From assembly GCA_031272885.1 (NCBI GenBank), contig JAISSX010000052.1:1-60353 (forward strand): DNA of 60,353 bases, read 5' to 3'. Of the stretch, positions 1 to 60,353 are shown piece after piece. A program made the position numbers and the translations under genes. The DNA is from Bifidobacteriaceae bacterium. GTDB lineage: Bacteria > Actinomycetota > Actinomycetes > Actinomycetales > WQXJ01. The first letter of the stretch is position 1. The number at the start of each line of letters is the position of its first letter. Below the pieces are notes generated by a model. It saw nothing but the letters and a program-made list of their open reading frames with translations, had not been told where the DNA came from and ran no database searches.

Positions 1-236
1 CGCCACGCAGCATCACATGGAAGATGCCAGTAGCAGAGCCCCGCCTGGCTGTACGCGCCATCAGTTCCCCCTAACTCTCGACGGTTGACTCTATGTTACA
101 TGGAACCGTCCCCCGTAACCCCCCGCACCTCCGGAACCGTCCCCCGTAACTCAAGGCTTGGGCTGCGACGCGCGTCGACGAGGCGGGCCGCGCCAGTGCC
201 CGCCGGAGGAGACGCGCAAATCAAACACCGCCTCGT
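1..236. other. Non-coding start of window with a short direct repeat
   Basis: I see no credible gene here. The only structure is an 18-bp direct repeat, GGAACCGTCCCCCGTAAC, at 102-119 and 133-150, centres 31 bp apart. Short repeats of this kind are often ends or relics of REP- or MITE-like elements, but no transposase is visible. The stretch lies downstream (minus strand) of the tRNA and the palindrome. Confidence 0.5.
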
Positions 237-298
237 GAGTCCCTCTGGGGCCACCGATGACGCGCCGCGGCGCGTCATCGGTGGCCCCAGAGGGACTC
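237..298. repeat. Perfect 62-bp palindrome fused to tRNA 3' end
   Basis: Positions 237-264 are the exact reverse complement of 271-298, around a self-complementary CCGCGG centre (265-270). The right arm (282-298) is the T-loop, T-stem and acceptor 3' strand of the tRNA. The left arm (237-253) is therefore a second, inverted copy of those 17 tRNA bases. The identity stops exactly at both outer ends. It could be a hairpin terminator, a relic of an integrase attachment site (tRNA 3' ends are common targets), or an assembly artefact. Confidence 0.85.
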
Positions 299-355
299 GA
301 ACCCTCACTTGGCCGGTTTTAAGCCGGCTGCCTCTGCCAATTGGGCTATAGGGCC
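282..355 (-). tRNA. tRNA with anticodon UAA (Leu, UUA codons), short variable loop
   Basis: A 74-nt cloverleaf reads on the minus strand. The acceptor pairs GGCCCTA with TGGGGCC; the discriminator is A. The D-arm carries GG; the anticodon stem is GCCGG/CCGGC with loop CTTAAAA, giving UAA. The T-arm is GAGGG TTCGAGT CCCTC. CCA is not encoded. UAA reads UUA (Leu), but leucine tRNAs normally have a long class II variable arm and this one has only five bases, CAAGT. The 5' end overlaps the stop region of ppx by 10 nt. The 3' part lies in the 62-bp palindrome, which could compete with correct folding. Confidence 0.85.
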
Positions 356-1320
356 TGGGCGGCGGACAACGTCACCCCGTCAAGGATGTCATGTTCCGAG
401 ATGGTGGCGTGCGTCAGCTCGCCACCAGCGGCCCGCACCTCGTCACGCACCCGCAGCAGCACCCGCGACCAGACCAGGGCGCCGGCGCCAATCACGTCGA
501 CCCGGCCCGGGTGCATAAACCCCATCCGGGACCGTTCGGTGCGGCTGGCCTGCCACATCCCTTGGCAGGCCGCCAGCGCCTCATCAATCCCGATCACCGC
601 GCCATCGATCGCCGCCGGGTCATACCGCTCCAAACCCAACGCATAAGCCTCGATGGTGGTGATCGAACCGGCCAAGCCGATCAACGACCCAGTCCGCCCA
701 AGATCGACGTGCCGGGCCGCGACATCGAGGGCCGCGTCGACATCGGCCGCCGCCGCCCGCACCTCCGCCTCGGTGGGCGGATCGGATCGCAGGTGCCGTT
801 CGGTGATCCGGACCGAACCGACGTCCATGGAGTACGCCTGCTCCGGTGTCCGGTCTCCCAGCACCAGTTCGGTGGAACCGCCCCCCAGGTCAACGCACAG
901 ATAGGGCCCCGGCGGCGCGAACGGTCCCCGCAGCGAGGCCAGCGCCCCACCGAAGGACAGGTGGGCCTCCTCCAGGCCGTCGATCACCTCGGCTTCGATG
1001 CCCAAGGCGGCCCGCACCCCGTCCAGGAAGACGTTACGGTTGGCGGCGTCCCGGGTGGCCGAGGTGGCAACAAACCGCACCGTCCCCTGCGCCCCGGCAT
1101 CGGCAATCAGTTTGGCGTAGCGGGTCACCACGTTCAGGGTGCGTTCCAGGGCGTCCGGCGCGAACCAACCGGTGCGGTCCACGCCTTGCCCCAGCCGGGT
1201 GACCTCCATAATGCGCGCCACGTCGGTCAGGCGCCCAGCCGCCCGGTCCACGTCGGCAATCAACAACCGGATGGTGTTGGTGCCGCAGTCGATGCCGGCG
1301 GCCCGCACCATTTCACCCAT
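346..1320 (-). CDS. ppx: Ppx/GppA family exopolyphosphatase
   Basis: A 324-residue member of the ASKHA-fold Ppx/GppA family, which removes phosphate from polyphosphate or hydrolyses pppGpp. The first phosphate-binding loop is near residues 9-20 (GIDCGTNTIRLL), VATSATRD is at 84-91, and the second loop GGGSTELVLG is near 146-155. The length matches the short actinobacterial form without the C-terminal HD domain of E. coli Ppx. The ATG at 1320 has a GGAAGGG-type ribosome site. It overlaps the end of the DUF501 gene by 8 nt, so the two are translationally coupled. Its stop codon (346-348) lies inside the 5' end of the tRNA. Cytosolic. Polyphosphate versus pppGpp preference cannot be told from sequence. 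Confidence 0.93.
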   Translation of the reverse strand: MGEMVRAAGIDCGTNTIRLLIADVDRAAGRLTDVARIMEVTRLGQGVDRTGWFAPDALERTLNVVTRYAKLIADAGAQGTVRFVATSATRDAANRNVFLDGVRAALGIEAEVIDGLEEAHLSFGGALASLRGPFAPPGPYLCVDLGGGSTELVLGDRTPEQAYSMDVGSVRITERHLRSDPPTEAEVRAAAADVDAALDVAARHVDLGRTGSLIGLAGSITTIEAYALGLERYDPAAIDGAVIGIDEALAACQGMWQASRTERSRMGFMHPGRVDVIGAGALVWSRVLLRVRDEVRAAGGELTHATISEHDILDGVTLSAAQAL

Positions 1321-1852
1321 CTTGCGTCCCTTCCTGGTCCGGTTGGCAGTGGCAAACGTCCAGGCGCCACCATGGCGCCACCGCTTCTAGGGTCTCATCC
1401 CCAAGCGGGTTGATGCCGGGTCCAACCGCCAGGGCGTGGGCCGCCAGCACGTGCAGGCACTTGACCCGGTCCGGCATGCCCCCAGCGGAAATGCCCGCGA
1501 TCTCCGGCACCACGCCCAACGCTTCGCGCCGGGCCAGATAGTCGCGGTGGGCGGCGGCGTGGGCGGCCGCCAGGTCGGCATCAGCCGCCAGCCGGGCGTT
1601 CATCTGCGCCATCAGGCCTTGGCTTTCCAGCCGCCCGATGGCGCCCGTGGCCGCCGGGTGGGTCAGGTAGAAGGTGGTGGGAAACGGCGTACCATCCGGC
1701 AGCCGCGGCCGAGTCTGCACCACCACCGGGGCGCCGCAGACGCAGCGGGCGGCGATGGCGGCCACACCGCGGGCGGGCCGGCCGAGTTGCCGTGCCAACA
1801 CCGCCAGGTCCTGCGCGCTGACCGCCGTAGCGGCCCCCGCCGGGCCGGTCAC
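1313..1852 (-). CDS. DUF501 family protein
   Basis: About 179 residues. DUF501 proteins are a conserved actinobacterial family of unknown function, usually encoded between divIC/ftsB and ppx, as here. Visible features are a Cys-x-Cys near the N-terminus (RCVCGAP), PFPTTFYLTHP in the middle, and the C-terminal stretch GGMPDRVKCLHVL followed by GPGINPLGD. I chose the GTG at 1852 because it forms a GTGA overlap with the stop of the upstream ftsB-like gene; the frame stays open upstream but would overlap that gene further. The 3' end overlaps ppx. No signal peptide or membrane segment. I cannot give a biochemical role. Confidence 0.88.
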   Translation of the reverse strand: MTGPAGAATAVSAQDLAVLARQLGRPARGVAAIAARCVCGAPVVVQTRPRLPDGTPFPTTFYLTHPAATGAIGRLESQGLMAQMNARLAADADLAAAHAAAHRDYLARREALGVVPEIAGISAGGMPDRVKCLHVLAAHALAVGPGINPLGDETLEAVAPWWRLDVCHCQPDQEGTQDG

Positions 1853-2373
1853 TGGACTGACACCCCGCCGGCCACCACGGTTGAGACCCACAGTTCGGCG
1901 TACCACGGGTCACCGGTTTCAGCCGCGGTCGCATCTGGATCGGTCAAGTGGGTGGCAGTGGCGGCGGCGCTGGGCGTGGTCTCAGGCGCGTTTTGCGGAT
2001 CGGACACCCGGTAGCTGCGATCCCCCGGCATGACGAAGCTGAGCCGCTCGCGGGCTTGGGCCTTGACGTAGGCCGGGTCGTTCCAGCGGTCCAATTGGGC
2101 CTGCAGTTCGGTGTTTGTGTCATCAGCCGCCGCCAGTTCGGCCTTCAGTTGAGCCTTCTCCACCTGTTGCGCCTGGTACAGCCGGATGGTGGGGAACACC
2201 AGCATGAACACCACCAGGGCCACCATGGCCAGAACCAGCAACTGGGCGCCCACCCGCATGCGGCGCCAACCGGCGGCCGCTTCTTCGCGTTCGGCCGCCC
2301 GGGCACCCTGGGCCGCCGCCCGCCAACGGCCGGTGTGGCCGGGGCGCCGCCCGCTTGGTCCTGTTTGGCTCAC
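1849..2373 (-). CDS. ftsB: FtsB/DivIC-like septum formation initiator
   Basis: 174 residues with the layout of the FtsB/DivIC family: a charged cytoplasmic N-terminus (1-42), one membrane segment (about 43-62), then a short coiled coil (about 66-100; EKAQLKAELAAADD) and the conserved ending in which the chain reads PAYVKAQARERLSFVMPGD. In bacteria this protein bridges FtsL and FtsQ in the division complex. The C-terminal tail after residue 130 is Ala/Thr/Pro-rich and probably disordered. It lies between eno and DUF501, the usual actinobacterial place, and is coupled to DUF501 by a GTGA overlap. The start is the first ATG after a 79-bp gap from enolase; I see no strong Shine-Dalgarno. Confidence 0.9.
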   Translation of the reverse strand: MSQTGPSGRRPGHTGRWRAAAQGARAAEREEAAAGWRRMRVGAQLLVLAMVALVVFMLVFPTIRLYQAQQVEKAQLKAELAAADDTNTELQAQLDRWNDPAYVKAQARERLSFVMPGDRSYRVSDPQNAPETTPSAAATATHLTDPDATAAETGDPWYAELWVSTVVAGGVSVQ

Positions 2374-2452
2374 CTAGCCATGATGCACCACGAGGCGGAC
2401 CAAAGGATGGAACACCCCTCGGCCCGCCTCGGTTTGAAGAACTAGCCGGAAC

Positions 2453-3772
<1,320 letters not shown>

Positions 3773-3836
3773 CTAGCGCCCGATGCCGCCGGCTCGCCTG
3801 GGCGCTGGGTCCCGCACCAGTCCGGCACCGCCCAAG

Positions 3837-5606
3837 CTACCGTTCCAGCAGTTGCCGCACACTGGTTCCGATGGCTTCGAGGTGGGCCGCGCCCTGGCGG
3901 CGCAGCGCCGTAATGTCCTCGAAGGAGGCAGTGGGTCCCACCGGCAGGATCACCTCCAGGTAACACTTCACCTTTGGTTCGGTGCCGGATGGCCGGATCA
4001 CCACGCGGGACAGGTCCTTAAGGGCGAAGGCCAGGCCGTCGGTTGGGGGCAGGCCGTCGGTGCCGTGCTCCAGGTCGGTCACCTTGGTCACGGCCACTCC
4101 ACCCAGGTGCGTTGGCGGCTTGCGCCGCAGCGCCGCCATCACCTCGGTTAACGCCCGCGGGTCGCCCAACCGGGCCGCCACCTGGCTGGTCAGGTGCAGG
4201 CCATGTTGCCGGGCCAGGTCATCCAGTAGGTCGATCAACGACTGGTCCTTGGCCTTGGCCCGGGCGGCCAGCCGGGCCAAGGCCAACCCGGCGGTGATAC
4301 CGTCCTTGTCCCGCACCATGTCTGGCCGGGTGCAATAGCCGATGGCCTCTTCGTAGCCGAACACCAGGCCGGGCGTGCGGGCAATCCACTTGAAGCCGGT
4401 CAGGGTCTTGGCGTAGGCCAACAGGTGGGCCCGGGCGATCCGCCACAGCAGCCGGGACGAAACGATCGAACTAGCCAAAGTGGGCCGCACGCCATCGGGC
4501 GCTTCGGCCTGCCCTTCCCACAGCTTGGCGGCCTCTTCCGCCAACAGCGAGCCCACCTCGTCCCCGGTCAACATGCGCCAACCGCCGCCCCGCGGCGCCC
4601 GCGGATCGTAGACGGCCGCGGCGCAGCGATCGGCGTCCGGATCGTGCGCCAGCACCAGGTCCGCCCCCACCCGTCCGGCCAGGCCGATAGCCAGGTCGAT
4701 GGCGCCCGGCTCCTCGGGGTTGGGGAACGCCACCGTGGGGAAATCCGGGTTCGGGTCACGCTGTTCCGGCACCGCATGAACGTCGGTGAAACCGGCCTGC
4801 TCTAAGGCCGGCAGGGCTAGGCGGGCCCCCACTCCATGCATGGCGGTGTGGACAATACGCAGGTCCTTGGCGCCGGTCACGGTTGGCAGCCCGGCCACCG
4901 CCTCGCGCAGGTATTCGGTGGCCAGGTCCGGCCCGATGATCTCCCAGCCGCGTGCCCGCGGCACCTGGTCGGCCGGCGGGGCGGCGGCAATGGCGGCGGC
5001 GATGTCGACATCGGCCGGCGGCACGATCTGCACCCCGTTTCCCTCCGGTTCCACCAGCCGCCCGCCCAGGTAGACCTTGTAGCCGTTGTCTTGAGCCGGG
5101 TTGTGGGAGGCTGTCACCATGACCCCGGCATCGGCCGTCAGGTAGCGCACCGCGTAGGCCAACAGGGGCGTGGGACAGTGGGTTTCCATCAGCAGGGCCC
5201 GGCCGCCGGCCGCCACCACCACGGCGGCAGTGTCTTCCGCAAACTCGGCCGAACCATGGCGGCCGTCGTAGCCGATCACCACCTTGGGCGGCGAGGCTTC
5301 GTCCAGCGCCCCGGCCATGGCCAGGTAGCGGCGCAGGTAGGTGATCAGACCGGCCGCCGCGCGGATCACCACGGCCCGGTTCATGCGGCCCGGGCCGCCG
5401 CCCATCCGTCCCCGCAGGCCGGCCGTGCCGAACTCCAGCGGCCCGGCGAAGGCCTCCGCCAGGTCGCGCAGCGCCACCTGGTCACCGGCCTTGGCGGCGG
5501 CCAGTTGGTCCGTCAACTGCTGGACGGTGGACGGGTCCGGATCATGATCGATCCACTCCCGCACCTGTTCGGCCAGCGCCTGGCTCAGAACCTCGCCAGG
5601 CTTCAT
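3837..5606 (-). CDS. Phosphoglucomutase/phosphomannomutase
   Basis: A 589-residue alpha-D-phosphohexomutase that shifts phosphate between C1 and C6 of a hexose. The active serine is in TASHNPAQDNGYKVY (near 165), the Mg-binding loop is DPDADRC (near 322), the sugar-binding loop is GYEEAIGY (near 418), and RPSGTEPKVKCY is the phosphate-binding loop near the C-terminus. The length fits the PgmB/ManB group of actinobacteria and firmicutes. The ATG at 5606 gives an ATGA overlap with cdd. Beside cytidine deaminase and a nucleoside-binding lipoprotein, phosphopentomutase-like use in nucleoside salvage is also possible; that is inference. Substrate cannot be settled from sequence. Confidence 0.93.
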   Translation of the reverse strand: MKPGEVLSQALAEQVREWIDHDPDPSTVQQLTDQLAAAKAGDQVALRDLAEAFAGPLEFGTAGLRGRMGGGPGRMNRAVVIRAAAGLITYLRRYLAMAGALDEASPPKVVIGYDGRHGSAEFAEDTAAVVVAAGGRALLMETHCPTPLLAYAVRYLTADAGVMVTASHNPAQDNGYKVYLGGRLVEPEGNGVQIVPPADVDIAAAIAAAPPADQVPRARGWEIIGPDLATEYLREAVAGLPTVTGAKDLRIVHTAMHGVGARLALPALEQAGFTDVHAVPEQRDPNPDFPTVAFPNPEEPGAIDLAIGLAGRVGADLVLAHDPDADRCAAAVYDPRAPRGGGWRMLTGDEVGSLLAEEAAKLWEGQAEAPDGVRPTLASSIVSSRLLWRIARAHLLAYAKTLTGFKWIARTPGLVFGYEEAIGYCTRPDMVRDKDGITAGLALARLAARAKAKDQSLIDLLDDLARQHGLHLTSQVAARLGDPRALTEVMAALRRKPPTHLGGVAVTKVTDLEHGTDGLPPTDGLAFALKDLSRVVIRPSGTEPKVKCYLEVILPVGPTASFEDITALRRQGAAHLEAIGTSVRQLLER

Positions 5607-6016
5607 CGCTCGCTGCCCCAACCCGGGCCACGCCGCAGGTCATCCGCCCCCCAGGCCTCGGGCAGCAGGTGGGCCAAGGTCGATTCGCCGGTGGGCGTCA
5701 GGACGCGCAGGTGTGGACCGCCGTGTTCCCACAACAGTTGGCGGCAGCGGCCACACGGCGTGATGACGCTGCCGTTGCCATCCACACAAACCAGAGCGGT
5801 CAGGTGGCCGCCGCCGGTCATGGCCAACTGGCTGATCAGACTGCATTCGGCGCACAAGGTCAAGCCATAACTGGCGTTCTCGATGTTGGCGCCGGTCACC
5901 AAGCGGCCATCATCGGCTAGGGCCGCTGCCCCCACCGGGTATCTCGAATAGGGCACGTAGGCGTAGGCGGTGGCCGCCGCGGCCTGGTTTTTCAGCCGTT
6001 CCCACTCGAGTTCCAT
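5603..6016 (-). CDS. cdd: Cytidine deaminase
   Basis: 137 residues, matching tetrameric cytidine deaminases that convert cytidine and deoxycytidine to uridine and deoxyuridine in pyrimidine salvage. The zinc site is the three-cysteine type: Cys55 with catalytic Glu57 in CAEC, and Cys88/Cys91 in PCGRC. The start at 6016 (MELEWERL) has a strong GAAGGAG site seven to eight bases upstream; longer in-frame openings are not protein-like. The stop overlaps the start of the phosphomutase gene (ATGA), and the nucleoside-binding lipoprotein ends only 46 bp upstream, so the three probably form one nucleoside-uptake and salvage operon. Confidence 0.96.
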   Translation of the reverse strand: MELEWERLKNQAAAATAYAYVPYSRYPVGAAALADDGRLVTGANIENASYGLTLCAECSLISQLAMTGGGHLTALVCVDGNGSVITPCGRCRQLLWEHGGPHLRVLTPTGESTLAHLLPEAWGADDLRRGPGWGSER

Positions 6017-6062
6017 CGCTGCTGCTCCTTCGCTCCGGCCGGCGTTGGCCGGGGCGGACCGT

Positions 6063-7175
6063 CTACGGCGCCGAGACCGATTCGACCTTGATCTCACCGC
6101 CGGCAACCTGGGTTTGCAGAGCGCCAACCGCGTTGCGGGTCTCGGCTGTGATTTTGTCGTTGAAATCATGGTAGGCCGAAAGCTCCACACCGCCGTTGGC
6201 CAAGGTGCCAATATATGGGTCTGAGGTGAACTCTCCCTGGCTGGCGGCACTAACCACTTCACTGACGGCCGAACCGGATTGCTCCAGCACCGACACCAAC
6301 ATGACTGATCCGTAGTCGGTGGTGCGGTAGCCGTCCGACCCGGTCCAGACAATCACCACGTTGTCCTTCTCCGCCGCGGCCGCCGCGGCCCCTAGGCCGG
6401 CTTCCCCGGCCACCGGCATGATCACGTCAGCCCCCTGGCCGATCAGGTCCAGCGCCAGTGTGTTGGCGGTCGCCCGGTCGGTGAAGCTGTTCACGAATTG
6501 GCCCTGCTGTGCCGTCTTGTCCCAGCCCAGCAGTTCGACCGCGGCGCCGTTGTCTGCGTTGTAGCGGGCCACGCCATCGGCAAACCCGTCCATGTACAAG
6601 GTGACCACCGCCGTCTGCTCGCCGCCGAAGGTCGCCACCTTGCCGCTGGTGCTGTAGGCGGCGGCCAGGTAGCCGGCCAGGAAAGCGCCCTCTTGGGTAG
6701 CGAAGGCAGCCGGCTTGATGTTGCCGTTGACGGGTTGGTTGGCGGCGTCGTACTGGTAGCCGACAATGGCGTACTTGACGGCAGCGTTGGCATCGGCCGA
6801 AGCCTTGGTGGCCTCCGCCAGCTTCGACCCCACGGTCACGATGATGCCGCAACCCTGGTTGACCATGGCGGTCAGGTTGTCGGCGTACTGGTCGGCGCCG
6901 TTCGAGGCCAGCGACTTGGTGGTGATCCCCAACTCGACCCCGGTGCGCTCCATCGCCTTGTAGGCCTCCTCGTTCAGGCCCTTGTCGCTGAAGCCGCCCT
7001 CGTCCGTCACCAGGCAGGCAGTGAAGTCTGTGGCCGCGCCGCCGGAAGCGTCCCCGCTGGCTGACCCGGTCGCGGCATTCGTGGCGTCATCGCCCCCGTC
7101 ATCCGAATCCGAACAGGCCCCCAAGCTCAAACCGGCCAAGGCGACAAGGCTCACTATTGCAAACGTCTTCTTCAC
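6063..7175 (-). CDS. BMP/PnrA-type nucleoside-binding ABC lipoprotein
   Basis: 370 residues. The N-terminus is a lipoprotein signal with lipobox LSLGAC, Cys about residue 21, followed by an acidic Asp/Gly-rich linker. The body is a BMP (basic membrane protein) periplasmic-binding fold, with EGGFSDKGLNEEAYKAM early and TLANGGVELSAYHDF late. Characterised BMP proteins such as PnrA bind purine nucleosides for an ABC importer. Next to cdd this suggests nucleoside capture at the outer face of the membrane. The odd point is that no ABC ATPase or permease lies between this gene and cdd or anywhere else in the window, though such genes usually accompany it. Confidence 0.93.
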   Translation of the reverse strand: MKKTFAIVSLVALAGLSLGACSDSDDGGDDATNAATGSASGDASGGAATDFTACLVTDEGGFSDKGLNEEAYKAMERTGVELGITTKSLASNGADQYADNLTAMVNQGCGIIVTVGSKLAEATKASADANAAVKYAIVGYQYDAANQPVNGNIKPAAFATQEGAFLAGYLAAAYSTSGKVATFGGEQTAVVTLYMDGFADGVARYNADNGAAVELLGWDKTAQQGQFVNSFTDRATANTLALDLIGQGADVIMPVAGEAGLGAAAAAAEKDNVVIVWTGSDGYRTTDYGSVMLVSVLEQSGSAVSEVVSAASQGEFTSDPYIGTLANGGVELSAYHDFNDKITAETRNAVGALQTQVAGGEIKVESVSAP

Positions 7176-7232
7176 TGTCTCTCCGATGGTCTTCCGGGGC
7201 GGGATCGGCCAGGTTGTTCAGGGGCTCTGGGC

Positions 7233-9149
7233 CTAAGCAACAATAGCGTGCAGCACCGTGCGCAGCACGTCCAACCCGTCGGTCGACAAGGCCGATTCGG
7301 GGTGACCCTGCAACGAGGCGAAGCGCGGCCCCTTGAGAGCGATCACCTCGTCGGTGCCCATGCGCCGTACCACCTCGTAGCCGGCCGGGTCGGTCAACGG
7401 CGCCACCCCGGTGAAAGTGTTGTAGTAGCCCAGAGTGGCGGGCCGGCCGAACAAGTTGTCGGTGATCTGCTCCCCCTGGTGGGGCCGGGTCAACTGGCGT
7501 AGGTCCAGGCCAAGGTGGTGGCACAAGATCTGGTGGGACAGGCAGACCGCCAACAGCGGCCGGTTGGCGGCCAGTCGGTGCACGATGACGCGGCGCAGCG
7601 CCTCCACCCTGGGTTCAGTCGAGCTTGGGTCGCCCGGGCCAGGACCGGCCACGATGATGTCATCGGCGAACGATGGCGCCGCCGGGTCATAGGTCCGCCA
7701 CGGCACCACGGTGGCACGCGCCCCAAGGTGGCGCAGTTGGTGGGCCAGCATCTGGCTGAAGTGATCCTCGGCGTCCACGATCGTGATACCCAGGCCGGCC
7801 AGGGCCGGTTCCTGGCCGCCCTGCGGGCGCAGCCAGAACTGCGCCAACCGTTCGTTGCGGTACATCAACGTGCGCTTGACCTGCGGGTCTTCCGCCACCT
7901 CGCCGCTGCTGACAACCTGAGGCGCGGGGGCGGTGTCGGGGGCCGCGACGGACACAGGCGACCCGGCGGCATCGGGCACCGCCACCACACCGGCGTCACC
8001 CGCCACCTGAACGCCGATGGCGGCCAACACCCCGGCCGCCTTGGTGCGGGTCTCCGCCACCTCGCTCATCGGGTCCGAGTGGCGCACCAACGTGGCTCCA
8101 GCCGGTACCGACACCCGGCCGGCCCCATCCACGTAGGCGGTACGGATCATGATGGGAGCGTCCACGTCCCACCGGCCGGCCGCCTGGTCGCGTTCGAACA
8201 GGGCCATGACGCCGGCGTAGTAGCCGCGGGGACGCTTCTCGCGCCGGGCAATCACGGTGCAGGCGTTCTCCATCGGCGAGCCGGTCACGGTGGGGGCGAA
8301 CATGGTGTGGCGCAGCACCTCGCGGGGGTCCTTGTCGGTGGCACCCTCCAGTAGGTATTCGGTGTGGGTGACCTTGCTCATGGGCTTCAGGTAGGGGCCC
8401 AGGACGCGCCCACCGCGGGGGCAGATGGCGCTCATCAGTTTCAGTTCCTCATCCACCACCATGAACAGTTCATCCACCTCCTTGGCGTCCGTCAAGAAAC
8501 GCAACATGCCCGGCACAGTGGGGCCCTCGGCCGGATGGCGGTAAGTGCCGCTGATCGGGTTCATGGTGACCACGCCGCCCTTGATGGTGAGGTGGCGTTC
8601 GGGACTGGCGCCGGCGAAGGCCACCCCAGGTGTGAAGACCGCGTAGGTCCAGTAGGCGCCCTGCTCTCGTCTTAGTAGCGCCCCTAGCCAGGCCAGAACA
8701 GCCTGGTTGGCCGGGCCTTCCACCTGGCCGCGGAACGACCGATGGATCACGAAGTTGGCTCCCTCGCCGCAGCCGATCTCTTCCCGAATGACGTCCTTCA
8801 CCTGTTCGGCGTACTGCTGATCCGCGATGTCGAACCCTTGGGCAGTGAAGGCGGGCGGACGTGGCGGGAGTTGGGCCAGCAGATCCTCGACCGTGATCGG
8901 GGTCCGCTCGGTGGCGACCAGGCAACGCAGCGGCGCGGCGTCATCGACCACATCGAAGCCGCGTTCGGCTATCTGACGGAATGGCACCAGCGCCAGGATG
9001 GTTTGGGCTTCGGCGCTCAGCGGGATGTCGGCCGTTGAATCGACATCGGTGATGGTGCCGGTGAGCAGGTCGACATGCGGCTCATCACCGCGGCGGATCA
9101 GGGCAAACGGCTTGGCGGACGTGAGTAGGTCGGCGATGAGGCTGGCCAT
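7233..9149 (-). CDS. trpEG: Anthranilate synthase, fused TrpE-TrpG
   Basis: 638 residues. The N-terminal chorismate-binding part (about 1-440) carries TVTGSPMENACTVI and NPISGTYRHP. The C-terminal glutamine amidotransferase part (about 460-638) has GPGPGDP, the cysteine nucleophile in AVCLSHQILC and the His-Glu pair in LQGHPES. The enzyme makes anthranilate from chorismate and glutamine, the first step of tryptophan synthesis. The same fusion occurs in rhizobia and Streptomyces; PhzE of phenazine synthesis is the alternative. The ATG at 9149 has AAGGAGA upstream; longer readings run back into the leader terminator. The Trp-codon leader argues for tryptophan synthesis. No other trp gene lies in the window. 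Confidence 0.94.
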   Translation of the reverse strand: MASLIADLLTSAKPFALIRRGDEPHVDLLTGTITDVDSTADIPLSAEAQTILALVPFRQIAERGFDVVDDAAPLRCLVATERTPITVEDLLAQLPPRPPAFTAQGFDIADQQYAEQVKDVIREEIGCGEGANFVIHRSFRGQVEGPANQAVLAWLGALLRREQGAYWTYAVFTPGVAFAGASPERHLTIKGGVVTMNPISGTYRHPAEGPTVPGMLRFLTDAKEVDELFMVVDEELKLMSAICPRGGRVLGPYLKPMSKVTHTEYLLEGATDKDPREVLRHTMFAPTVTGSPMENACTVIARREKRPRGYYAGVMALFERDQAAGRWDVDAPIMIRTAYVDGAGRVSVPAGATLVRHSDPMSEVAETRTKAAGVLAAIGVQVAGDAGVVAVPDAAGSPVSVAAPDTAPAPQVVSSGEVAEDPQVKRTLMYRNERLAQFWLRPQGGQEPALAGLGITIVDAEDHFSQMLAHQLRHLGARATVVPWRTYDPAAPSFADDIIVAGPGPGDPSSTEPRVEALRRVIVHRLAANRPLLAVCLSHQILCHHLGLDLRQLTRPHQGEQITDNLFGRPATLGYYNTFTGVAPLTDPAGYEVVRRMGTDEVIALKGPRFASLQGHPESALSTDGLDVLRTVLHAIVA

Positions 9150-9186
9150 CACTGGTCTCCTTGGGTTTGGCCTGGTGCCGGGCAAG

Positions 9187-9250
9187 AAAAAAACCGCCTG
9201 CTGCCAGGCGGTTGGTTTTGGTGTGCCGAAACTCCCGCCTATGAGGCGGG
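9187..9250 (-). promoter_or_regulatory. trp-type transcription attenuator
   Basis: Four segments are visible on the minus strand. Segment 1 (9245-9250, CCCGCC) and segment 2 (9234-9239, GGCGGG) pair as the first hairpin, and segment 1 covers the last codons of the leader peptide. Segment 3 (9205-9211, CCGCCTG) and segment 4 (9194-9200, CAGGCGG) form the terminator with a 4-nt loop, followed by seven T residues (9187-9193). Segment 2 can instead pair with segment 3 (GGCGG/CCGCC) as antiterminator. This is the classical attenuator layout: ribosome stalling at the tandem Trp codons would favour the antiterminator and read-through into trpEG. Confidence 0.9.
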
Positions 9251-9280
9251 CCACCACTGGGTGTTGGAACGGTTCAGCAC
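9239..9280 (-). CDS. trpL: Trp leader peptide
   Basis: A 13-codon reading frame starting GTG encodes (V/M)LNRSNTQWWPAS and ends TAG. Two adjacent tryptophan codons, TGG TGG, lie just before the stop and inside the first strand of the attenuator hairpin, the defining feature of a trp leader peptide. The start is not certain because only a weak purine-rich site lies upstream, and the frame is open further back. The peptide itself is expected to have no function beyond sensing charged tRNA-Trp through ribosome stalling. It ends 90 bp upstream of the trpEG start. Confidence 0.85.
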   Translation of the reverse strand: MLNRSNTQWWPAS

Positions 9281-9445
9281 GCAGCCAAGCCTACCGCACC
9301 GCGCCTGGGCAACACCCACCGGGCGGCCACCCAAGGCTTCAACCCTCACCTTTGGTGCATCAAGCCAACCAACCCAAACCTCAAGGCGACCCTGGAGTTT
9401 TGCGGCCGCAGCGGGCGGCTGCCCTGGCCGGTACCGGGTGCGGGC

Positions 9446-9728
9446 TTCGTGCACTTTTTGGACACGGCGGCGCCGTTCAGGTCGATCGCTGGACTGACGA
9501 CGGAACACCGGCTTGAGTGTTTGTGCAGGTCAGAGACTTAGACGTTCTCCGTGCCGGTCGGACATGCGCGGGCTGGCACTGTTCGGGGCTCGGCCAAGTG
9601 TCCAAAAAGTGTGCGAAGGTCGCAACGATGGCCTGCACGGCGGGGAGGGGCGGCGGGGCTGGCGCTGTCTCCGGGCCCGCCCTGGTGTCCAAAAAGTGTG
9701 CGAAAGTCGCAACGGTGGCCTGCACGGC
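9446..9728. repeat. 44-bp direct repeat plus inverted partial copy
   Basis: Two 44-bp copies beginning GTGTCCAAAAAGTGTGCGAA lie at 9598-9641 and 9685-9728 and differ at about three positions. A third, partial copy lies inverted at 9446-9465. The three share the core GTGTCCAAAAAGTG. There are too few copies and the spacing is too loose for CRISPR. They look like relics of a small mobile or REP-type element. Confidence 0.8.
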
Positions 9729-9795
9729 AGTGACTTGGTCCGCAGCCCCAACCCGGCGCGCCCAGGCGGGACCGGACGCCATCGGGCACGTCTCT

Positions 9796-9941
9796 GCGCG
9801 AAAGGTCAATTCTGCAGGCTTCAGCGGTTGCAAGTCGTTTCACTCTGAGCATAACCGCAGGTCAGGACGTTGGAATCTCGGATCGGGTCCCTGATGACTA
9901 GAACGGAATTGACCTTTCGCGCCGGAAAATTGACCTTTCGC
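9796..9941. repeat. 146-bp palindromic repeat element, copy A
   Basis: The left end (9796-9812) reads GCGCGAAAGGTCAATTC and its reverse complement begins the right end at 9906. The right end carries the arm twice (9906-9941), separated by CGGAAAAT. The doubled arm matches, in reverse, the doubled arm of copy B (37879-37914) at all but about three of 36 positions. Both copies also hold CCGCAGGTCA followed by GTTG internally. Confidence 0.75.
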
Positions 9942-9963
9942 AAGGGAGAGGCAGGGGACCAGG

Positions 9964-10530
9964 TCAGGCGACGGGGCGGGCCAGGCCCTCGATCACCTCG
10001 GCGCCGGGCAAGGTGGCCAGCAGGTCACCGGGCAGCGTGATCTTGGCCGCCCGAATGCCAGCCCCGATGATGGCCGGGCCACGGCCCACCACACCGGCGT
10101 CGATTAGGATGCGCCAGCCCGCAGGCACCCCGATCGGCGTGATGGCGCCATACTCCATGCCGGAATCGGCCACCGCCTGGTCCATCGGCAGGAACGACGC
10201 CTTGCGCACATCCAGCAGCCGGCGCACCACGTTGTTGACATCTGCCCGGGTGTCTGCCCGCACCGCCACGGCCGCCACCTTCTCCACGCCGTCGCGCTTG
10301 CCGGCCACCAGCACGCAGTTGACGCAACTGTCGAACGGCAGGTCATATGCCTCGACCAGCGCGGCCGTGTCGGACAGCGACGGGTCGATGCCGCCCACTC
10401 CCACCAGTTCGCGCACCTGGGGTGTGGCGGCGGCCCAGGCCTGCAACGCCGCCACTGTGGGCGCCGCCAGCAGTTCCGGGTGCTCCAAAGCGGGTTCGGT
10501 GTTGAGTTTGCCGAACGACAACGTGGCCAT
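9964..10530 (-). CDS. YbaK/EbsC-type aminoacyl-tRNA deacylase domain protein
   Basis: 188 residues with a YbaK/ProX-type fold, a family whose characterised members hydrolyse mischarged aminoacyl-tRNAs such as Cys- or Ala-tRNA-Pro. Supporting stretches are the middle VNCVLVAGKRDG, then VRRLLDVRKASFLP with the conserved lysine, then MEYGAITPIGVP and the glycine-rich GRGPAIIGAG near the end. The ATG at 10530 is preceded by AGAGGT at normal spacing. It stands alone between two repeat-bearing spacers. The exact substrate cannot be told; many actinobacterial members are annotated only by domain. Confidence 0.85.
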   Translation of the reverse strand: MATLSFGKLNTEPALEHPELLAAPTVAALQAWAAATPQVRELVGVGGIDPSLSDTAALVEAYDLPFDSCVNCVLVAGKRDGVEKVAAVAVRADTRADVNNVVRRLLDVRKASFLPMDQAVADSGMEYGAITPIGVPAGWRILIDAGVVGRGPAIIGAGIRAAKITLPGDLLATLPGAEVIEGLARPVA

Positions 10531-10653
10531 GGCACTACCTCTGAGCTAGGGGCAACGGGACGCCCAACAGTATGCCGCCCGGCCAGGCGAAGGACCCAGC
10601 CGGGCGGCCAAACGTAAACCTCTCCCACCAGATGCCCCTTATGAGGCAGGTGC

Positions 10654-10664
10654 GCCCGATGGCG
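10654..10664 (+). repeat. Dispersed 11-bp motif, intergenic copy
   Basis: GCCCGATGGCG followed by TCC, in the spacer between the YbaK gene and the phosphoesterase gene. One of 15 copies in the window (see findings). Confidence 0.7.
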
Positions 10665-10720
10665 TCCGGCTCACTAGTGGCATCTCATGGAGTTAGGGGT
10701 GGCCCGGATCCTGGCTCAGG

Positions 10721-10753
10721 GCCGGGATGACGGGGCCGCCGGGATGACGGGGG
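10721..10753. repeat. Tandem GCCGGGATGACGGGG units
   Basis: Two adjacent near-identical units at 10721-10737 and 10738-10753 lie just past the phosphoesterase stop codon. Their complement, CCCGTCATCCCGGC, resembles the short GTCATCCCGGGC stretch inside the repeat element at 37921, and short dispersed repeats of this type occur in many high-G+C genomes. Confidence 0.6.
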
Positions 10754-10772
10754 CCGGCATCCCATTGGTGTG

Positions 10773-13469
10773 TTAGTCGGTGATGGTGATGGTCCGTGTG
10801 ATACCGCCGCCGGTAACAGTCACCGTAGCCGTGGGCCGAGTGCCACCGTAGGTGGCATTCGACACGGCCGCGATGGTGAACGAACCGTTGCCGCTACCGC
10901 TGGTCGGCGAGACCGTCAGCCACGACTGGTTGGAACTCACCTGCCAGGTGGTGTTCGAGGTCACCGTCACCACGCGGCTGTCGGCCGTGCTGGGCGGGTT
11001 CCAACTGGTCCGGTTGATCGTCAACGTCGAAGCCGACTGCGTCACCGTGATGGTCCGCGTGATGCCGCCGCCGGTCAACGTCAGCTTGCCGGTGCGGGCG
11101 GCCGTGGTGGTCTTCGGATCGGCCTCGATCACCAGGATCTGGTTGCCCACGCCGCTCGACGTATCGGCCCGCAACCAAGCCGAATCGGACGAAACCGTCC
11201 AGGCCAGGTTCGAGGTCACGTTGATGCCGCGCGTGCCGCCCAGCGGCGTCACGGTCCAGGTGGCGGGGCTGACCGTCAAGGCGTTGGCGGCCTGCGTCAC
11301 CGTCAGGCTGCGGGTGATGCCGCCACCCTTGATGCTGATAGTGGCGGACCGGGCGGCCGAAGTGGTCTTGGCCTGTGACGTCACCGTGAAGGTGCCGTTG
11401 CCGCTGCCGCTGCCGCCGCTGATCGACAACCAGGTGGCGGTGGTGGTAGCAGTCCAGTCGACATTGGCCGTCACGGCCACCGTCTGGGTGCCGCCCATCA
11501 CCAGGGCGCTAAGCGAGGTGGGGCTGACCGTCAAGGCCGAGGCCGGCTGGGTCACCACCAGGGTCTTCGAAGTCGCGCCAGTGGCCCGCAGCGTCAGCGT
11601 CACCGAGCGGGCGCCCGAGGTTGACTTGGAGGCCGCCGTCAGCGTCACCGCGCCGTCCCCGGTACCTGCGGTAGGCGTAACCGACAGCCACGAGTTAGCG
11701 CCGCTGACGGTCCAACTGGTGTTGGAGGTGACGGGCACGGTCAAGCTGCCACCCGTCATCGGCGCCGTCCAGGTGGTCTGGCCCCAGTTGACGGTGGGCG
11801 GCTGCTGCGTGACGGTGAAGGTGCGCGTGGGTACGCCTTGGCCGTTGATCGTGACCGTGGCGGTGCGCGCCCGGGTGGTGGTGTTCTGCGTCACCTTGAG
11901 CTGGATGGTGCCGTTGCCGCTGCCCTTGGTGTTGACCACCGTCAGCCAGGATGAGCTGGATGACGTCACGCCGGCGTTCCAGGCCACGTTGCCGGTCACA
12001 CCCAGGTTGAGGGTCTGGGCGGCGGACTGGACATCCCAGGATGACTGGCTCAGTTCCAGCGTGGACTGGGCCGGCTGAGTGATGGTGAACTGGTCCAGCA
12101 ACTGGCCGGCCGTGGCCGAGCTACCCACCTGGTAGGTCTTGACCTGGATCGAAGTCTGGCTCACCGTGACGGCCGAATAGACGTTGTTGGTGGGCGATTC
12201 ATGGCCATTGTCGGTCGACTTGTAGTACCAGTTGATCCACGGCCGGCTGCTCGAGGTGGGCGTCGAGATCAGCGAATACGTCTTCTCGCCCGAGTTGCGC
12301 GGGATGTAGTAGATCAGGCCGTCCGCACCAGAGTCGATGGTCGAAAGCGGCGTGCTGGCATTGGTGGCGGTGCCCCAGGTGGCCTTGCCGGTGGCGGCAT
12401 TCCAGGTGATGGGCTGCGACCGGATCAGGTTGTGATCATGGCCGGCCAGCACCAGGTCAACGCCCACTTCGGCGTAGGTCTTGGGCAGTTCGGCCACGAT
12501 GTAGGGGTTGCCGTAGTCACCGCTGGGATAGGAGCCAGAACCGGAGTGCCGGCCGCCGAATGGCGACTTGTGCTCCAGCACAATGATGAACCGCGAGGTG
12601 CCATCCGGATTCTTGCCGTAGGCGGCCACGGCCTGCTTGACCCACTCCGACGTCCGCTGCAGGCGCGACGTGGTGTACATGTTCGTGTTGATGTAGAGGA
12701 ACAGCGCGTTGCCGTAGACCTGCGAATACTGCAGCGGCCACACCTCGGTGGCCGTGGGGGCCGGTGTCAGCGATGGCCGCGAGAACAACTGCTGCCACAT
12801 GGTGCCTTCGCTGGAACCATCGTCGTGGTTGCCCAGCACCGGGTTGAAGGCCAGCGAGGCGAGGTTGGTACCGGAGGCGGTCAGCCAGCCCATCATGTGG
12901 TCCTTGTCAACATCGTCGACGATGTCGCCCGTGTGGGTCATGAACACGGCGCCCGGGTTCTGCGACAACGCCTTTGACAGCGTGTTGCCCCAGAACTGGG
13001 TGTAGTTGTCTTCGTCGCCCTGGCTGTCGGCGAAGTCGAGGAAGGTGAACTCGCTGACGCTCGCCGCTTCGGTGGTGAAGCTGTACTTGGGGGATTCGTA
13101 GGCGGTGGCGCCAACGTAGGCGCCCACCAGGTAGTTGTAGGTGGTGCCCGCCGTCAGGCCCCGCACCGTGCAGGTGTAGGCGGTGTAGTCACTCAGATAC
13201 CGGGTGATGTCGCTTTGGGTGCAACTGGTAGTGGCGCTGACGGTCACACCACCTACGTCCAGCTTGATGTACGGGCTGACGTACTTGGTCTTGTCCAGGC
13301 CCAACCAGGTGACGACACGCTCGGTCTTCGGATCCTGGCCGAAGCCGTTGTTCAACCCGAAGGGGTCCAACACCCCGGCGGCTTCGGCCGGGGCCACACC
13401 CCCTCCCAAAGGCAACAGGACGGCGGCACTGGCAGCAGCTAGTAACGCAAGAAGGCGGGGGCGGCGCAT
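10773..13469 (-). CDS. Secreted metallophosphoesterase with five BACON-like repeats
   Basis: 898 residues. A signal peptide (about 1-31, cleavage after APAEA) is followed by a fibronectin-III/purple-acid-phosphatase N-terminal domain (about 35-130) and a calcineurin-like phosphoesterase domain (about 138-400) with the metal-binding blocks DFADSQGD, THTGDIVDD, GNHDDGS, LEHKSPFGG and LAGHDHN. The C-terminal half (about 460-898) is five tandem repeats of about 86 residues, each with a conserved SW or TW, SSWLTV and GNGT pattern and ending in a TVTQ-like strand. These resemble BACON domains, associated with carbohydrate or mucin binding. No sortase signal or membrane anchor is visible. It probably releases phosphate outside the cell; the substrate is unknown. 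Confidence 0.9.
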   Translation of the reverse strand: MRRPRLLALLAAASAAVLLPLGGGVAPAEAAGVLDPFGLNNGFGQDPKTERVVTWLGLDKTKYVSPYIKLDVGGVTVSATTSCTQSDITRYLSDYTAYTCTVRGLTAGTTYNYLVGAYVGATAYESPKYSFTTEAASVSEFTFLDFADSQGDEDNYTQFWGNTLSKALSQNPGAVFMTHTGDIVDDVDKDHMMGWLTASGTNLASLAFNPVLGNHDDGSSEGTMWQQLFSRPSLTPAPTATEVWPLQYSQVYGNALFLYINTNMYTTSRLQRTSEWVKQAVAAYGKNPDGTSRFIIVLEHKSPFGGRHSGSGSYPSGDYGNPYIVAELPKTYAEVGVDLVLAGHDHNLIRSQPITWNAATGKATWGTATNASTPLSTIDSGADGLIYYIPRNSGEKTYSLISTPTSSSRPWINWYYKSTDNGHESPTNNVYSAVTVSQTSIQVKTYQVGSSATAGQLLDQFTITQPAQSTLELSQSSWDVQSAAQTLNLGVTGNVAWNAGVTSSSSSWLTVVNTKGSGNGTIQLKVTQNTTTRARTATVTINGQGVPTRTFTVTQQPPTVNWGQTTWTAPMTGGSLTVPVTSNTSWTVSGANSWLSVTPTAGTGDGAVTLTAASKSTSGARSVTLTLRATGATSKTLVVTQPASALTVSPTSLSALVMGGTQTVAVTANVDWTATTTATWLSISGGSGSGNGTFTVTSQAKTTSAARSATISIKGGGITRSLTVTQAANALTVSPATWTVTPLGGTRGINVTSNLAWTVSSDSAWLRADTSSGVGNQILVIEADPKTTTAARTGKLTLTGGGITRTITVTQSASTLTINRTSWNPPSTADSRVVTVTSNTTWQVSSNQSWLTVSPTSGSGNGSFTIAAVSNATYGGTRPTATVTVTGGGITRTITITD

Positions 13470-13574
13470 GGGGTACTCCTCGTTGGGTATGGGGCTCTTG
13501 TCGTGCCCGAATGGGCATAAACCAGAGTAGCCCAGCCTGGCCCCAACAGGGAATACTTGCGCCGCCCCAAGACC

Positions 13575-14990
13575 TCACAGGGCCCGGATAATGTCCTCCA
13601 CCCGCTGCTTGGCGTCACCGAACAACATGGCGCTGTTCTCCTTGAAGAACAGCGGGTTCTGCACGCCGGCGTAACCGGTCGCCATCGAACGCTTGAAGAT
13701 GATCACCTGGCCGGCCTCCCACACGTGCAGCACCGGCATGCCGGCAATTGGCGAGTGTGGGTCATCCAGCGCCGCCGGGTTGACCGTGTCGTTGGCGCCG
13801 ATCACCAACACCACATCGGTGTCGGAGAAGTCGTCGTTGATCTCGTCCATCTCCAGCACGATGTCGTACGGCACCTTGGCCTCGGCCAGCAGCACGTTCA
13901 TGTGGCCGGGCAGGCGGCCGGCCACCGGGTGGATGCCGAAACGCACCTTGACGCCATGCTCGCGGTGCAGTTTGGTGGTCAGTTCCGCCACCGCCGTCTG
14001 GGCCTGCGCCACCGCCATACCGTAGCCGGGCGTGATGATGACCGAAGAGGCATGCTTCAGCAGTTCGGCCACCTCGGGCGCGGTGATTTCGCGGTGTTCG
14101 CCGTAGTCCTTGGCCTCGCCCACCACGGCGCCGTCCGAACCGAAACCACCCATGATGACCGAGATGAACGACCGGTTCATGGCCTTGCACATGATGTAGC
14201 TGAGGTAGGCACCGGAGGAACCGACCAGGGCGCCGGTGATGATCAGCAGGTCGTTGTTCAGCGTAAAACCGGCCGCGGCCGCCGCCCACCCGGAGTAGGA
14301 GTTCAGCATCGACACCACCACGGGCATGTCGCCACCGCCGATGGCGGCCACCAGGTGCAGGCCAAGGGCCAGCGCGATGATGGTGACGGCGGCCAGCATG
14401 ATCCAGCCCACCGCACCTTGGTGCTTCAGCACGAACACCACGGTCAGGGCCACGAAGGCGACCAGGGCAGCCAGGTTGATCAGGTTGTGGTGCGGCAGCG
14501 CCAACGGGGCGGACTTCATCCGGGCGCTGAGCTTCATGAAGGCGATGATCGAGCCGGTGAAGGTGACGGCGCCGATGAACACCCCAACGAACAGTTCGCC
14601 GGCGTGCAGCTTGTCCAGGCCGCCCTCCATGAACGACACCCAGCCCACCAGCACGGCGGCCAGGCCAACGAAGCTGTGGAACAGGGCGATCAGTTCGGGC
14701 ATGCCGGTCATCTCGACCTTCAAGGCCCGCAGGATGCCGATGACGGCCCCGGCCGCCATCGGCAGCAGTACCGCGGCCACGCCCCAGGCGGGCAGGCCAC
14801 CGAGGATGACACCGCCGGACCGGTAGCCGATCAGCGTAGTCAGGACGGTGATGATCAGCGCCACCGCCATGCCGACACAGCCCAGCACGTTGCCGCGCTT
14901 GGACGTCTCGTGTTTCGATAGGCCGGCCAGCGCCAAGATGAACAGTAGGCCCGCCAGAATGTAGGAACCGGATTGCAGTGTTGGTGCCAT
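13575..14990 (-). CDS. pntB: NAD(P) transhydrogenase subunit beta
   Basis: 471 residues. The N-terminal two thirds are hydrophobic membrane helices (domain II); the C-terminal third is the NADP(H)-binding domain III with [13 protein letters not shown], the [13 protein letters not shown] block and [11 protein letters not shown]. With PntA it uses the proton gradient to drive hydride transfer from NADH to NADP+. The start at 14990 lies four bases beyond the stop of pntA, so the two are co-transcribed in the order pntA-pntB. Membrane protein. The length is normal for the beta subunit. Confidence 0.97.
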
Positions 14991-14994
14991 GGTC

Positions 14995-16545
14995 TCAGCC
15001 CTTCTTGAACATCTTCAGCATGCGCTGAGTCACGGTGAAGCCACCGAACACGTTGATCGAGGCCAGCAGGATGCCGGCCACGGCCAGGATGACTATCGGT
15101 ATGGACGTGCCGCTGGCGGTCTGGGACTGGGTCAACCCCACCAGTGAGCCCACAATGATGATGCCGCTGATGGCGTTGGTGACGGACATCAGCGGGGTGT
15201 GCAGCGAGTGTGACACGTTACCGATCACGTAGTAGCCCACCACCACGGACAACATGAAGACCATGAAGTGGCTCAGCAGACCGACCGGCGAAACCCAAAA
15301 CAGGGCCAGCAGGGCGGCCGCGCAGATCCCGGCCACCGTGTAGGTGATGCGCGGGTCGCGCGGCTTCTTCTCTTCCTTGGGTGGCGCCGGGGGCGGCGGC
15401 GTTGGCGTCAACGGGGCGGCCGAGACGGCCACCTTGGGCGGCGGCCAGGTGATCTCACCATCGGTCACCACCGCCATGCCGCGCTGCACCACGTCCTCCC
15501 AGTCGAACACGACCTGGCCGTCTTTTTCGGGTGTCAGCAGCTTCATCAGGTTGACGATGTTGGTGGCGTAGAGCTGCGAGGCCTGCGTGGGCAGGCGCCC
15601 GGGCAGGTCGGTGTAGCCAACAATCTTGACGCCGTTGGCGGTCACCACCAGCTCGTCCGGCTTCGAACCGGCCACGTTGCCGCCGGTGCCGGCCGCCATG
15701 TCGACAATCACCGAACCCGGCTTCATCGAGGCAACCATCTCTTCGGTCAACAACCGCGGGGCCGGCTTGCCGGGAATCAGCGCGGTGGTGATGACGATGT
15801 CCGCGTCCTTGACCTGTTCGGCATACATCTTGGCGGCGGCCGCCGCATAGTCTTCCGAGGCCTCTTGGGCGTAGCCGTCGGCCGATTTCTGGGCCTCGGC
15901 CTGGACGGCCACGAACTCGGCGCCCATCGATTCGACCTGCTCGGCCACTTCGGCCCGGATGTCGGTGGCCCGCACGATGGCGCCCAAGGCCCGGGCGGTG
16001 CCGATGGCGCTCAGGCCGGCCACACCGGCGCCGGACACGAAGACGCGGGCGGGCGGTACTTTGCCGGCGGCCGTCACCTGGCCGGTGAAGAACGAGCCGA
16101 ACTCGTGCGCCGCCTCCACCACCGCCCGGTAGCCGCCAATGTTGGCCATCGAACTGATGACGTCCAGCGACTGGGCACGGGAGATGCGCGGCACCGAATC
16201 CATCGCCAGCACGGTCAGCCCCTGTTTGGCCAGCTTGTCCAGTAGTTCGGGCGAGCGGGGTGCCGCGATCAGCGAAATCAAGATCGCGCCCGCCTTGGTC
16301 AGCTTGATTTCGGCGTCCGTGGGCGGGTTGATCTTGGTGACGATGTCGGCCCCCCATGCGGCGGCGGCATCGACCACTTCGGCCCCAGCCTGGGCGTACT
16401 GCTCATCCGGGTAGGAGGCGTGGGCGCCTGCACCCTTCTCGACGGCCACGGTGTAGCCCAACTTGATCAACTGGGCCACCGACTTCGGTGTGGCGGCCAC
16501 TCGGGTTTCGCCCGCCAGCGATTCCCGGGGAATACCTATCTGCAT
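14995..16545 (-). CDS. pntA: NAD(P) transhydrogenase subunit alpha (full length)
   Basis: 516 residues, with the NAD(H)-binding domain I and the membrane part in one chain (in some bacteria these are split as PntAA and PntAB). Domain I begins [15 protein letters not shown] and includes [11 protein letters not shown] and [14 protein letters not shown], the nucleotide loop. A Pro-rich linker near residue 385 ([12 protein letters not shown]) joins it to about four C-terminal membrane helices. It follows mazG after three bases on the same strand and precedes pntB by four bases. The enzyme supplies NADPH at the expense of proton-motive force. Confidence 0.97.
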
Positions 16546-16548
16546 CGA

Positions 16549-17259
16549 CTAGTTCCTCTCTCCTGCGACTGCCTCGCGACCTGCCTGTTCCAAATCCCTG
16601 ATCTGCTGTTCCAAGAGGCGCACCGCGGCCCTCAGTTCCGCCTCCGCGTCCAACCCGGCGCCATCGGCCTCGGCCACCAGCGCCAACAAGCGCGGCCCCA
16701 ACCCCGCGCCATCGGGCAACTCCACCGGCACCTCGCCGCGCCGCGCCCGGCCAACCACTTTTTGGGCCCTGGCCAGGGCGGATTGAGCTACCGGAATGCC
16801 CTCAAGCACCGACTGGCGCTGCTTTTCTTGCTCCTTGATGCGGTCCCACCGGGCGTATGACTGTTCCGCTGTGATGCCGCCGCCCTCACCGTCCGCACCT
16901 TCGGCCTCACAGAATACCCAAGGATGGCGGCTGACCAATTTGTCTGCCACCTGCTGGGCCACGTCATCCAGGTCGAACGGGTCCGGTTCTCCGGCCGCGA
17001 TCGAGGCGTGGAACACCACCTGCAGCAGCACATCGCCCAGTTCTTCCCGCAGGTCCTCCCGCGAACCCGCCTCAATGGCCTCGGCCGCCTCGTAGGCCTC
17101 CTCCAACAGATACTGCACCAGCGAGCGATGGTCTTGTTGCGCGTCCCACGGGCAGCCGCCCGGCGCGCGCAGGCGTTCCATCACCTGTACCAGGTAAGCC
17201 ACTCCATCCCCGGCTACCCGCCGGGGCTGCGAAGCCGCTGGAGTGGTCTCGGCGTTCAC
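16549..17259 (-). CDS. mazG: MazG nucleoside triphosphate pyrophosphohydrolase
   Basis: 236 residues with one full MazG domain: GGCPWDAQQDHRSL, then the metal-binding EEAYEAAEAI and REELGDVLLQVVFH helices. The rest is a less conserved helical C-terminus including AEGADGEGGGI. MazG hydrolyses non-canonical or excess (d)NTPs to monophosphates, a house-cleaning role. The start overlaps the stop of the upstream lipoprotein gene (ATGA), and pntA follows three bases after its stop. In mycobacteria mazG also lies between mfd and eno; here the transhydrogenase, phosphoesterase and trp genes have been placed between mazG and eno. Confidence 0.93.
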   Translation of the reverse strand: MNAETTPAASQPRRVAGDGVAYLVQVMERLRAPGGCPWDAQQDHRSLVQYLLEEAYEAAEAIEAGSREDLREELGDVLLQVVFHASIAAGEPDPFDLDDVAQQVADKLVSRHPWVFCEAEGADGEGGGITAEQSYARWDRIKEQEKQRQSVLEGIPVAQSALARAQKVVGRARRGEVPVELPDGAGLGPRLLALVAEADGAGLDAEAELRAAVRLLEQQIRDLEQAGREAVAGERN

Positions 17260-17915
17260 TGTTCTATGACCACATCCTCGGCGGCTTCGGTCGCATACGG
17301 GGCGGCCCAGGGGTACTGGCTTACGCTCTCGCCGGTAACCACTCCCCGTAGCATCGCTTCATCGGGTGACCAGGTACCGAAACGGTGGTTAACAGTGACC
17401 TTGGCGCCGGACTCAGCCACCGCATCGGCCGACAGGCCCAATTGGGCAGCGATGTCCGCCAGAGCGCCTAGTTCACTGGCCGCATTCGCCCCAGCAAGAA
17501 CGGTCAGCGTGTCAACCGACATGTCCATCTGCCTGATCTCCGCCACTTTTGCGTCTTCCATGCCGAAAGCCGCCATCAGGTCAAGGAAACCCTGCGGGGT
17601 GGGCTCTAAGTAGAACTCCAGGTTGACACCCGTAAAGAGGTCCCCAACGCTGGCTGTTTCGACCAGGTCAGCCAAGGTCCACTGGTAGCACCAGTAGAAG
17701 GCGGTAACTTCGGCGGGAATACCGCCCTCCGAAGTGGGGCTCTGCCACTGGACAAACGCATTGAGTTCGTCGGTGACCTCTTGCAGGCGCGCCTCGGTGA
17801 TGGTGCGGTCTCCCAACGTGAAGGCCACACCCGGCTGCGCCTGGCAGGCCGACATCGACACGGCCATCAGGGCCGCCGCACCCAAGCCGAGCACGCGCTT
17901 CATCGCCTTGCGCAT
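17256..17915 (-). CDS. SurA-N-like lipoprotein
   Basis: 219 residues. The N-terminus is a lipoprotein signal: a basic start (MRKAMKRV), a hydrophobic stretch and lipobox VSMSAC with Cys near residue 24. The next segment, VAFTLGDRTITEARLQEV, resembles the start of SurA N-terminal chaperone domains, which usually read as a short strand then helices. No peptidyl-prolyl isomerase domain follows. A gene of this kind commonly follows mfd in actinobacteria, and it overlaps mazG by ATGA. The ATG at 17915 or a GTG three bases upstream fits the AGAGGA site; longer readings lack a signal peptide. Possible role: folding or quality control at the outer membrane face, inferred only. Confidence 0.8.
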   Translation of the reverse strand: MRKAMKRVLGLGAAALMAVSMSACQAQPGVAFTLGDRTITEARLQEVTDELNAFVQWQSPTSEGGIPAEVTAFYWCYQWTLADLVETASVGDLFTGVNLEFYLEPTPQGFLDLMAAFGMEDAKVAEIRQMDMSVDTLTVLAGANAASELGALADIAAQLGLSADAVAESGAKVTVNHRFGTWSPDEAMLRGVVTGESVSQYPWAAPYATEAAEDVVIEQ

Positions 17916-18001
17916 CACGCCATTAGTTCCTCTCACTGCGGGCAGCCCGCCACCCGGTTCAGGTTGCGGAAGGCACCGGGGCCGCCATGCCACAGACCAT
18001 C

Positions 18002-21000
18002 CTAAGGGTTCCCGGCCGCCCGCGGAATGCGGGCCACCAAGTCTTCGATCAGTTGCACCACCCAGTGCACCAAGTCCGCGTCCCGCAGCGGCGGTTCGCC
18101 TGCCCGGGCCGGGCGCGGCGGCGGCACCAGCACGGTCCGGGTGGCCGGTTTGACCACCGTGCCCTTGCACACCCTGGTCAGCCACAACGTCTGCGACTCG
18201 GTCATGACCACCGGGAACATTCGGATGTACTTGCCTTGGGCGGTGATCTCGGTGATGCCGGCACCGCGGGCCACCTGCCTTAGCTTGGCCACTTCGAACA
18301 GGCCGCCGACGGCGGGTGGCGGCGGTCCGTAGCGGTCCGCCAGTTCGTCGGCCACCAGGTCGAGATCAGCCTGCGTGGCCGCCCCCGCCAGCTTGGCGTA
18401 GGCCTCCAGGCGCAACCGGTCGTGTTCGATGTAGCTGACGGGAATGTGGGCGTCGATCGGCAGCTCGATGGTGACCTCGTCCGGGGTGGCCTTGGTTTCG
18501 CCGCGCGATTCGGCCACCGCTTCCGCGATCATGCGCAGGTAGAGGTCGAACCCCACGCCCGCGATATGGCCGGATTGCTCCCCGCCCAGCAGGTTGCCGG
18601 CGCCGCGCAGTTCCAGGTCCTTCAACGCCACCTGCATGCCCGCCCCCAGGTCAGATTGGGCCGCGATGGTGCTCAAGCGGTCGTGGGCCGTCTCGGTGAG
18701 CGGCTGGTCCGGGTTGTACAGGAAGTAGGCGTAGGCCCGTTCGCGGCCGCGCCCCACCCGTCCGCGCAACTGGTGCAGTTGGGCCAGGCCGAACTTGTCC
18801 GCGCCGTCAACAATCAAGGTGTTGGCGTTGGCAATGTCCAGGCCGGTCTCGATGATGGTGGTGCACACCAACACGTCGAACCGCTTCTCCCAGAAGTCGA
18901 TGATGACCTGCTCCAGTTGGTGTTCGTTCATCTGCCCGTGGGCGATGGCGATGCGGGCCTCGGGTACCAGCTCCTGCACCTGGGCGGCCACGCGGCTGAT
19001 CGAACCGACCCGGTTGTGGACGTAGAACACCTGACCTTCGCGCAGCAGTTCGCGCCGGATGGCGGCGGCCGTCTGGCCCGGGGTGGCCGGGCCCACGTAG
19101 GTCAGCACCGGGTGGCGTTCTTCGGGCGGGGTGGCCAGGGTGGACATCTCCCTGATGCCCGAAACGGCCATCTCTAGGGTGCGCGGAATGGGGGTGGCGC
19201 TCATCGACAACACGTCAACGTCCGGCCGCTGGGCCTTCAACGTCTCCTTGTGTTCCACCCCAAAACGCTGCTCTTCGTCCACAATCACCAGGCCCAGGTC
19301 TTTGAACCGGACGTCCCCGGTCACCAGGGCGTGGGTGCCTATAACCACGTCCACCGCGCCGCTGGCCAGGCCGTCCTTGGTCTTGGCCGCCTCGGCCCGG
19401 CTTTGGAAGCGAGACAGCGGCTTGACGGTGACAGGGAACGGCGCATAGCGCTCGGAGAACGTCTCCATGTGCTGTTGCACCAGCAGCGTGGTGGGCACCA
19501 ACACGGCCACCTGTTTGCCGTCTTGGACCGCTTTGAAGGCCGCCCGCACCGCGATTTCGGTCTTGCCGTAGCCCACATCGCCGCAGATCAACCGGTCCAT
19601 CGGTACCGGCCGTTGCATGTCGGCCTTGACCTCGTCGATGGTCACCAATTGGTCGGCCGTCTCCACGTAGGCGAAGGCGTCTTCCAGTTCCCGCTGCCAG
19701 GGTGTGTCAGGGCTGAAGGCGTAGCCCGATGTCGCCATGCGGGCCGCGTACAGCCGGATCAGTTCGCCGGCCAGTTGCCGCACCGCCCCGCGGGCCTTGG
19801 CCTTGGTCTTGGCCCAATCCGTGCCGCCCAGTTTGCTCAGCGGCGGGTTTTCGCCGCCCACGTACTTGGTCACCTGGTCCAGCGAATCGGTTGGCACATA
19901 CAACCGGTCCGCCGGGTGGCCGCGCCGCGACGGGGCGTACTCCATCACCAGGAATTCGCGGGTGGCCTGGTTGGCGCCGGTACCCACGGTCCGTTCGACC
20001 AGCTCAACAAACCGGCCCACACCGTGCTGTTCGTGCACCACCAGGTCGCCGGCCTTCAGGGCCAGCGGATCGACCGATCGCTTCGAGCGGGCTGGCATGC
20101 GCCGCATGTCGCGGGTCGAGGTGCCCTGCCGGCCCGTCAGGTCCCGCTCGGTGACAACGGCCAGGTGCAGTTCCGGCAGCACAAAGCCTTCGCCACTGGC
20201 GGTGGTGACATGCACCACGCCGGGCTCCACTGCCGCCCCCAGGCCGTCCACCAGCCGGGCCGGCACGCCCTGGTCTGCCAGCCTTTCGGCCAGGCGTTTG
20301 GCCGGCCCGCGGCCTTCGGTGGTCAGCACCACCTGCCAGCCACCCTTGACCCATTGTTTGAGTTGTTTCAGGGCGGTTTGCACCTTGCCGCGGAAGTTTT
20401 CCACCTCGCCGGCGCCGATGGCGAGCCGTTCCACCACCCCCGTCTCGCTGGCCAATTCGGGTGACCCGGCGTCATCGGGTGACCCGGCGGCATCGGGCAG
20501 GCCGAAGGGGGTCAGGTGCCACCAGGCGCAACCGGCCTCGCCAGCCGCCTGCCACAGTTGCTCCTCGGTCAGGAAGGAACCCTCGGACAGTTGGACGGGG
20601 GCTTCTCCGCCGGCGGCGGCCGCCTCCCAGGCGGCGTGCAAGAACTCGTCCGCAGTTGCCAGCAGATCGGCCGCCCGGCGGCGCAGCCGTTCCGGCTCCA
20701 CGAAGGCCAGCACCGAACCCGGCCCCAGCAGCGCGGTAAGCGGCACCAGGCCGTCCGCCAGCAGCGGCGTCAGCGACTCCATGCCTTCGGTGGCAATGCC
20801 CTCGCTGACCTTGACCAGCATGTCCGCCACCCCAGGCAACCGGCCCGCCAGACGGCCGGCCCGTTCGCGCACGGAGGCGGTCAGCAGCAGTTCGCGGCAC
20901 GGCGGAGCCAACAGGCCGTGTTCCACCACGTCTCCGGAGCGCTGGTCGGTGACCGAGAAGTAGCGCACCTCTTCGACCTCGTCGCCCCAAAAGTCGACCC

Positions 21001-21619
21001 GCACCGGGTGGTCATCGGTGGGGGCGAACACGTCGACGATGCCGCCACGGACGGCGAACTCGCCGCGCCGGGTAACCATGTCCACGCGGGTGTAGGCGTA
21101 GTCCGCCAGGCGCTGGGTGAGGTCGGCCAGGTCGGCTCGGTCGCCCGGCGCCAGGCGCACCGGCGCCAGTTCGCCCAGGCCGGCCACCACCGGTTGCAGC
21201 AGCGAACGGATCGGGGTGACCAGCAGACGGACCGGCCCGTGCGGCCCCGACTGGTCGGGGTGGGCCAGGCGGTGGAAGATGGCCGTGCGTCGGCCCAAGG
21301 TGTCCGCCCTTGGTGACAGGCGTTCATGCGGCAGGGTCTCCCAGGCCGGCAGGACGGCGATGGCGTCCCGCGGCAGGAAGGCGCGGGCGGCGGTGGCAAA
21401 CTCCTCCGCCGCCGAGGTCGAGGCCGTCACCAGCACTAATTGGCCTGTGCCCAGTTCATTGGCCAGCGCCGCCGCCAGGGCCGGGCGAATCCCGGCCGGG
21501 CTGCGCACATCGACCCGGGACGGGGCGTCATCGGCCTCGGCCCACCGGCGCACCAAAGCCTGGGCCGCCGCGAAGCCCGGATCCTGCGCCAGCAGCCTGA
21601 TCAACCCGCCTAGGGTCAC
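18002..21619 (-). CDS. mfd: Transcription-repair coupling factor
   Basis: 1205 residues, normal for Mfd, which displaces RNA polymerase stalled at DNA lesions and recruits UvrA. The N-terminal UvrB-homology part (about 1-400) is followed by the RNA-polymerase-interacting CarD-like domain (AGDLVVHEQHGVGRF). The translocase has Walker A GDVGYGKTE and Walker B VDEEQRFG, with later helicase blocks such as QLHQLRGRVGRGRERAY, and ends in the TRCF C-terminal domain. The start at 21619 overlaps the stop of pth by ATGA. Cytosolic, DNA-bound. No anomaly in motifs or length. Confidence 0.98.
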   Translation of the reverse strand: MTLGGLIRLLAQDPGFAAAQALVRRWAEADDAPSRVDVRSPAGIRPALAAALANELGTGQLVLVTASTSAAEEFATAARAFLPRDAIAVLPAWETLPHERLSPRADTLGRRTAIFHRLAHPDQSGPHGPVRLLVTPIRSLLQPVVAGLGELAPVRLAPGDRADLADLTQRLADYAYTRVDMVTRRGEFAVRGGIVDVFAPTDDHPVRVDFWGDEVEEVRYFSVTDQRSGDVVEHGLLAPPCRELLLTASVRERAGRLAGRLPGVADMLVKVSEGIATEGMESLTPLLADGLVPLTALLGPGSVLAFVEPERLRRRAADLLATADEFLHAAWEAAAAGGEAPVQLSEGSFLTEEQLWQAAGEAGCAWWHLTPFGLPDAAGSPDDAGSPELASETGVVERLAIGAGEVENFRGKVQTALKQLKQWVKGGWQVVLTTEGRGPAKRLAERLADQGVPARLVDGLGAAVEPGVVHVTTASGEGFVLPELHLAVVTERDLTGRQGTSTRDMRRMPARSKRSVDPLALKAGDLVVHEQHGVGRFVELVERTVGTGANQATREFLVMEYAPSRRGHPADRLYVPTDSLDQVTKYVGGENPPLSKLGGTDWAKTKAKARGAVRQLAGELIRLYAARMATSGYAFSPDTPWQRELEDAFAYVETADQLVTIDEVKADMQRPVPMDRLICGDVGYGKTEIAVRAAFKAVQDGKQVAVLVPTTLLVQQHMETFSERYAPFPVTVKPLSRFQSRAEAAKTKDGLASGAVDVVIGTHALVTGDVRFKDLGLVIVDEEQRFGVEHKETLKAQRPDVDVLSMSATPIPRTLEMAVSGIREMSTLATPPEERHPVLTYVGPATPGQTAAAIRRELLREGQVFYVHNRVGSISRVAAQVQELVPEARIAIAHGQMNEHQLEQVIIDFWEKRFDVLVCTTIIETGLDIANANTLIVDGADKFGLAQLHQLRGRVGRGRERAYAYFLYNPDQPLTETAHDRLSTIAAQSDLGAGMQVALKDLELRGAGNLLGGEQSGHIAGVGFDLYLRMIAEAVAESRGETKATPDEVTIELPIDAHIPVSYIEHDRLRLEAYAKLAGAATQADLDLVADELADRYGPPPPAVGGLFEVAKLRQVARGAGITEITAQGKYIRMFPVVMTESQTLWLTRVCKGTVVKPATRTVLVPPPRPARAGEPPLRDADLVHWVVQLIEDLVARIPRAAGNP

Positions 21620-22251
21620 GGCGCCTCCCCCGCGGCCGGGTCAGGGGGCGGCTGAGCCTTGGTGTGGAACTCCAGTTGCGCCGCCTCCAGGCCCTTGGTC
21701 ACCAGGGTTTCGGCGGCGTCGGCCGCCCGCTCCACCATGTGCAGCACGTCAGGTTTCTGCGAGTACGGGAAGTTGCGCAACACGTAGGCGGCGGCGTCCA
21801 TGGTGCCCGGCGGGCGGCCAATGCCGCAGCGAATCCGCAGGTAATCCCGGGTGCCCAGGGCCTTCGAGATGTCGCGCAGGCCGTTGTGGCCGCCCTCGCC
21901 GCCGCCCAGTTTCAGCTTGACCTCCCACGGCACCAGGTCCAGGTCATCGTGGATCACCGCCAGGTGGTCCAGGTCAACCCCGAAGTACTCCATCAGTTCG
22001 CTGACGGGACCGCCGGACAGGTTCATGAAGGTTTGCGGCTTGGCCAACACGGCCCGCGGCCCGGGGGCGCCGCCGGGCAGTACGCCCAGCCGGACCGCGG
22101 CGGCCAGGGCCCGGCCGTGCGCCCGCGCGGCGAAGGACACCCCAGCCCGCCGGGCCAGGGTGTCCACCGCCATGAAACCGGCGTTGTGGCGGTTGCCGGC
22201 GTACTGCTCGCCCGGGTTGCCCAGGCCCACCACAAGCCACACGTCACTCAT
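21616..22251 (-). CDS. pth: Peptidyl-tRNA hydrolase
   Basis: 211 residues. Pth cleaves peptidyl-tRNA released from stalled ribosomes. The N-terminus holds VGLGNPGEQYAGNRHNAG with the catalytic histidine, followed by KPQTFMNLSGG and later IHDDLDLVPWEVKLK and GGGEGGHNGLRDI, the standard order of family blocks. The C-terminal tail after residue 190 is longer than in E. coli and Pro/Ala-rich. The start lies 11 bases after the stop of rplY on the same strand, and the stop overlaps mfd, so rplY-pth-mfd is one unit. This order is usual for actinobacteria. Confidence 0.97.
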   Translation of the reverse strand: MSDVWLVVGLGNPGEQYAGNRHNAGFMAVDTLARRAGVSFAARAHGRALAAAVRLGVLPGGAPGPRAVLAKPQTFMNLSGGPVSELMEYFGVDLDHLAVIHDDLDLVPWEVKLKLGGGEGGHNGLRDISKALGTRDYLRIRCGIGRPPGTMDAAAYVLRNFPYSQKPDVLHMVERAADAAETLVTKGLEAAQLEFHTKAQPPPDPAAGEAP

Positions 22252-22262
22252 GCGGCAACCGG

Positions 22263-22865
22263 CTATTCGGCCTCGTCGGCGGCCTCTTCGGCTTCTTCTT
22301 CACCCTCGCCCGCCGGGGTCTCGTCCACCTCGCGCGGCACGGTCACGGTGGCCACGGTGGTGTCGGGATCATCCAACGCCTCCACGCCTTCGGGCAGCAC
22401 CAGGTCCCTGATGTGGATCGAGTCGCCGTCGTTCAGGCCTTCCACCACCACCGTGATGGACTGCGGGATGTGGGTGGCCTCGGCCAGCACGCGCAGATCC
22501 TGCATGTCCAGCAGGGCGATGCCGCTGGTGGGCTCGCCTTCCAAGCGCACCGGCACCGCGGCCTCGATCTTCTCGCCGGCCTTGACCACTTGCAGGTCAA
22601 TGTGCTCCAAGGCGTCGGTCAGGGCGTTGCGCTGCACCTCGCGGGCAATGGTCAGGGTCTGCTTGGAGCCCTGTTTGATGGTCAGCACGGCGTTGACGTG
22701 GCGCAGGGCCAGGAAGGCGTCATGGGCCGGCAGTGACACATGGATGGGGGTGTCGCCGTGCGAGTGCAAGACGGCCGGCACCAAGCCGGCCCGGCGGGTG
22801 CGGCGGGCCGCGCCCTTACCGAATTCGGTGCGATCTTGCGCCTCAAGAATGATCTCGTCAGCCAC
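22263..22865 (-). CDS. rplY: 50S ribosomal protein L25/TL5 (CTC form)
   Basis: 200 residues, the two-domain CTC/TL5 form of L25 that binds 5S rRNA. The N-terminal 5S-binding domain begins DEIILEAQDRTEFGKGAAR and includes VPAVLHSHGD. The C-terminal beta domain ends in a Glu/Ala-rich tail (GEGEEEAEEAADEAE), which is common in actinobacterial members. The ATG at 22865 has an AAGGAGA site upstream. It is the first gene of the rplY-pth-mfd unit, and its promoter should lie in the spacer to the right. Confidence 0.97.
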   Translation of the reverse strand: MADEIILEAQDRTEFGKGAARRTRRAGLVPAVLHSHGDTPIHVSLPAHDAFLALRHVNAVLTIKQGSKQTLTIAREVQRNALTDALEHIDLQVVKAGEKIEAAVPVRLEGEPTSGIALLDMQDLRVLAEATHIPQSITVVVEGLNDGDSIHIRDLVLPEGVEALDDPDTTVATVTVPREVDETPAGEGEEEAEEAADEAE

Positions 22866-23000
22866 GGGTCTGTTCTCCTTGTTCAGGTTCTTCGGGAGCC
22901 CGTTTGGCTGGTAGCTGGTGCCAGTGCCGCCCGGGCCGTTTCGTTACGGTGCGTGCCCGGGCCGTTTGGTGGCCGATGCCGCGTGGCGGCCGGTGCTGTC

Positions 23001-23051
23001 CTGCCTGGCTTTGCCTGGTTTGGCTTTGCCTGGTTTGGCTTTGCCTGGTCC
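23001..23051. repeat. 15-bp tandem repeat
   Basis: TTTGCCTGGTTTGGC is repeated perfectly at 23010-23024 and 23025-23039, with a third partial copy at 23040-23050 and a degenerate one before it. This is slippage-prone sequence in the upstream region of rplY. Confidence 0.8.
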
Positions 23052-23219
23052 AGCCGGCCGGCGCCACGCGCCTCGTCGATCACGGCGGCCCACCCCTAGC
23101 GCTAGCGACTAACACCAGCGGCGGGCTGCCCTCGCCAAGGCAACCCCAGAATCCTACCCCACCCCCGGCGCCCCCAACCCAAGCCGGAGAGACTTCCGGT
23201 AGTCCTGAGGGCCCGCTGA

Positions 23220-23306
23220 GTGCTGGTTCCGCTCACAGTGTTGGATACGAATGTGCTGGTATCTGCGCTGCTGAAGGACTCCGGCCTGAACTGCGTGGCT
23301 AGCTGA
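23220..23306 (+). pseudogene. PIN-domain (VapC-like) 5' remnant
   Basis: A 28-codon frame starting GTG and ending TGA reads LTVLDTNVLVSALLKDSG in its middle. This is the diagnostic N-terminus of PIN-domain RNases: a beta strand, the first catalytic Asp, the TNVLVSALL block and a following Lys/Asp/Ser/Gly. The frame then diverges and stops, and the other acidic residues and roughly 110 further residues of the fold are missing. No antitoxin gene is visible upstream. I read it as the surviving start of a decayed vapC-type toxin or other PIN RNase gene. Confidence 0.7.
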
Positions 23307-23369
23307 AGTCACAGGGGGCTGCAAGGCTGCTTTGGGCGTTCTCCCAGGTAGGCGGCTCAGGGTGGCCGC

Positions 23370-25148
23370 ATGAGCACCCGCACCCGCGTCATCAACGGCG
23401 CCCTGATTGCCGGCGCGGTGGTGGCCGGAACCGTCATCTACCTGGTTCTGCGCCCGGACGGCTCGGCCCAGACGGCCGCCGCCACCGAGCGCACCACCAC
23501 CGTCCAGGTTGGCACCGTCGCCACCACCATTTCGGCCTCCGGCAACATCGCCCCCGTCAGCACCAAGGAACTGTCGTTCGAGAACCCCGGCACCGTCGCC
23601 ACCGTGGAGGTCATGGTGGGCGACAAGGTGACCGCCGGGCAGGTCCTGGCCACCATCACGGACGACGCCATCCAGGATGAGATCGAGGCCGCCCAAGAGG
23701 CCTTGGACCAGGCCAACACCAACCTGACCAGCGCCGAAAGCTCGCTGACGGCGGCCGAACAGAATGTCTCCGCCGCCAGTTCCAGCGTTACGGCCGCCCA
23801 GTTGTCGGTATCGGACGCCAAGGACCAACTGGCCGCCGCCAAGGTGGCGGCCACGGCCAGCCCCACGCCAACCCCCACGCCAACCCCAACACCCGAACCG
23901 ACCCCAGAGCCAACACCAACACCAACTCCCACCCAGGAAGCCACACCAACCCCATCTCCAACCCCAACCGCCAGCGCCTCCGCCCCGGCCGGCCAGGCGC
24001 CGTCGGGCACAGCCAGCCCAGGCGTCTCCAACGCCGCCTACGTCACCACCGGACAGTCAACCGTGGTGCCAGCGAGCGACTCAGGCGAGGCGCCCAGCTC
24101 AAGCTCTGGTAGCTCTGGTAGCTCCAGTACCTCCTCCAGCATCACAACGGCAGCCAACGGCCAGGGCGACGGCGGGTCATCGGGCAGCGGCGGCACCTCG
24201 GGCGGCAGCAGCTCAAGCAGCGGCGGCACGCTGACCGTCACCAGCGCCCAGGCCGCCGTGGAACAGGCCAACTCGCAGCTCTCATCGGCCCAGGCGCAAT
24301 ACACCAACGCCGTGGCCTCGCAGACCAGCGCCCAAACCAAGGTCGATGAGGCCGAAGCGGCCGTCACCGAGGCCGAAACCGCCCTCGAAGAGACCAAGGC
24401 CAAACTAGACAACCTGAGCCTGAAGGCCCCAGCAGACGGCCTGGTCACCGCCATCAGCCTGGCGGTGGGTGACGAGGTTTCGGGCACCGCTAGCACCAGC
24501 AGCAGTTCAAGCTCCTCCGCGATGGGCGGCACCGGGTCAACCGGGTCTACCGGCACCACCTCGGGCACCATCACCGTGGTTTCGTCCGGCCAGTTGGAGG
24601 TTTCCACCAACTTCGCGGAGGCCGATGTCGCGGCCATCAGCAACGGACAGCCGGCCACCATCACCTTCCCGGCCTTGACGGACATCACCGCCACCGGCGA
24701 GGTGACGGCCATCTCGCCCACCGCCACGACATCGAGCAGCGTGGTCACCTACGAGGTGACCGTGACTTTGACCAATCCGCCCAGCGAAGTCCGCCTGGGC
24801 CAAAGCGCCACCGTGGTGGTGACCACCGCCTCCGTCGAGGACGCCATGTACCTGCCGGCCAACGCCGTCACCATCAACGCGGCCGACACCTCCACCGGCA
24901 CGGTGACGGTGATCGGTGACGACGGCAGCCGCACCAGCACCACCGTCGAAGTGGGCCTGCAGGGTGATTCGTCGGTCCAGATCGTCTCTGGCCTCAGCGA
25001 AGGCCAAACCGTGTTGATCTCGGTCGACACCGCCACCGGCGGCAGCAGTTCGGACAGCGGCACCAGCGGCTTCGGCAACATGGGCGGCGGCAACTTCGGC
25101 GGCGGCAACTTCGGCGGCGGCATGGGCGGCTTCCCCGGAGGCATGTGA
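23370..25148 (+). CDS. MacA/HlyD-family membrane fusion protein
   Basis: 592 residues. One membrane anchor (about 8-28), then a first half-lipoyl/barrel segment (GTVATVEVMVGDKVTAGQVL), a long alpha-helical coiled coil (EEAQEALDQANTNL-type, about 105-160) interrupted by a Pro/Thr repeat linker (about 165-200) and a Ser/Gly linker (about 230-290), then a second helix, the returning lipoyl segment (LKAPADGLVTAISLAVGDEV) and barrel domains. The C-terminus is Gly/Asn/Phe-rich (GGGNFGGGNFGGGMGG). This is a periplasmic-adaptor family protein used by a Gram-positive MacB exporter. Its stop overlaps the ATPase start (TGATG). The start codon has only a weak ribosome site. Confidence 0.9.
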   Translation: MSTRTRVINGALIAGAVVAGTVIYLVLRPDGSAQTAAATERTTTVQVGTVATTISASGNIAPVSTKELSFENPGTVATVEVMVGDKVTAGQVLATITDDAIQDEIEAAQEALDQANTNLTSAESSLTAAEQNVSAASSSVTAAQLSVSDAKDQLAAAKVAATASPTPTPTPTPTPEPTPEPTPTPTPTQEATPTPSPTPTASASAPAGQAPSGTASPGVSNAAYVTTGQSTVVPASDSGEAPSSSSGSSGSSSTSSSITTAANGQGDGGSSGSGGTSGGSSSSSGGTLTVTSAQAAVEQANSQLSSAQAQYTNAVASQTSAQTKVDEAEAAVTEAETALEETKAKLDNLSLKAPADGLVTAISLAVGDEVSGTASTSSSSSSSAMGGTGSTGSTGTTSGTITVVSSGQLEVSTNFAEADVAAISNGQPATITFPALTDITATGEVTAISPTATTSSSVVTYEVTVTLTNPPSEVRLGQSATVVVTTASVEDAMYLPANAVTINAADTSTGTVTVIGDDGSRTSTTVEVGLQGDSSVQIVSGLSEGQTVLISVDTATGGSSSDSGTSGFGNMGGGNFGGGNFGGGMGGFPGGM

Positions 25149-25954
25149 TGACCGCCAGCCCACCACAAGAGGCCCAAGCGGCACCCGCCGGGCCGCCGCC
25201 CGTCATCGGGCCGCCACCCGTCATCGAAACCCGGGATCTCTACCGCATCTACGGCCGGGGAGACTCAGAGGTGCGGGCCCTGGACGGCGCCTCCCTGACC
25301 GTGCAACCAGGCGAGTTCGTGGCCATCATGGGTGCCTCCGGTTCCGGTAAGTCCACCATGATGCACATTCTGGGCTGCCTCGACACGCCCGATGCCGGCA
25401 CGTACCGCCTGGACGGCGTGGACGTTTCAACCATGACCGGCCGCGAACTGTCAAGGGTGCGCAACCGGAAGATCGGCTTCGTTTTCCAGTCCTTCAACCT
25501 GATTCCCACCATGTCCGCCTTCGAGAACGTGGAACTGCCCATGATCTACGCCGGCGTGGCCCGGCGGGAGCGGCGCCAACGGGCCGCCCTGGCGCTCAGC
25601 ATGGTGGGCCTGACCAGCCGGGCCAAACACCGCCCTGGTGAAATGTCCGGCGGCCAGCAGCAGCGAGTAGCGGTGGCCCGCAGCCTGGTCAACGCCCCGG
25701 CCCTGATCCTGGCGGACGAGCCGACCGGCAACCTCGATTCGACCGCCACCGCCGAGGTGCTGGACGTGTTCGGGCAGATCAACGCCGCCGGCCGGTCCGT
25801 GGTGCTGATCACGCACGAAAACGACGTGGCCGCACACGCCCACCGCGTGGTGCGGATGCGGGACGGACGGATCGTCTCCGACACCGCCCAAGACGGCCCC
25901 TCCACCATCGAACTGGCACCCGTTCCCGCCACCACCCTGGGCGGTGAGCTTTGA
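25148..25954 (+). CDS. MacB/LolD-type ABC transporter ATPase
   Basis: 268 residues. The ATP-binding protein has Walker [10 protein letters not shown], the Q-loop region [16 protein letters not shown], signature [15 protein letters not shown], Walker [13 protein letters not shown] and H-loop LITHEND. This Q-loop context is typical of the MacB/LolD/FtsE group. A 30-residue Pro/Ala-rich N-terminus precedes the domain. The ATG at 25148 shares a base with the adaptor stop codon (TGATG). It powers the FtsX-like permease encoded next, and the three gene products make a tripartite-like export or membrane-stress complex in a Gram-positive envelope. Confidence 0.95.
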
Positions 25955-27147
25955 ACCCGCTAAAGACTTTGGTGTTCGCCGCCCGGGCCATCCGGGCCAA
26001 CCTGACCCGGGCCTGCCTCACCCTACTGGGCGTGCTGATCGGCGTCGGTTCGGTCATCCTGCTGTTGGGCGTCGGTTCCGGCGCCACGGCCGCGGTGGCG
26101 GAACAGATACAGGGGCTGGGCTCCAACACCATCACGGTGTCCTCCGGCGGTATGAGCCGCGGCTCCACCCGGTTCCAAAACCTGACCCTTGACATTGCCG
26201 AGGCGCTGGGTGACCAGGACTCGGCCCCGGATATCGCCGAGGTAGTGCCACAGGTCTCCACCTCCGCCACCGTGGTGGTGGGCTCCCTCACCACCTCCGC
26301 CACCGTCATCGGCACCACCGCCAACTACTTCGCCGTCACCAGTTCCGACCTGGCGCAGGGGACCGCCTTCCAACAGGTGGACGTCGATGCCGCCCGCTCG
26401 GTCTGCGTACTTGGGGCCGACCTGGCGGAAGACCTGTTCGAGGGCGCCGACCCGGTGGGCCAAACCATCAACGTGGGCGGCACTCCCTTTGTGGTCTACG
26501 GCGTCATGAAGGCCAAGGACACCACGGGTGGCACCTCCAACAATTCCTCGCTGGTGGCGCCGCTATCCCGAGTGCAGCGGTCCTTGACCGGATACGGCAA
26601 CCTGTCCACCCTCACCTTGCAGGCCACCTCCACCGACACGGTCGATGCCGCCGCGGCCGAAGCCGAATCCGTCATCGCCACCCAGTTGAAGGTCTCCACC
26701 AGCGAACTGAGCGTCAGCGTCACCACCCAAGAACAACTGCTCAGCGCGTCCACCGAGGTCAACTCCTCGCTGTCCGCCATGCTGGCCGCCATCGCCGCCA
26801 TCTCCCTGGTGGTGGGCGGCATCGGCGTCATGAACATCATGCTGGTGACCGTCTCGGAGCGGACCCGCGAGATCGGCATCCGCAAGGCGCTGGGGGCCGG
26901 CCAGGGCGTCATCTCGGCCCAGTTCGTCACCGAGGCCACCATCCTGTCCACCGCCGGCGGCCTGCTTGGTGTGGCCGGCGCCTTTGGGGCCTCCAACTTC
27001 ACCATTCTCGGCACCAAACCCGTCATCACCTCGGGTTCGGTGCTGCTGGCACTTGGCGTCTCCGTCGCCATCGGCATCGTCTTCGGCGGCTACCCCGCCA
27101 TCCGGGCGGCCGCCATGAAACCCGTGGACGCGCTGCGTCACGAATAG
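25951..27147 (+). CDS. MacB-type FtsX-like ABC permease
   Basis: 398 residues, starting with TTG that overlaps the ATPase stop (TTGA). One membrane segment near residues 20-45 is followed by a large extracellular MacB periplasmic-core domain (about 50-260) and three C-terminal helices of the FtsX domain, with [30 protein letters not shown] and [18 protein letters not shown], all standard for MacB permeases. This family usually moves peptides, lipoproteins or toxins, or senses envelope stress by mechanotransmission. The substrate is not identifiable. Followed after 20 bp by a small glycine-rich protein gene. Confidence 0.95.
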
Positions 27148-27167
27148 ATAGGAAGGAAATCCCTCGC

Positions 27168-27827
27168 ATGAGTACCGAACCGACAAGCTTCATTCCGGCG
27201 CCTAGCGACCCGGCCAGCATCCTGGCCACGCCGCCCAGCACGGCCGGGCCGGCGCCATCAGGAGGTTCGGCGGCAGGCAAGAAGAAGAAGCCGGTGTTGA
27301 CCCTTGTCCTGGGTGCCGTGGTGGTGGCTGGCATTGGCTTCGGGGCCGGCCTGTGGACCGGCCGGGCTACCGCCCCTGAGTCCACCTTTGATGGGTCCAA
27401 CTTCGCGGGCGGCAACTTTGGCGGTGGCAATATGCCCACCGGCGGCGCCCGGCCGGGCCAAACCGAGTCCGATGGCGCGGGCACCGGTTCCGGTGACGCC
27501 GCGGGTGGCTTCGATGTCAGCGACCTAGGCGGCTACACCCAGGGCACCGTAACGGCGGCCGATGGCGACAACCTCACCATCACAACGGACGATGGCGAGA
27601 CGGTCACGGTGGTCACCAGCGGCGACACCTCGATCACGGTGGACGGTTCGGTGGCGGACCTGGCGGTGGGCGACACGGTCACCGTGATGGGCACGGCGGC
27701 CGATGACGGCTCGATTACTGCCACCACCATCACCGAAGGTTCCAGCCTGTTCGGCCGCGGCGGCGGTGGCTTCATGCCCGGCGGCACCGGGGACGGCACC
27801 ATGCCGTCCAGCTTCCCTGAACAGTAG
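27168..27827 (+). CDS. Membrane-anchored protein with DUF5666-like domain
   Basis: 219 residues. A Pro/Ser-rich cytoplasmic N-terminus (1-35), a KKKK stretch, one membrane helix (about 42-62), a Gly/Asn-rich stretch (NFAGGNFGGGN, about 78-90), then a compact beta domain (about 120-195; YTQGTVTAADGDNLTITT) of repeated strand pairs that resembles DUF5666, and a Gly/Phe-rich end. The Gly/Asn segment is shared with the C-terminus of the adaptor protein encoded upstream. The ATG follows a good AAGGAAAT site 20 bp after the permease stop, so it is probably the last gene of the exporter operon. A substrate or surface partner is possible. No catalytic motif. Confidence 0.8.
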   Translation: MSTEPTSFIPAPSDPASILATPPSTAGPAPSGGSAAGKKKKPVLTLVLGAVVVAGIGFGAGLWTGRATAPESTFDGSNFAGGNFGGGNMPTGGARPGQTESDGAGTGSGDAAGGFDVSDLGGYTQGTVTAADGDNLTITTDDGETVTVVTSGDTSITVDGSVADLAVGDTVTVMGTAADDGSITATTITEGSSLFGRGGGGFMPGGTGDGTMPSSFPEQ

Positions 27828-27840
27828 GCCGGCTGGGCTC

Positions 27841-27862
27841 CGGCCCGGGGTGCCCCGGGCCG
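27841..27862. terminator. GC-only hairpin after the exporter operon
   Basis: CGGCCCGGGG pairs perfectly with CCCCGGGCCG across a 2-nt gap, 14 bp after the stop codon at 27827. There is no T tract, so it may act as a weak or factor-dependent terminator. Confidence 0.5.
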
Positions 27863-28000
27863 GGCGTGAGGCAGCGGATTGGTACCCAGCCGTAACACGG
27901 CGTTTCCCTAACGCTGCCTTTTGCTCCCTAGGGTGATTTACGGTGTCCCGCCCAGGCGGGTACCGCTGTACCAACAAATCCCTCTATGGAAGGTCCCACC

Positions 28001-29413
28001 ATGACTCGATCAACCAGGCTTGGTGCCGGGTTGGCGGCCTTGGCCATGATTCTGACGACCGCGGCTTGCGGCTCGGACAAGGCTGACACCACCGCCAGTG
28101 CAAGCACCAGCGAGACGCCTTCAGCCACCGCCACCACCGAGGTGGCAGAGCCCACACCCGAACCCAGTCCGGAAGCCACCACGGCCGCCCCCACCGAGGA
28201 GGCGGCGGCTGCCCTAACCCTGGAAGCCAACAACTGGGTGCCTGAAACCAAGGCAGCCTTGGACAACCTGATCGCCACCTACGGCAACACCAGCGCCACC
28301 TATGACGAAGCCAACAAGCCCTACGTGGTGTTCGACTTCGACAACACCACTTCCTTCTTCGACGTTGAAGAGGCCCTCTTGATCTACCAGTTGGAGAACC
28401 TGCGCTTCAAGATCGGCCGCGACCAGATGCTGGCCGTCCTCACCACGGAAGTGCCGAAGGATGATTTCACCGAGGACTACACCAACGCCGCCGGTGACAC
28501 CCTCAACATCGACATCGTGGCGGGCGATTGCCAGTCCGATTACGAGTGGCTCTATGACAACTACGAGGGCCTGGGCGGCGGCGGCACGATGACGCTCGAA
28601 GAGGTCAAGGAGGCGCCGCAATACACGGACTTCATCACCAAGGTGCGCTGGCTGTATGACGCCATCGGCGAAACCTTCAGCGCCGACGTGTCCTATCCGT
28701 GGGTGACCTACCTGTTCACTGGCATGACCCCGGAAGAGGTCAACGCGCTGGCCACCGAATCCCACGACTATTGGTTCGCCTATGACGTGTGGGAGAAGGT
28801 CACCTGGACCTCGCCGGAAGACCTGCCGGGCGAGGCCGGTGTGGTCGAGGTCAGCTACAAGACCTCCATCACCATTCCGCCCGAGTCGAAGGACCTGTAC
28901 GCCAAACTGATGGCCTCAGGCATTGACGTCTACATCTGCTCGGCCAGTTTCATCGACGTCATCGAAGCCCTGGCCTACAACCCGAAGTACGGGCTGAACG
29001 TACCTGAGGGCAACGTCTACGCGATGATGCTGAAGAAGGACGCAGACGGCCGCTACCTGCCCGAATACGACTACGACAACTACTTCCAAACCCAGGGCGA
29101 GGGGAAGAAGCAGACCATCGACAAGTTCATCGTGCCGAACTACGGCGGCCGTGGGCCAATCTTCGTAGCCGGCGACTCTTCTGGCGACTACCAGATGATC
29201 ACCGAATACCCCGACATGGTGTTGGGTCTGATCGTCAACCGGGTCCGCAGCGGCGGCTTCCGCGAGATCTCCGCCCAGGCGGTGGAGGAGTTCGGCCAAC
29301 CGGACGCCAAGTACGTGCTGCAGGGCCGCGACGAGAACACGGGCCTCTACATCCCCACGCAGGAGTCGATCCTGCTGGGCAAGGACACTCCTGCCCTGCT
29401 GGCAGAGGAGTGA
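28001..29413 (+). CDS. HAD-superfamily phosphatase lipoprotein
   Basis: 470 residues from the ATG at 28001 (GGAAGG seven bases upstream). A lipoprotein signal with lipobox LTTAAC (Cys about residue 23) is followed by a Thr/Glu/Pro-rich linker to about residue 75. The body has the HAD motifs in order: DFDNTT (catalytic Asp pair), CSASF (motif II), a conserved lysine in KKQTIDKF and GDSSGDY (acidic motif). The layout and the DxDNTT form resemble secreted phosphorylcholine phosphatase (PchP) of Pseudomonas more than cytosolic HAD enzymes; the substrate is inference. It probably acts outside the membrane. It is the last plus-strand gene before a hairpin terminator facing prs. Confidence 0.85.
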   Translation: MTRSTRLGAGLAALAMILTTAACGSDKADTTASASTSETPSATATTEVAEPTPEPSPEATTAAPTEEAAAALTLEANNWVPETKAALDNLIATYGNTSATYDEANKPYVVFDFDNTTSFFDVEEALLIYQLENLRFKIGRDQMLAVLTTEVPKDDFTEDYTNAAGDTLNIDIVAGDCQSDYEWLYDNYEGLGGGGTMTLEEVKEAPQYTDFITKVRWLYDAIGETFSADVSYPWVTYLFTGMTPEEVNALATESHDYWFAYDVWEKVTWTSPEDLPGEAGVVEVSYKTSITIPPESKDLYAKLMASGIDVYICSASFIDVIEALAYNPKYGLNVPEGNVYAMMLKKDADGRYLPEYDYDNYFQTQGEGKKQTIDKFIVPNYGGRGPIFVAGDSSGDYQMITEYPDMVLGLIVNRVRSGGFREISAQAVEEFGQPDAKYVLQGRDENTGLYIPTQESILLGKDTPALLAEE

Positions 29414-29428
29414 CCGCCGCTTGCTAAT

Positions 29429-29470
29429 TCACCAAGTAACTTGCCGGCATGTCGGCAAGTTACTTGGTGA
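29429..29470. terminator. Bidirectional hairpin terminator
   Basis: An 18-bp perfect stem (29429-29446 with 29453-29470, 6-nt loop GCATGT) lies between the convergent HAD gene and prs. TTTG follows on the plus strand. It can end transcription from both sides, although the T tract is weak. Confidence 0.8.
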
Positions 29471-29520
29471 TTTGTCCCCCCTAGCCAGATGGGCCGGGCG
29501 CAGCCCGGTACGGGACCGGC

Positions 29521-30504
29521 TCAGGAGTTGCCGTCGAACAGCGAGGTGACCGACCCGTCATCGAACACCTCGCGGATGGCGCGGGCAATCAGGGGGGCGA
29601 TCGACAGGACGGTGAGCTGCTCGAAGCGCTGCTCCTCGGACAGCGGCAACGTGTCTGTCACCACCACCTCGTTGATGCCGGAGTTCTTCAGCCGCTCCAC
29701 CGCCGGGCCGGACAGCACCGCATGGGTGGCGGCCACGATGACGGAGGCGGCGCCATTGTCCTGCAGCGCTTTGGCGGCCTGCACAATGGTGCCGGCCGTG
29801 TCAATCATGTCATCCACCAGCACACAGGTGCGGCCCTCCACCTCGCCCACCAGTTCGTGAACCTTGACCTGGTTGGCCACCGTGGGGTCATGCCGCTTGT
29901 GGATGATCGCCAGCGGCGCCCCCAAGCGGTCCGACCACTGATCCGCCAGACGCACCCGGCCGGCATCGGGCGAAACGATGGTCAACTTGGACCGGTCCAC
30001 CCGGGTGCGCACGTACGAAGCCAGAATCGGCAGCGCCATCAGGTGGTCCACCGGGCCGTTGAAGAAGCCTTGGATCTGGGCCGTGTGCAGGTCAACCGAC
30101 ATGAACCGGTCTGCTCCGGCGGTTTGGAACAGGTCCGCCATCAGCCGGCCGGAGATCGGCTCGCGGCCGCGGTGCTTCTTGTCTTGGCGGGCGTAGCCGT
30201 AGAACGGGGCAATGGCCGTGACGGTGCGGGCCGAGGCCCGCTTCAGGGCATCACACATCAACAGGTGTTCCATGATCCACTGGTTGATGGGAGCCGTGTG
30301 GGCCTGTAGGCAGAAGGCGTAGGCGCCGCGCACCGATTCGGCAAACCGGACGTAGATCTCGCCGTTGGCGAAGTCATAGGCCGTGACCGGCAACAGCTCG
30401 CAACCCAGTTCCGCCGCCACCGCCTCCGCCAGTTCGGGGTGGGCCCGGCCCGAGACCAACACCAGTTTCTTTTCCATGTTGTGGCTGATGATCCCGCTGG
30501 TCAA
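29521..30504 (-). CDS. prs: Ribose-phosphate pyrophosphokinase
   Basis: 327 residues. PRPP synthetase makes phosphoribosyl pyrophosphate from ribose 5-phosphate and ATP for nucleotide, histidine and tryptophan synthesis. It carries LVSGRAHPELAEAVA at the N-terminus, FYGYARQDKKHRGREP (the ATP/PRPP flexible loop), VDLHTAQIQGFF and the PRPP-binding loop VLVDDMIDTAGTIV. The TTG at 30504 gives the usual actinobacterial N-terminus (TSGIISHN, then the SGRAHPEL block). It lies 61 bp after glmU on the same strand, the conserved glmU-prs order. Cytosolic. No anomaly. Confidence 0.97.
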   Translation of the reverse strand: MTSGIISHNMEKKLVLVSGRAHPELAEAVAAELGCELLPVTAYDFANGEIYVRFAESVRGAYAFCLQAHTAPINQWIMEHLLMCDALKRASARTVTAIAPFYGYARQDKKHRGREPISGRLMADLFQTAGADRFMSVDLHTAQIQGFFNGPVDHLMALPILASYVRTRVDRSKLTIVSPDAGRVRLADQWSDRLGAPLAIIHKRHDPTVANQVKVHELVGEVEGRTCVLVDDMIDTAGTIVQAAKALQDNGAASVIVAATHAVLSGPAVERLKNSGINEVVVTDTLPLSEEQRFEQLTVLSIAPLIARAIREVFDDGSVTSLFDGNS

Positions 30505-30565
30505 AGCCTTGTCCCCTCTTCAGGCGTGGCGTCTTACGGTTCAGTTGGTGCTGTGTGAGTCTGGG

Positions 30566-32059
30566 TCAAGTATGACTGGCTTCGGGGCCGGTTTCCAAAG
30601 CCGCCGGGTCCTGGCCCGGTGGCGTCTGGGCCTCAAGGGCCGCCTGGGCCCGGGCAGCCGAATCGGTGCCTGGCCGCTTGCGCAGGGTCCAGCCTTCGAA
30701 GATCCGTACCGGCCCGGCGCTCACCACCAGGGAACCGGGCGGCACATCGCCTCGCACCACCGTGCCGGCGCCCGTGTAGGTACCCGCGCCCACCTGTACC
30801 GGCGCCACCAGTACCGAGTTGGAGCCAACCCGGGCGCCCGGGCCAACCTCGCTGCGGGACTTGGTGACGCCGTCGTAGTTGGCGAAGATGGTGCCGGCGC
30901 CGATGTTGGCGCCATCACCGATCACCGCGTCACCCACGTAGCTGAGGTGGGGCACCTTGGCGCCATCACCCAGGGTGGCGGCCTTCAGTTCAGTGTGGGC
31001 GCCCGCCTTCGCGCCATTTCCCAGCACCGTGCCCGGGCGCAGATAGGTGAACGGGCCAACTTCAGCCCGCGGCCCGATCACACTGCCGCTGGCCACCACC
31101 CGGTCAACCGTGGCGCCTTCGCCCACCTCGCAGTCCGTCAGCGTGGTGAAGGGCCCGATGACGGCCCCCGCCGCCACCTTGCAGCGGCCGGCCAGGTGGG
31201 TGCCGGGCAGCAGGGTGACATCCGGTTCCAGAATGGTGTCCGCGTCGATCCAGGTGGTGGCCGGGTCTTGGATGGTGACGCCATCCAACATGGCTTGGGT
31301 GGTCAGGCGGCGGTTCAGCTCGGCCGCTACCTGCGCCAACTGGACGCGTGAATTGACGCCCAGGATCACGGTCGGGTCGGAGCACGGCACGGCCTGAGTG
31401 GCGGCGCCTTCCTGCCGGGCCAGAGCCACCACGTCCGTCAGGTAGACCTCGCCTTGGGCGTTGCCACGTCCCACTTGGCTCAGGCCACGCCGCAGGGTGG
31501 CGGCATCGAACAGGTAGACCGAGGTGTTGACCTCAGTGATGGCACGCTGCTGCGGGGTGGCGTCGCGTTCCTCCACCACACTGGCCACCAAGCCGGTGCC
31601 GGGCTCGCGGATGATGCGGCCATAGCCGAACGGATCGGCCAAGACGGCGGTCAGCAGGGTTACCGTGGCACCGGCCGCCCGGTGGTGGGCCGCGAGGTCT
31701 TGGAGGGTGGCGCCATCGAGCAGCGGCGTGTCCCCTGGGATCACCAAGATGCCACCGGTGGTGTCCAGGCCGGCCTGCCCGATGGCGTCCAGGGCACACT
31801 GGACGGCCCGGCCGGTGCCGGGAACGTCGTCTTGGTCGGCGATCAGGGCACTGGGCTCATGCTGCAGGGCTTCGGCGGCGACGGCGTCACGGCCGTGGCG
31901 CACCACCACCACCATGCGTTCGGGCTGGACGGCGCCGGCCGCAACGATGGCGTGGTGCAGCATGGTGCGCCCGGCAGCCCGGTGCAACACCTTGGGTAGG
32001 TTGGACTTCATGCGGGTGCCCTGACCGGCAGCAAGGATGATCACAACAGGCTGGGCCAT
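30566..32059 (-). CDS. glmU: Bifunctional UDP-GlcNAc pyrophosphorylase/GlcN-1-P acetyltransferase
   Basis: 497 residues. The N-terminal uridylyltransferase begins ILAAGQGTRMKS, with PKVLHRAAGR. The C-terminal half is a left-handed parallel beta-helix built from hexapeptide repeats, with GAHTELKAATLGDGA and SYVGDAVIGDGANIGAG. Together they make UDP-GlcNAc for peptidoglycan. The ATG at 32059 is preferred over one at 32065 because the GGAG site sits immediately against the latter. The tail after residue 455 is Ala/Gln-rich and longer than in E. coli. It is followed by prs, with tRNA-Gln upstream. Confidence 0.97.
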   Translation of the reverse strand: MAQPVVIILAAGQGTRMKSNLPKVLHRAAGRTMLHHAIVAAGAVQPERMVVVVRHGRDAVAAEALQHEPSALIADQDDVPGTGRAVQCALDAIGQAGLDTTGGILVIPGDTPLLDGATLQDLAAHHRAAGATVTLLTAVLADPFGYGRIIREPGTGLVASVVEERDATPQQRAITEVNTSVYLFDAATLRRGLSQVGRGNAQGEVYLTDVVALARQEGAATQAVPCSDPTVILGVNSRVQLAQVAAELNRRLTTQAMLDGVTIQDPATTWIDADTILEPDVTLLPGTHLAGRCKVAAGAVIGPFTTLTDCEVGEGATVDRVVASGSVIGPRAEVGPFTYLRPGTVLGNGAKAGAHTELKAATLGDGAKVPHLSYVGDAVIGDGANIGAGTIFANYDGVTKSRSEVGPGARVGSNSVLVAPVQVGAGTYTGAGTVVRGDVPPGSLVVSAGPVRIFEGWTLRKRPGTDSAARAQAALEAQTPPGQDPAALETGPEASHT

Positions 32060-32104
32060 TGGCATACTCCACGGGTCCGGTGCGGCTGACGGCTTTCGAC
32101 TGAG

Positions 32105-32176
32105 CTCCGCCCCCAGGACTCGAACCTAGAATAAGGGCACCAAAAACCCCTGTGTTGCCAATTACACCAAGGCGGA
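32105..32176 (-). tRNA. tRNA-Gln (UUG)
   Basis: A 72-nt cloverleaf on the minus strand: acceptor TCCGCCT/GGGCGGA with discriminator G, D-stem GTGT/ACAC, anticodon loop TTTTGGT giving UUG, and a T-arm with TTCGAGT. CCA is not encoded. It lies just upstream of glmU, the usual actinobacterial place for tRNA-Gln. Confidence 0.95.
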
Positions 32177-32280
32177 TCGCGCCGAAGCGCAGGGTCTAGT
32201 TTGCCATCATCCGCCACTCGGGCGAAACCCCACCCAGGGCGCCAGGCGCGCCCCGGCACCCCGATTGACCGGGTGGCGCT

Positions 32281-33678
32281 TCAGTCCAACGAGCCGGTGC
32301 GGGCCAGCTTCTGGTACAGGAACGCCGTGTCCTTCCACACCCGCCGCTGCGTTGTGTAGTCCACGTAGACCAGGCCGAAGCGCCGCGCGTAGCCCCACGC
32401 CCACTCGAAGTTGTCCATCAGTGACCAGGCGAAATAGCCGGTGACGGGGGCGCCGGCGGCGCGGGCCTCAGCTACGGCCTGGATGTGCTGGCGCAGGTAG
32501 TCCTGTCGCTTTGGGTCGTGGACGGCATCGTCCTCAAGCACATCCGGGAAAGCCGAGCCGTTCTCCGTCACCATCAGTTCCAGGCCCGGGTAGCGCTTGG
32601 CGGTGCCGGTCAGCAGGTCAACCAGGCCTTGCGGCTCGATGTTCCAGCCCATGTGCGTCAGCGGCGGCTTGGGGTCAAGGAACTCCACGGTGTCCGCGCC
32701 CACCCACGGGCTGAAGCCGGTGTCGCCGTGGCCGCCCGTGTTGTGGGAGGTTTGGCCTGGCTGCACCCGGCGAGCGTAGGAGGTGGAGTAGTAGTTGATG
32801 CCCAGCACGCTGAGCGGCTGCCGGGTGATGTCGAGGTCGCCCGGCTGCACAAATGACCAGTCGGTCACCTTGGCTGTGTCTTCCAGCAGGTCGGCGGCGT
32901 AGCGGCCCTCCAGCATGGGGCCCAGGAAGATCTCGTTGCCCAAGGCTAGGATCTGGCGGGCGGCGTCCTTGTCCTCATCCGAATCGGTGGCCGGGCGCAC
33001 CACGTGTAGGTTCAGGGTGACCGAGCAGCGCGTGTCCTCACCCAGTTCAGCCCGGATGGCCTGCAGGCCCAGCCCGTGGGCCAGGTTCAGGTGGTGGGCG
33101 GCGGCCAACGCGGCGGCCGGTTCGGTGCGGCCGGGGGCATGCACGCCGGAGGCGTAGCCCAGGTAGGCGGTGCACCACGGTTCGTTCAGGGAGGTCCAGG
33201 TGTCGATCCGGTCACCCAGCGCCTTGGCCAGGATGGCGGCATATTCGGCATAACGGAAGGCGGTGTCCCGGGCCGGCCAGCCGCCCTGGTCTTCAAGCGC
33301 CTGGGGCAGGTCCCAGTGGTACAGCGTCAGCACCGGCTTGATGCCGCGTTCCAGCAGCCTGTCCGCCAGATGCTTGTAGAAATCCAGGCCTTTCTGGTTG
33401 GCCGGGCCCTTGCCTTCGGCCTGGATGCGCGGCCAGGCCACGGAGAAGCGGTAGGCGCCCACGCCCAGTTCGCTCATGATGTCAACGTCTTCTTGCCACC
33501 GGTGGTAGTGGTCATCGGCCACGTCGCCGGTGTCGCCGTTCAGGACCTTGCCGGGGGTGTGGCTGAAGGTGTCCCAGATGGATGGGCCACGGCCGTCATC
33601 GCGCACTGCGCCTTCGATCTGGTAGGAGGCGGTGGCGGTACCCCAGGTGAAATCTGGGGGGAACAGCGGGTTGGACAT
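32281..33678 (-). CDS. Glycoside hydrolase family 1 beta-glucosidase
   Basis: 465 residues, one GH1 domain with no signal peptide, so probably cytosolic hydrolysis of imported beta-glucosides. The N-terminal [16 protein letters not shown] is the GH1 signature; the acid/base glutamate is in SLNEPW and the nucleophile in MVTENGSAF. The C-terminus has [16 protein letters not shown], which closes the family pattern. The ATG at 33678 has AAAGG upstream. It is divergent from a LacI-type regulator gene and they share a 93-bp spacer with a palindromic operator, so it should be induced by a beta-glucoside or derived sugar. No transporter gene is adjacent. Confidence 0.96.
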
Positions 33679-33708
33679 GGGTTGCCTTTCGGTCTGGTAA
33701 GTCGACTG

Positions 33709-33724
33709 CTGGAAGCGCTTCCAG
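33709..33724. promoter_or_regulatory. LacI-type operator
   Basis: A perfect 16-bp palindrome, CTGGAAGCGCTTCCAG, with the central CG typical of LacI/GalR sites, lies between the divergent GH1 and lacI-type genes. It is 31 bp from the GH1 start and 48 bp from the regulator start, so the regulator probably controls both. Confidence 0.85.
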
Positions 33725-33771
33725 TCTACACTTGACGTAGGCTTTCGTGGTAGTTCCTATTAGGGGGTGCA

Positions 33772-34800
33772 ATGCAACAGCGACGGGTCACCCTGGCCGA
33801 TGTCGCCCGGCTAGCCGGCGTCGCGCCCGCCACCGCTTCGCGCGCCCTGACCGGCCACGGCCAGGCCTCGGCCGCCGCCGTGGAGCGCGTGCGCCAGGCC
33901 GCCGCCGAACTGGGCTTCACGCCCAACCAAGCCGCCCGCGCCCTAGCCTCCCAGCGCACCCACGCCATCGCCCTGGTCATCCCCGAACCGGTCTCGATGG
34001 TGCTGGGCGATCCCTACCTGGTGGAATCCATCACGGGTGTCTCCGAGGCCTTCCGCGGCACCGACTACCAGATGCTGCTGGTCATAGTGCGGCCGGACGA
34101 GCCGCCCGCCAAGGCCCTGCGCGTCATCCGGCAGGGCATGGTGGACGGCGCCATCGTCGTTTCCCACCACGGCGCTGTCTTGGGGGGCCAAGGCCCGGCC
34201 GCGCCTCCCGGCACGCTGCACGGCGTGCCGGCCGTCTATATCGGCCAACCGTGGGGCGATCCCCAATGCATGTTCGTGACCGTTGACGACCTGTCAGCCG
34301 GCCGCCTGGCCACCAGCCGTCTGATCGAGCGTGGCGCCACCAGGGTGGCCTGCGTGGCCGGCTCGGCCGACATGGTGGCGGTCCAGGGCCGCACCCAAGG
34401 CTGGCGCGAGACGCTCGTCGCTGCGGGCCTGACCCCGGGCCCGGTCGAATACGAACCGTTCACCATGGCGGGCGGCGCCCAGGCGATGGAACGGATCCTG
34501 GCAGCCTATCCCCAGGTAGACGGCGTCTTCGCCCAGTCGGACATGATGGCGTTGGGCGCCATCGGCGTCCTGACCAAGGCGGGCCGCAAGGTGCCCGATG
34601 ACGTGCTGGTGGCCTCGGTGGACAACTCGGCCGTGGCGGTCGCTGCCGCCCCGCCGCTGACCTCGGTGACCAACCCGGCGGCCGCCCTGGCGGCCCAGGC
34701 GGCCAGGATGCTGCTGCGGGTACTGGACCAGGACCAGGCACCAACCGACCAAGCCCCAGAGATCCAGCAACCCACCCTGGTGGTCCGCGAATCGGCCTAA
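33772..34800 (+). CDS. LacI-family transcriptional regulator
   Basis: 342 residues. The N-terminal helix-turn-helix and hinge (VTLADVARLAGVAPATASR, then LGFTPNQAARALA) are standard LacI; the remainder is a periplasmic-binding-like sugar domain with SVTNPAAALAAQAARML near the end. The ATG at 33772 is preceded by AGGGGG. Divergent from the beta-glucosidase gene with a perfect operator palindrome in between, it is most simply a local beta-glucoside repressor relieved by sugar. The ligand is not known. Confidence 0.95.
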   Translation: MQQRRVTLADVARLAGVAPATASRALTGHGQASAAAVERVRQAAAELGFTPNQAARALASQRTHAIALVIPEPVSMVLGDPYLVESITGVSEAFRGTDYQMLLVIVRPDEPPAKALRVIRQGMVDGAIVVSHHGAVLGGQGPAAPPGTLHGVPAVYIGQPWGDPQCMFVTVDDLSAGRLATSRLIERGATRVACVAGSADMVAVQGRTQGWRETLVAAGLTPGPVEYEPFTMAGGAQAMERILAAYPQVDGVFAQSDMMALGAIGVLTKAGRKVPDDVLVASVDNSAVAVAAAPPLTSVTNPAAALAAQAARMLLRVLDQDQAPTDQAPEIQQPTLVVRESA

Positions 34801-34848
34801 ACCCGGCCGGTCCGCGACGGGATGCCGGCGGGTGGCACAATGGGGCGC

Positions 34849-35496
34849 ATGGCCCGCAGCAAGACACCGCCCCGCCCGCGCATGACGGGACACGAGCGCC
34901 GCGAACAACTGGTGGCCGTGGCCCGGGCGTTGTTCGCCGAGAAGGGCTTCGAACCAACCTCGGTGGAGGAGATCGCCGCCCGGGCCGAGGTCTCCAAACC
35001 AGTGGTCTACGAGCACTTCGGCGGCAAGGAGGGCATCTACGCCGTGGTGGTTGACCGCGAGGTCGAGGCTCTCAGCGCCCGCCTGGCCACGTCGCTGCGC
35101 TCCGGCGGCCACCCCAAACGCATCGTGGAACGCACCGCCCTGACCCTGCTGGACTACATCGAAGAGAACGAGGACGGCTTCCGCATCCTGGTGCGAGACT
35201 CGCCGGTGGCCCAGGCCACCGGTCCGTTCAGTTCCATGCTGGGTGACATTGCCGGCCGGGTGGAAAGCCTGCTGAGGGACGAGTTCGCGGCCCACAACTT
35301 GGACCCGGAAACGGCCACGCTTTACGCCCAAATGCTGGTGGGCATGATCGCCTTCACCGGCCAGTGGTGGCTGGAAGAACGCACCCCGGCCAAGGAACAG
35401 GTGGCGGCCCACCTGACCAACCTGGGTTGGAACGGCCTGCGCGGCATGGTGCGTGACCCCAAGATTTCTGCCGTGCCTTCTGGCCCGGGCCTGTAA
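34849..35496 (+). CDS. TetR-family transcriptional regulator
   Basis: About 215 residues. The TetR DNA-binding helices are at about residues 12-58 (QLVAVARALFAEKGFEPTSVEEIAARAEVSKP in parts, with VVYEHFGGKEGIY). The C-terminal ligand domain has DYIEENEDGFRILVRDSPV and WWLEERTP, the pattern of a conserved actinobacterial TetR often encoded near glmU and an ABC-F gene. The start is unsure: ATGs at 34822, 34840 and 34849 are in frame, and none has a strong ribosome site. It lies in line with a MarR regulator and an ABC-F protein, so drug- or stress-responsive control is plausible but unproven. Confidence 0.88.
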   Translation: MARSKTPPRPRMTGHERREQLVAVARALFAEKGFEPTSVEEIAARAEVSKPVVYEHFGGKEGIYAVVVDREVEALSARLATSLRSGGHPKRIVERTALTLLDYIEENEDGFRILVRDSPVAQATGPFSSMLGDIAGRVESLLRDEFAAHNLDPETATLYAQMLVGMIAFTGQWWLEERTPAKEQVAAHLTNLGWNGLRGMVRDPKISAVPSGPGL

Positions 35497-35505
35497 CCTG
35501 GGGCT

Positions 35506-36087
35506 ATGCCTCAACGTCAAGATACCTCTGCGCCCGATGGCGTGCCCGCTGCCCTGTCCACTGGGCCTTGCGTGCCCACCGGCGAGACCACCCCGGCCGG
35601 CGATGCCACGGCCCAGGTAATGGAGGCCTGGCAGCGCGAGCGGCCCGGCGTGGACGCCACCCCGCTGGCCGTGTTCAGCCGCGTGGCCCGCCTGGCAAAA
35701 CACCTGGACCAGGTGCGCAAGGCCGTGCTTGACCGCCACAATCTGCAGTATTGGGAGTTCGACGTCCTGGCTGAACTGCGCCGCGCCGGCGAACCCTATG
35801 AACTGACACCCGGCCAGATGGCCTCCGCCATGCTGGTTTCAAGCGGCACCATGACCAACCGGATCGACCGCCTGGAGACGGCCGGCTTGGTCACCCGGCA
35901 CGCCGATCAGCAGGACGGCCGCGTCACCTGGGTGCGTGCCACCGCGGCCGGCCTCGCCGCCATCGACGCCGCCATGGATGACCTGCTGCAACGCGAAACC
36001 GAACTGCTGGCGGCCATCCCGGCCGAGGCCCGCAGCCAACTGGCCCTGCACCTGTCCCACCTGCTGGTGGGTTTCGAGAGCCACTGA
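35506..36087 (+). CDS. MarR-family transcriptional regulator
   Basis: 193 residues. A 60-residue extension precedes a winged-helix domain with SSGTMTNRIDRLETAGLV (recognition helix) and the wing RHADQQDGRVTWVRATAAG. MarR proteins usually repress genes for drug efflux or phenolic-compound response and are released by ligand. It begins nine bases after the TetR stop on the same strand. It ends 10 bp before the long hairpin that precedes the ABC-F gene, so regulation of that gene is a reasonable guess. Confidence 0.92.
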   Translation: MPQRQDTSAPDGVPAALSTGPCVPTGETTPAGDATAQVMEAWQRERPGVDATPLAVFSRVARLAKHLDQVRKAVLDRHNLQYWEFDVLAELRRAGEPYELTPGQMASAMLVSSGTMTNRIDRLETAGLVTRHADQQDGRVTWVRATAAGLAAIDAAMDDLLQRETELLAAIPAEARSQLALHLSHLLVGFESH

Positions 36088-36097
36088 TGGCTCACCT

Positions 36098-36261
36098 AAG
36101 AGGTGATTCACATCTCCGTGGCGACAGCGAGGAAGGCGGTGGTGTGATGCCGCGCGAGGCCGAAGGTCGCCCTCAGGGTGGTGCCCTGTGGGCGGCCTGA
36201 GAACGAAGCAAGGCGCTCACCAACGCCTCCGCAGCCGCCAGGGAGATGTGAATCACCTCTT
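36098..36261. repeat. Long imperfect hairpin covering the ABC-F start
   Basis: A perfect 20-bp arm pair (36098-36117 with 36242-36261; right arm GGAGATGTGAATCACCTCTT) closes a 164-nt structure. Inside it, further imperfect pairing continues (GTGGCGACAGCG with CGCAGCCGCCAG; AAGGCGGTGGTG with CACCAACGCCTCC). The right arm contains the GTG start codon of the ABC-F gene and GGAG just before it. The arm sequence GAGAYGTGAATCAMCTC recurs at 55799-55815. Either a dispersed palindromic element or a translational control structure. Confidence 0.75.
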
Positions 36262-38239
36262 GGGAGCTGAGCATTTGGCCATGGCCTATGCCGGCAAGCC
36301 GGTCCTGGCGGACGTCTCCTTGGGGTTGGCCGATGGCGACCGGATCGGCATCGTGGGCCGCAACGGTGAGGGCAAGTCCACCCTGGTGGGGCTGCTGGCT
36401 GGGCGCATCACGCCCGATGGCGGCCGGGTGACCCGGCGGTCCGGCGTCACGGTTGGCTTTCTGGGGCAGGCCGACCAGCTGGACCCTGCCGCCACGGTGC
36501 GCCAGGCGGTGGTGGGAGGCCAGGCGGACCATGTCTGGGCGGCCGAGGCGGCCTCCCGCGAAGTCATGACCGCGCTACTGGGGGACGTGCCGCTGGAGGC
36601 CGTGGTGGGTGAACTGTCCGGCGGCCAACGACGGCGGGCCGCCCTGGCCCACGTGCTGCTGGAACGCACCGAGGTACTGTTCCTGGACGAGCCCACCAAC
36701 CACCTGGACCTTGAGGCCATCACCTGGTTGGCCGGCCACTTGAAGGCCCGCTGGCCGGCCGGCAAGGGCGCTTTGGGCCTGATCACCCACGACCGCTGGT
36801 TCTTGGATCAAGTGTCCCTGGACACCTGGGAAGTGCACGATGCCGTGGTGGAGCCGTTCGAGGGCGGTTACGCCGCCTACGTGCTGCAGCGGGTGGAACG
36901 GGACCGGCAGGCGGCGGCCGGGGCGGCCCGGCGGCGCAACATCCTGCGCAAGGAACTGGCCTGGCTACGCCGGGGCGCGCCGGCCCGCACCTCGAAACCG
37001 AAGTTCCGGCTGGACGTGGCCGCCGCCCTGATCGCGGACGAACCCGAACCACGCGACCCGGTGGCCTTGAGCCGCCTGGCCATGACCCGGCTGGGCAAGG
37101 ACGTGGTGGACCTGGAGGAGGTGACGGCGGGCTACGACGGCCGGCCCGTCATCGAGCAGGTGACATGGCTGATCGGACCGGGTGACCGCCTTGGCCTGCT
37201 GGGGGCCAACGGAGCCGGCAAGTCCACCCTGTTGGCGGTGATGACCGGCGCCCTGGCCCCGATGGCGGGGCGGGTCAAACGCGGCAAGACAGTAAGGATC
37301 GCGCAACTCAGCCAGGACATGAGCGAGATTGCCGCCATCGCCGACCAACGCATCTTGGACGTCATCGAGCGCCTGAAGGCCTCCTACCAGGCGGGCGGCC
37401 GGGCGGCCGGTTCCTGGACGGGCGGTGGTCGCGGCGCCAAACCGGGCTGGGCGGCCGGGGCGGAAGAGATGACGCCCACGGCCTTGTTGGAGCGGCTCGG
37501 TTTCCAGGCCCATCACCTGTCCACCCCGGTGCGGGACCTGTCCGGCGGCCAGCGCCGGCGCCTTCAATTGGCGCTGGTGCTGATGGAAGAACCGAACGTG
37601 CTGATCCTTGATGAGCCGTCCAACGACCTGGACACGGACATGCTGGCGGCGGTGGAAGACCTGTTGGACACCTGGCCGGGCACCTTGATCGTGGTCAGCC
37701 ACGACCGTTACCTGGTGGAACGGGTGACGGACCAGCAGTTCGCCCTTCTGGGCGGCCGGCTGCGGCATGTGCCCGGCGGCATCGACGAGTACCTCGCTCT
37801 CTCGGCTTCGGCTGCCTCCGGCCCGTCCCCCTCCACCCCCTCCTCCCCCTCCTCCTCTACCCCCTCGCCCCCCTCCTCGCGAAAGGTCACTTTTCTTGCG
37901 CGAAAGGTCAATTCGTCTCCTGTCATCCCGGGCTTGACCCGGCATCCTGGTGATGTTTCCGCAGGTCAAGAGGTTGTGCCCGATGGCGTCCGAGGACCCG
38001 GAGTAACAGAATTGACCTCTCGTGAGGTGAGGGAGGCGAAGAAGGCGATGGCAGCGGCCGAACGGCGGCTGGAACGCCTGCGGGCCGAAATGGACCAGGT
38101 CAATCAGACCCTAGCAGGGGCCGATCCGACCGACTATCTGCAGATCAGCGCCCTGACCGCTAAGCTCACCGGGTTGAGTGATTCGATCACCGCGGAGGAA
38201 GAACGGTGGCTGGAACTGGCCGAGGCAGCCGGGCTATGA
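36248..38239 (+). CDS. ABC-F ATPase with repeat-derived insertion
   Basis: 663 residues. Two ABC domains, no membrane segments: GRNGEGKST, LSGGQRRRAALA and VLFLDEPTNHLD, then GANGAGKST, LSGGQRRRLQLA and VLILDEPSNDLD. ABC-F proteins act on the ribosome; some give antibiotic resistance, others aid translation. The GTG start gives the usual opening VNHLLGAEHL, although GGAG is only two bases away. Residues about 544-592 come from a 146-bp repeat element read in frame (with VIPGLTRHPG), between the second ABC domain and the C-terminal coiled coil. The start lies in a hairpin arm. Stop overlaps azlC (ATGA). Resistance role not proven. Confidence 0.92.
   Translation: MNHLLGAEHLAMAYAGKPVLADVSLGLADGDRIGIVGRNGEGKSTLVGLLAGRITPDGGRVTRRSGVTVGFLGQADQLDPAATVRQAVVGGQADHVWAAEAASREVMTALLGDVPLEAVVGELSGGQRRRAALAHVLLERTEVLFLDEPTNHLDLEAITWLAGHLKARWPAGKGALGLITHDRWFLDQVSLDTWEVHDAVVEPFEGGYAAYVLQRVERDRQAAAGAARRRNILRKELAWLRRGAPARTSKPKFRLDVAAALIADEPEPRDPVALSRLAMTRLGKDVVDLEEVTAGYDGRPVIEQVTWLIGPGDRLGLLGANGAGKSTLLAVMTGALAPMAGRVKRGKTVRIAQLSQDMSEIAAIADQRILDVIERLKASYQAGGRAAGSWTGGGRGAKPGWAAGAEEMTPTALLERLGFQAHHLSTPVRDLSGGQRRRLQLALVLMEEPNVLILDEPSNDLDTDMLAAVEDLLDTWPGTLIVVSHDRYLVERVTDQQFALLGGRLRHVPGGIDEYLALSASAASGPSPSTPSSPSSSTPSPPSSRKVTFLARKVNSSPVIPGLTRHPGDVSAGQEVVPDGVRGPGVTELTSREVREAKKAMAAAERRLERLRAEMDQVNQTLAGADPTDYLQISALTAKLTGLSDSITAEEERWLELAEAAGL
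37879..38024. repeat. 146-bp palindromic repeat element, copy B, within ABC-F
   Basis: The left end carries a doubled GCGAAAGGTCA arm (37879-37914) and the right end its diverged reverse complement (38009-38024, GAATTGACCTCTCGTG). The interior contains GTCATCCCGGGC, the CCGCAGGTCA block and a GCCCGATGGCG motif. The element is open in the ABC-F frame. Relation to copy A at 9796-9941 is clear for the doubled arm only. Confidence 0.75.
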
Positions 38240-38955
38240 ACTCGGCGAACCCGCCCGATGACGCGTCCCGGCAAGCCCGTGGAGTGGCCATCCGGCAGGG
38301 CGTCTCGGTGGGGGTGGCCACGGGCCTATATGGCATTTCGTTTGGCGCCCTGGCGGTAGCAGCCGGACTCAGCGTGTGGCAGGCCCAAGTGTTGTCACTG
38401 GTCATGTTCACCGGCGGCTCCCAGTTTGCCCTGGTGGGGGTGATCGGGGCCGGCGGCCTGGGCCAGGCCGCCGTGGCCAGCGCCGCCCTGCTGGGTGCCC
38501 GCAACGCCCTGTACGCCGTCCAGTTGGGACCGGTACTAGGCCTGCGCGGCTGGCGCCGCCTGCTGGGCGCCCAGGTCACCATCGACGAATCGACCGCGGT
38601 GGCCATGGCCCACTCGACCCAAGCCGCCCGGCGGACCGGTTTCTGGTGGGCCGGGGCCAGTGTGTGGGTCTGTTGGAACGCCATGACCCTGGCGGGTGCC
38701 CTGGCGGGCGACGCCATGGGGGATCCCAAAGCCTGGGGCCTGGACGCCGCCGCGGCCGCTGCCTTTCTGGGCCTGTTGTGGCCCCGGTTGGCGCCGCGCG
38801 AGGCTCAGGCCACCGCCGCCCTGGCCGTGGTCATCGCGCTGGCCTTGACACCGTTCGTGACGCCTGGCGCGCCGGTCCTGTTGGCGGCGTTGGCCGCCTT
38901 GGCGGTAGGCCTGGCGCCGGCCCGATTCTTCGCTGCTGAAAGTGAGGCAGCATGA
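38236..38955 (+). CDS. azlC: AzlC-type branched-chain amino acid exporter subunit
   Basis: 239 residues from the ATG at 38236, which overlaps the ABC-F stop (ATGA). About six to eight hydrophobic helices. Family blocks are the start RQGVSVGVATGLYGISFGALA, the glycine pair in FTGGSQFALVGV and GARNALYAVQLGPVLG. AzlC with AzlD exports branched-chain amino acids in characterised cases (BrnFE in Corynebacterium). It is coupled to azlD by another ATGA overlap. Placement downstream of an ABC-F gene does not by itself indicate a shared role. Membrane protein. Confidence 0.93.
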   Translation: MNSANPPDDASRQARGVAIRQGVSVGVATGLYGISFGALAVAAGLSVWQAQVLSLVMFTGGSQFALVGVIGAGGLGQAAVASAALLGARNALYAVQLGPVLGLRGWRRLLGAQVTIDESTAVAMAHSTQAARRTGFWWAGASVWVCWNAMTLAGALAGDAMGDPKAWGLDAAAAAAFLGLLWPRLAPREAQATAALAVVIALALTPFVTPGAPVLLAALAALAVGLAPARFFAAESEAA

Positions 38956-39266
38956 CCGGGTTGTGGGTCACGGTTCTGGCAGGCACCGGCGCCTGCCTGG
39001 GCCTGAAGGTGCTGGGCACCTACGTGCCGCGCACCTGGCTGGAGAAAGCCAAGGTGGCTCGGCTGATGGGCCTGGTGACCGTGGCGTTACTGGCCGCCTT
39101 GATGGCGGTGCAGGCGGCCGGTGACGGGCAGGGCCTGCGGTTGGACGCGCGCTTAGCCGCCTTGGCGGTGGCAGCCATCGCGCTGTGGCGGCGGCTGCCG
39201 TTCATCGTGGTGGTGATCCTGGCGGCGGCCACCGCCGCCGGCCTCCGCGCGCTGGGGATCGGCTAG
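38952..39266 (+). CDS. azlD: AzlD-type branched-chain amino acid exporter subunit
   Basis: 104 residues, mostly three or four membrane helices, with AALMAVQAAGDGQGLRLDARL in parts and a final WRRLPFIVVVILAAATAAGLRAL segment, the AzlD pattern. It works with AzlC as the small subunit of an amino acid exporter. The ATG overlaps the azlC stop. A 92-bp convergent spacer follows, then ispE on the other strand; I see no strong terminator hairpin there. Confidence 0.92.
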   Translation: MTGLWVTVLAGTGACLGLKVLGTYVPRTWLEKAKVARLMGLVTVALLAALMAVQAAGDGQGLRLDARLAALAVAAIALWRRLPFIVVVILAAATAAGLRALGIG

Positions 39267-39358
39267 GACGCGCGGGGCACAGACCAGGGCGGCGTCTGTC
39301 TGCCGGCAGTGGCCGGAGGCTCCTCAATAGGTGGGGTCGACCAACGGAAGACGGAGCG

Positions 39359-40294
39359 TCAGTACGCGCCCGGTGCGGGGCCGGTGGCGGTCAGCACCGC
39401 GTCGCAGACTCGCTGGGCCGCCAGGGTGGCAGCCAGTTCAGCCGCCTGATCGGGCCCGGCCGCCAGGGCGGCGATGGTTGGCCCGGAACCGCTGACGACG
39501 GCGCCTAGGGCCCCGGCTGCCAAGGCGGCCGCCAGGCCGTCTGCCAGTTCCGGGCGCAGGGCCAAGGCCGCCGGCTGCAGATCGTTCACCAGGTGGGTGC
39601 CAACTTGGGCTGGGTCGCCGGCCGTGAGGCCGGCGACGAGGGCCTCTGGAATGGGCGGCGGGCCGCCCCGGCCCGCCGCGGCGTGGGGGCCGGTGAGGGC
39701 ACCGGCCCCCACCATGGCATCGAATTGGCGGAACACCGCGGGCGTGCTGAGCCCTTGGCGGCTGGTCAACAACACCCAATGCAACCGGCCCTGGCCCGCT
39801 ACAGGCGTCAGGTGTTCGCCCCGGCCGGTGCCGATGGCGCTGCCGCCCATCAGGGCAAACGGCACATCAGAACCCACTGCCAGGCCCAACTCAATCAGCC
39901 GTCCCAGGTCATAACCCAAACCCCACAGGCGGTTGAGCGCCGCCAAGGCGGCGGCCGCATCGGCGCTGCCTCCAGCCAGGCCCCCGGCCACCGGAATGCC
40001 CTTCTCGATGGCAATGGCCGCGCCCTGTCGGATGCCGGCGGCCGCCCGCAGCCGGGCGGCCGCCGCCAGCGCCAGGTTCGAGGCGTCCAGGGGCACGCCA
40101 GCCGCGCCCAGGCCGGTCACCGTCAACCGGTCTTCTGGGCCATCCAGCGCCCGCACTGTGACCCGTTCAGGCAGGTCAATGGCATGAAAAAGCGAATTCA
40201 AAGGGTGGAAGCCGTCCGCCTGCCGGGACCCCACCCGCAGCGCCAGGTTGATCTTGGCCGGGGCTGTCACGGCCTCCACGCGCACCTGGTTCAT
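39359..40294 (-). CDS. ispE: 4-diphosphocytidyl-2-C-methyl-D-erythritol kinase
   Basis: 311 residues, GHMP-kinase fold. The MEP-pathway kinase phosphorylates CDP-ME on the way to isoprenoid precursors. Near the N-terminus [12 protein letters not shown] holds the first conserved block; [17 protein letters not shown] is the ATP loop; [15 protein letters not shown] is the C-terminal glycine block. The start overlaps the stop of rsmA by ATGA, the conserved rsmA-ispE order of actinobacteria. It shows that the organism uses the MEP route. Cytosolic. Confidence 0.96.
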
Positions 40295-41157
40295 GCCCGT
40301 CCCTCCGTCTTCGCGGCCGCCAGGCGGGCGAAGGCCGCCACGTCCAGCGTTTCACCCCGGGCCGCCGGGTCGATCCCGGCCGCCCGGCAGGCCGCCTCGG
40401 CCCGGTCAGCGCCGCCCGCCCAGCCGGCCAAAGCCGTCCGGAGGGTCTTGCGCCTGGCGGCGAAGGCGGCATCGACCACCGCGAACACGGCCGCCCGGTC
40501 CACCCCAACCACAGGCGGTTGGCGCCGTTCCAGATAGACCAGTTCCGAATCGACCCGCGGCACCGGGAAGAATGCGTTGCGCGGCACCTTGCCGGCCGGA
40601 TGGGCGGCGGCAAACCAGGCCACCTTGGCCGAAGGAATGCCATACGTGCGCGAACCCGGCCCCGCCACCAGCCGCTGGGCCACCTCGGCCTGCACCATCA
40701 CCAAGGCACTGGTCAATTCATCGAAACGCTCCAGGCAGCGCAGCAGCACCTTGGTGGCCACGTTGTAAGGCAGGTTGGCCACCAGCGCGGTGGGTACCGG
40801 CGGCGGCAACGCGGTCAGATCAAGGGCATCGGCCTGGACCACCCGCAGGCGCTCCGCCCACACGGGTGCCCGGTCCGCCACGGTCTGTGGCAGCGCCCCA
40901 GCCAGCACCGGATCGATCTCGACCGCCGTCACCCGGCAGCCGGCCTCCAACAGGGCCAGGGTGAGGGAGCCCAGACCGGGCCCAACTTCCAGCACGGGCT
41001 GGCCCTCGTCAAGTTTGGCGGCGGCCACCACCCGGCGCACAATGCCCGGGTCAACCACGAAGTTCTGGCCCAGCGCCTTGGTGGGATGCAACGCCAGGCG
41101 CGCCACTAGAGCGCGCACATCGGCGGGGCTTAACAGCGGTGAGGCCACATCAAGCAA
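40291..41157 (-). CDS. rsmA: 16S rRNA dimethyladenosine transferase
   Basis: 288 residues. RsmA/KsgA dimethylates two adenosines near the 3' end of 16S rRNA. The blocks are [17 protein letters not shown], the SAM-binding loop [17 protein letters not shown] and the catalytic [12 protein letters not shown]. The TTG at 41157 is the reported start; a GTG at 41148 is also possible. It lies 25 bp after the rpfB-like gene and overlaps ispE, so rpfB-rsmA-ispE are probably co-transcribed. No anomaly. Confidence 0.97.
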
Positions 41158-41182
41158 CGCTAGCGGCTGAGCCGCCTAGCCG

Positions 41183-42442
41183 TCAGTACCAGCCCTTGGA
41201 CTGGAATGCGCCCCAGGCGCCGCACGGCGTGCTGTAGCGGCCCTTGATGTAGCCCAGGCCCCAGGCAATCTGAGTGGCCGGGTTGGTTTGCCAGTCAGCC
41301 CCGGCGGAAGCCATCTTCGAACCGGGCAGGGCCTGCGGAATGCCATACGCACCCGAGTACTTGTTGGCGGCGTTGACGCGCCAACCCGATTCACGGTTCC
41401 ACAGCGCCACCAGGCAGGCGAACTCGTCATCGCCCCAGCCGTAGCTGTCCAGCATCATCTGCTTGGCAATGCCCTGAGCGCTACCCGGATCAACGTTGAC
41501 GTTGACCGATGGCGCCGCCGCCACCACGGGCTTGGCCTTGGTGCCGATGGCCACGATCTCATCGACCGGCTCGGCCACGATGACGTCCATCGTGACGGTG
41601 CGGGAAACCTCTTGGCCACCAGCCGTAGTGATCTCGTAGGTCACCAGGTGCTCACCGGCCTGGCCTTCCTGGATCACCTTGCTTTCGCCCTTGTACATCG
41701 AGGAGTCATCCTGCTCCACGTGCTCGAAAGGCAACACTTCGCTGACTGTGCCGCTGGTCACCTGGGCCCTGGTCACCGTGATGGCTGCACCATCCCAGGC
41801 CTCGGCCGTAGTGACCGGGTACACCACGTCATCGGCCCCCAACGACACGCCAGCCTGCGTCAAGGCTTCACCGATGGTGGCGGCCGTGGTGCTGGTGTCC
41901 AACGTGACGCCATCGGCCTTGATGGTGATCGCCTTGGGGGTTAGGACGGTGACCGCGTCGCTGAGGCGGTCAACCGAAGCACTACGGGAAACCGACAGGT
42001 TGACCTCATCTGCCCGCACCCCCAGATCAGCCAGGGCGTCTTCAACCGTTGCGGCCGTGGTCCAAACCGTCTTCGCTTCGCCGTCGATCACCAGTGACAG
42101 CGGCCTGGCCGTGCGCACCACGATCTCCCCGTCGCGCGGCACCGCCGCGTCCAAGCCTGGCGCCACCAGGTCACGGTCTGACACGGTCACACCCTGCTGC
42201 GCCAACACGCCACCAACGGACCCGCTGAAAGTGGTCACCTCAGTGGCGTGGCCGTCAACCACCAGGGTGACGGACTTGTGGGCGGCACCGAATCCAACCA
42301 GGCCACCAGCGGCCACTAAAGTCACCGCCACTTGGGCGGTGATACGGGCAAAACGGGAGCGCTTGGCCGCACGCCGCACATCCCGGCGCCGTTTGGGCGC
42401 GGGCGCGGCATGGCCACAGGCTCTGGTCATCGACAAGTTCAA
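41183..42442 (-). CDS. RpfB-like resuscitation/cell-wall hydrolase, transglycosylase type
   Basis: 419 residues. A basic cytoplasmic N-terminus, a membrane/signal segment (about 34-52), three DUF348 repeats (VTLVVDGHATEVTTF-type, then two more), a G5 domain (about 245-320; EQDDSSMYKGESKVIQEG in parts), a short linker and a C-terminal lytic-transglycosylase-like domain (ALWNRESGWRVNAANKYSG, AYGIPQALPGSKMAS). RpfB stimulates regrowth of dormant cells by cutting peptidoglycan. The hydrolase end is the SLT/aggregation-promoting-factor type and not the mycobacterial Rpf domain. The start is unsure: TTG codons at 42442 and 42436 and an ATG at 42430 compete around a GGGAG site. It precedes rsmA. Confidence 0.9.
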   Translation of the reverse strand: MNLSMTRACGHAAPAPKRRRDVRRAAKRSRFARITAQVAVTLVAAGGLVGFGAAHKSVTLVVDGHATEVTTFSGSVGGVLAQQGVTVSDRDLVAPGLDAAVPRDGEIVVRTARPLSLVIDGEAKTVWTTAATVEDALADLGVRADEVNLSVSRSASVDRLSDAVTVLTPKAITIKADGVTLDTSTTAATIGEALTQAGVSLGADDVVYPVTTAEAWDGAAITVTRAQVTSGTVSEVLPFEHVEQDDSSMYKGESKVIQEGQAGEHLVTYEITTAGGQEVSRTVTMDVIVAEPVDEIVAIGTKAKPVVAAAPSVNVNVDPGSAQGIAKQMMLDSYGWGDDEFACLVALWNRESGWRVNAANKYSGAYGIPQALPGSKMASAGADWQTNPATQIAWGLGYIKGRYSTPCGAWGAFQSKGWY

Positions 42443-42606
42443 ATACTCCCGGAGGGGTAGGGTTTACAGCAGTTGTCCTGTCACGAAGGTAACGGATTTA
42501 TAACAAAAGGGCCAATCGTCCTATGCCCGCCGCCTCTCCCACCTGCGGCGTTGGTGACCAACATCACAATATCTCCCCAATTCGGCCATACCGCTCACAC
42601 GCCAGA

Positions 42607-43467
42607 TCACCAAGCGCCGTAGACCCGCTCCGTGTTGTCCCACACTTGGGTGCAGGCCGCCGCCAGCGCCAGACCCATCCGTTCTGCCACCGTGCGCATG
42701 GTCAAAGCCACCATGAAAGGGGCGTTGGGCCGGCCCCGGTAGGGCTCCGGGGTCAGGTAGGGGGCGTCGGTCTCCACCAGCACCAGTTCCGGCGGCAGGG
42801 TGGCCACCGCCGCCCGCAATCCCTCGGCGTTCTTGAAAGTGACGGTGCCCGCGAAACTGGCATACCAACCGTGTGCCTTTAGAATCTGGGCCATTTCGAC
42901 GTCACCGGAATAGCAGTGGAAAACGGTCCGCTCCGGGGCGCCATCGGCCAACAGGATGTCGATCACATCTTGGTGGGCGTCGCGGTCATGGATCTGCATG
43001 GCCAGGTCAAGTTCTTTGGCCAGGGCAATGTGATCGCGGAAGGCCCGGCGCTGTTGTTCCCGCCCCTCCGGTGCGGTGCGGAAATAGTCCAGTCCCGTCT
43101 CGCCGATGGCGCGCACCCGGCGGCTGTTCCTGGCCAGCGTTTCAATTTCGGCTAGACCGGCCTGATAGCCGCCGGGGGTCCGCGCTTCCAGCCGGGGCGC
43201 CTCGTTTGGATGAACGGCGATGGCGCCCACCACGGCCGGGTTGGCCACGGCCTCGGCCACCGTCCAGCGGGCCGCCTCAAGGTCGCAGCCGCACTGCACA
43301 ATTCGGCTCACCCCCACCGCCGCCGCCAGTTCTACCTGCTGGTCAAGCGCCAGTTCTGTCTCCGGGAAATGCTGAAACGGTTCAATGTGCGTGTGGTTGT
43401 CCACCACCGGCCCCGGTAAAGGTTCCGGCAATGGCGGGTAGGTCCGGTCGCGTTCCTTGCTGCTCAC
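42607..43467 (-). CDS. tatD: TatD-family metal-dependent DNase
   Basis: 286 residues, TIM-barrel metal-dependent hydrolase. Metal ligands are visible in VDNHTHIEPF, GETGLDYF, MQIHDRDAH, VFHCYSGD and VETDAPYLTPEP, the usual TatD order. TatD proteins are 3'-5' DNases or exonucleases with roles in repair or turnover. The start is GTG at 43467, 12 bases past the upstream membrane-protein gene. Found between metG and rpfB, as is common in actinobacteria. Cytosolic. Confidence 0.94.
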   Translation of the reverse strand: MSSKERDRTYPPLPEPLPGPVVDNHTHIEPFQHFPETELALDQQVELAAAVGVSRIVQCGCDLEAARWTVAEAVANPAVVGAIAVHPNEAPRLEARTPGGYQAGLAEIETLARNSRRVRAIGETGLDYFRTAPEGREQQRRAFRDHIALAKELDLAMQIHDRDAHQDVIDILLADGAPERTVFHCYSGDVEMAQILKAHGWYASFAGTVTFKNAEGLRAAVATLPPELVLVETDAPYLTPEPYRGRPNAPFMVALTMRTVAERMGLALAAACTQVWDNTERVYGAW

Positions 43468-43479
43468 CTGACCAGCATC

Positions 43480-44214
43480 TCACCGCCGGCGCCGGCCAAT
43501 GATGAACAGCACCACGCCGGCGATGAACAGGCCGCTGCCGCACGCCTGCCCGCCGGAGCCCAGCACCAGGCCGGTCAGGGTACTGAACCGGGCGTGTTGG
43601 TACAGGCGGAACTCGCCGCCCTCCGCGCCGGTGCAGGTGACGTCGATTACGGTGGCCTCCTCAACCTTGAACTCGGTGGCCCAGCCAGGCCAGGGCTCGC
43701 CCATGCCGAACCCACCCGACGGCCGCTTGAACGGCACCTCCACGCCATCGGTGTCAAGAATGACGCAACTGGCGTCAGCGCCGGCCCGGATTCGGTCGTA
43801 GAGTTCATAGGTGCCGGGCAGCACCGCAACCGAATACGTCACCTCCGGATCCAGATCGAGGCTGAACGGGATCTTGGAGTTGCGCTGGATGTAGCCCCCT
43901 AGGAAGAAGGCCAGCAGACCCACCACGACCATGATCGCCCCGGCGATTGTCATGCCCCGGCCCCGCTTTGGCGGCTGGCCCGGAAGAGGCCCCGGGGCCC
44001 ACGGTCCATAGGTTGCATAACGAACTGGAGCCGGCCCGCCCGGCCACGACACCTGGCCCACCGGCTGTGCGGGCCTCACCGGTTGGATGACCTGATTTGG
44101 GGAAGGCTGCCAACCGCTGTCACCCTGCTGCGGGCTTGGCCCGGCCGCACTCTGACCTGCGTTCGACACCGGCGGCCCCGAGTTTGAGGGCACCGGACCG
44201 GGTGTGGGCTGCAT
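43480..44214 (-). CDS. Hypothetical Pro-rich membrane protein
   Basis: 244 residues. The N-terminal 85 residues are rich in Pro, Gly, Gln and Ser (low complexity), then a membrane helix (about 87-108), an extracellular domain with beta character (about 115-205; VTYSVAVLPGTYELYD, two cysteines in SCVILDTDG and VTCTGAEGG) and a second membrane helix near the C-terminus ending in RRRR. This two-helix topology with a Pro-rich tail is frequent among actinobacterial envelope proteins. No family I can name. Head-to-head with the ApbE-like gene; tatD lies downstream on the same strand. Confidence 0.75.
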   Translation of the reverse strand: MQPTPGPVPSNSGPPVSNAGQSAAGPSPQQGDSGWQPSPNQVIQPVRPAQPVGQVSWPGGPAPVRYATYGPWAPGPLPGQPPKRGRGMTIAGAIMVVVGLLAFFLGGYIQRNSKIPFSLDLDPEVTYSVAVLPGTYELYDRIRAGADASCVILDTDGVEVPFKRPSGGFGMGEPWPGWATEFKVEEATVIDVTCTGAEGGEFRLYQHARFSTLTGLVLGSGGQACGSGLFIAGVVLFIIGRRRR

Positions 44215-44400
44215 GCCACCAGCCTACTGTCCCCATTTTCGCCACATTCGCCCGCAATTCACACGTGCTTCAGGGGCTGGTACCAGCCTCCCTTCAGGTA
44301 ACCAAGGCAGCCTCGATAGCAGTTGGCCAACCGGCCAGCCGCCACAACAAACCAAGACAACAACAACCAACAGCCATTCCCCCAAGAACCGAGAGCCACC

Positions 44401-45183
44401 ATGGGACAGCAAATCATCACCGCCACGTTTGGAAGGGACGCCGGCTCGCACCATGTGGTGCACGCCATGGGCACCACCTTTTCGGTGCTGACACCGGGGG
44501 TCGATTCAACCCCGGTCATGGCCTCGATCGCGGCCGAATGGCATGAACTGGAACAACTCTTCTCACCCGACCTGCCCTCCAGCGAGATCAGCCGCCTGCG
44601 CCGCGGCACTCTCGCCTGGAGCCAGGCCGACAACCGCGTCCATTCGATGGCCTACGCCTGTCGCCGCCTGCAACTCGACACGGACGGCCTGTTCTCCGCC
44701 TGGGAGCAAGGCTGGTTCGACCCGGCAGGCTACGCCACGGGCTGGGCCATCCGGGCGGCTGCCGCCGGGCTGTATGCCTGCGGCATCACGAATTTCTGCA
44801 TCAGTTCAAGCGGGGCCACCCAGGTGGCCGGCCGCGGCCCTAAGGGCGGTTGGCAGGTGTCAGTCACCGACCGCTTCCACCCGGCCGAGCCGGCCACCGT
44901 GGTGCGCCTACCCGCCCCGGGCGAGTTGGCGGTCGCCACCGTGACCGCCGCGACCGCGCCAGGGCCCGATGGCGTCCCAGCCTCTGGCGACCTGACAGCC
45001 ACCGCCACCGTGGTGGGGGACGCCATCGACCAGGTGAGCGCCATCGCCGCCGCGGCCATCGCGGCCGGCACCAGCGCCGCCAGGACGGTTCACCAAGCCG
45101 GTTTCGAGGGCTTTGGCCGCGACCCCGAAGGGGAGTCCTGGTGGACCTCCGGCATGTCGTCGCTGGCCGTCCTCGCCGCCTGA
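44401..45183 (+). CDS. ApbE-like FAD:protein FMN transferase, divergent
   Basis: 260 residues from the ATG at 44401. ApbE proteins attach FMN to threonines of flavoproteins such as Nqr and Rnf subunits. HAMGTTFSVLTP near the N-terminus, ISRLRRG and WEQGWFDPAGYATGWAI match the family, but the Lys that normally follows this Gly block (xKGWAVD) is replaced by Thr. The C-terminal DAIDQVSAIAAAAIAAG replaces the usual ADALATA-type metal-binding block. No signal peptide. Divergent from the Pro-rich membrane protein gene, and no flavoprotein target gene nearby. It may be an altered transferase or have lost activity. Confidence 0.75.
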   Translation: MGQQIITATFGRDAGSHHVVHAMGTTFSVLTPGVDSTPVMASIAAEWHELEQLFSPDLPSSEISRLRRGTLAWSQADNRVHSMAYACRRLQLDTDGLFSAWEQGWFDPAGYATGWAIRAAAAGLYACGITNFCISSSGATQVAGRGPKGGWQVSVTDRFHPAEPATVVRLPAPGELAVATVTAATAPGPDGVPASGDLTATATVVGDAIDQVSAIAAAAIAAGTSAARTVHQAGFEGFGRDPEGESWWTSGMSSLAVLAA

Positions 45184-45199
45184 GTACCGCAACAGCAGG

Positions 45200-45287
45200 C
45201 TTGTGATCCCTTGGCGCCAGCGCAGCGGCATCGCCCAAGAGCCCACACACCAGCGGTGGGCGGCCGCCGCGGTCAGGGGATCACAAG
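45200..45287. repeat. 88-nt imperfect hairpin across the metG 3' end
   Basis: CTTGTGATCCC (45200-45210) pairs perfectly with GGGATCACAAG (45277-45287). Inside, CGCAGCGGC pairs with GCCGCCGCG (one mismatch) and CGCCCA with TGGGCG. It lies between convergent apbE-like and metG genes, and its right arm contains the metG stop codon (45281-45283). Probably a bidirectional terminator or a palindromic element. Confidence 0.65.
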
Positions 45288-47110
45288 TCGCCGCGTAGGC
45301 GCGCCAGTTCTTCTTCCACCACAGATTCGTCCAGCTTGGTGAACACCGGCACGGCCGGCGGCACCGCCTGGCCCACCGCCACCGGTTCGCGCCTCCACTT
45401 GGGGCCCACGCCATAGTCGCCGGTGATGATCGGATAGCTGCGGGACGGATCGTCCAGGTCGGTCACCTCGTCGATACGCGGTTCGTCGCCGAACGGCCGC
45501 TGGTAACCCAGGGCGGCATCGACCAGCCGGGCCGAATGCGGCAGGTAGGGCGCCAGCAGCGTGTTGCAGTCGCTCACCGCCTGGGCCGCCACGTGCAGCA
45601 CGTCGCTCATCCGCTGCCGGTCCGCCTCGTCACCCTTGGCCAGTTTCCACGGCGCCGTTTCCGCCAGGTAGGCGTTGACCTGCGACACCACCTTCATGGC
45701 GGCACCGATACCGGCCTTCTGGCGGTGATGCCCGATGGCGTCCCCCACCTCGCCGAAACCGGCTTCGGCGGCCTGCAAGATGGCTTGGTCAACCGGCTGT
45801 AGGGCGTCTGCCGACGGCGCCGGCGGGATCACGCCCAGGTTCTTGTGGATCAGGTTGGCGGTGCGGTTGACCAGGTTGCCCCAGGCGGCCACCAACTCAT
45901 CATTGGTACGGCGCACGAACTCGCTCCAGGTGAAGTCCGAATCCTGGTTTTCCGGCCCAGCCACCGCGATGAAGTAGCGCAGGGCGTCCGCCTGGTAACG
46001 GGCCAGCATGTCGCGCACGTAGATCACCACGCCGCGCGAGGAGCTGAACTGTTTGCCTTCCATAGTCAGGAACTCGGATGAAACCACCTCGGTGGGCAGG
46101 TTCAGCCGGCCATAGTCACCCGGCTCACCACCGCGCGAGCCTTCGCCGTTGTAGGCCAACAGTTCGGCCGGCCAGATCTGCGAGTGGAAGGTGATGTTGT
46201 CCTTGCCCATGAAGTAGTAGGACTGGGCGGCCGGGTCGTTCCACCAAGCCCGCCAGGCGTCGGCGTCCACCGGGTCGCCGGTCTTGAGGGCCTGGCGCCG
46301 GGCCCATTCGATCGAGGCGCTCAGGTAGCCGATCACGGCATCGAACCAGACGTACAACCGCTTGGTGGGGTTGTCCTCCCAGCCGGGTAGCGGCACCGGG
46401 ATGCCCCAGTCGATGTCGCGCGTCATGGCTCGGGGGCGCACGTCATCAAGCAGGTTGAGCGAGAAGTTGAGTACGTTGGGACGCCAGTTCTGGCGGCCCT
46501 TCAACCACGTCGCCAAGGCGTCCACCAACGCCGGCAGGTCCAGGAAGAAGTGGACCGACTCAACAAACTTGGGGGTTTCGCCGTTGACCTTGGACCGGGG
46601 GTTGATCAGGTCGATCGGGTCAAGCTGGTTGCCGCAGTTGTCGCACTGGTCGCCGCGCGCGCCGTCGAAACCGCAGATAGGGCAGGTGCCTTCGATGAAC
46701 CGGTCCGGCAGCGTGCGCCCGGTGGAAGGCGAGATGGCCCCCATGGTGGTCTTCTCCACCATGTAGCCGTTGCGGTGCACCACCCGGAACATCTCTTGGC
46801 AAACGGCGTAGTGGTTGCGCGTGGTGGTGCGGGTGAACAGGTCGTAGGCCAGGCCCAACCGGTGCAGGTCTTCCACGATCACCCGGTTGTAGCGGTCCGC
46901 CAGTTCCTGCGGGGTGACGCCTTCCTGTTCGGCCTGCACCAGGATGGGTGTGCCATGTTCGTCGGTGCCGCTGACCATCAGCACGTTGTGGCCGGCCATG
47001 CGCATGTAACGGGAGAACACATCAGAGGGCACGCCGAAACCGGCCACATGGCCGATGTGCCTGGGGCCGTTGGCATAGGGCCAGGCAACCGAGGACAGAA
47101 TTTGGGTCAC
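45281..47110 (-). CDS. metG: Methionyl-tRNA synthetase
   Basis: 609 residues. The class I HIGH motif is in [17 protein letters not shown]; the zinc-binding knuckle is [18 protein letters not shown], and the KMSKS equivalent is QFSSSRG. The anticodon-binding helices follow. This is the MetG form without a C-terminal tRNA-binding domain. Start GTG at 47110. The stop lies inside the hairpin at 45200-45287. Upstream is a nicotinamidase gene on the other strand. Cytosolic, essential. Confidence 0.97.
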
Positions 47111-47180
47111 CTGGCAATCCTACCGACCGGCTTTCGGGCCAGGTATGGGAATCAACTCGCAGGTGGCTTATCGTGGTGCT

Positions 47181-47753
47181 ATGAGCGCTGACGGCCGTGC
47201 CCTCATCATCGTTGACGTCCAGCCCACCTTCTGCGAAGGCGGTGAGCTACCCGTGGCAGGTGGCAACGCTGTGGCAGAGGCGATTGCCGATTTCCTGGAG
47301 TCGCACCGGGCCGATTATGACCTGATCGTCACCACCCAGGACTGGCATATCGACCCAGGTGACCACTTCTCAGAGGAGCCTGACTTCGTGGACACCTGGC
47401 CGCCGCACGGCGTGGCGGACAGCCCCAACGCCGAACTGCACCCCGCCCTGATCGATGTCGACGCCGACGTTTCGATCAAGAAGGGCCGCTTCGACGCCGC
47501 CTACTCGGGTTTCGAAGGGGTCGATGACGATGACCGCACCTTGTCGGAGGTGCTGGCCGATGAGGGCATCGGCGCCGTCGACGTGGTGGGCATCGCCGAA
47601 TCGCACTGCGTGCTGCAGACCGCCTTGGACGCCATCGACGAGGGCCTTGAGGTGCGGGTCTTCACCGACCTGACAGTGCCGGTCAGCCCCGAGTCCGGTG
47701 CCGCCGCCCGCCGCCAAATGGCAGCCGCCGGGGTGGAGTTGACTACCTCCTAG
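47181..47753 (+). CDS. Nicotinamidase-like isochorismatase-family hydrolase
   Basis: 190 residues. The isochorismatase/cysteine hydrolase triad is visible: Asp in IIVDVQPTFCEGG, Lys in SIKKGRFDAAYSGF, and Cys in VGIAESHCVLQTAL. QDWHIDPGDHF supplies the metal-binding His/Asp, and this set matches PncA, which turns nicotinamide into nicotinate for NAD salvage. The ATG at 47181 is chosen over an upstream one because the family begins around here. Divergent from metG and convergent with the PL8 gene, overlapping its last codon region by four bases. Confidence 0.9.
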   Translation: MSADGRALIIVDVQPTFCEGGELPVAGGNAVAEAIADFLESHRADYDLIVTTQDWHIDPGDHFSEEPDFVDTWPPHGVADSPNAELHPALIDVDADVSIKKGRFDAAYSGFEGVDDDDRTLSEVLADEGIGAVDVVGIAESHCVLQTALDAIDEGLEVRVFTDLTVPVSPESGAAARRQMAAAGVELTTS

Positions 47754-50700
47754 CCGGCAGCGCCCGATGGCGCCCCGCCGGCTTGGAGGCTGGCAACGAT
47801 GACGTGGTTGGAGTACTTCACCACCTGCCAGTCTGCGCCCGACGCCGAGGTGCCCGATGCCGTGACCTTCAGCACCAGGTCTTGGCCGGCGTCGGCTGTC
47901 ACGACTTCGTAGGTACTGAACCCGGCGCCGATGCCCCAGGCGTCGGCAATTCGCGCGCTGCCCCTGTACCACTCGTACTTGACAGTCGAATCGCCCAACG
48001 GGACAGTGAGCTGCGCCTTCAACTTGTCGCCAACCTCGGCGCTACTGTCGATGGTCACCCTGAAATCGGGAATGAGCCCCGTCACCGGGATCGCTTTGGC
48101 GGTGGCTTCCTCCACCGACCCTTCCGAGGTGACGGTTGCCTCGACACCGATTTGGTGTCCCACGTCAGCGGCCGACACCGTGTAGGTGCCGCCTGTAGCC
48201 TCGTCGATCCGGTTGCCATCACGCAGCCACTGGAAACTGACGTCCGCAAGTGCCGGCGTGTAGACCACAACCGCTTTCAATTCTTGGCCGACTCTGGGCG
48301 ATCCGGCCACCGACACGGTCTTGATCGCTGGCGGTTCCTCGACCAGCTTGTAGTCGGAGTACCGGGCCGGGCTGACCTGGCCGTTCAGCGCTGCTGTCAC
48401 CTTGACCGTGAGGTAGTGCCCGGCATCGGCTTCAACTACCTGGTAGGTGGAACCGGTGGCGCCTGGAATGGCGGCAGAACCGCGGTACCACTGGTAGAGG
48501 ACCTCTCCGCCTGGGGCTATGTAGGCCGCTTCGGCCGTAAGGACGTCGCCTACGGCGGCCCAACGGTCATTGGCCGAATGGTCACCGTTGCGAACGGTTA
48601 CGTCAACCACCACGGGCGCCTCTCGGCCGGTGACATCACCCGCGTAGTCAAACTGAGCCAGTGTGGCCTGTTTGGTGGTACCAAGCTCACCCAAGTCCCA
48701 CCCGAAAGACAGCCAACGGGTCCCGCCGGGCCCAACCAGGCTGGTCGGCAGTGTCACCGTCGCCTCGGCCTGCTCGGCTACTTGGGTTGGATCCGAGATG
48801 TACAGCTCCTTGTCGCCAGGCTGGTCATAGCCTTCGACGATGACGGATGCTGGACCAGAAACCACGAACGGCCCCAGACCGGTGGACTCGCTGCCCCACA
48901 CGTTGGCGTAGAGGGTGCCGCCGTAAACAATGGCAGTGGCTTCCACGTCGGCAGCCGTGTCCACGAACTCCACTTCCCCGGCCGCAGCAACAGCGGCGGT
49001 CTGTTCGGCCGTCAAGCCGGGCAACATGGCGTAGGCGTACGAACCATCGACCGGACCGGTGCCGTGGTTCACGGTCAAGGTGAACCAGTAGGCCAGGTAC
49101 TCGTACTCGTATGCCTTGTCTGAGGGATGGTAACCGTTGATGTCCTGGTATGTGCCAGAACGACCCACCTTCAGGCTGACCGTCACAGTCGCGTCTTCAA
49201 GGAACACGTAGCCGATGTCCTGGCTCGCGTCATCCGAGCCATCGGTGTTCAGGTGGACATAGCTGCCAGCCTTCAGCGTGCAGGTCATTTCGACGCGCTC
49301 GCTGGGCTCGTCGCCTTCATCATCCTCGGCATCTTCAGAGTCCTCGCAGTCCTCAGCGGGAAAGACCTCGCCACCGATCGTGATGGTGTGTGGCTGGTCC
49401 ACTGTGATCAAGTTGCCTTCACGGGTGGCGGACAGCAGCCGGTTGTCGACCGTTGTGTCGATTTCTCCGTCTGAAGCCGGAGCATTGATACCCGAACCGA
49501 GCGCAATGACATAACCTTCGGGCGTCAAGAAGTAGGACTTCTTGGCTGTGACGTTCGACAGGCCGGTCGAACTCTTGTCGAACACCATGCCCACGGCCGC
49601 CGCCGTGCCGCTGGCGGCGCCACCCACCCAGCCGGCGGTACTGGCCTTCTTGTTACCTTTACAGGCATCCGGTGTCTTGGTCGCCTCGGTGGTTCCCGGA
49701 ATGTGGGTCGCATCCACGGTGGGCCACCACGCCTCGCCGTACTGGTCCAGGTCATCGTTGTAGATGTAGACGGCGCCGTCACCGGTGTGCCAACCTTTGA
49801 GATTCTCCTCATTCATGCACTCGTAGTTGCTGGTCCGGCTGGAATACAGGCTGATCGCCGTGGTTGTCTGTCCGGTCGCCTGCACCACCCGGTCCATAGC
49901 GGGGAAGACCACGACGCCCGTGTACGGCTGCGACGCCACCGACGGGTTGTTCAGTAGGCCCTTCAGATCGCTCAGACCGCGGAAACTCCCGGCGCCGCGC
50001 ACGTAATAGCTGGTCCAGGAGTCGGTGCCACCGGTGCCGCCGGTTGAATCGTAGTAGGCGAACAACTTCTCCAGGTTGTCCTTGACGGTGGCTTGGACCA
50101 GGTCGCGGACTGCGGTAGGGGCGTCAGCGGTGGCGGCCAGGAGACCAGCCATCATGGACCGGCCCAGACTAGCTTCGCTGCCGAGCGTCCCATAACGGAG
50201 GTAATCCTTGACCAGGGTGGTGTCGCCGAGGGTGGCGTAGCGAGCAATGGCCCGGCCGTCCACCGCCGCCATGAGCTTGCCCTGGTGCAGCCACGGCAGT
50301 ACTCCGTCCACAATCCAGGTGTAGAGGTTGTCGGTCCAATCGGCGCCGAAAGCGGCGAAGGTGCCATCCGTGACGGCGTCGATGAACGCAAGGCGCCCCA
50401 ACAGGTCAGCGCCGTAGGAGCCGGTGTAGGCGAGTGGTTTCACCTCGCCGTCGGCGTGGTACAACAGGGACCCATCGGCGTAGATGCCATTACCGGCCGT
50501 GGCCAGGGCCAGGGTCCCCGACGCCAACTCGGTCGCCCGCAGGGACCACTCCGGGTCCTCTGCCAGGATGGCCACGCCCAACCGGGCAGTCTCCATGTCC
50601 GCCAGATTCGCGCCGTCTTGGGGCTTCGGGTTGTTCAGCCCTTGCCCTTGCCGCCAGGCGGCCTCTTCGTCTTGGGTCAGTTTCGGCTCGTAGTAGTCGC

Positions 50701-51325
50701 CCGTCTGGTTGCGCACCAGGGTCAGGTAGCCGTCGATGGCCTCTGCATACGAAGCCTTGATGTCTTCGTAGCCACTGTCTCCGGTACCAGACAGGAGCAG
50801 CAGTGTGTCCACAATGGCCTTGGGGCTGGCGATCTGGTACTCATACCAGTTGCCGTTCCTGACCAGATCGGTTGCCCCATCGCCGTCAAAGGAGTACGTG
50901 GTGATGCCGCATTTCAGGCCCATGACCGTTTGGTGCGCCAGGGTCTCGTCCCCTGTCAAGCTGCCTCCCGGTATGGCATAGGCCAGCGCCATCTTCCGTA
51001 GATCCTTGAAGAAGGCTGTCATATCAGCCGAGGAGAAGGAGGGAAGGGGCACATCGCAGGCGTCATCCATAGAAATCTTGTCTCTGGCGTCGCCGGCGCC
51101 CTTGTCAATTGACCCCCGGTACGCCGCATAGTCGGCGTCACTCCAGTTGGTACTAGCATCACCCACCAGCCAGGCCTTCCACCGGGCCGCCATCTGGGCA
51201 AAGTCGGCCGAATAGTCTGGGCTGCCGTCATCGGCGACAGCGGGTAGGCCAACGCTTAGGGCCAAACCAAGGCTCAAACCGGTGACAACAAGGCGGGCAA
51301 CGATGGGGCGGCGGGGCGTGCGCAT
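47750..51325 (-). CDS. Secreted polysaccharide lyase family 8 protein
   Basis: 1191 residues. A signal peptide (about 1-30) is followed by the alpha/alpha-barrel of PL8 (about 40-420) and its beta-sandwich domains (about 420-800). Catalytic candidates are Asn in NGNWYEYQIASP, His and Tyr in LLYHADGEVKPLAYTGSYG parts and Arg in DGRAIARYA; ENLKGWHTGDGAVYIY and HIPGTTEAT are family blocks. PL8 enzymes cut hyaluronate, chondroitin or xanthan. Past about 870, three Ig-like repeats (GTYTVSAADVGHQ type) probably bind the surface or substrate. No LPXTG anchor. The ATG at 51325 has GAGGAGA upstream. It suggests contact with animal glycosaminoglycan or a microbial polysaccharide. Confidence 0.9.
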   Translation of the reverse strand: MRTPRRPIVARLVVTGLSLGLALSVGLPAVADDGSPDYSADFAQMAARWKAWLVGDASTNWSDADYAAYRGSIDKGAGDARDKISMDDACDVPLPSFSSADMTAFFKDLRKMALAYAIPGGSLTGDETLAHQTVMGLKCGITTYSFDGDGATDLVRNGNWYEYQIASPKAIVDTLLLLSGTGDSGYEDIKASYAEAIDGYLTLVRNQTGDYYEPKLTQDEEAAWRQGQGLNNPKPQDGANLADMETARLGVAILAEDPEWSLRATELASGTLALATAGNGIYADGSLLYHADGEVKPLAYTGSYGADLLGRLAFIDAVTDGTFAAFGADWTDNLYTWIVDGVLPWLHQGKLMAAVDGRAIARYATLGDTTLVKDYLRYGTLGSEASLGRSMMAGLLAATADAPTAVRDLVQATVKDNLEKLFAYYDSTGGTGGTDSWTSYYVRGAGSFRGLSDLKGLLNNPSVASQPYTGVVVFPAMDRVVQATGQTTTAISLYSSRTSNYECMNEENLKGWHTGDGAVYIYNDDLDQYGEAWWPTVDATHIPGTTEATKTPDACKGNKKASTAGWVGGAASGTAAAVGMVFDKSSTGLSNVTAKKSYFLTPEGYVIALGSGINAPASDGEIDTTVDNRLLSATREGNLITVDQPHTITIGGEVFPAEDCEDSEDAEDDEGDEPSERVEMTCTLKAGSYVHLNTDGSDDASQDIGYVFLEDATVTVSLKVGRSGTYQDINGYHPSDKAYEYEYLAYWFTLTVNHGTGPVDGSYAYAMLPGLTAEQTAAVAAAGEVEFVDTAADVEATAIVYGGTLYANVWGSESTGLGPFVVSGPASVIVEGYDQPGDKELYISDPTQVAEQAEATVTLPTSLVGPGGTRWLSFGWDLGELGTTKQATLAQFDYAGDVTGREAPVVVDVTVRNGDHSANDRWAAVGDVLTAEAAYIAPGGEVLYQWYRGSAAIPGATGSTYQVVEADAGHYLTVKVTAALNGQVSPARYSDYKLVEEPPAIKTVSVAGSPRVGQELKAVVVYTPALADVSFQWLRDGNRIDEATGGTYTVSAADVGHQIGVEATVTSEGSVEEATAKAIPVTGLIPDFRVTIDSSAEVGDKLKAQLTVPLGDSTVKYEWYRGSARIADAWGIGAGFSTYEVVTADAGQDLVLKVTASGTSASGADWQVVKYSNHVIVASLQAGGAPSGAAG

Positions 51326-51465
51326 GGGGCTCTCCTCACGGGGCAAACTGAGGACGCTCCCATCATGGCAGTCCCAGCCAACGGGCGGCCAGACCGCTGG
51401 GTGGTTCCACTCAGTCAACAGGCCATCCTCAGGCAGGACGCTGGATCCAACGGTCGCCTGGCGGT

Positions 51466-51476
51466 GCCCGATGGCG
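51466..51476 (+). repeat. Dispersed 11-bp motif, intergenic copy
   Basis: GCCCGATGGCG followed by CCC, in the spacer between the PL8 gene and rsmI. See findings for the set of 15. Confidence 0.65.
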
Positions 51477-51509
51477 CCCCGCTGACCCGGGTGCAGCGTC
51501 AAGCCTGGG

Positions 51510-52376
51510 TCATTGGCCGGCTTCGCGTTGGTCGAGCGCCGCCTGGTACAGCTCGCGCCGGGACACTCCGTGGGCGGCCGCCACCTCGGCGGCCGCGTCC
51601 TTCAGCCGCTCGCCGGCATCGGCCCGGGACAAGACCATGACGGCCAGCGCCTCCAGCGGCGGCGGGGCCGGCCGCCCGCCCGGCGCGCCGCCCACCACCA
51701 ACGTCACCTCACCCAGCACACCATCGCCGGCCCACTGGGCCAGTTCCGCCAGGGTGCCCCGGCGCACCTCCTGGTGGGTCTTGGTCAGTTCCCGGCACAC
51801 CACTGCCGGCCGGTCAGCCCCGAACACCTCCGCCATCTGCGACAACGTCTGGCCCAAGCGGCGCGGCGATTCGAAGAACACCATGGTGCGGCCCTCACCG
51901 GCCAGCGACTCCAGCAGGCCGGTCCGCTCCCCCACCCGGCGCGGCACAAAGCCCTCGAAGGTGAAGCGGTCGCAGGGCAGACCGGACACGGCCAAGGCGG
52001 CCGTCACGGCCGAAGGCCCCGGCGCTACGGACACCGGCAGCGAGGCCTCCAACGCCAGCCGCACCAACACGAAGCCGGGATCGGACACCAGCGGCATGCC
52101 GGCATCGGACACCACCAGAACGGTCCCCTCCCGGGCGGCTTCAAGCAGTTCCGGCACCCGGGAACGCTCGTTGTGGTCATAGAAGGAGACCAGCCGCCCG
52201 CCTATTGCCACGCCCAGTCGATCTGCCAGGGCCCGCACCCGGCGGGTGTCTTCGGCCGCCACGACATCGGCCGCCGCCAGCAGTTCACACAGGTGACGCG
52301 AGGCGTCCAGGGGGTTGCCCAGGGGCGTGGCCGCCAACACGATGCCCCGCGGCGCCAGGCCGCTCAAAGCCTCCAT
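51510..52376 (-). CDS. rsmI: 16S rRNA 2'-O-ribose C1402 methyltransferase
   Basis: 288 residues. The tetrapyrrole-methylase-fold SAM enzyme has ATPLGNPLDAS, AAEDTRR, VVSDAGMPLVSDPG, GPSAVTAALAVSGLP and FFESPRRLGQTL, the standard RsmI order. It methylates the ribose of C1402 in 16S rRNA. The ATG at 52376 has GGGAGG upstream, so I choose it over an ATG at 52403. Divergent from the O-mannosyltransferase gene, 99 bp away, as commonly seen in actinobacteria. Cytosolic. Confidence 0.96.
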   Translation of the reverse strand: MEALSGLAPRGIVLAATPLGNPLDASRHLCELLAAADVVAAEDTRRVRALADRLGVAIGGRLVSFYDHNERSRVPELLEAAREGTVLVVSDAGMPLVSDPGFVLVRLALEASLPVSVAPGPSAVTAALAVSGLPCDRFTFEGFVPRRVGERTGLLESLAGEGRTMVFFESPRRLGQTLSQMAEVFGADRPAVVCRELTKTHQEVRRGTLAELAQWAGDGVLGEVTLVVGGAPGGRPAPPPLEALAVMVLSRADAGERLKDAAAEVAAAHGVSRRELYQAALDQREAGQ

Positions 52377-52475
52377 CACCGACCTCCCTCTCTCACTGGC
52401 CAATCGGCCGCCAAGGCCCGGCAGCGGGCCGTTCGATCACAATCTTCCGGGCCTATGCCCGTACGATAGGCCCTT

Positions 52476-54077
52476 GTGAGCCTGATGGGGACCATGGAAC
52501 GCGGCAGTGGCAGCACGCCACTGGTCGGCTTGGCCGACGATCCGCCCACCACCCCCGCTGCCCGCCTCAAGGAGATCGCCGCAAAGTGGGCCGCCCCGGC
52601 TGCCATCACGGCCATGGCCGGCCTGATGCGGCTGTGGAACCTGGGTTTCCCCCACAAGCTGGTGTTCGACGAGACGTACTACGTCAAGGACGCCTACTCG
52701 CTGCTGACCAATGGCGTCGAAATGAACTGGGGCGAGGAGATCGACGCCAACTTCGAGGCCGGTGACTACTCGGTCATTCAAACCACCGGCGAATACGTGG
52801 TGCATCCGCCTCTGGGCAAGTGGATGATCGCCCTGGGCATGAAGCTGTTCGGCACGGACAGTTCGTTCGGCTGGCGTTTTTCGGCCGCCATGGCCGGCAC
52901 GGCCGTGGTTTTTCTTGTGATCTTGATCGCATGGCGGCTGTTCGGTTCCAAGACCCTGGGCTGCGTGGCTGGTGTGCTGCTGGCCATCGACGGCCAGGCC
53001 CTGGTCATGTCCCGGGTTGGTCTGCTGGACGGCTTCATCACGTTCTGGGTCATGTTGGCCTTGTGGCTGATCCTCAAGGACCGCGCCCAAATGGACCGGC
53101 GCCTCCGAGAACGCCTGGCCAGACCGATTGGCCACGGCCCCAATGGCGAACCGCTCTACGCGGACACCGGCATGGGGCCCGGCCTGGGCATGCGCTGGTA
53201 CCTGCTGGGGGCCGGCATCGCCCTGGGCGGAGCCTGCAGCGTCAAGTGGTCCGGGCTGTACTTCCTGGCCGTGTTCGGCGTGCTGGTGGTGTGCTGGGAT
53301 GCCCTGGCCCGCCGCCAGGCGGGCCTCAAGTCGTGGGTTTGGGGCGCCATCGTGCGCGACGGTTTCAAGGCCTTTGCCCTGACCGTGCCGGTGGCGTTGG
53401 TGGTGTACATCACATCTTGGACCGGCTGGTTCATGTCCAAGAACGGCTACCTGCGCCACTGGGCGGAAGAACACCCCGGAGAAGGGGTCCAGTGGCTGCC
53501 CGCTCCCCTGCGCTCGCTGCTGCACTACCACCATGACGCCTATGACTTCCACACCTCGCTGACCGATGAGCACCCCTACCAGTCATCGCCCTACGGTTGG
53601 CTGCTGCAGTTGCGCACCACTTCGATGTTCTACGAGTCCGAGCCCACCTGCGGTTCCGACACCTGCTCCCAGGCCATCACCGATTTCGGCAACCCGGTGG
53701 TCTGGTGGATTGGCCTGGTGGGCCTGCTGGTGGTGATCTACGGTGCCTTCATCTGGGCGGACAAGCGCGCTTGGGTGATCGTGGCCGGCTACGTGGCGGG
53801 CTATGTGCCGTGGTTGTTCTACGCCCAGCGGACCATCTTCACCTTCTACACCGTGGCCTTCGTGCCGTTCGTGGTGCTGGCCGTGGTCTACACCATGGGC
53901 ATGGCGATAGGACCGGCGCGGGACGGGTCGCCGCCGCGCGCCTGGGCGCTGACCGCCTCGGGCCTGGTGGTGTTTGTGGCCATCTTGATGACGGCCTTCT
54001 TCTGGCCGGTCTGGACCGGCATGTCGGTGCCGTACAGCTTCTGGCACGCCCACATCTGGTTGAGTTCCTGGATGTAG
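52476..54077 (+). CDS. pmt: Dolichyl-phosphate-mannose protein O-mannosyltransferase
   Basis: 533 residues, GT39-type integral membrane enzyme. The N-terminal extracytoplasmic loop has VFDETYYVKDAYSLL, with the acidic pair seen in PMT enzymes, and the remainder is about ten membrane helices with loops such as HPPLGKWMIALG. In actinobacteria Pmt transfers mannose from a polyprenyl-phosphate donor to exported Ser/Thr-rich proteins; the Thr/Pro/Ser-rich linkers of exporter and secreted proteins in this window are potential targets (inference). The GTG at 52476 is accepted; an ATG follows nine bases later. Divergent from rsmI. Confidence 0.94.
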   Translation: MSLMGTMERGSGSTPLVGLADDPPTTPAARLKEIAAKWAAPAAITAMAGLMRLWNLGFPHKLVFDETYYVKDAYSLLTNGVEMNWGEEIDANFEAGDYSVIQTTGEYVVHPPLGKWMIALGMKLFGTDSSFGWRFSAAMAGTAVVFLVILIAWRLFGSKTLGCVAGVLLAIDGQALVMSRVGLLDGFITFWVMLALWLILKDRAQMDRRLRERLARPIGHGPNGEPLYADTGMGPGLGMRWYLLGAGIALGGACSVKWSGLYFLAVFGVLVVCWDALARRQAGLKSWVWGAIVRDGFKAFALTVPVALVVYITSWTGWFMSKNGYLRHWAEEHPGEGVQWLPAPLRSLLHYHHDAYDFHTSLTDEHPYQSSPYGWLLQLRTTSMFYESEPTCGSDTCSQAITDFGNPVVWWIGLVGLLVVIYGAFIWADKRAWVIVAGYVAGYVPWLFYAQRTIFTFYTVAFVPFVVLAVVYTMGMAIGPARDGSPPRAWALTASGLVVFVAILMTAFFWPVWTGMSVPYSFWHAHIWLSSWM

Positions 54078-54102
54078 CGCCCGGGCCTTTGGTCTGGGGT
54101 AT

Positions 54103-54113
54103 GCCCGATGGCG
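54103..54113 (+). repeat. Dispersed 11-bp motif, intergenic copy
   Basis: ATGCCCGATGGCGTCC in the spacer between the mannosyltransferase and mntH genes. See findings. Confidence 0.65.
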
Positions 54114-54123
54114 TCCATATAAT

Positions 54124-54137
54124 TTCGGTCAACCGAA
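54124..54137. promoter_or_regulatory. Candidate metal-responsive operator
   Basis: A perfect inverted repeat, TTCGGT-CA-ACCGAA, lies 47 bp upstream of the mntH start. Its position fits an operator for a DtxR/MntR-type repressor, but the site is short and no regulator gene is nearby. No riboswitch-like sequence is evident. Confidence 0.45.
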
Positions 54138-54184
54138 CTTTTCGTTTCGTTTGGGCTCCAGACTGAAGACTGAAGGGACCGCTG

Positions 54185-55489
54185 ATGCCGGCCGGGACGC
54201 CATCGGGCACCGTGGACGCGGGCGTGCGCCAAGCTGCCACGCTGGCCGGCCCCAAGCCGCCCCGCGAGCCGATGACCACCACCAGGGTCAAGCAGCGCGC
54301 CATCCAACTGTTCGGGCCGGCCTTCGTGGCCGCCGTGGCCTACGTGGACCCCGGCAACGTGGCCGCCAACGTCAGCGCCGGCGCCCGCTACGGCTACCTT
54401 CTACTGTGGGTGCTGGTGCTGGCCAACGCCATGTCGGTGCTGGTGCAATACCTGTCCGCCAAACTGGGCCTGGCCACCGGCCGCTCCCTGCCGGAATGCC
54501 TGGCGGACCGCCTGCCACGGCCGGGCCGCTACGCCTACTTCGTCCAGGCCGAGGTCATCGCTATAGCCACCGACCTGGCCGAGGTGGTGGGCGGCGCCAT
54601 CGCCCTCAACCTGCTGTTCGGGCTGCCCCTGGTGTGGGGCGGCGTGATCACCGGCGTGGTGTCGCTGGGCGTGCTGCACGTCCAGTCGAAACGCGGCCAA
54701 CGGTCCTTCGAACTGGTGGTGACCGGAATGCTGGTCATCATCACGATCGGCTTCGTGTCCGGCCTGTTCTTCTCCCCAGTCAGTGCGGGCGAAATGATGT
54801 CCGGCCTGGTGCCGCGCTTCGCCGGTACCGACTCGGTGCTGCTGGCGGCTTCCATGCTTGGGGCCACCGTCATGCCGCACGCGGTCTACCTCCATTCGTC
54901 GCTGACGCGGGACCGGCACGGCCCCGTGACCGATCCGCAAGAAATGCACCGGCTGGTGCGGGCGACGCGCTGGGATGTGGTCTGTGCCCTGGTGGTGGCC
55001 GGTTCGGTCAACATCGCCATGCTGGTGCTGGCCGCCGCCAACCTGCGCGGGGTGGAAGGGACGGACTCGATCGAAGGCGCCCAGGCGGCCATCGCCCAGG
55101 CCATGGGCACCGGCATGGGAGTGGTCTTTGCGGTCGGTTTGCTGTTCAGCGGGCTGGCCTCGACCTCGGTGGGAGCCTACGCCGGCGTCGAGGTGCTGCA
55201 CGGGCTGCTGCACGTACGCCCGCCCATTCTGCTGGTGCGGCTGATCACGCTGGTGCCCGCCCTGGTGGTGCTGCTACTGGGGGCCGCGCCCACTTCGGCG
55301 CTGGTGATCAGCCAGGTGGTGTTGTCGCTGGGCATCCCGTTCGCGCTGATTCCCCTGGTCTGGCTGACCGGCCGGCGCTCCTTGATGGGGACCCAGGCCA
55401 ATCACCCGGTGACGGCCGGGTTGGCTTGGCTCACCACTGGCTTGATCGTGGCCCTGAACGTGGCGTTGATCGCCTTGACCTTGGCCTAG
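54185..55489 (+). CDS. mntH: NRAMP-family manganese transporter
   Basis: 434 residues. An Nramp/MntH H+-coupled divalent metal importer. Helix 1 has DPGNVAANVSAGARYGY (DPGN metal-binding motif) and helix 6 has MPHAVYLHSSL (MPH motif). About 11 helices. The ATG at 54185 has GAAGGGA six bases upstream, so I keep it although 27 residues precede the conserved part; this extension contains a GCCCGATGGCG motif (54198-54208, minus). A candidate operator precedes it. No other transport gene near. Inner membrane. Confidence 0.94.
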   Translation: MPAGTPSGTVDAGVRQAATLAGPKPPREPMTTTRVKQRAIQLFGPAFVAAVAYVDPGNVAANVSAGARYGYLLLWVLVLANAMSVLVQYLSAKLGLATGRSLPECLADRLPRPGRYAYFVQAEVIAIATDLAEVVGGAIALNLLFGLPLVWGGVITGVVSLGVLHVQSKRGQRSFELVVTGMLVIITIGFVSGLFFSPVSAGEMMSGLVPRFAGTDSVLLAASMLGATVMPHAVYLHSSLTRDRHGPVTDPQEMHRLVRATRWDVVCALVVAGSVNIAMLVLAAANLRGVEGTDSIEGAQAAIAQAMGTGMGVVFAVGLLFSGLASTSVGAYAGVEVLHGLLHVRPPILLVRLITLVPALVVLLLGAAPTSALVISQVVLSLGIPFALIPLVWLTGRRSLMGTQANHPVTAGLAWLTTGLIVALNVALIALTLA

Positions 55490-55507
55490 GTCTCATTGAC
55501 CTAGGTT

Positions 55508-55684
55508 TCAAGAGCCGACGGCGGCCAGGCGGCAGTTTGTGGGGCGGCCCAGGCCCAGCCAGGCCACTAGCCTGGCCCAGCGGCCGCGGCGTTGACGCGG
55601 CACCAATGGTTCCAAGATGTCCGCCCAGACGGGCATCGGCTCGTCGGCGTGTAGGTCAAGGTACAGGTGAGTGGTGGTGTTCAC
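55508..55684 (-). CDS. Hypothetical small protein
   Basis: A 58-codon frame starting GTG and ending TGA, with a strong AGGAGA site four bases upstream of the start. The protein begins VNTTTHLYLDLHADE and is rich in Arg, Trp and Leu, with a QRRGRWARLVAWLGL region that could be amphipathic. Third positions are mostly G or C, consistent with coding. No family is recognised. A second, poorer frame to the right (start near 55962) reads a similar HIYM...QRRGRW segment, so a duplicated small ORF is possible. It is head-to-tail on the opposite strand to mntH, 18 bp from its stop. Confidence 0.4.
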   Translation of the reverse strand: MNTTTHLYLDLHADEPMPVWADILEPLVPRQRRGRWARLVAWLGLGRPTNCRLAAVGS

Positions 55685-55768
55685 GGGGTCTCCTCTGGCG
55701 CACCTTCGTTGGGTCGGTCTTGGGCGAAGCCGCGCGCCTGGTACCCCTGGGCGGATAGCCGAGCGCTA

Positions 55769-55816
55769 GGAGTTGATTCGTGTCTCCCTAGGGCTGCAGA
55801 GACGTGAATCAACTCC
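55769..55816. repeat. 48-nt inverted repeat, arm shared with ABC-F hairpin
   Basis: GGAGTTGATTCGTGTCTC (55769-55786) and GAGACGTGAATCAACTCC (55799-55816) form an 18-bp stem with two mismatches and a 12-nt loop. The right arm closely resembles that of the hairpin at 36242-36261. It lies among small frames between mntH and the dehydrogenase gene; no T tract, so a terminator role is unsure. Confidence 0.7.
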
Positions 55817-56034
55817 CTGCGACGCGGCCGAGGCCCGGGGTGTGAAGAAAGGAGAGAAAGCAGATCTCCGGGCCAGCGGCCGCGCCGTTGGGTAGCATCC
55901 TGGCACGGCAAGATGATGGCCCGGCCGGCAGGGTTCATATAAATGTGCAGGTCAGGTGCCATTTCGGGCGAATCGCTGTGACTGTCCTCACCCGGTGTGG
56001 TTTGTGCCACACCTAGGCGCGGTGCGGCGTGTCG
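55817..56034. other. Spacer between mntH region and dehydrogenase gene
   Basis: No gene is convincing here. A minus-strand frame runs through but contains the palindrome and a low-complexity tail, and the only good small gene candidate is at 55508-55684. A CGGCCGC-rich patch lies near 55880. Confidence 0.5.
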
Positions 56035-56979
56035 TCAGCGCTGCGGGGCCCGCACCATGTTGCTGGGCCGCTCGCCGCGGGCGTAGGCCGCCAGTTGGTC
56101 GATGCCAAGCCGGAAGGCCCGCTCCATGAAGCCCCGCACCTCGCCGCCGATGTGCGGTGTCACCAGCACCCCCGGACAGGTCCACAGGGGGTGCCCGGGC
56201 GGCAGCGGTTCCGGATCGGCCACGTCCAGGGCCGCCTTCAGCCGGCCGGCCCGGCATTCCGCCATCAGTGCGTCTTGGTCCACGATGCCGCCCCTGGCCA
56301 CGTTGACCAGCAGGGCGCCATCGTCCATCGCCGCCAAGAAGGCCTTGTCCACCAGGCCGGCCGTCTGTGGGGTCAGGGGCACCATGATCACCACGGCCTG
56401 TTTGCCGGACAGGTGCTCCTTCAATTGGCTGATGGCGATTGTGTCGCCCCTTGCCGTACGGCCGCTCAGGGTGGCCGTGGCGCCACAGGCTTCCACCCGA
56501 ACCTTGAACTGTTGGGCCAGGTCACCAGCGCCGATCACCAGGATTTCCGAACCGTAGAGCGAGCGGCCCACCGTGGGCTCCCAGACCGCCCGCTGAGCCG
56601 AACGGACCGCGTCATCCAAGCGCCGGAACGAGGTCAACACCAGGCCCAATGCCAGTTCCGCCGCCACCATGCCGTTGGAGCCCCGGCCGGAGCCATAGCC
56701 CACCCGGGCCGGCAGGCCGACCAGGTGGTCGGTACCCGAACTGACCGCCTGGACGTATTCCAGGTGTGGCGCCAGGGCGGCATATTCCTCCAGTTCCGCG
56801 GCCGTGCGCGGCGTCGACAGCATCAGACGGGCGCGGGCGACATCGGGCGGCGGCGGGCCCTCGTGCCGGTAGAAGACCGGCTCCAGGCCGGGGTGCTCCA
56901 GCGCCATCTCGGCCGCCCGGCGGCTGGGTACCAGCACCGGCCAAGTCTGGGGTGGCGCGGTTGGGTCCTCGTGATTCAC
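56035..56979 (-). CDS. D-isomer-specific 2-hydroxyacid dehydrogenase
   Basis: 314 residues. The N-terminal catalytic and central NAD-binding parts are visible: the Rossmann loop is VIGAGDLAQQF (GxGDLA variant), and the active-site residues are Arg in NVARGGIVD, Glu in DVADPEPLPPGHPLW and His in PHIGGEVRG. The family includes D-lactate, glycerate and phosphoglycerate dehydrogenases. The TVGRSLYGSEI strand precedes the Rossmann loop. Start GTG at 56979; the upstream spacer lacks a clear ribosome site. Substrate unknown. Divergent from the UroD-like gene, 266 bp away. Confidence 0.92.
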   Translation of the reverse strand: MNHEDPTAPPQTWPVLVPSRRAAEMALEHPGLEPVFYRHEGPPPPDVARARLMLSTPRTAAELEEYAALAPHLEYVQAVSSGTDHLVGLPARVGYGSGRGSNGMVAAELALGLVLTSFRRLDDAVRSAQRAVWEPTVGRSLYGSEILVIGAGDLAQQFKVRVEACGATATLSGRTARGDTIAISQLKEHLSGKQAVVIMVPLTPQTAGLVDKAFLAAMDDGALLVNVARGGIVDQDALMAECRAGRLKAALDVADPEPLPPGHPLWTCPGVLVTPHIGGEVRGFMERAFRLGIDQLAAYARGERPSNMVRAPQR

Positions 56980-57245
56980 CAGGTCAGCTTGCTACATCCG
57001 CCCCGCCCTTGTCGAAACCCCCCCGCCACAAGCGGGCATGGAGTGCTACGCCACCTCGCCTATCGCCTCAAGGTCTTCCAGGGTCGTGACCTTGGCAAAC
57101 TCGCCGCGATCGGCCTGGGCGACCGACGAGTTCTTGGATGCGGCGACAGACCTGGTGATGGTGTGATGCCGGTGACCAGTTCGGGGCACGGCTGGGCCTA
57201 CACTGGGAAACCGCGTTTGATGGGGAACGACATTCAAGGGGAATC
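56980..57245. other. Divergent spacer
   Basis: No gene supported. It separates the dehydrogenase (minus) and UroD-like gene (plus), so both promoters should be here. An AAGGGG ribosome site lies at the right end. A minus-strand frame ending near 57046 has an antitoxin-like acidic tail but no other support. Confidence 0.4.
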
Positions 57246-58493
57246 ATGGGGTTGGCGGCGGATCGCACCGTGTTACGGGAGTTGGCAGCGAAACTGGCCG
57301 AGGTGGCGGCGTTGCCCATCCAGCAGGAGACCAAGCGCCTGTGGCAGTTGCACAATGATCTGGCCGGGGAACGGCCGATGGTCACCATAGACCAGATCTG
57401 CTGGAACGAGTTCGACGACGATGCGTTGGCGCCGCGCTGCGAGGATCCGGAGTGCCGCGGCTATGAGGAACTCCTGCGCCGCACCCTGTACCAGTGGGAG
57501 CATTTCCGCGGCGACCAGGTAGTGGAAGGGTTCATCCAGGTTGACAGGGCGATTCGCGGGGTACCAGCGGGGGGCGATTTCTTCGGGGTCCGTGTTTCCG
57601 AGGACATCCAGACCACCGAGGCGGCCAACACGGTGGTGTCGCACGGCTACCACAACCAGTTCCAAACCCTGGAGGATGTGGAGAAGCTGCAAATCCCGCA
57701 GGTGAGCGAGGATGTAGCCGAGACACAGCGCCGGGCGGAGAAGGCCGAATGGATCTTCGAGGGGGTGTTGCCGGTGCGGGTGGCCGGCTGGGGCGCCGAC
57801 CCGTACGTCTCCTGTTGGGATCCGATTGCGACTCTGATGTCGGTGGAGGGGATCCTCTACGGGGTGATCGACACTCCGGAGGTGTTGCACGCCGTGGTTG
57901 GCAAGGTGGTGGAGTGCTATCTGGCAATGCTGGACCAGTTGGAGGCCCAGGGTTTGCTGTATCAGTGGCCGCAGGCGACGGTGCACTGCACCGGCGCTTG
58001 GACGTCCGAGTTGTCCGCCCCGGCGAAGTCCACCAAGGACCTGTGGATGTACGGTTTGGCGCAGACGTTGACGACGGTGTCCCCGGCCATGTTCGAAGAG
58101 TACGAAATCGACTACATGATGCCGTTGTTCGAGCGTTTCGGCCTGGTGTATTACGGCTGCTGCGATCCGTTGCACGACCGCATGGAGCAGGTGCTGCGGA
58201 TCCCGAACCTGCGGAAGGTCTCCTGTTCTCCCTGGGCCGATCCGTCCAAGATGGCTGCGGCGATGGGCGACCGCTACGTGCTGTCCCGAAAGCCGAATCC
58301 GGCGTTCCTGGCCACCCCCAGCTTCGACGTCGAAGCAGTACGCGCCGATCTGCAGGCGACACTGGCCGCGGCGAAGCCGCACGGCACCCCGGTGGAGTTC
58401 GCTTTCAAGGACATTTCCACCTTCACCCACGACCCGTCCCGCCTGGTGGCCGAAGCCGAAGTGGCCATGGAGGTGGCCCAGGCCGGCTACTAG
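57246..58493 (+). CDS. Uroporphyrinogen decarboxylase (UroD)-family protein
   Basis: 415 residues. The UroD fold is also used by corrinoid- and cobalamin-dependent methyltransferases. Characteristic parts are VTIDQICWNEF near the N-terminus, FGLVYYGCCDPLHDR and ISTFTHDPSRLVAEAEVAMEVA at the end; SPWADPSKMAAAMGDRYVLSRKPNPAF is split into parts of the UroD-like family. A UroD enzyme for heme would lie with other hem genes and begin differently; this one is longer and isolated. It may be a methyltransferase-like or sensor protein. ATG with AAGGGG upstream. No corrinoid protein gene nearby. Cytosolic. Confidence 0.8.
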   Translation: MGLAADRTVLRELAAKLAEVAALPIQQETKRLWQLHNDLAGERPMVTIDQICWNEFDDDALAPRCEDPECRGYEELLRRTLYQWEHFRGDQVVEGFIQVDRAIRGVPAGGDFFGVRVSEDIQTTEAANTVVSHGYHNQFQTLEDVEKLQIPQVSEDVAETQRRAEKAEWIFEGVLPVRVAGWGADPYVSCWDPIATLMSVEGILYGVIDTPEVLHAVVGKVVECYLAMLDQLEAQGLLYQWPQATVHCTGAWTSELSAPAKSTKDLWMYGLAQTLTTVSPAMFEEYEIDYMMPLFERFGLVYYGCCDPLHDRMEQVLRIPNLRKVSCSPWADPSKMAAAMGDRYVLSRKPNPAFLATPSFDVEAVRADLQATLAAAKPHGTPVEFAFKDISTFTHDPSRLVAEAEVAMEVAQAGY

Positions 58494-58503
58494 GATCACG
58501 CCA

Positions 58504-58977
58504 CTAGGTCAGGGCTGGGGCCACCACCCCGGCGGGGGCCAGCCAGGGGGCCAGGGCCGGGATGTTGCGCAGCAGCCAGTAGGCCATGACCAGGGTGAGC
58601 ACCGTCCAGATGACCCAGGCGGGGGCCAGCCAGCGGCGCGGCGGGCCGAGGTCGAGGCTGGACCAGAGCCAGCGGCCCCAGGCCCACACTACGTAGGGCA
58701 GGGCGACCAACAGGGCTGGGTTCATTTGGGCGGCGCCGGCGAAGTCAAGCCGGGTCAGGGCGTGCAAGGCGCGCAGCGAGCCGCAGCCCGGACAGTACAA
58801 CCCCGTCAGCCACAAGGAAGGACAAGTCGGATAGTGGCCCGGCTCGTTGGGATCGACCGCGGCCAACAGCGCCAGACCGGTGGCGGCCAACAGGCCGACG
58901 GCGGCCGGGGCGGCCCAGCGCGGCCACCGGGCCGCGATTGCCTGGACGGGCCTGGATGTTGCGACTGTGCCCAGCAT
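58504..58977 (-). CDS. DUF2752 membrane protein
   Basis: About 157 residues. The diagnostic block is CPSLWLTGLYCPGCGSLRALHAL, with paired cysteines before a helix, plus three or four hydrophobic helices. DUF2752 proteins are found in actinobacteria, often beside CD225 proteins, as here. The ATG at 58977 is assumed; the frame continues upstream to about 59220, but that part is low-complexity. Function unknown; the Cys pair suggests metal or redox binding (speculation). Membrane protein, last gene before the CD225 gene upstream on the same strand. Confidence 0.85.
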   Translation of the reverse strand: MLGTVATSRPVQAIAARWPRWAAPAAVGLLAATGLALLAAVDPNEPGHYPTCPSLWLTGLYCPGCGSLRALHALTRLDFAGAAQMNPALLVALPYVVWAWGRWLWSSLDLGPPRRWLAPAWVIWTVLTLVMAYWLLRNIPALAPWLAPAGVVAPALT

Positions 58978-59129
58978 GACGCGGGAATTAGGACGCGGGA
59001 CGGAGCAGGGGCCTGGCCAGCGCGTGGCCGCCGGGGTCTGGGACGGGCCGGCGGGCAGGCCGCCAGCGGCGTCTGAACCGGCTGGTCCAGCCGCCACTCG
59101 GGCTGCTGCCTGCTTGATGGCCGACTGCC

Positions 59130-59456
59130 TTAGGACGTCCAGAACCCGAAGTTGAGGATGCCAGCGACGATCAAGATGCCGTACAAGACGCCGACGACAA
59201 AGCCCGCGATGGCGCTCCACATGGCGAACTGCTTGGCCTTGTTCGACGACTCAAGGGCGCCTTGATAGTCGCCCATCGCCCACTTCGAGTTGACCTGCGC
59301 GGCGAACACGATCGAGGCCACGCCCAGCGGCAGGCAGCAGAACAAGGTCGTCAAGATGGCAAACACCAGGTAGTTGCTGGGCGGCGGGGTGGCGGGCTGG
59401 CCGGAGGGGAAGCCGGCGGGCGGCGGGGCGGCGGGCGGGTACTGGTCGTATGACAT
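59130..59456 (-). CDS. CD225/dispanin family membrane protein
   Basis: 108 residues. A short Pro-rich N-terminus (1-27) is followed by two helices: LVFAILTTLFCCLPLGVAS and a second near the C-terminus, with AAQVNSKWAMGDYQGA between them, the CD225 signature. Bacterial members are of unknown function. The ATG at 59456 has AAGGAG upstream. Its partner, DUF2752, is about 150 bp downstream on the same strand; the pairing is common in actinobacteria. Confidence 0.92.
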   Translation of the reverse strand: MSYDQYPPAAPPPAGFPSGQPATPPPSNYLVFAILTTLFCCLPLGVASIVFAAQVNSKWAMGDYQGALESSNKAKQFAMWSAIAGFVVGVLYGILIVAGILNFGFWTS

Positions 59457-59668
59457 GGTGGCTCCTTGTGTCGGCCCGCGGGGCGCGCCGGTTGTCTTTC
59501 GATCTGCCTTTGGCGCACTGTGGATTTGGTCACAGCGCAGGCAATACGATATCTGCCTTCACCAGCCCTCTACAATCGCCGGCCCGGGCGCGGCAGACGC
59601 GGTCGATGCCGTGACCTCGGGTTTCGCACTCGGCTCGGCACCCGGAGGAAGGGGCCGGACGATCCAAG

Positions 59669-59974
59669 TCACCAGAACCTGTTCACGAACTCCTCTAACC
59701 ACTGTAATTCGTCGATGTCATCCCAGTTCTCCAGCAGACGACCGATCTCGGCCTTCATCGCCTCGTACTGAGCCTCGGCTTCACCCAAGGTGCTGTGGAA
59801 GGTGGTGTGGGCCATCATTCCGTACACGCCACAAGTGATGGAGAATGGCGCGGTCCTCCCGTCGCGTTCCAGTGTGATCCTGCCACCTTCGGTGTGCTCC
59901 TCGTCGGCGATGATCGTGCCATCTTCGCTGCCGGTCGTCCCGATGGTTGCACCGCCGCCACAGTCAACCCACAT
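59669..59974 (-). CDS. Hypothetical small protein
   Basis: About 101 residues. The N-terminal half is a beta-like segment (GRITLERDGRTAPFSITCGVYG), the rest helical (EAEAQYEAMKAEIGRLLENW) with an acidic end. The sequence is balanced and well coded, so I think it is real, but I recognise no family. The ATG at 59974 follows a weak GAAG site; the frame continues upstream to 60052 without reason. Spacer of 212 bp separates it from the CD225 gene. Confidence 0.65.
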   Translation of the reverse strand: MWVDCGGGATIGTTGSEDGTIIADEEHTEGGRITLERDGRTAPFSITCGVYGMMAHTTFHSTLGEAEAQYEAMKAEIGRLLENWDDIDELQWLEEFVNRFW

Positions 59975-60264
59975 GACTTCACAGTACTGGCGGTCACAAG
60001 TTTGCCTGTCAGCCCCCGGCCCGCGGGCGGCGGTCAAGCACCGGAACCGCAAGGCGGCCGAGGATGCGGAGCAAGGGCTAAGCCCGGCGCGGGCCGCTTG
60101 AATGCCCCGCCAGGGCGTCTACGTTGGCGACAAAGACGGCCAATGCCAACTCTTCGTTGACCAACAGAGCGATTTGACTTGCATTTTCGGGCCCAGAACC
60201 AACCCGATTGACCGAGGGAACGGCTTCTGTTGCACACCCCGCTGAGCTGGAGGAAGCTTGGGGG
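59975..60264. other. Spacer, no gene seen
   Basis: Just under 300 bp between the hypothetical gene (minus) and the truncated gene (plus). No convincing frame or structure; promoters for both should be here. Confidence 0.4.
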
Positions 60265-60353
60265 ATGGAGCCTACCCCAGCTGCCGTCCTGGCAAACCTG
60301 CACGCCCTGCTGCCTGGCTCAGATCTGGCCGGCGAGACACTGACCCTGCCGGA
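60265..60353 (+). CDS. Start of a truncated gene, product unknown
   Basis: An ATG preceded by GGAGGAAGCTTGGGGG opens a frame of at least 29 codons that runs off the window end, beginning MEPTPAAVLANLHALLPGSD. The start is helical and fairly hydrophobic, and no family can be assigned. A good ribosome site supports it, but the fragment is too short for certainty. Confidence 0.5.
   Translation, partial: MEPTPAAVLANLHALLPGSDLAGETLTLP

Follow-up and report, generated by a model that had tools for sequence, protein, structure and literature searches.

In the enterobacterial trp leader, transcription is controlled by the interplay of four RNA regions (1–4), and the same logic applies to the locus described here. 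In actinobacteria, the trp attenuator of Streptomyces venezuelae trpEG was reportedly studied by Lin et al. in 1998. In Streptomyces lividans, TrpL1 is reported from RNA-seq to be leaderless, with a Rho-independent terminator; the trpL1-trpE gene of this species is monocistronic (PMC8079986). Classical attenuators of Corynebacterium and Streptomyces, with double or triple UGG, GC-rich terminators and complementary triples, are covered by Seliverstov et al. (2005), the accessible part of which reports trp attenuators for these two genera only (PMC1262725).

The present analysis concerns a stretch of 60,353 nucleotides, referred to as the window, from a Bifidobacteriaceae bacterium, an actinobacterium of gut type. 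Between positions 9280 and 9187, its minus strand harbours a leader ORF, a 1:2 hairpin, an antiterminator and a terminator, directly upstream of trpEG. A preliminary description had read this arrangement as Trp attenuation, and this reading is borne out by the conservation of the leader with its two adjacent Trp codons (WW leader), compensatory changes in the terminator, swap tests, and a setting shared with Streptomyces TrpEG. We put at about 93% the probability that the sole anthranilate synthase, a PhzE-type TrpEG, is under ribosome-mediated trp transcription attenuation. The features are as follows, with the basis of each assignment in brackets.

9288–9293, minus strand: −10-like box TAGGCT (TAnnnT), 7 nt upstream of the leader start codon (sequence)
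9239–9280, minus strand: leader peptide ORF, VLNRSNTQWWPAS and stop, probably leaderless (translation; homologous leaders)
9251–9256, minus strand: tandem, adjacent TGG (Trp) control codons (translation; alignment)
9273–9280, minus strand: 5′ arm of the P0 helix, GUGCUGAA, includes the start codon (fold; swap tests)
9223–9230, minus strand: 3′ arm of the P0 helix, UUCGGCAC (fold; swap tests)
9244–9250, minus strand: region 1, CCCGCCU (fold; swap test; alignment)
9234–9240, minus strand: region 2, AGGCGGG, overlaps the stop codon (fold; swap test; alignment)
9229–9241, minus strand: 5′ arm of the antiterminator, UAGGCGG and GUUU (fold)
9205–9218, minus strand: 3′ arm of the antiterminator, AAAC and CCGCCUG, contains region 3 (fold)
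9187–9213, minus strand: 3:4 intrinsic terminator (fold; compensatory changes in relatives)
9157–9160, minus strand: GGAG, Shine-Dalgarno sequence of trpEG (sequence)
7233–9149, minus strand: trpEG, fused PhzE-type anthranilate synthase, 638 aa (ORF; domain and similarity searches)
6063–7175, minus strand: BMP-family (PnrA-like) lipoprotein gene, 57 nt downstream of trpEG

The leader ORF comprises 13 codons and starts with GTG. All four elements named in the preliminary description are found: the tandem TGG codons (9256–9251), which are invariant in an alignment of 42 leaders; the 1:2 hairpin over the 3′ end of the leader (CCCGCCU/AGGCGGG), which overlaps the stop codon; the 2:3 antiterminator, there called possible; and the 3:4 terminator with its T tract. 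The terminator stem, AACCGCCUG-GCAG-CAGGCGGUU, pairs 9213–9205 with 9200–9192 and runs into seven Ts (9193–9187), 37 nt upstream of the trpEG start codon. In RNA numbering, with position 1 at 9280, region 1 spans 31–37, region 2 41–47, the 3:4 terminator 68–89 and the seven U 88–94.

The 99-nt leader segment folds at −43.8 kcal/mol (z −3.87), and none of 200 shuffles is as stable. The terminator alone has a z-score of −3.84 and the antiterminator one of −3.45. It had been expected that competing minima would appear on folding 9150–9300; this wider segment is not unusual (z −1.35) because unrelated flanks dilute the leader signal, but the competing 2:3 and 3:4 states are found in the narrower leader. 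When region 1 is covered and region 4 not yet transcribed, the antiterminator (UAGGCGG..GUUU/AAAC..CCGCCUG) has a predicted energy of −15.5 kcal/mol; that of the 3:4 terminator is −15.9 kcal/mol. With the rival structure forbidden in RNA 38–99, the antiterminator is nearly as stable as the terminator (−15.8 versus −16.4 kcal/mol, a gap of 0.6). The 2:3 and 3:4 structures are mutually exclusive and of near-equal energy in these models. In the predicted folds, the terminator forms when a ribosome is placed at the stop codon, while untranslated RNA contains the start-codon helix and the 1:2 hairpin (−27.4 for 1–60) plus the terminator. The RNA stretch covered by the ribosome is an assumption taken from established toeprint distances.

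From the ORF, stems, energies, conservation and covariation computed here, we infer transcription start, ribosome stalling and read-through. Transcription would start at or adjoining the GTG, and the first ribosome would load on the 5′ end. When charged tRNA-Trp is scarce, the ribosome would stall at codons 9–10 and cover region 1; this would leave region 2 free to pair with region 3 while region 4 is still to be made, and the polymerase would continue into trpEG. When Trp is plentiful, the ribosome would reach the stop codon inside region 2 and cover that region, upon which the 3:4 terminator would form. If no ribosome has loaded, region 2 would be occupied by P0 and the 1:2 hairpin, and the terminator would also form.

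The preliminary description had looked to relatives for conserved TGG codons, and a WW leader ORF indeed lies upstream in 74 of 80 homologous loci from many families, from Microbacterium to Streptomycetaceae. The six loci lacking it comprise two near a contig edge (L038, L079), two from Bifidobacteriaceae MAGs and two Streptomyces copies, which sit on a separate branch of the protein tree. Several relatives have weak or absent T tracts (L013, L017, L019). A covariance model has one significant match in the own genome (2.95 Mb), at the leader site (E 2e-13; next 0.04), and detects the leader in 129 of the 297 genomes sampled from the class; a PhzE-type TrpEG is the longest ORF in 11 of the 38 model-match loci examined. 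No convincing second WW leader was found on trpD or trpC-trpB-trpA of the own genome, nor any further significant model match there.

The leader model also matches upstream of tryptophan--tRNA ligase genes (L154, L159, L168, L185), where short WW or WWW leaders occur. QWWRR-type leaders are also found before TrpE-clade3, a fused anthranilate synthase of another type (L155:160–2295), so that in actinobacteria a single kind of attenuator serves two distinct TrpEG fusions. Four trpS genes and one TrpE-clade3 fused synthase behind such leaders were confirmed by NCBIfam.

Covariation, likewise anticipated in relatives, is seen in the terminator but not in the 2:3 core (GGCGG/CCGCC), which hardly varies and makes column covariation uninformative. 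In the 42-sequence alignment, three terminator pairs have changes on both sides (C-G to A-U and U-A; A-U to G-C; G-C to A-U). The 1:2 and 3:4 stems together show 30 double-change cells versus 11 in shuffles, an excess that is supportive rather than conclusive, because related sequences can exceed such shuffles. In an alignment-free swap test, run at four redundancy levels, the complementarity between the arms of each leader is measured against that obtained when arms are exchanged between species. This gives z-scores of −3.7 to −4.8 for 1:2 and, more weakly, −2.1 to −2.4 for 2:3; control segment pairs lie between −0.2 and +1.7.

The upstream DNA reads TAGGCT, 7 nt, GTG, and has no Shine-Dalgarno sequence before the GTG. 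Among 79 leaders, 75 have TAnnnT 6–7 nt upstream of the start (background 0.06 per position, all 79 together) and only two an SD-like 4-mer. Where several start codons were possible, the one preceded by TAnnnT was preferred; most leaders have a single candidate. The leader mRNA is probably leaderless and translated from its 5′ end, because the leader ORF begins 7 nt after a TAnnnT box and has no ribosome-binding site.

The one less familiar feature of the leader is P0. In this helix, the first nucleotides of the leader, including the start codon, pair with the spacer after region 2 (GUGCUGAA with UUCGGCAC), thus enclosing the 1:2 hairpin. The start-codon nucleotides fall inside the predicted helix in 33 of 42 representatives. 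The register of P0 shifts between species, so that column pairs show it poorly; therefore, swap tests were used instead of column covariation. Own pairing exceeds swapped pairing with z-scores of −4.9 to −8.1, and 0 of 20,000 permutations reach the own value. Repeating this on 25 leaders absent from the 42-leader alignment (from Streptomyces-type, trpS and TrpE-clade3 loci) gives z −5.8, or −4.7 after removal of near-copies (18 leaders; 1 of 20,000 permutations reaches the own value). In a few loci of this second set (e.g. L158, L164), the arms chosen automatically put the hairpin or the terminator in the wrong place, an error expected to lower the signal, not to produce it. The P0 helix is conserved by compensatory change.

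P0 may close transcripts that carry no ribosome, locking them into termination by keeping region 2 from region 3; a role in pausing is possible. Searching the literature for similar locks at a start codon retrieved nothing clearly on point, with key older papers outside its reach. Tentatively, and with the odds rather against it, actinobacterial trp leaders might share an undescribed lock of this sort: the leaderless 5′ start-codon region would pair behind region 2, and a ribosome would have to load before about 60 nt are made, with termination as the alternative. In that case the switch would sense not only Trp but also ribosome loading. This is a testable idea for leaderless attenuators with ribosome-free transcripts.

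Three other explanations of the locus can be weighed against attenuation of a tryptophan gene. Short ORFs and G+C-rich stems are common in G+C-rich sequence such as this, where an ordinary terminator might follow a chance ORF and regulate nothing; but the z-score of the leader fold (−3.87), the identical arrangement before 74 of 80 homologues, the covariation, and the single significant model match in 2.95 Mb all contradict this. The comparative evidence refutes it, and its probability is practically nil. It is improbable, too, that attenuation is only part of the function, with the terminated leader RNA or peptide also acting in trans on other genes. Such action would be in keeping with a short, leaderless leader ORF and with a terminated RNA about 95 nt long, and rnTrpL/peTrpL of Sinorhizobium meliloti provides a precedent for it in the accessible portion of PMC7298713. 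Against it, there is little conservation in the leader peptide apart from WW-P-A, and the conservation of WW-P-A is itself explained by the 1:2 stem.

The third explanation touches the enzyme. The term "fused TrpEG" in the preliminary description was right as to the fusion, but the protein (P0001), with its chorismate-binding and GATase domains, is a PhzE-type fused chorismate enzyme. Its match to PhzE (3R74) spans almost the whole protein (E 9e-147, 493 bits), while TrpE chains score about 46–55 bits and the NCBIfam fused anthranilate synthase models 113–125 bits, far below their cut-offs of 645–739; for TIGR01815 (TrpE-clade3 fused anthranilate synthase), the score is 113.5 bits and the cut-off of 739 bits is not reached. 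A role in secondary metabolism, as an ADIC synthase and not a tryptophan enzyme, would fit these scores. It is nevertheless very improbable in view of the Trp codons in the leader and of a genome that has trpD, trpC, trpB and trpA and in which TrpEG appears to be the only candidate anthranilate synthase, because the sole other chorismate-binding gene, next to a menG/ubiE-like methyltransferase, looks like an isochorismate synthase (our naming). Moreover, according to the title of Ashenafi 2008, cited in PMC3111181, S. venezuelae has a PhzE-like TrpEG that is an anthranilate synthase, not an ADIC synthase. Attenuation of a tryptophan gene thus stays the preferred reading.

The other trp genes lie elsewhere in the genome: trpD is on C26, while trpC, a tryptophan synthase beta-chain ORF (trpB in our reading) and trpA are on C50, near a hisI-like ORF. 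There is nothing unusual in trpEG standing alone, given that its S. lividans counterpart is monocistronic as well. The 57 nt (7176–7232) that separate trpEG from the lipoprotein gene contain no terminator. The lipoprotein gene is possibly on the same transcript, and the attenuator may therefore also affect a putative nucleoside transporter component; the same gene order occurs in L004. Elsewhere in the window (10773–13469), a metallophosphoesterase ORF carries five BACON-type repeats, a feature that appears uncommon for actinobacteria.

The closest named relatives of the genome are Bifidobacteriaceae MAGs (L033, L034), taken to be from termite gut on the basis of their isolate names. A tree of 89 proteins places the family of the window in a single group, whose members differ as to the leader: the window's genus and L017 have it, while genus g6 and L010 lack it. 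Sister-genus Bifidobacteriaceae MAGs (L005–L009, L011, L012, L014–L016, L033, L034) have a PhzE-type trpEG without the leader, in most copies directly following an NAD synthetase-like gene (C-terminus, in our reading). Leader control is dispensable in g6, because the whole genus keeps trpEG without it. The TrpEG of L017 (550–2970) has a repeat-filled insertion in its C-terminal half, and its leader lacks the T tract.

In searches of the whole window at the Rfam gathering threshold, only tRNAs were matched and no Trp_leader, and the relaxed threshold gave only chance matches near the leader site. The WW leader is nonetheless the usual arrangement for PhzE-type TrpEG in actinobacteria, even though no Rfam family matches here. 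PhzE itself (3R74) shares domain order and near full-length similarity with the enzyme; genome content and the Trp leader point instead to tryptophan synthesis in the present case. The leader is of use in annotation: where it contains WW and stands before a PhzE-like gene, that gene most likely belongs to tryptophan rather than phenazine synthesis. The tryptophan control of a Bifidobacteriaceae-like lineage is placed on such a PhzE-type TrpEG.

S. venezuelae trpEG and S. lividans trpL1-trpE likewise have a leader with tandem UGG and a terminator before a monocistronic gene. Where the leader resembles MFAHSTQNWWWTAHPAAH, which is almost the same as S. lividans TrpL1, the locus encodes a PhzE-type TrpEG 46–47% identical to P0001. 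Compared with this Streptomyces type, the leader sequence differs, there are two Trp codons instead of three, and the stop codon lies inside region 2 rather than beyond it. Double or triple UGG, a GC-rich terminator and complementary triples are shared with the actinobacterial attenuators in the accessible part of Seliverstov et al. (2005; PMC1262725), although the core triple given there is gGCC-rGCy-GGCC, versus GGCGG/CCGCC here. The attenuator is of a kind already known from Streptomyces and common in actinobacteria, and so not new in kind; from the enterobacterial trp leader it differs in its probably leaderless ORF with a start-codon helix.
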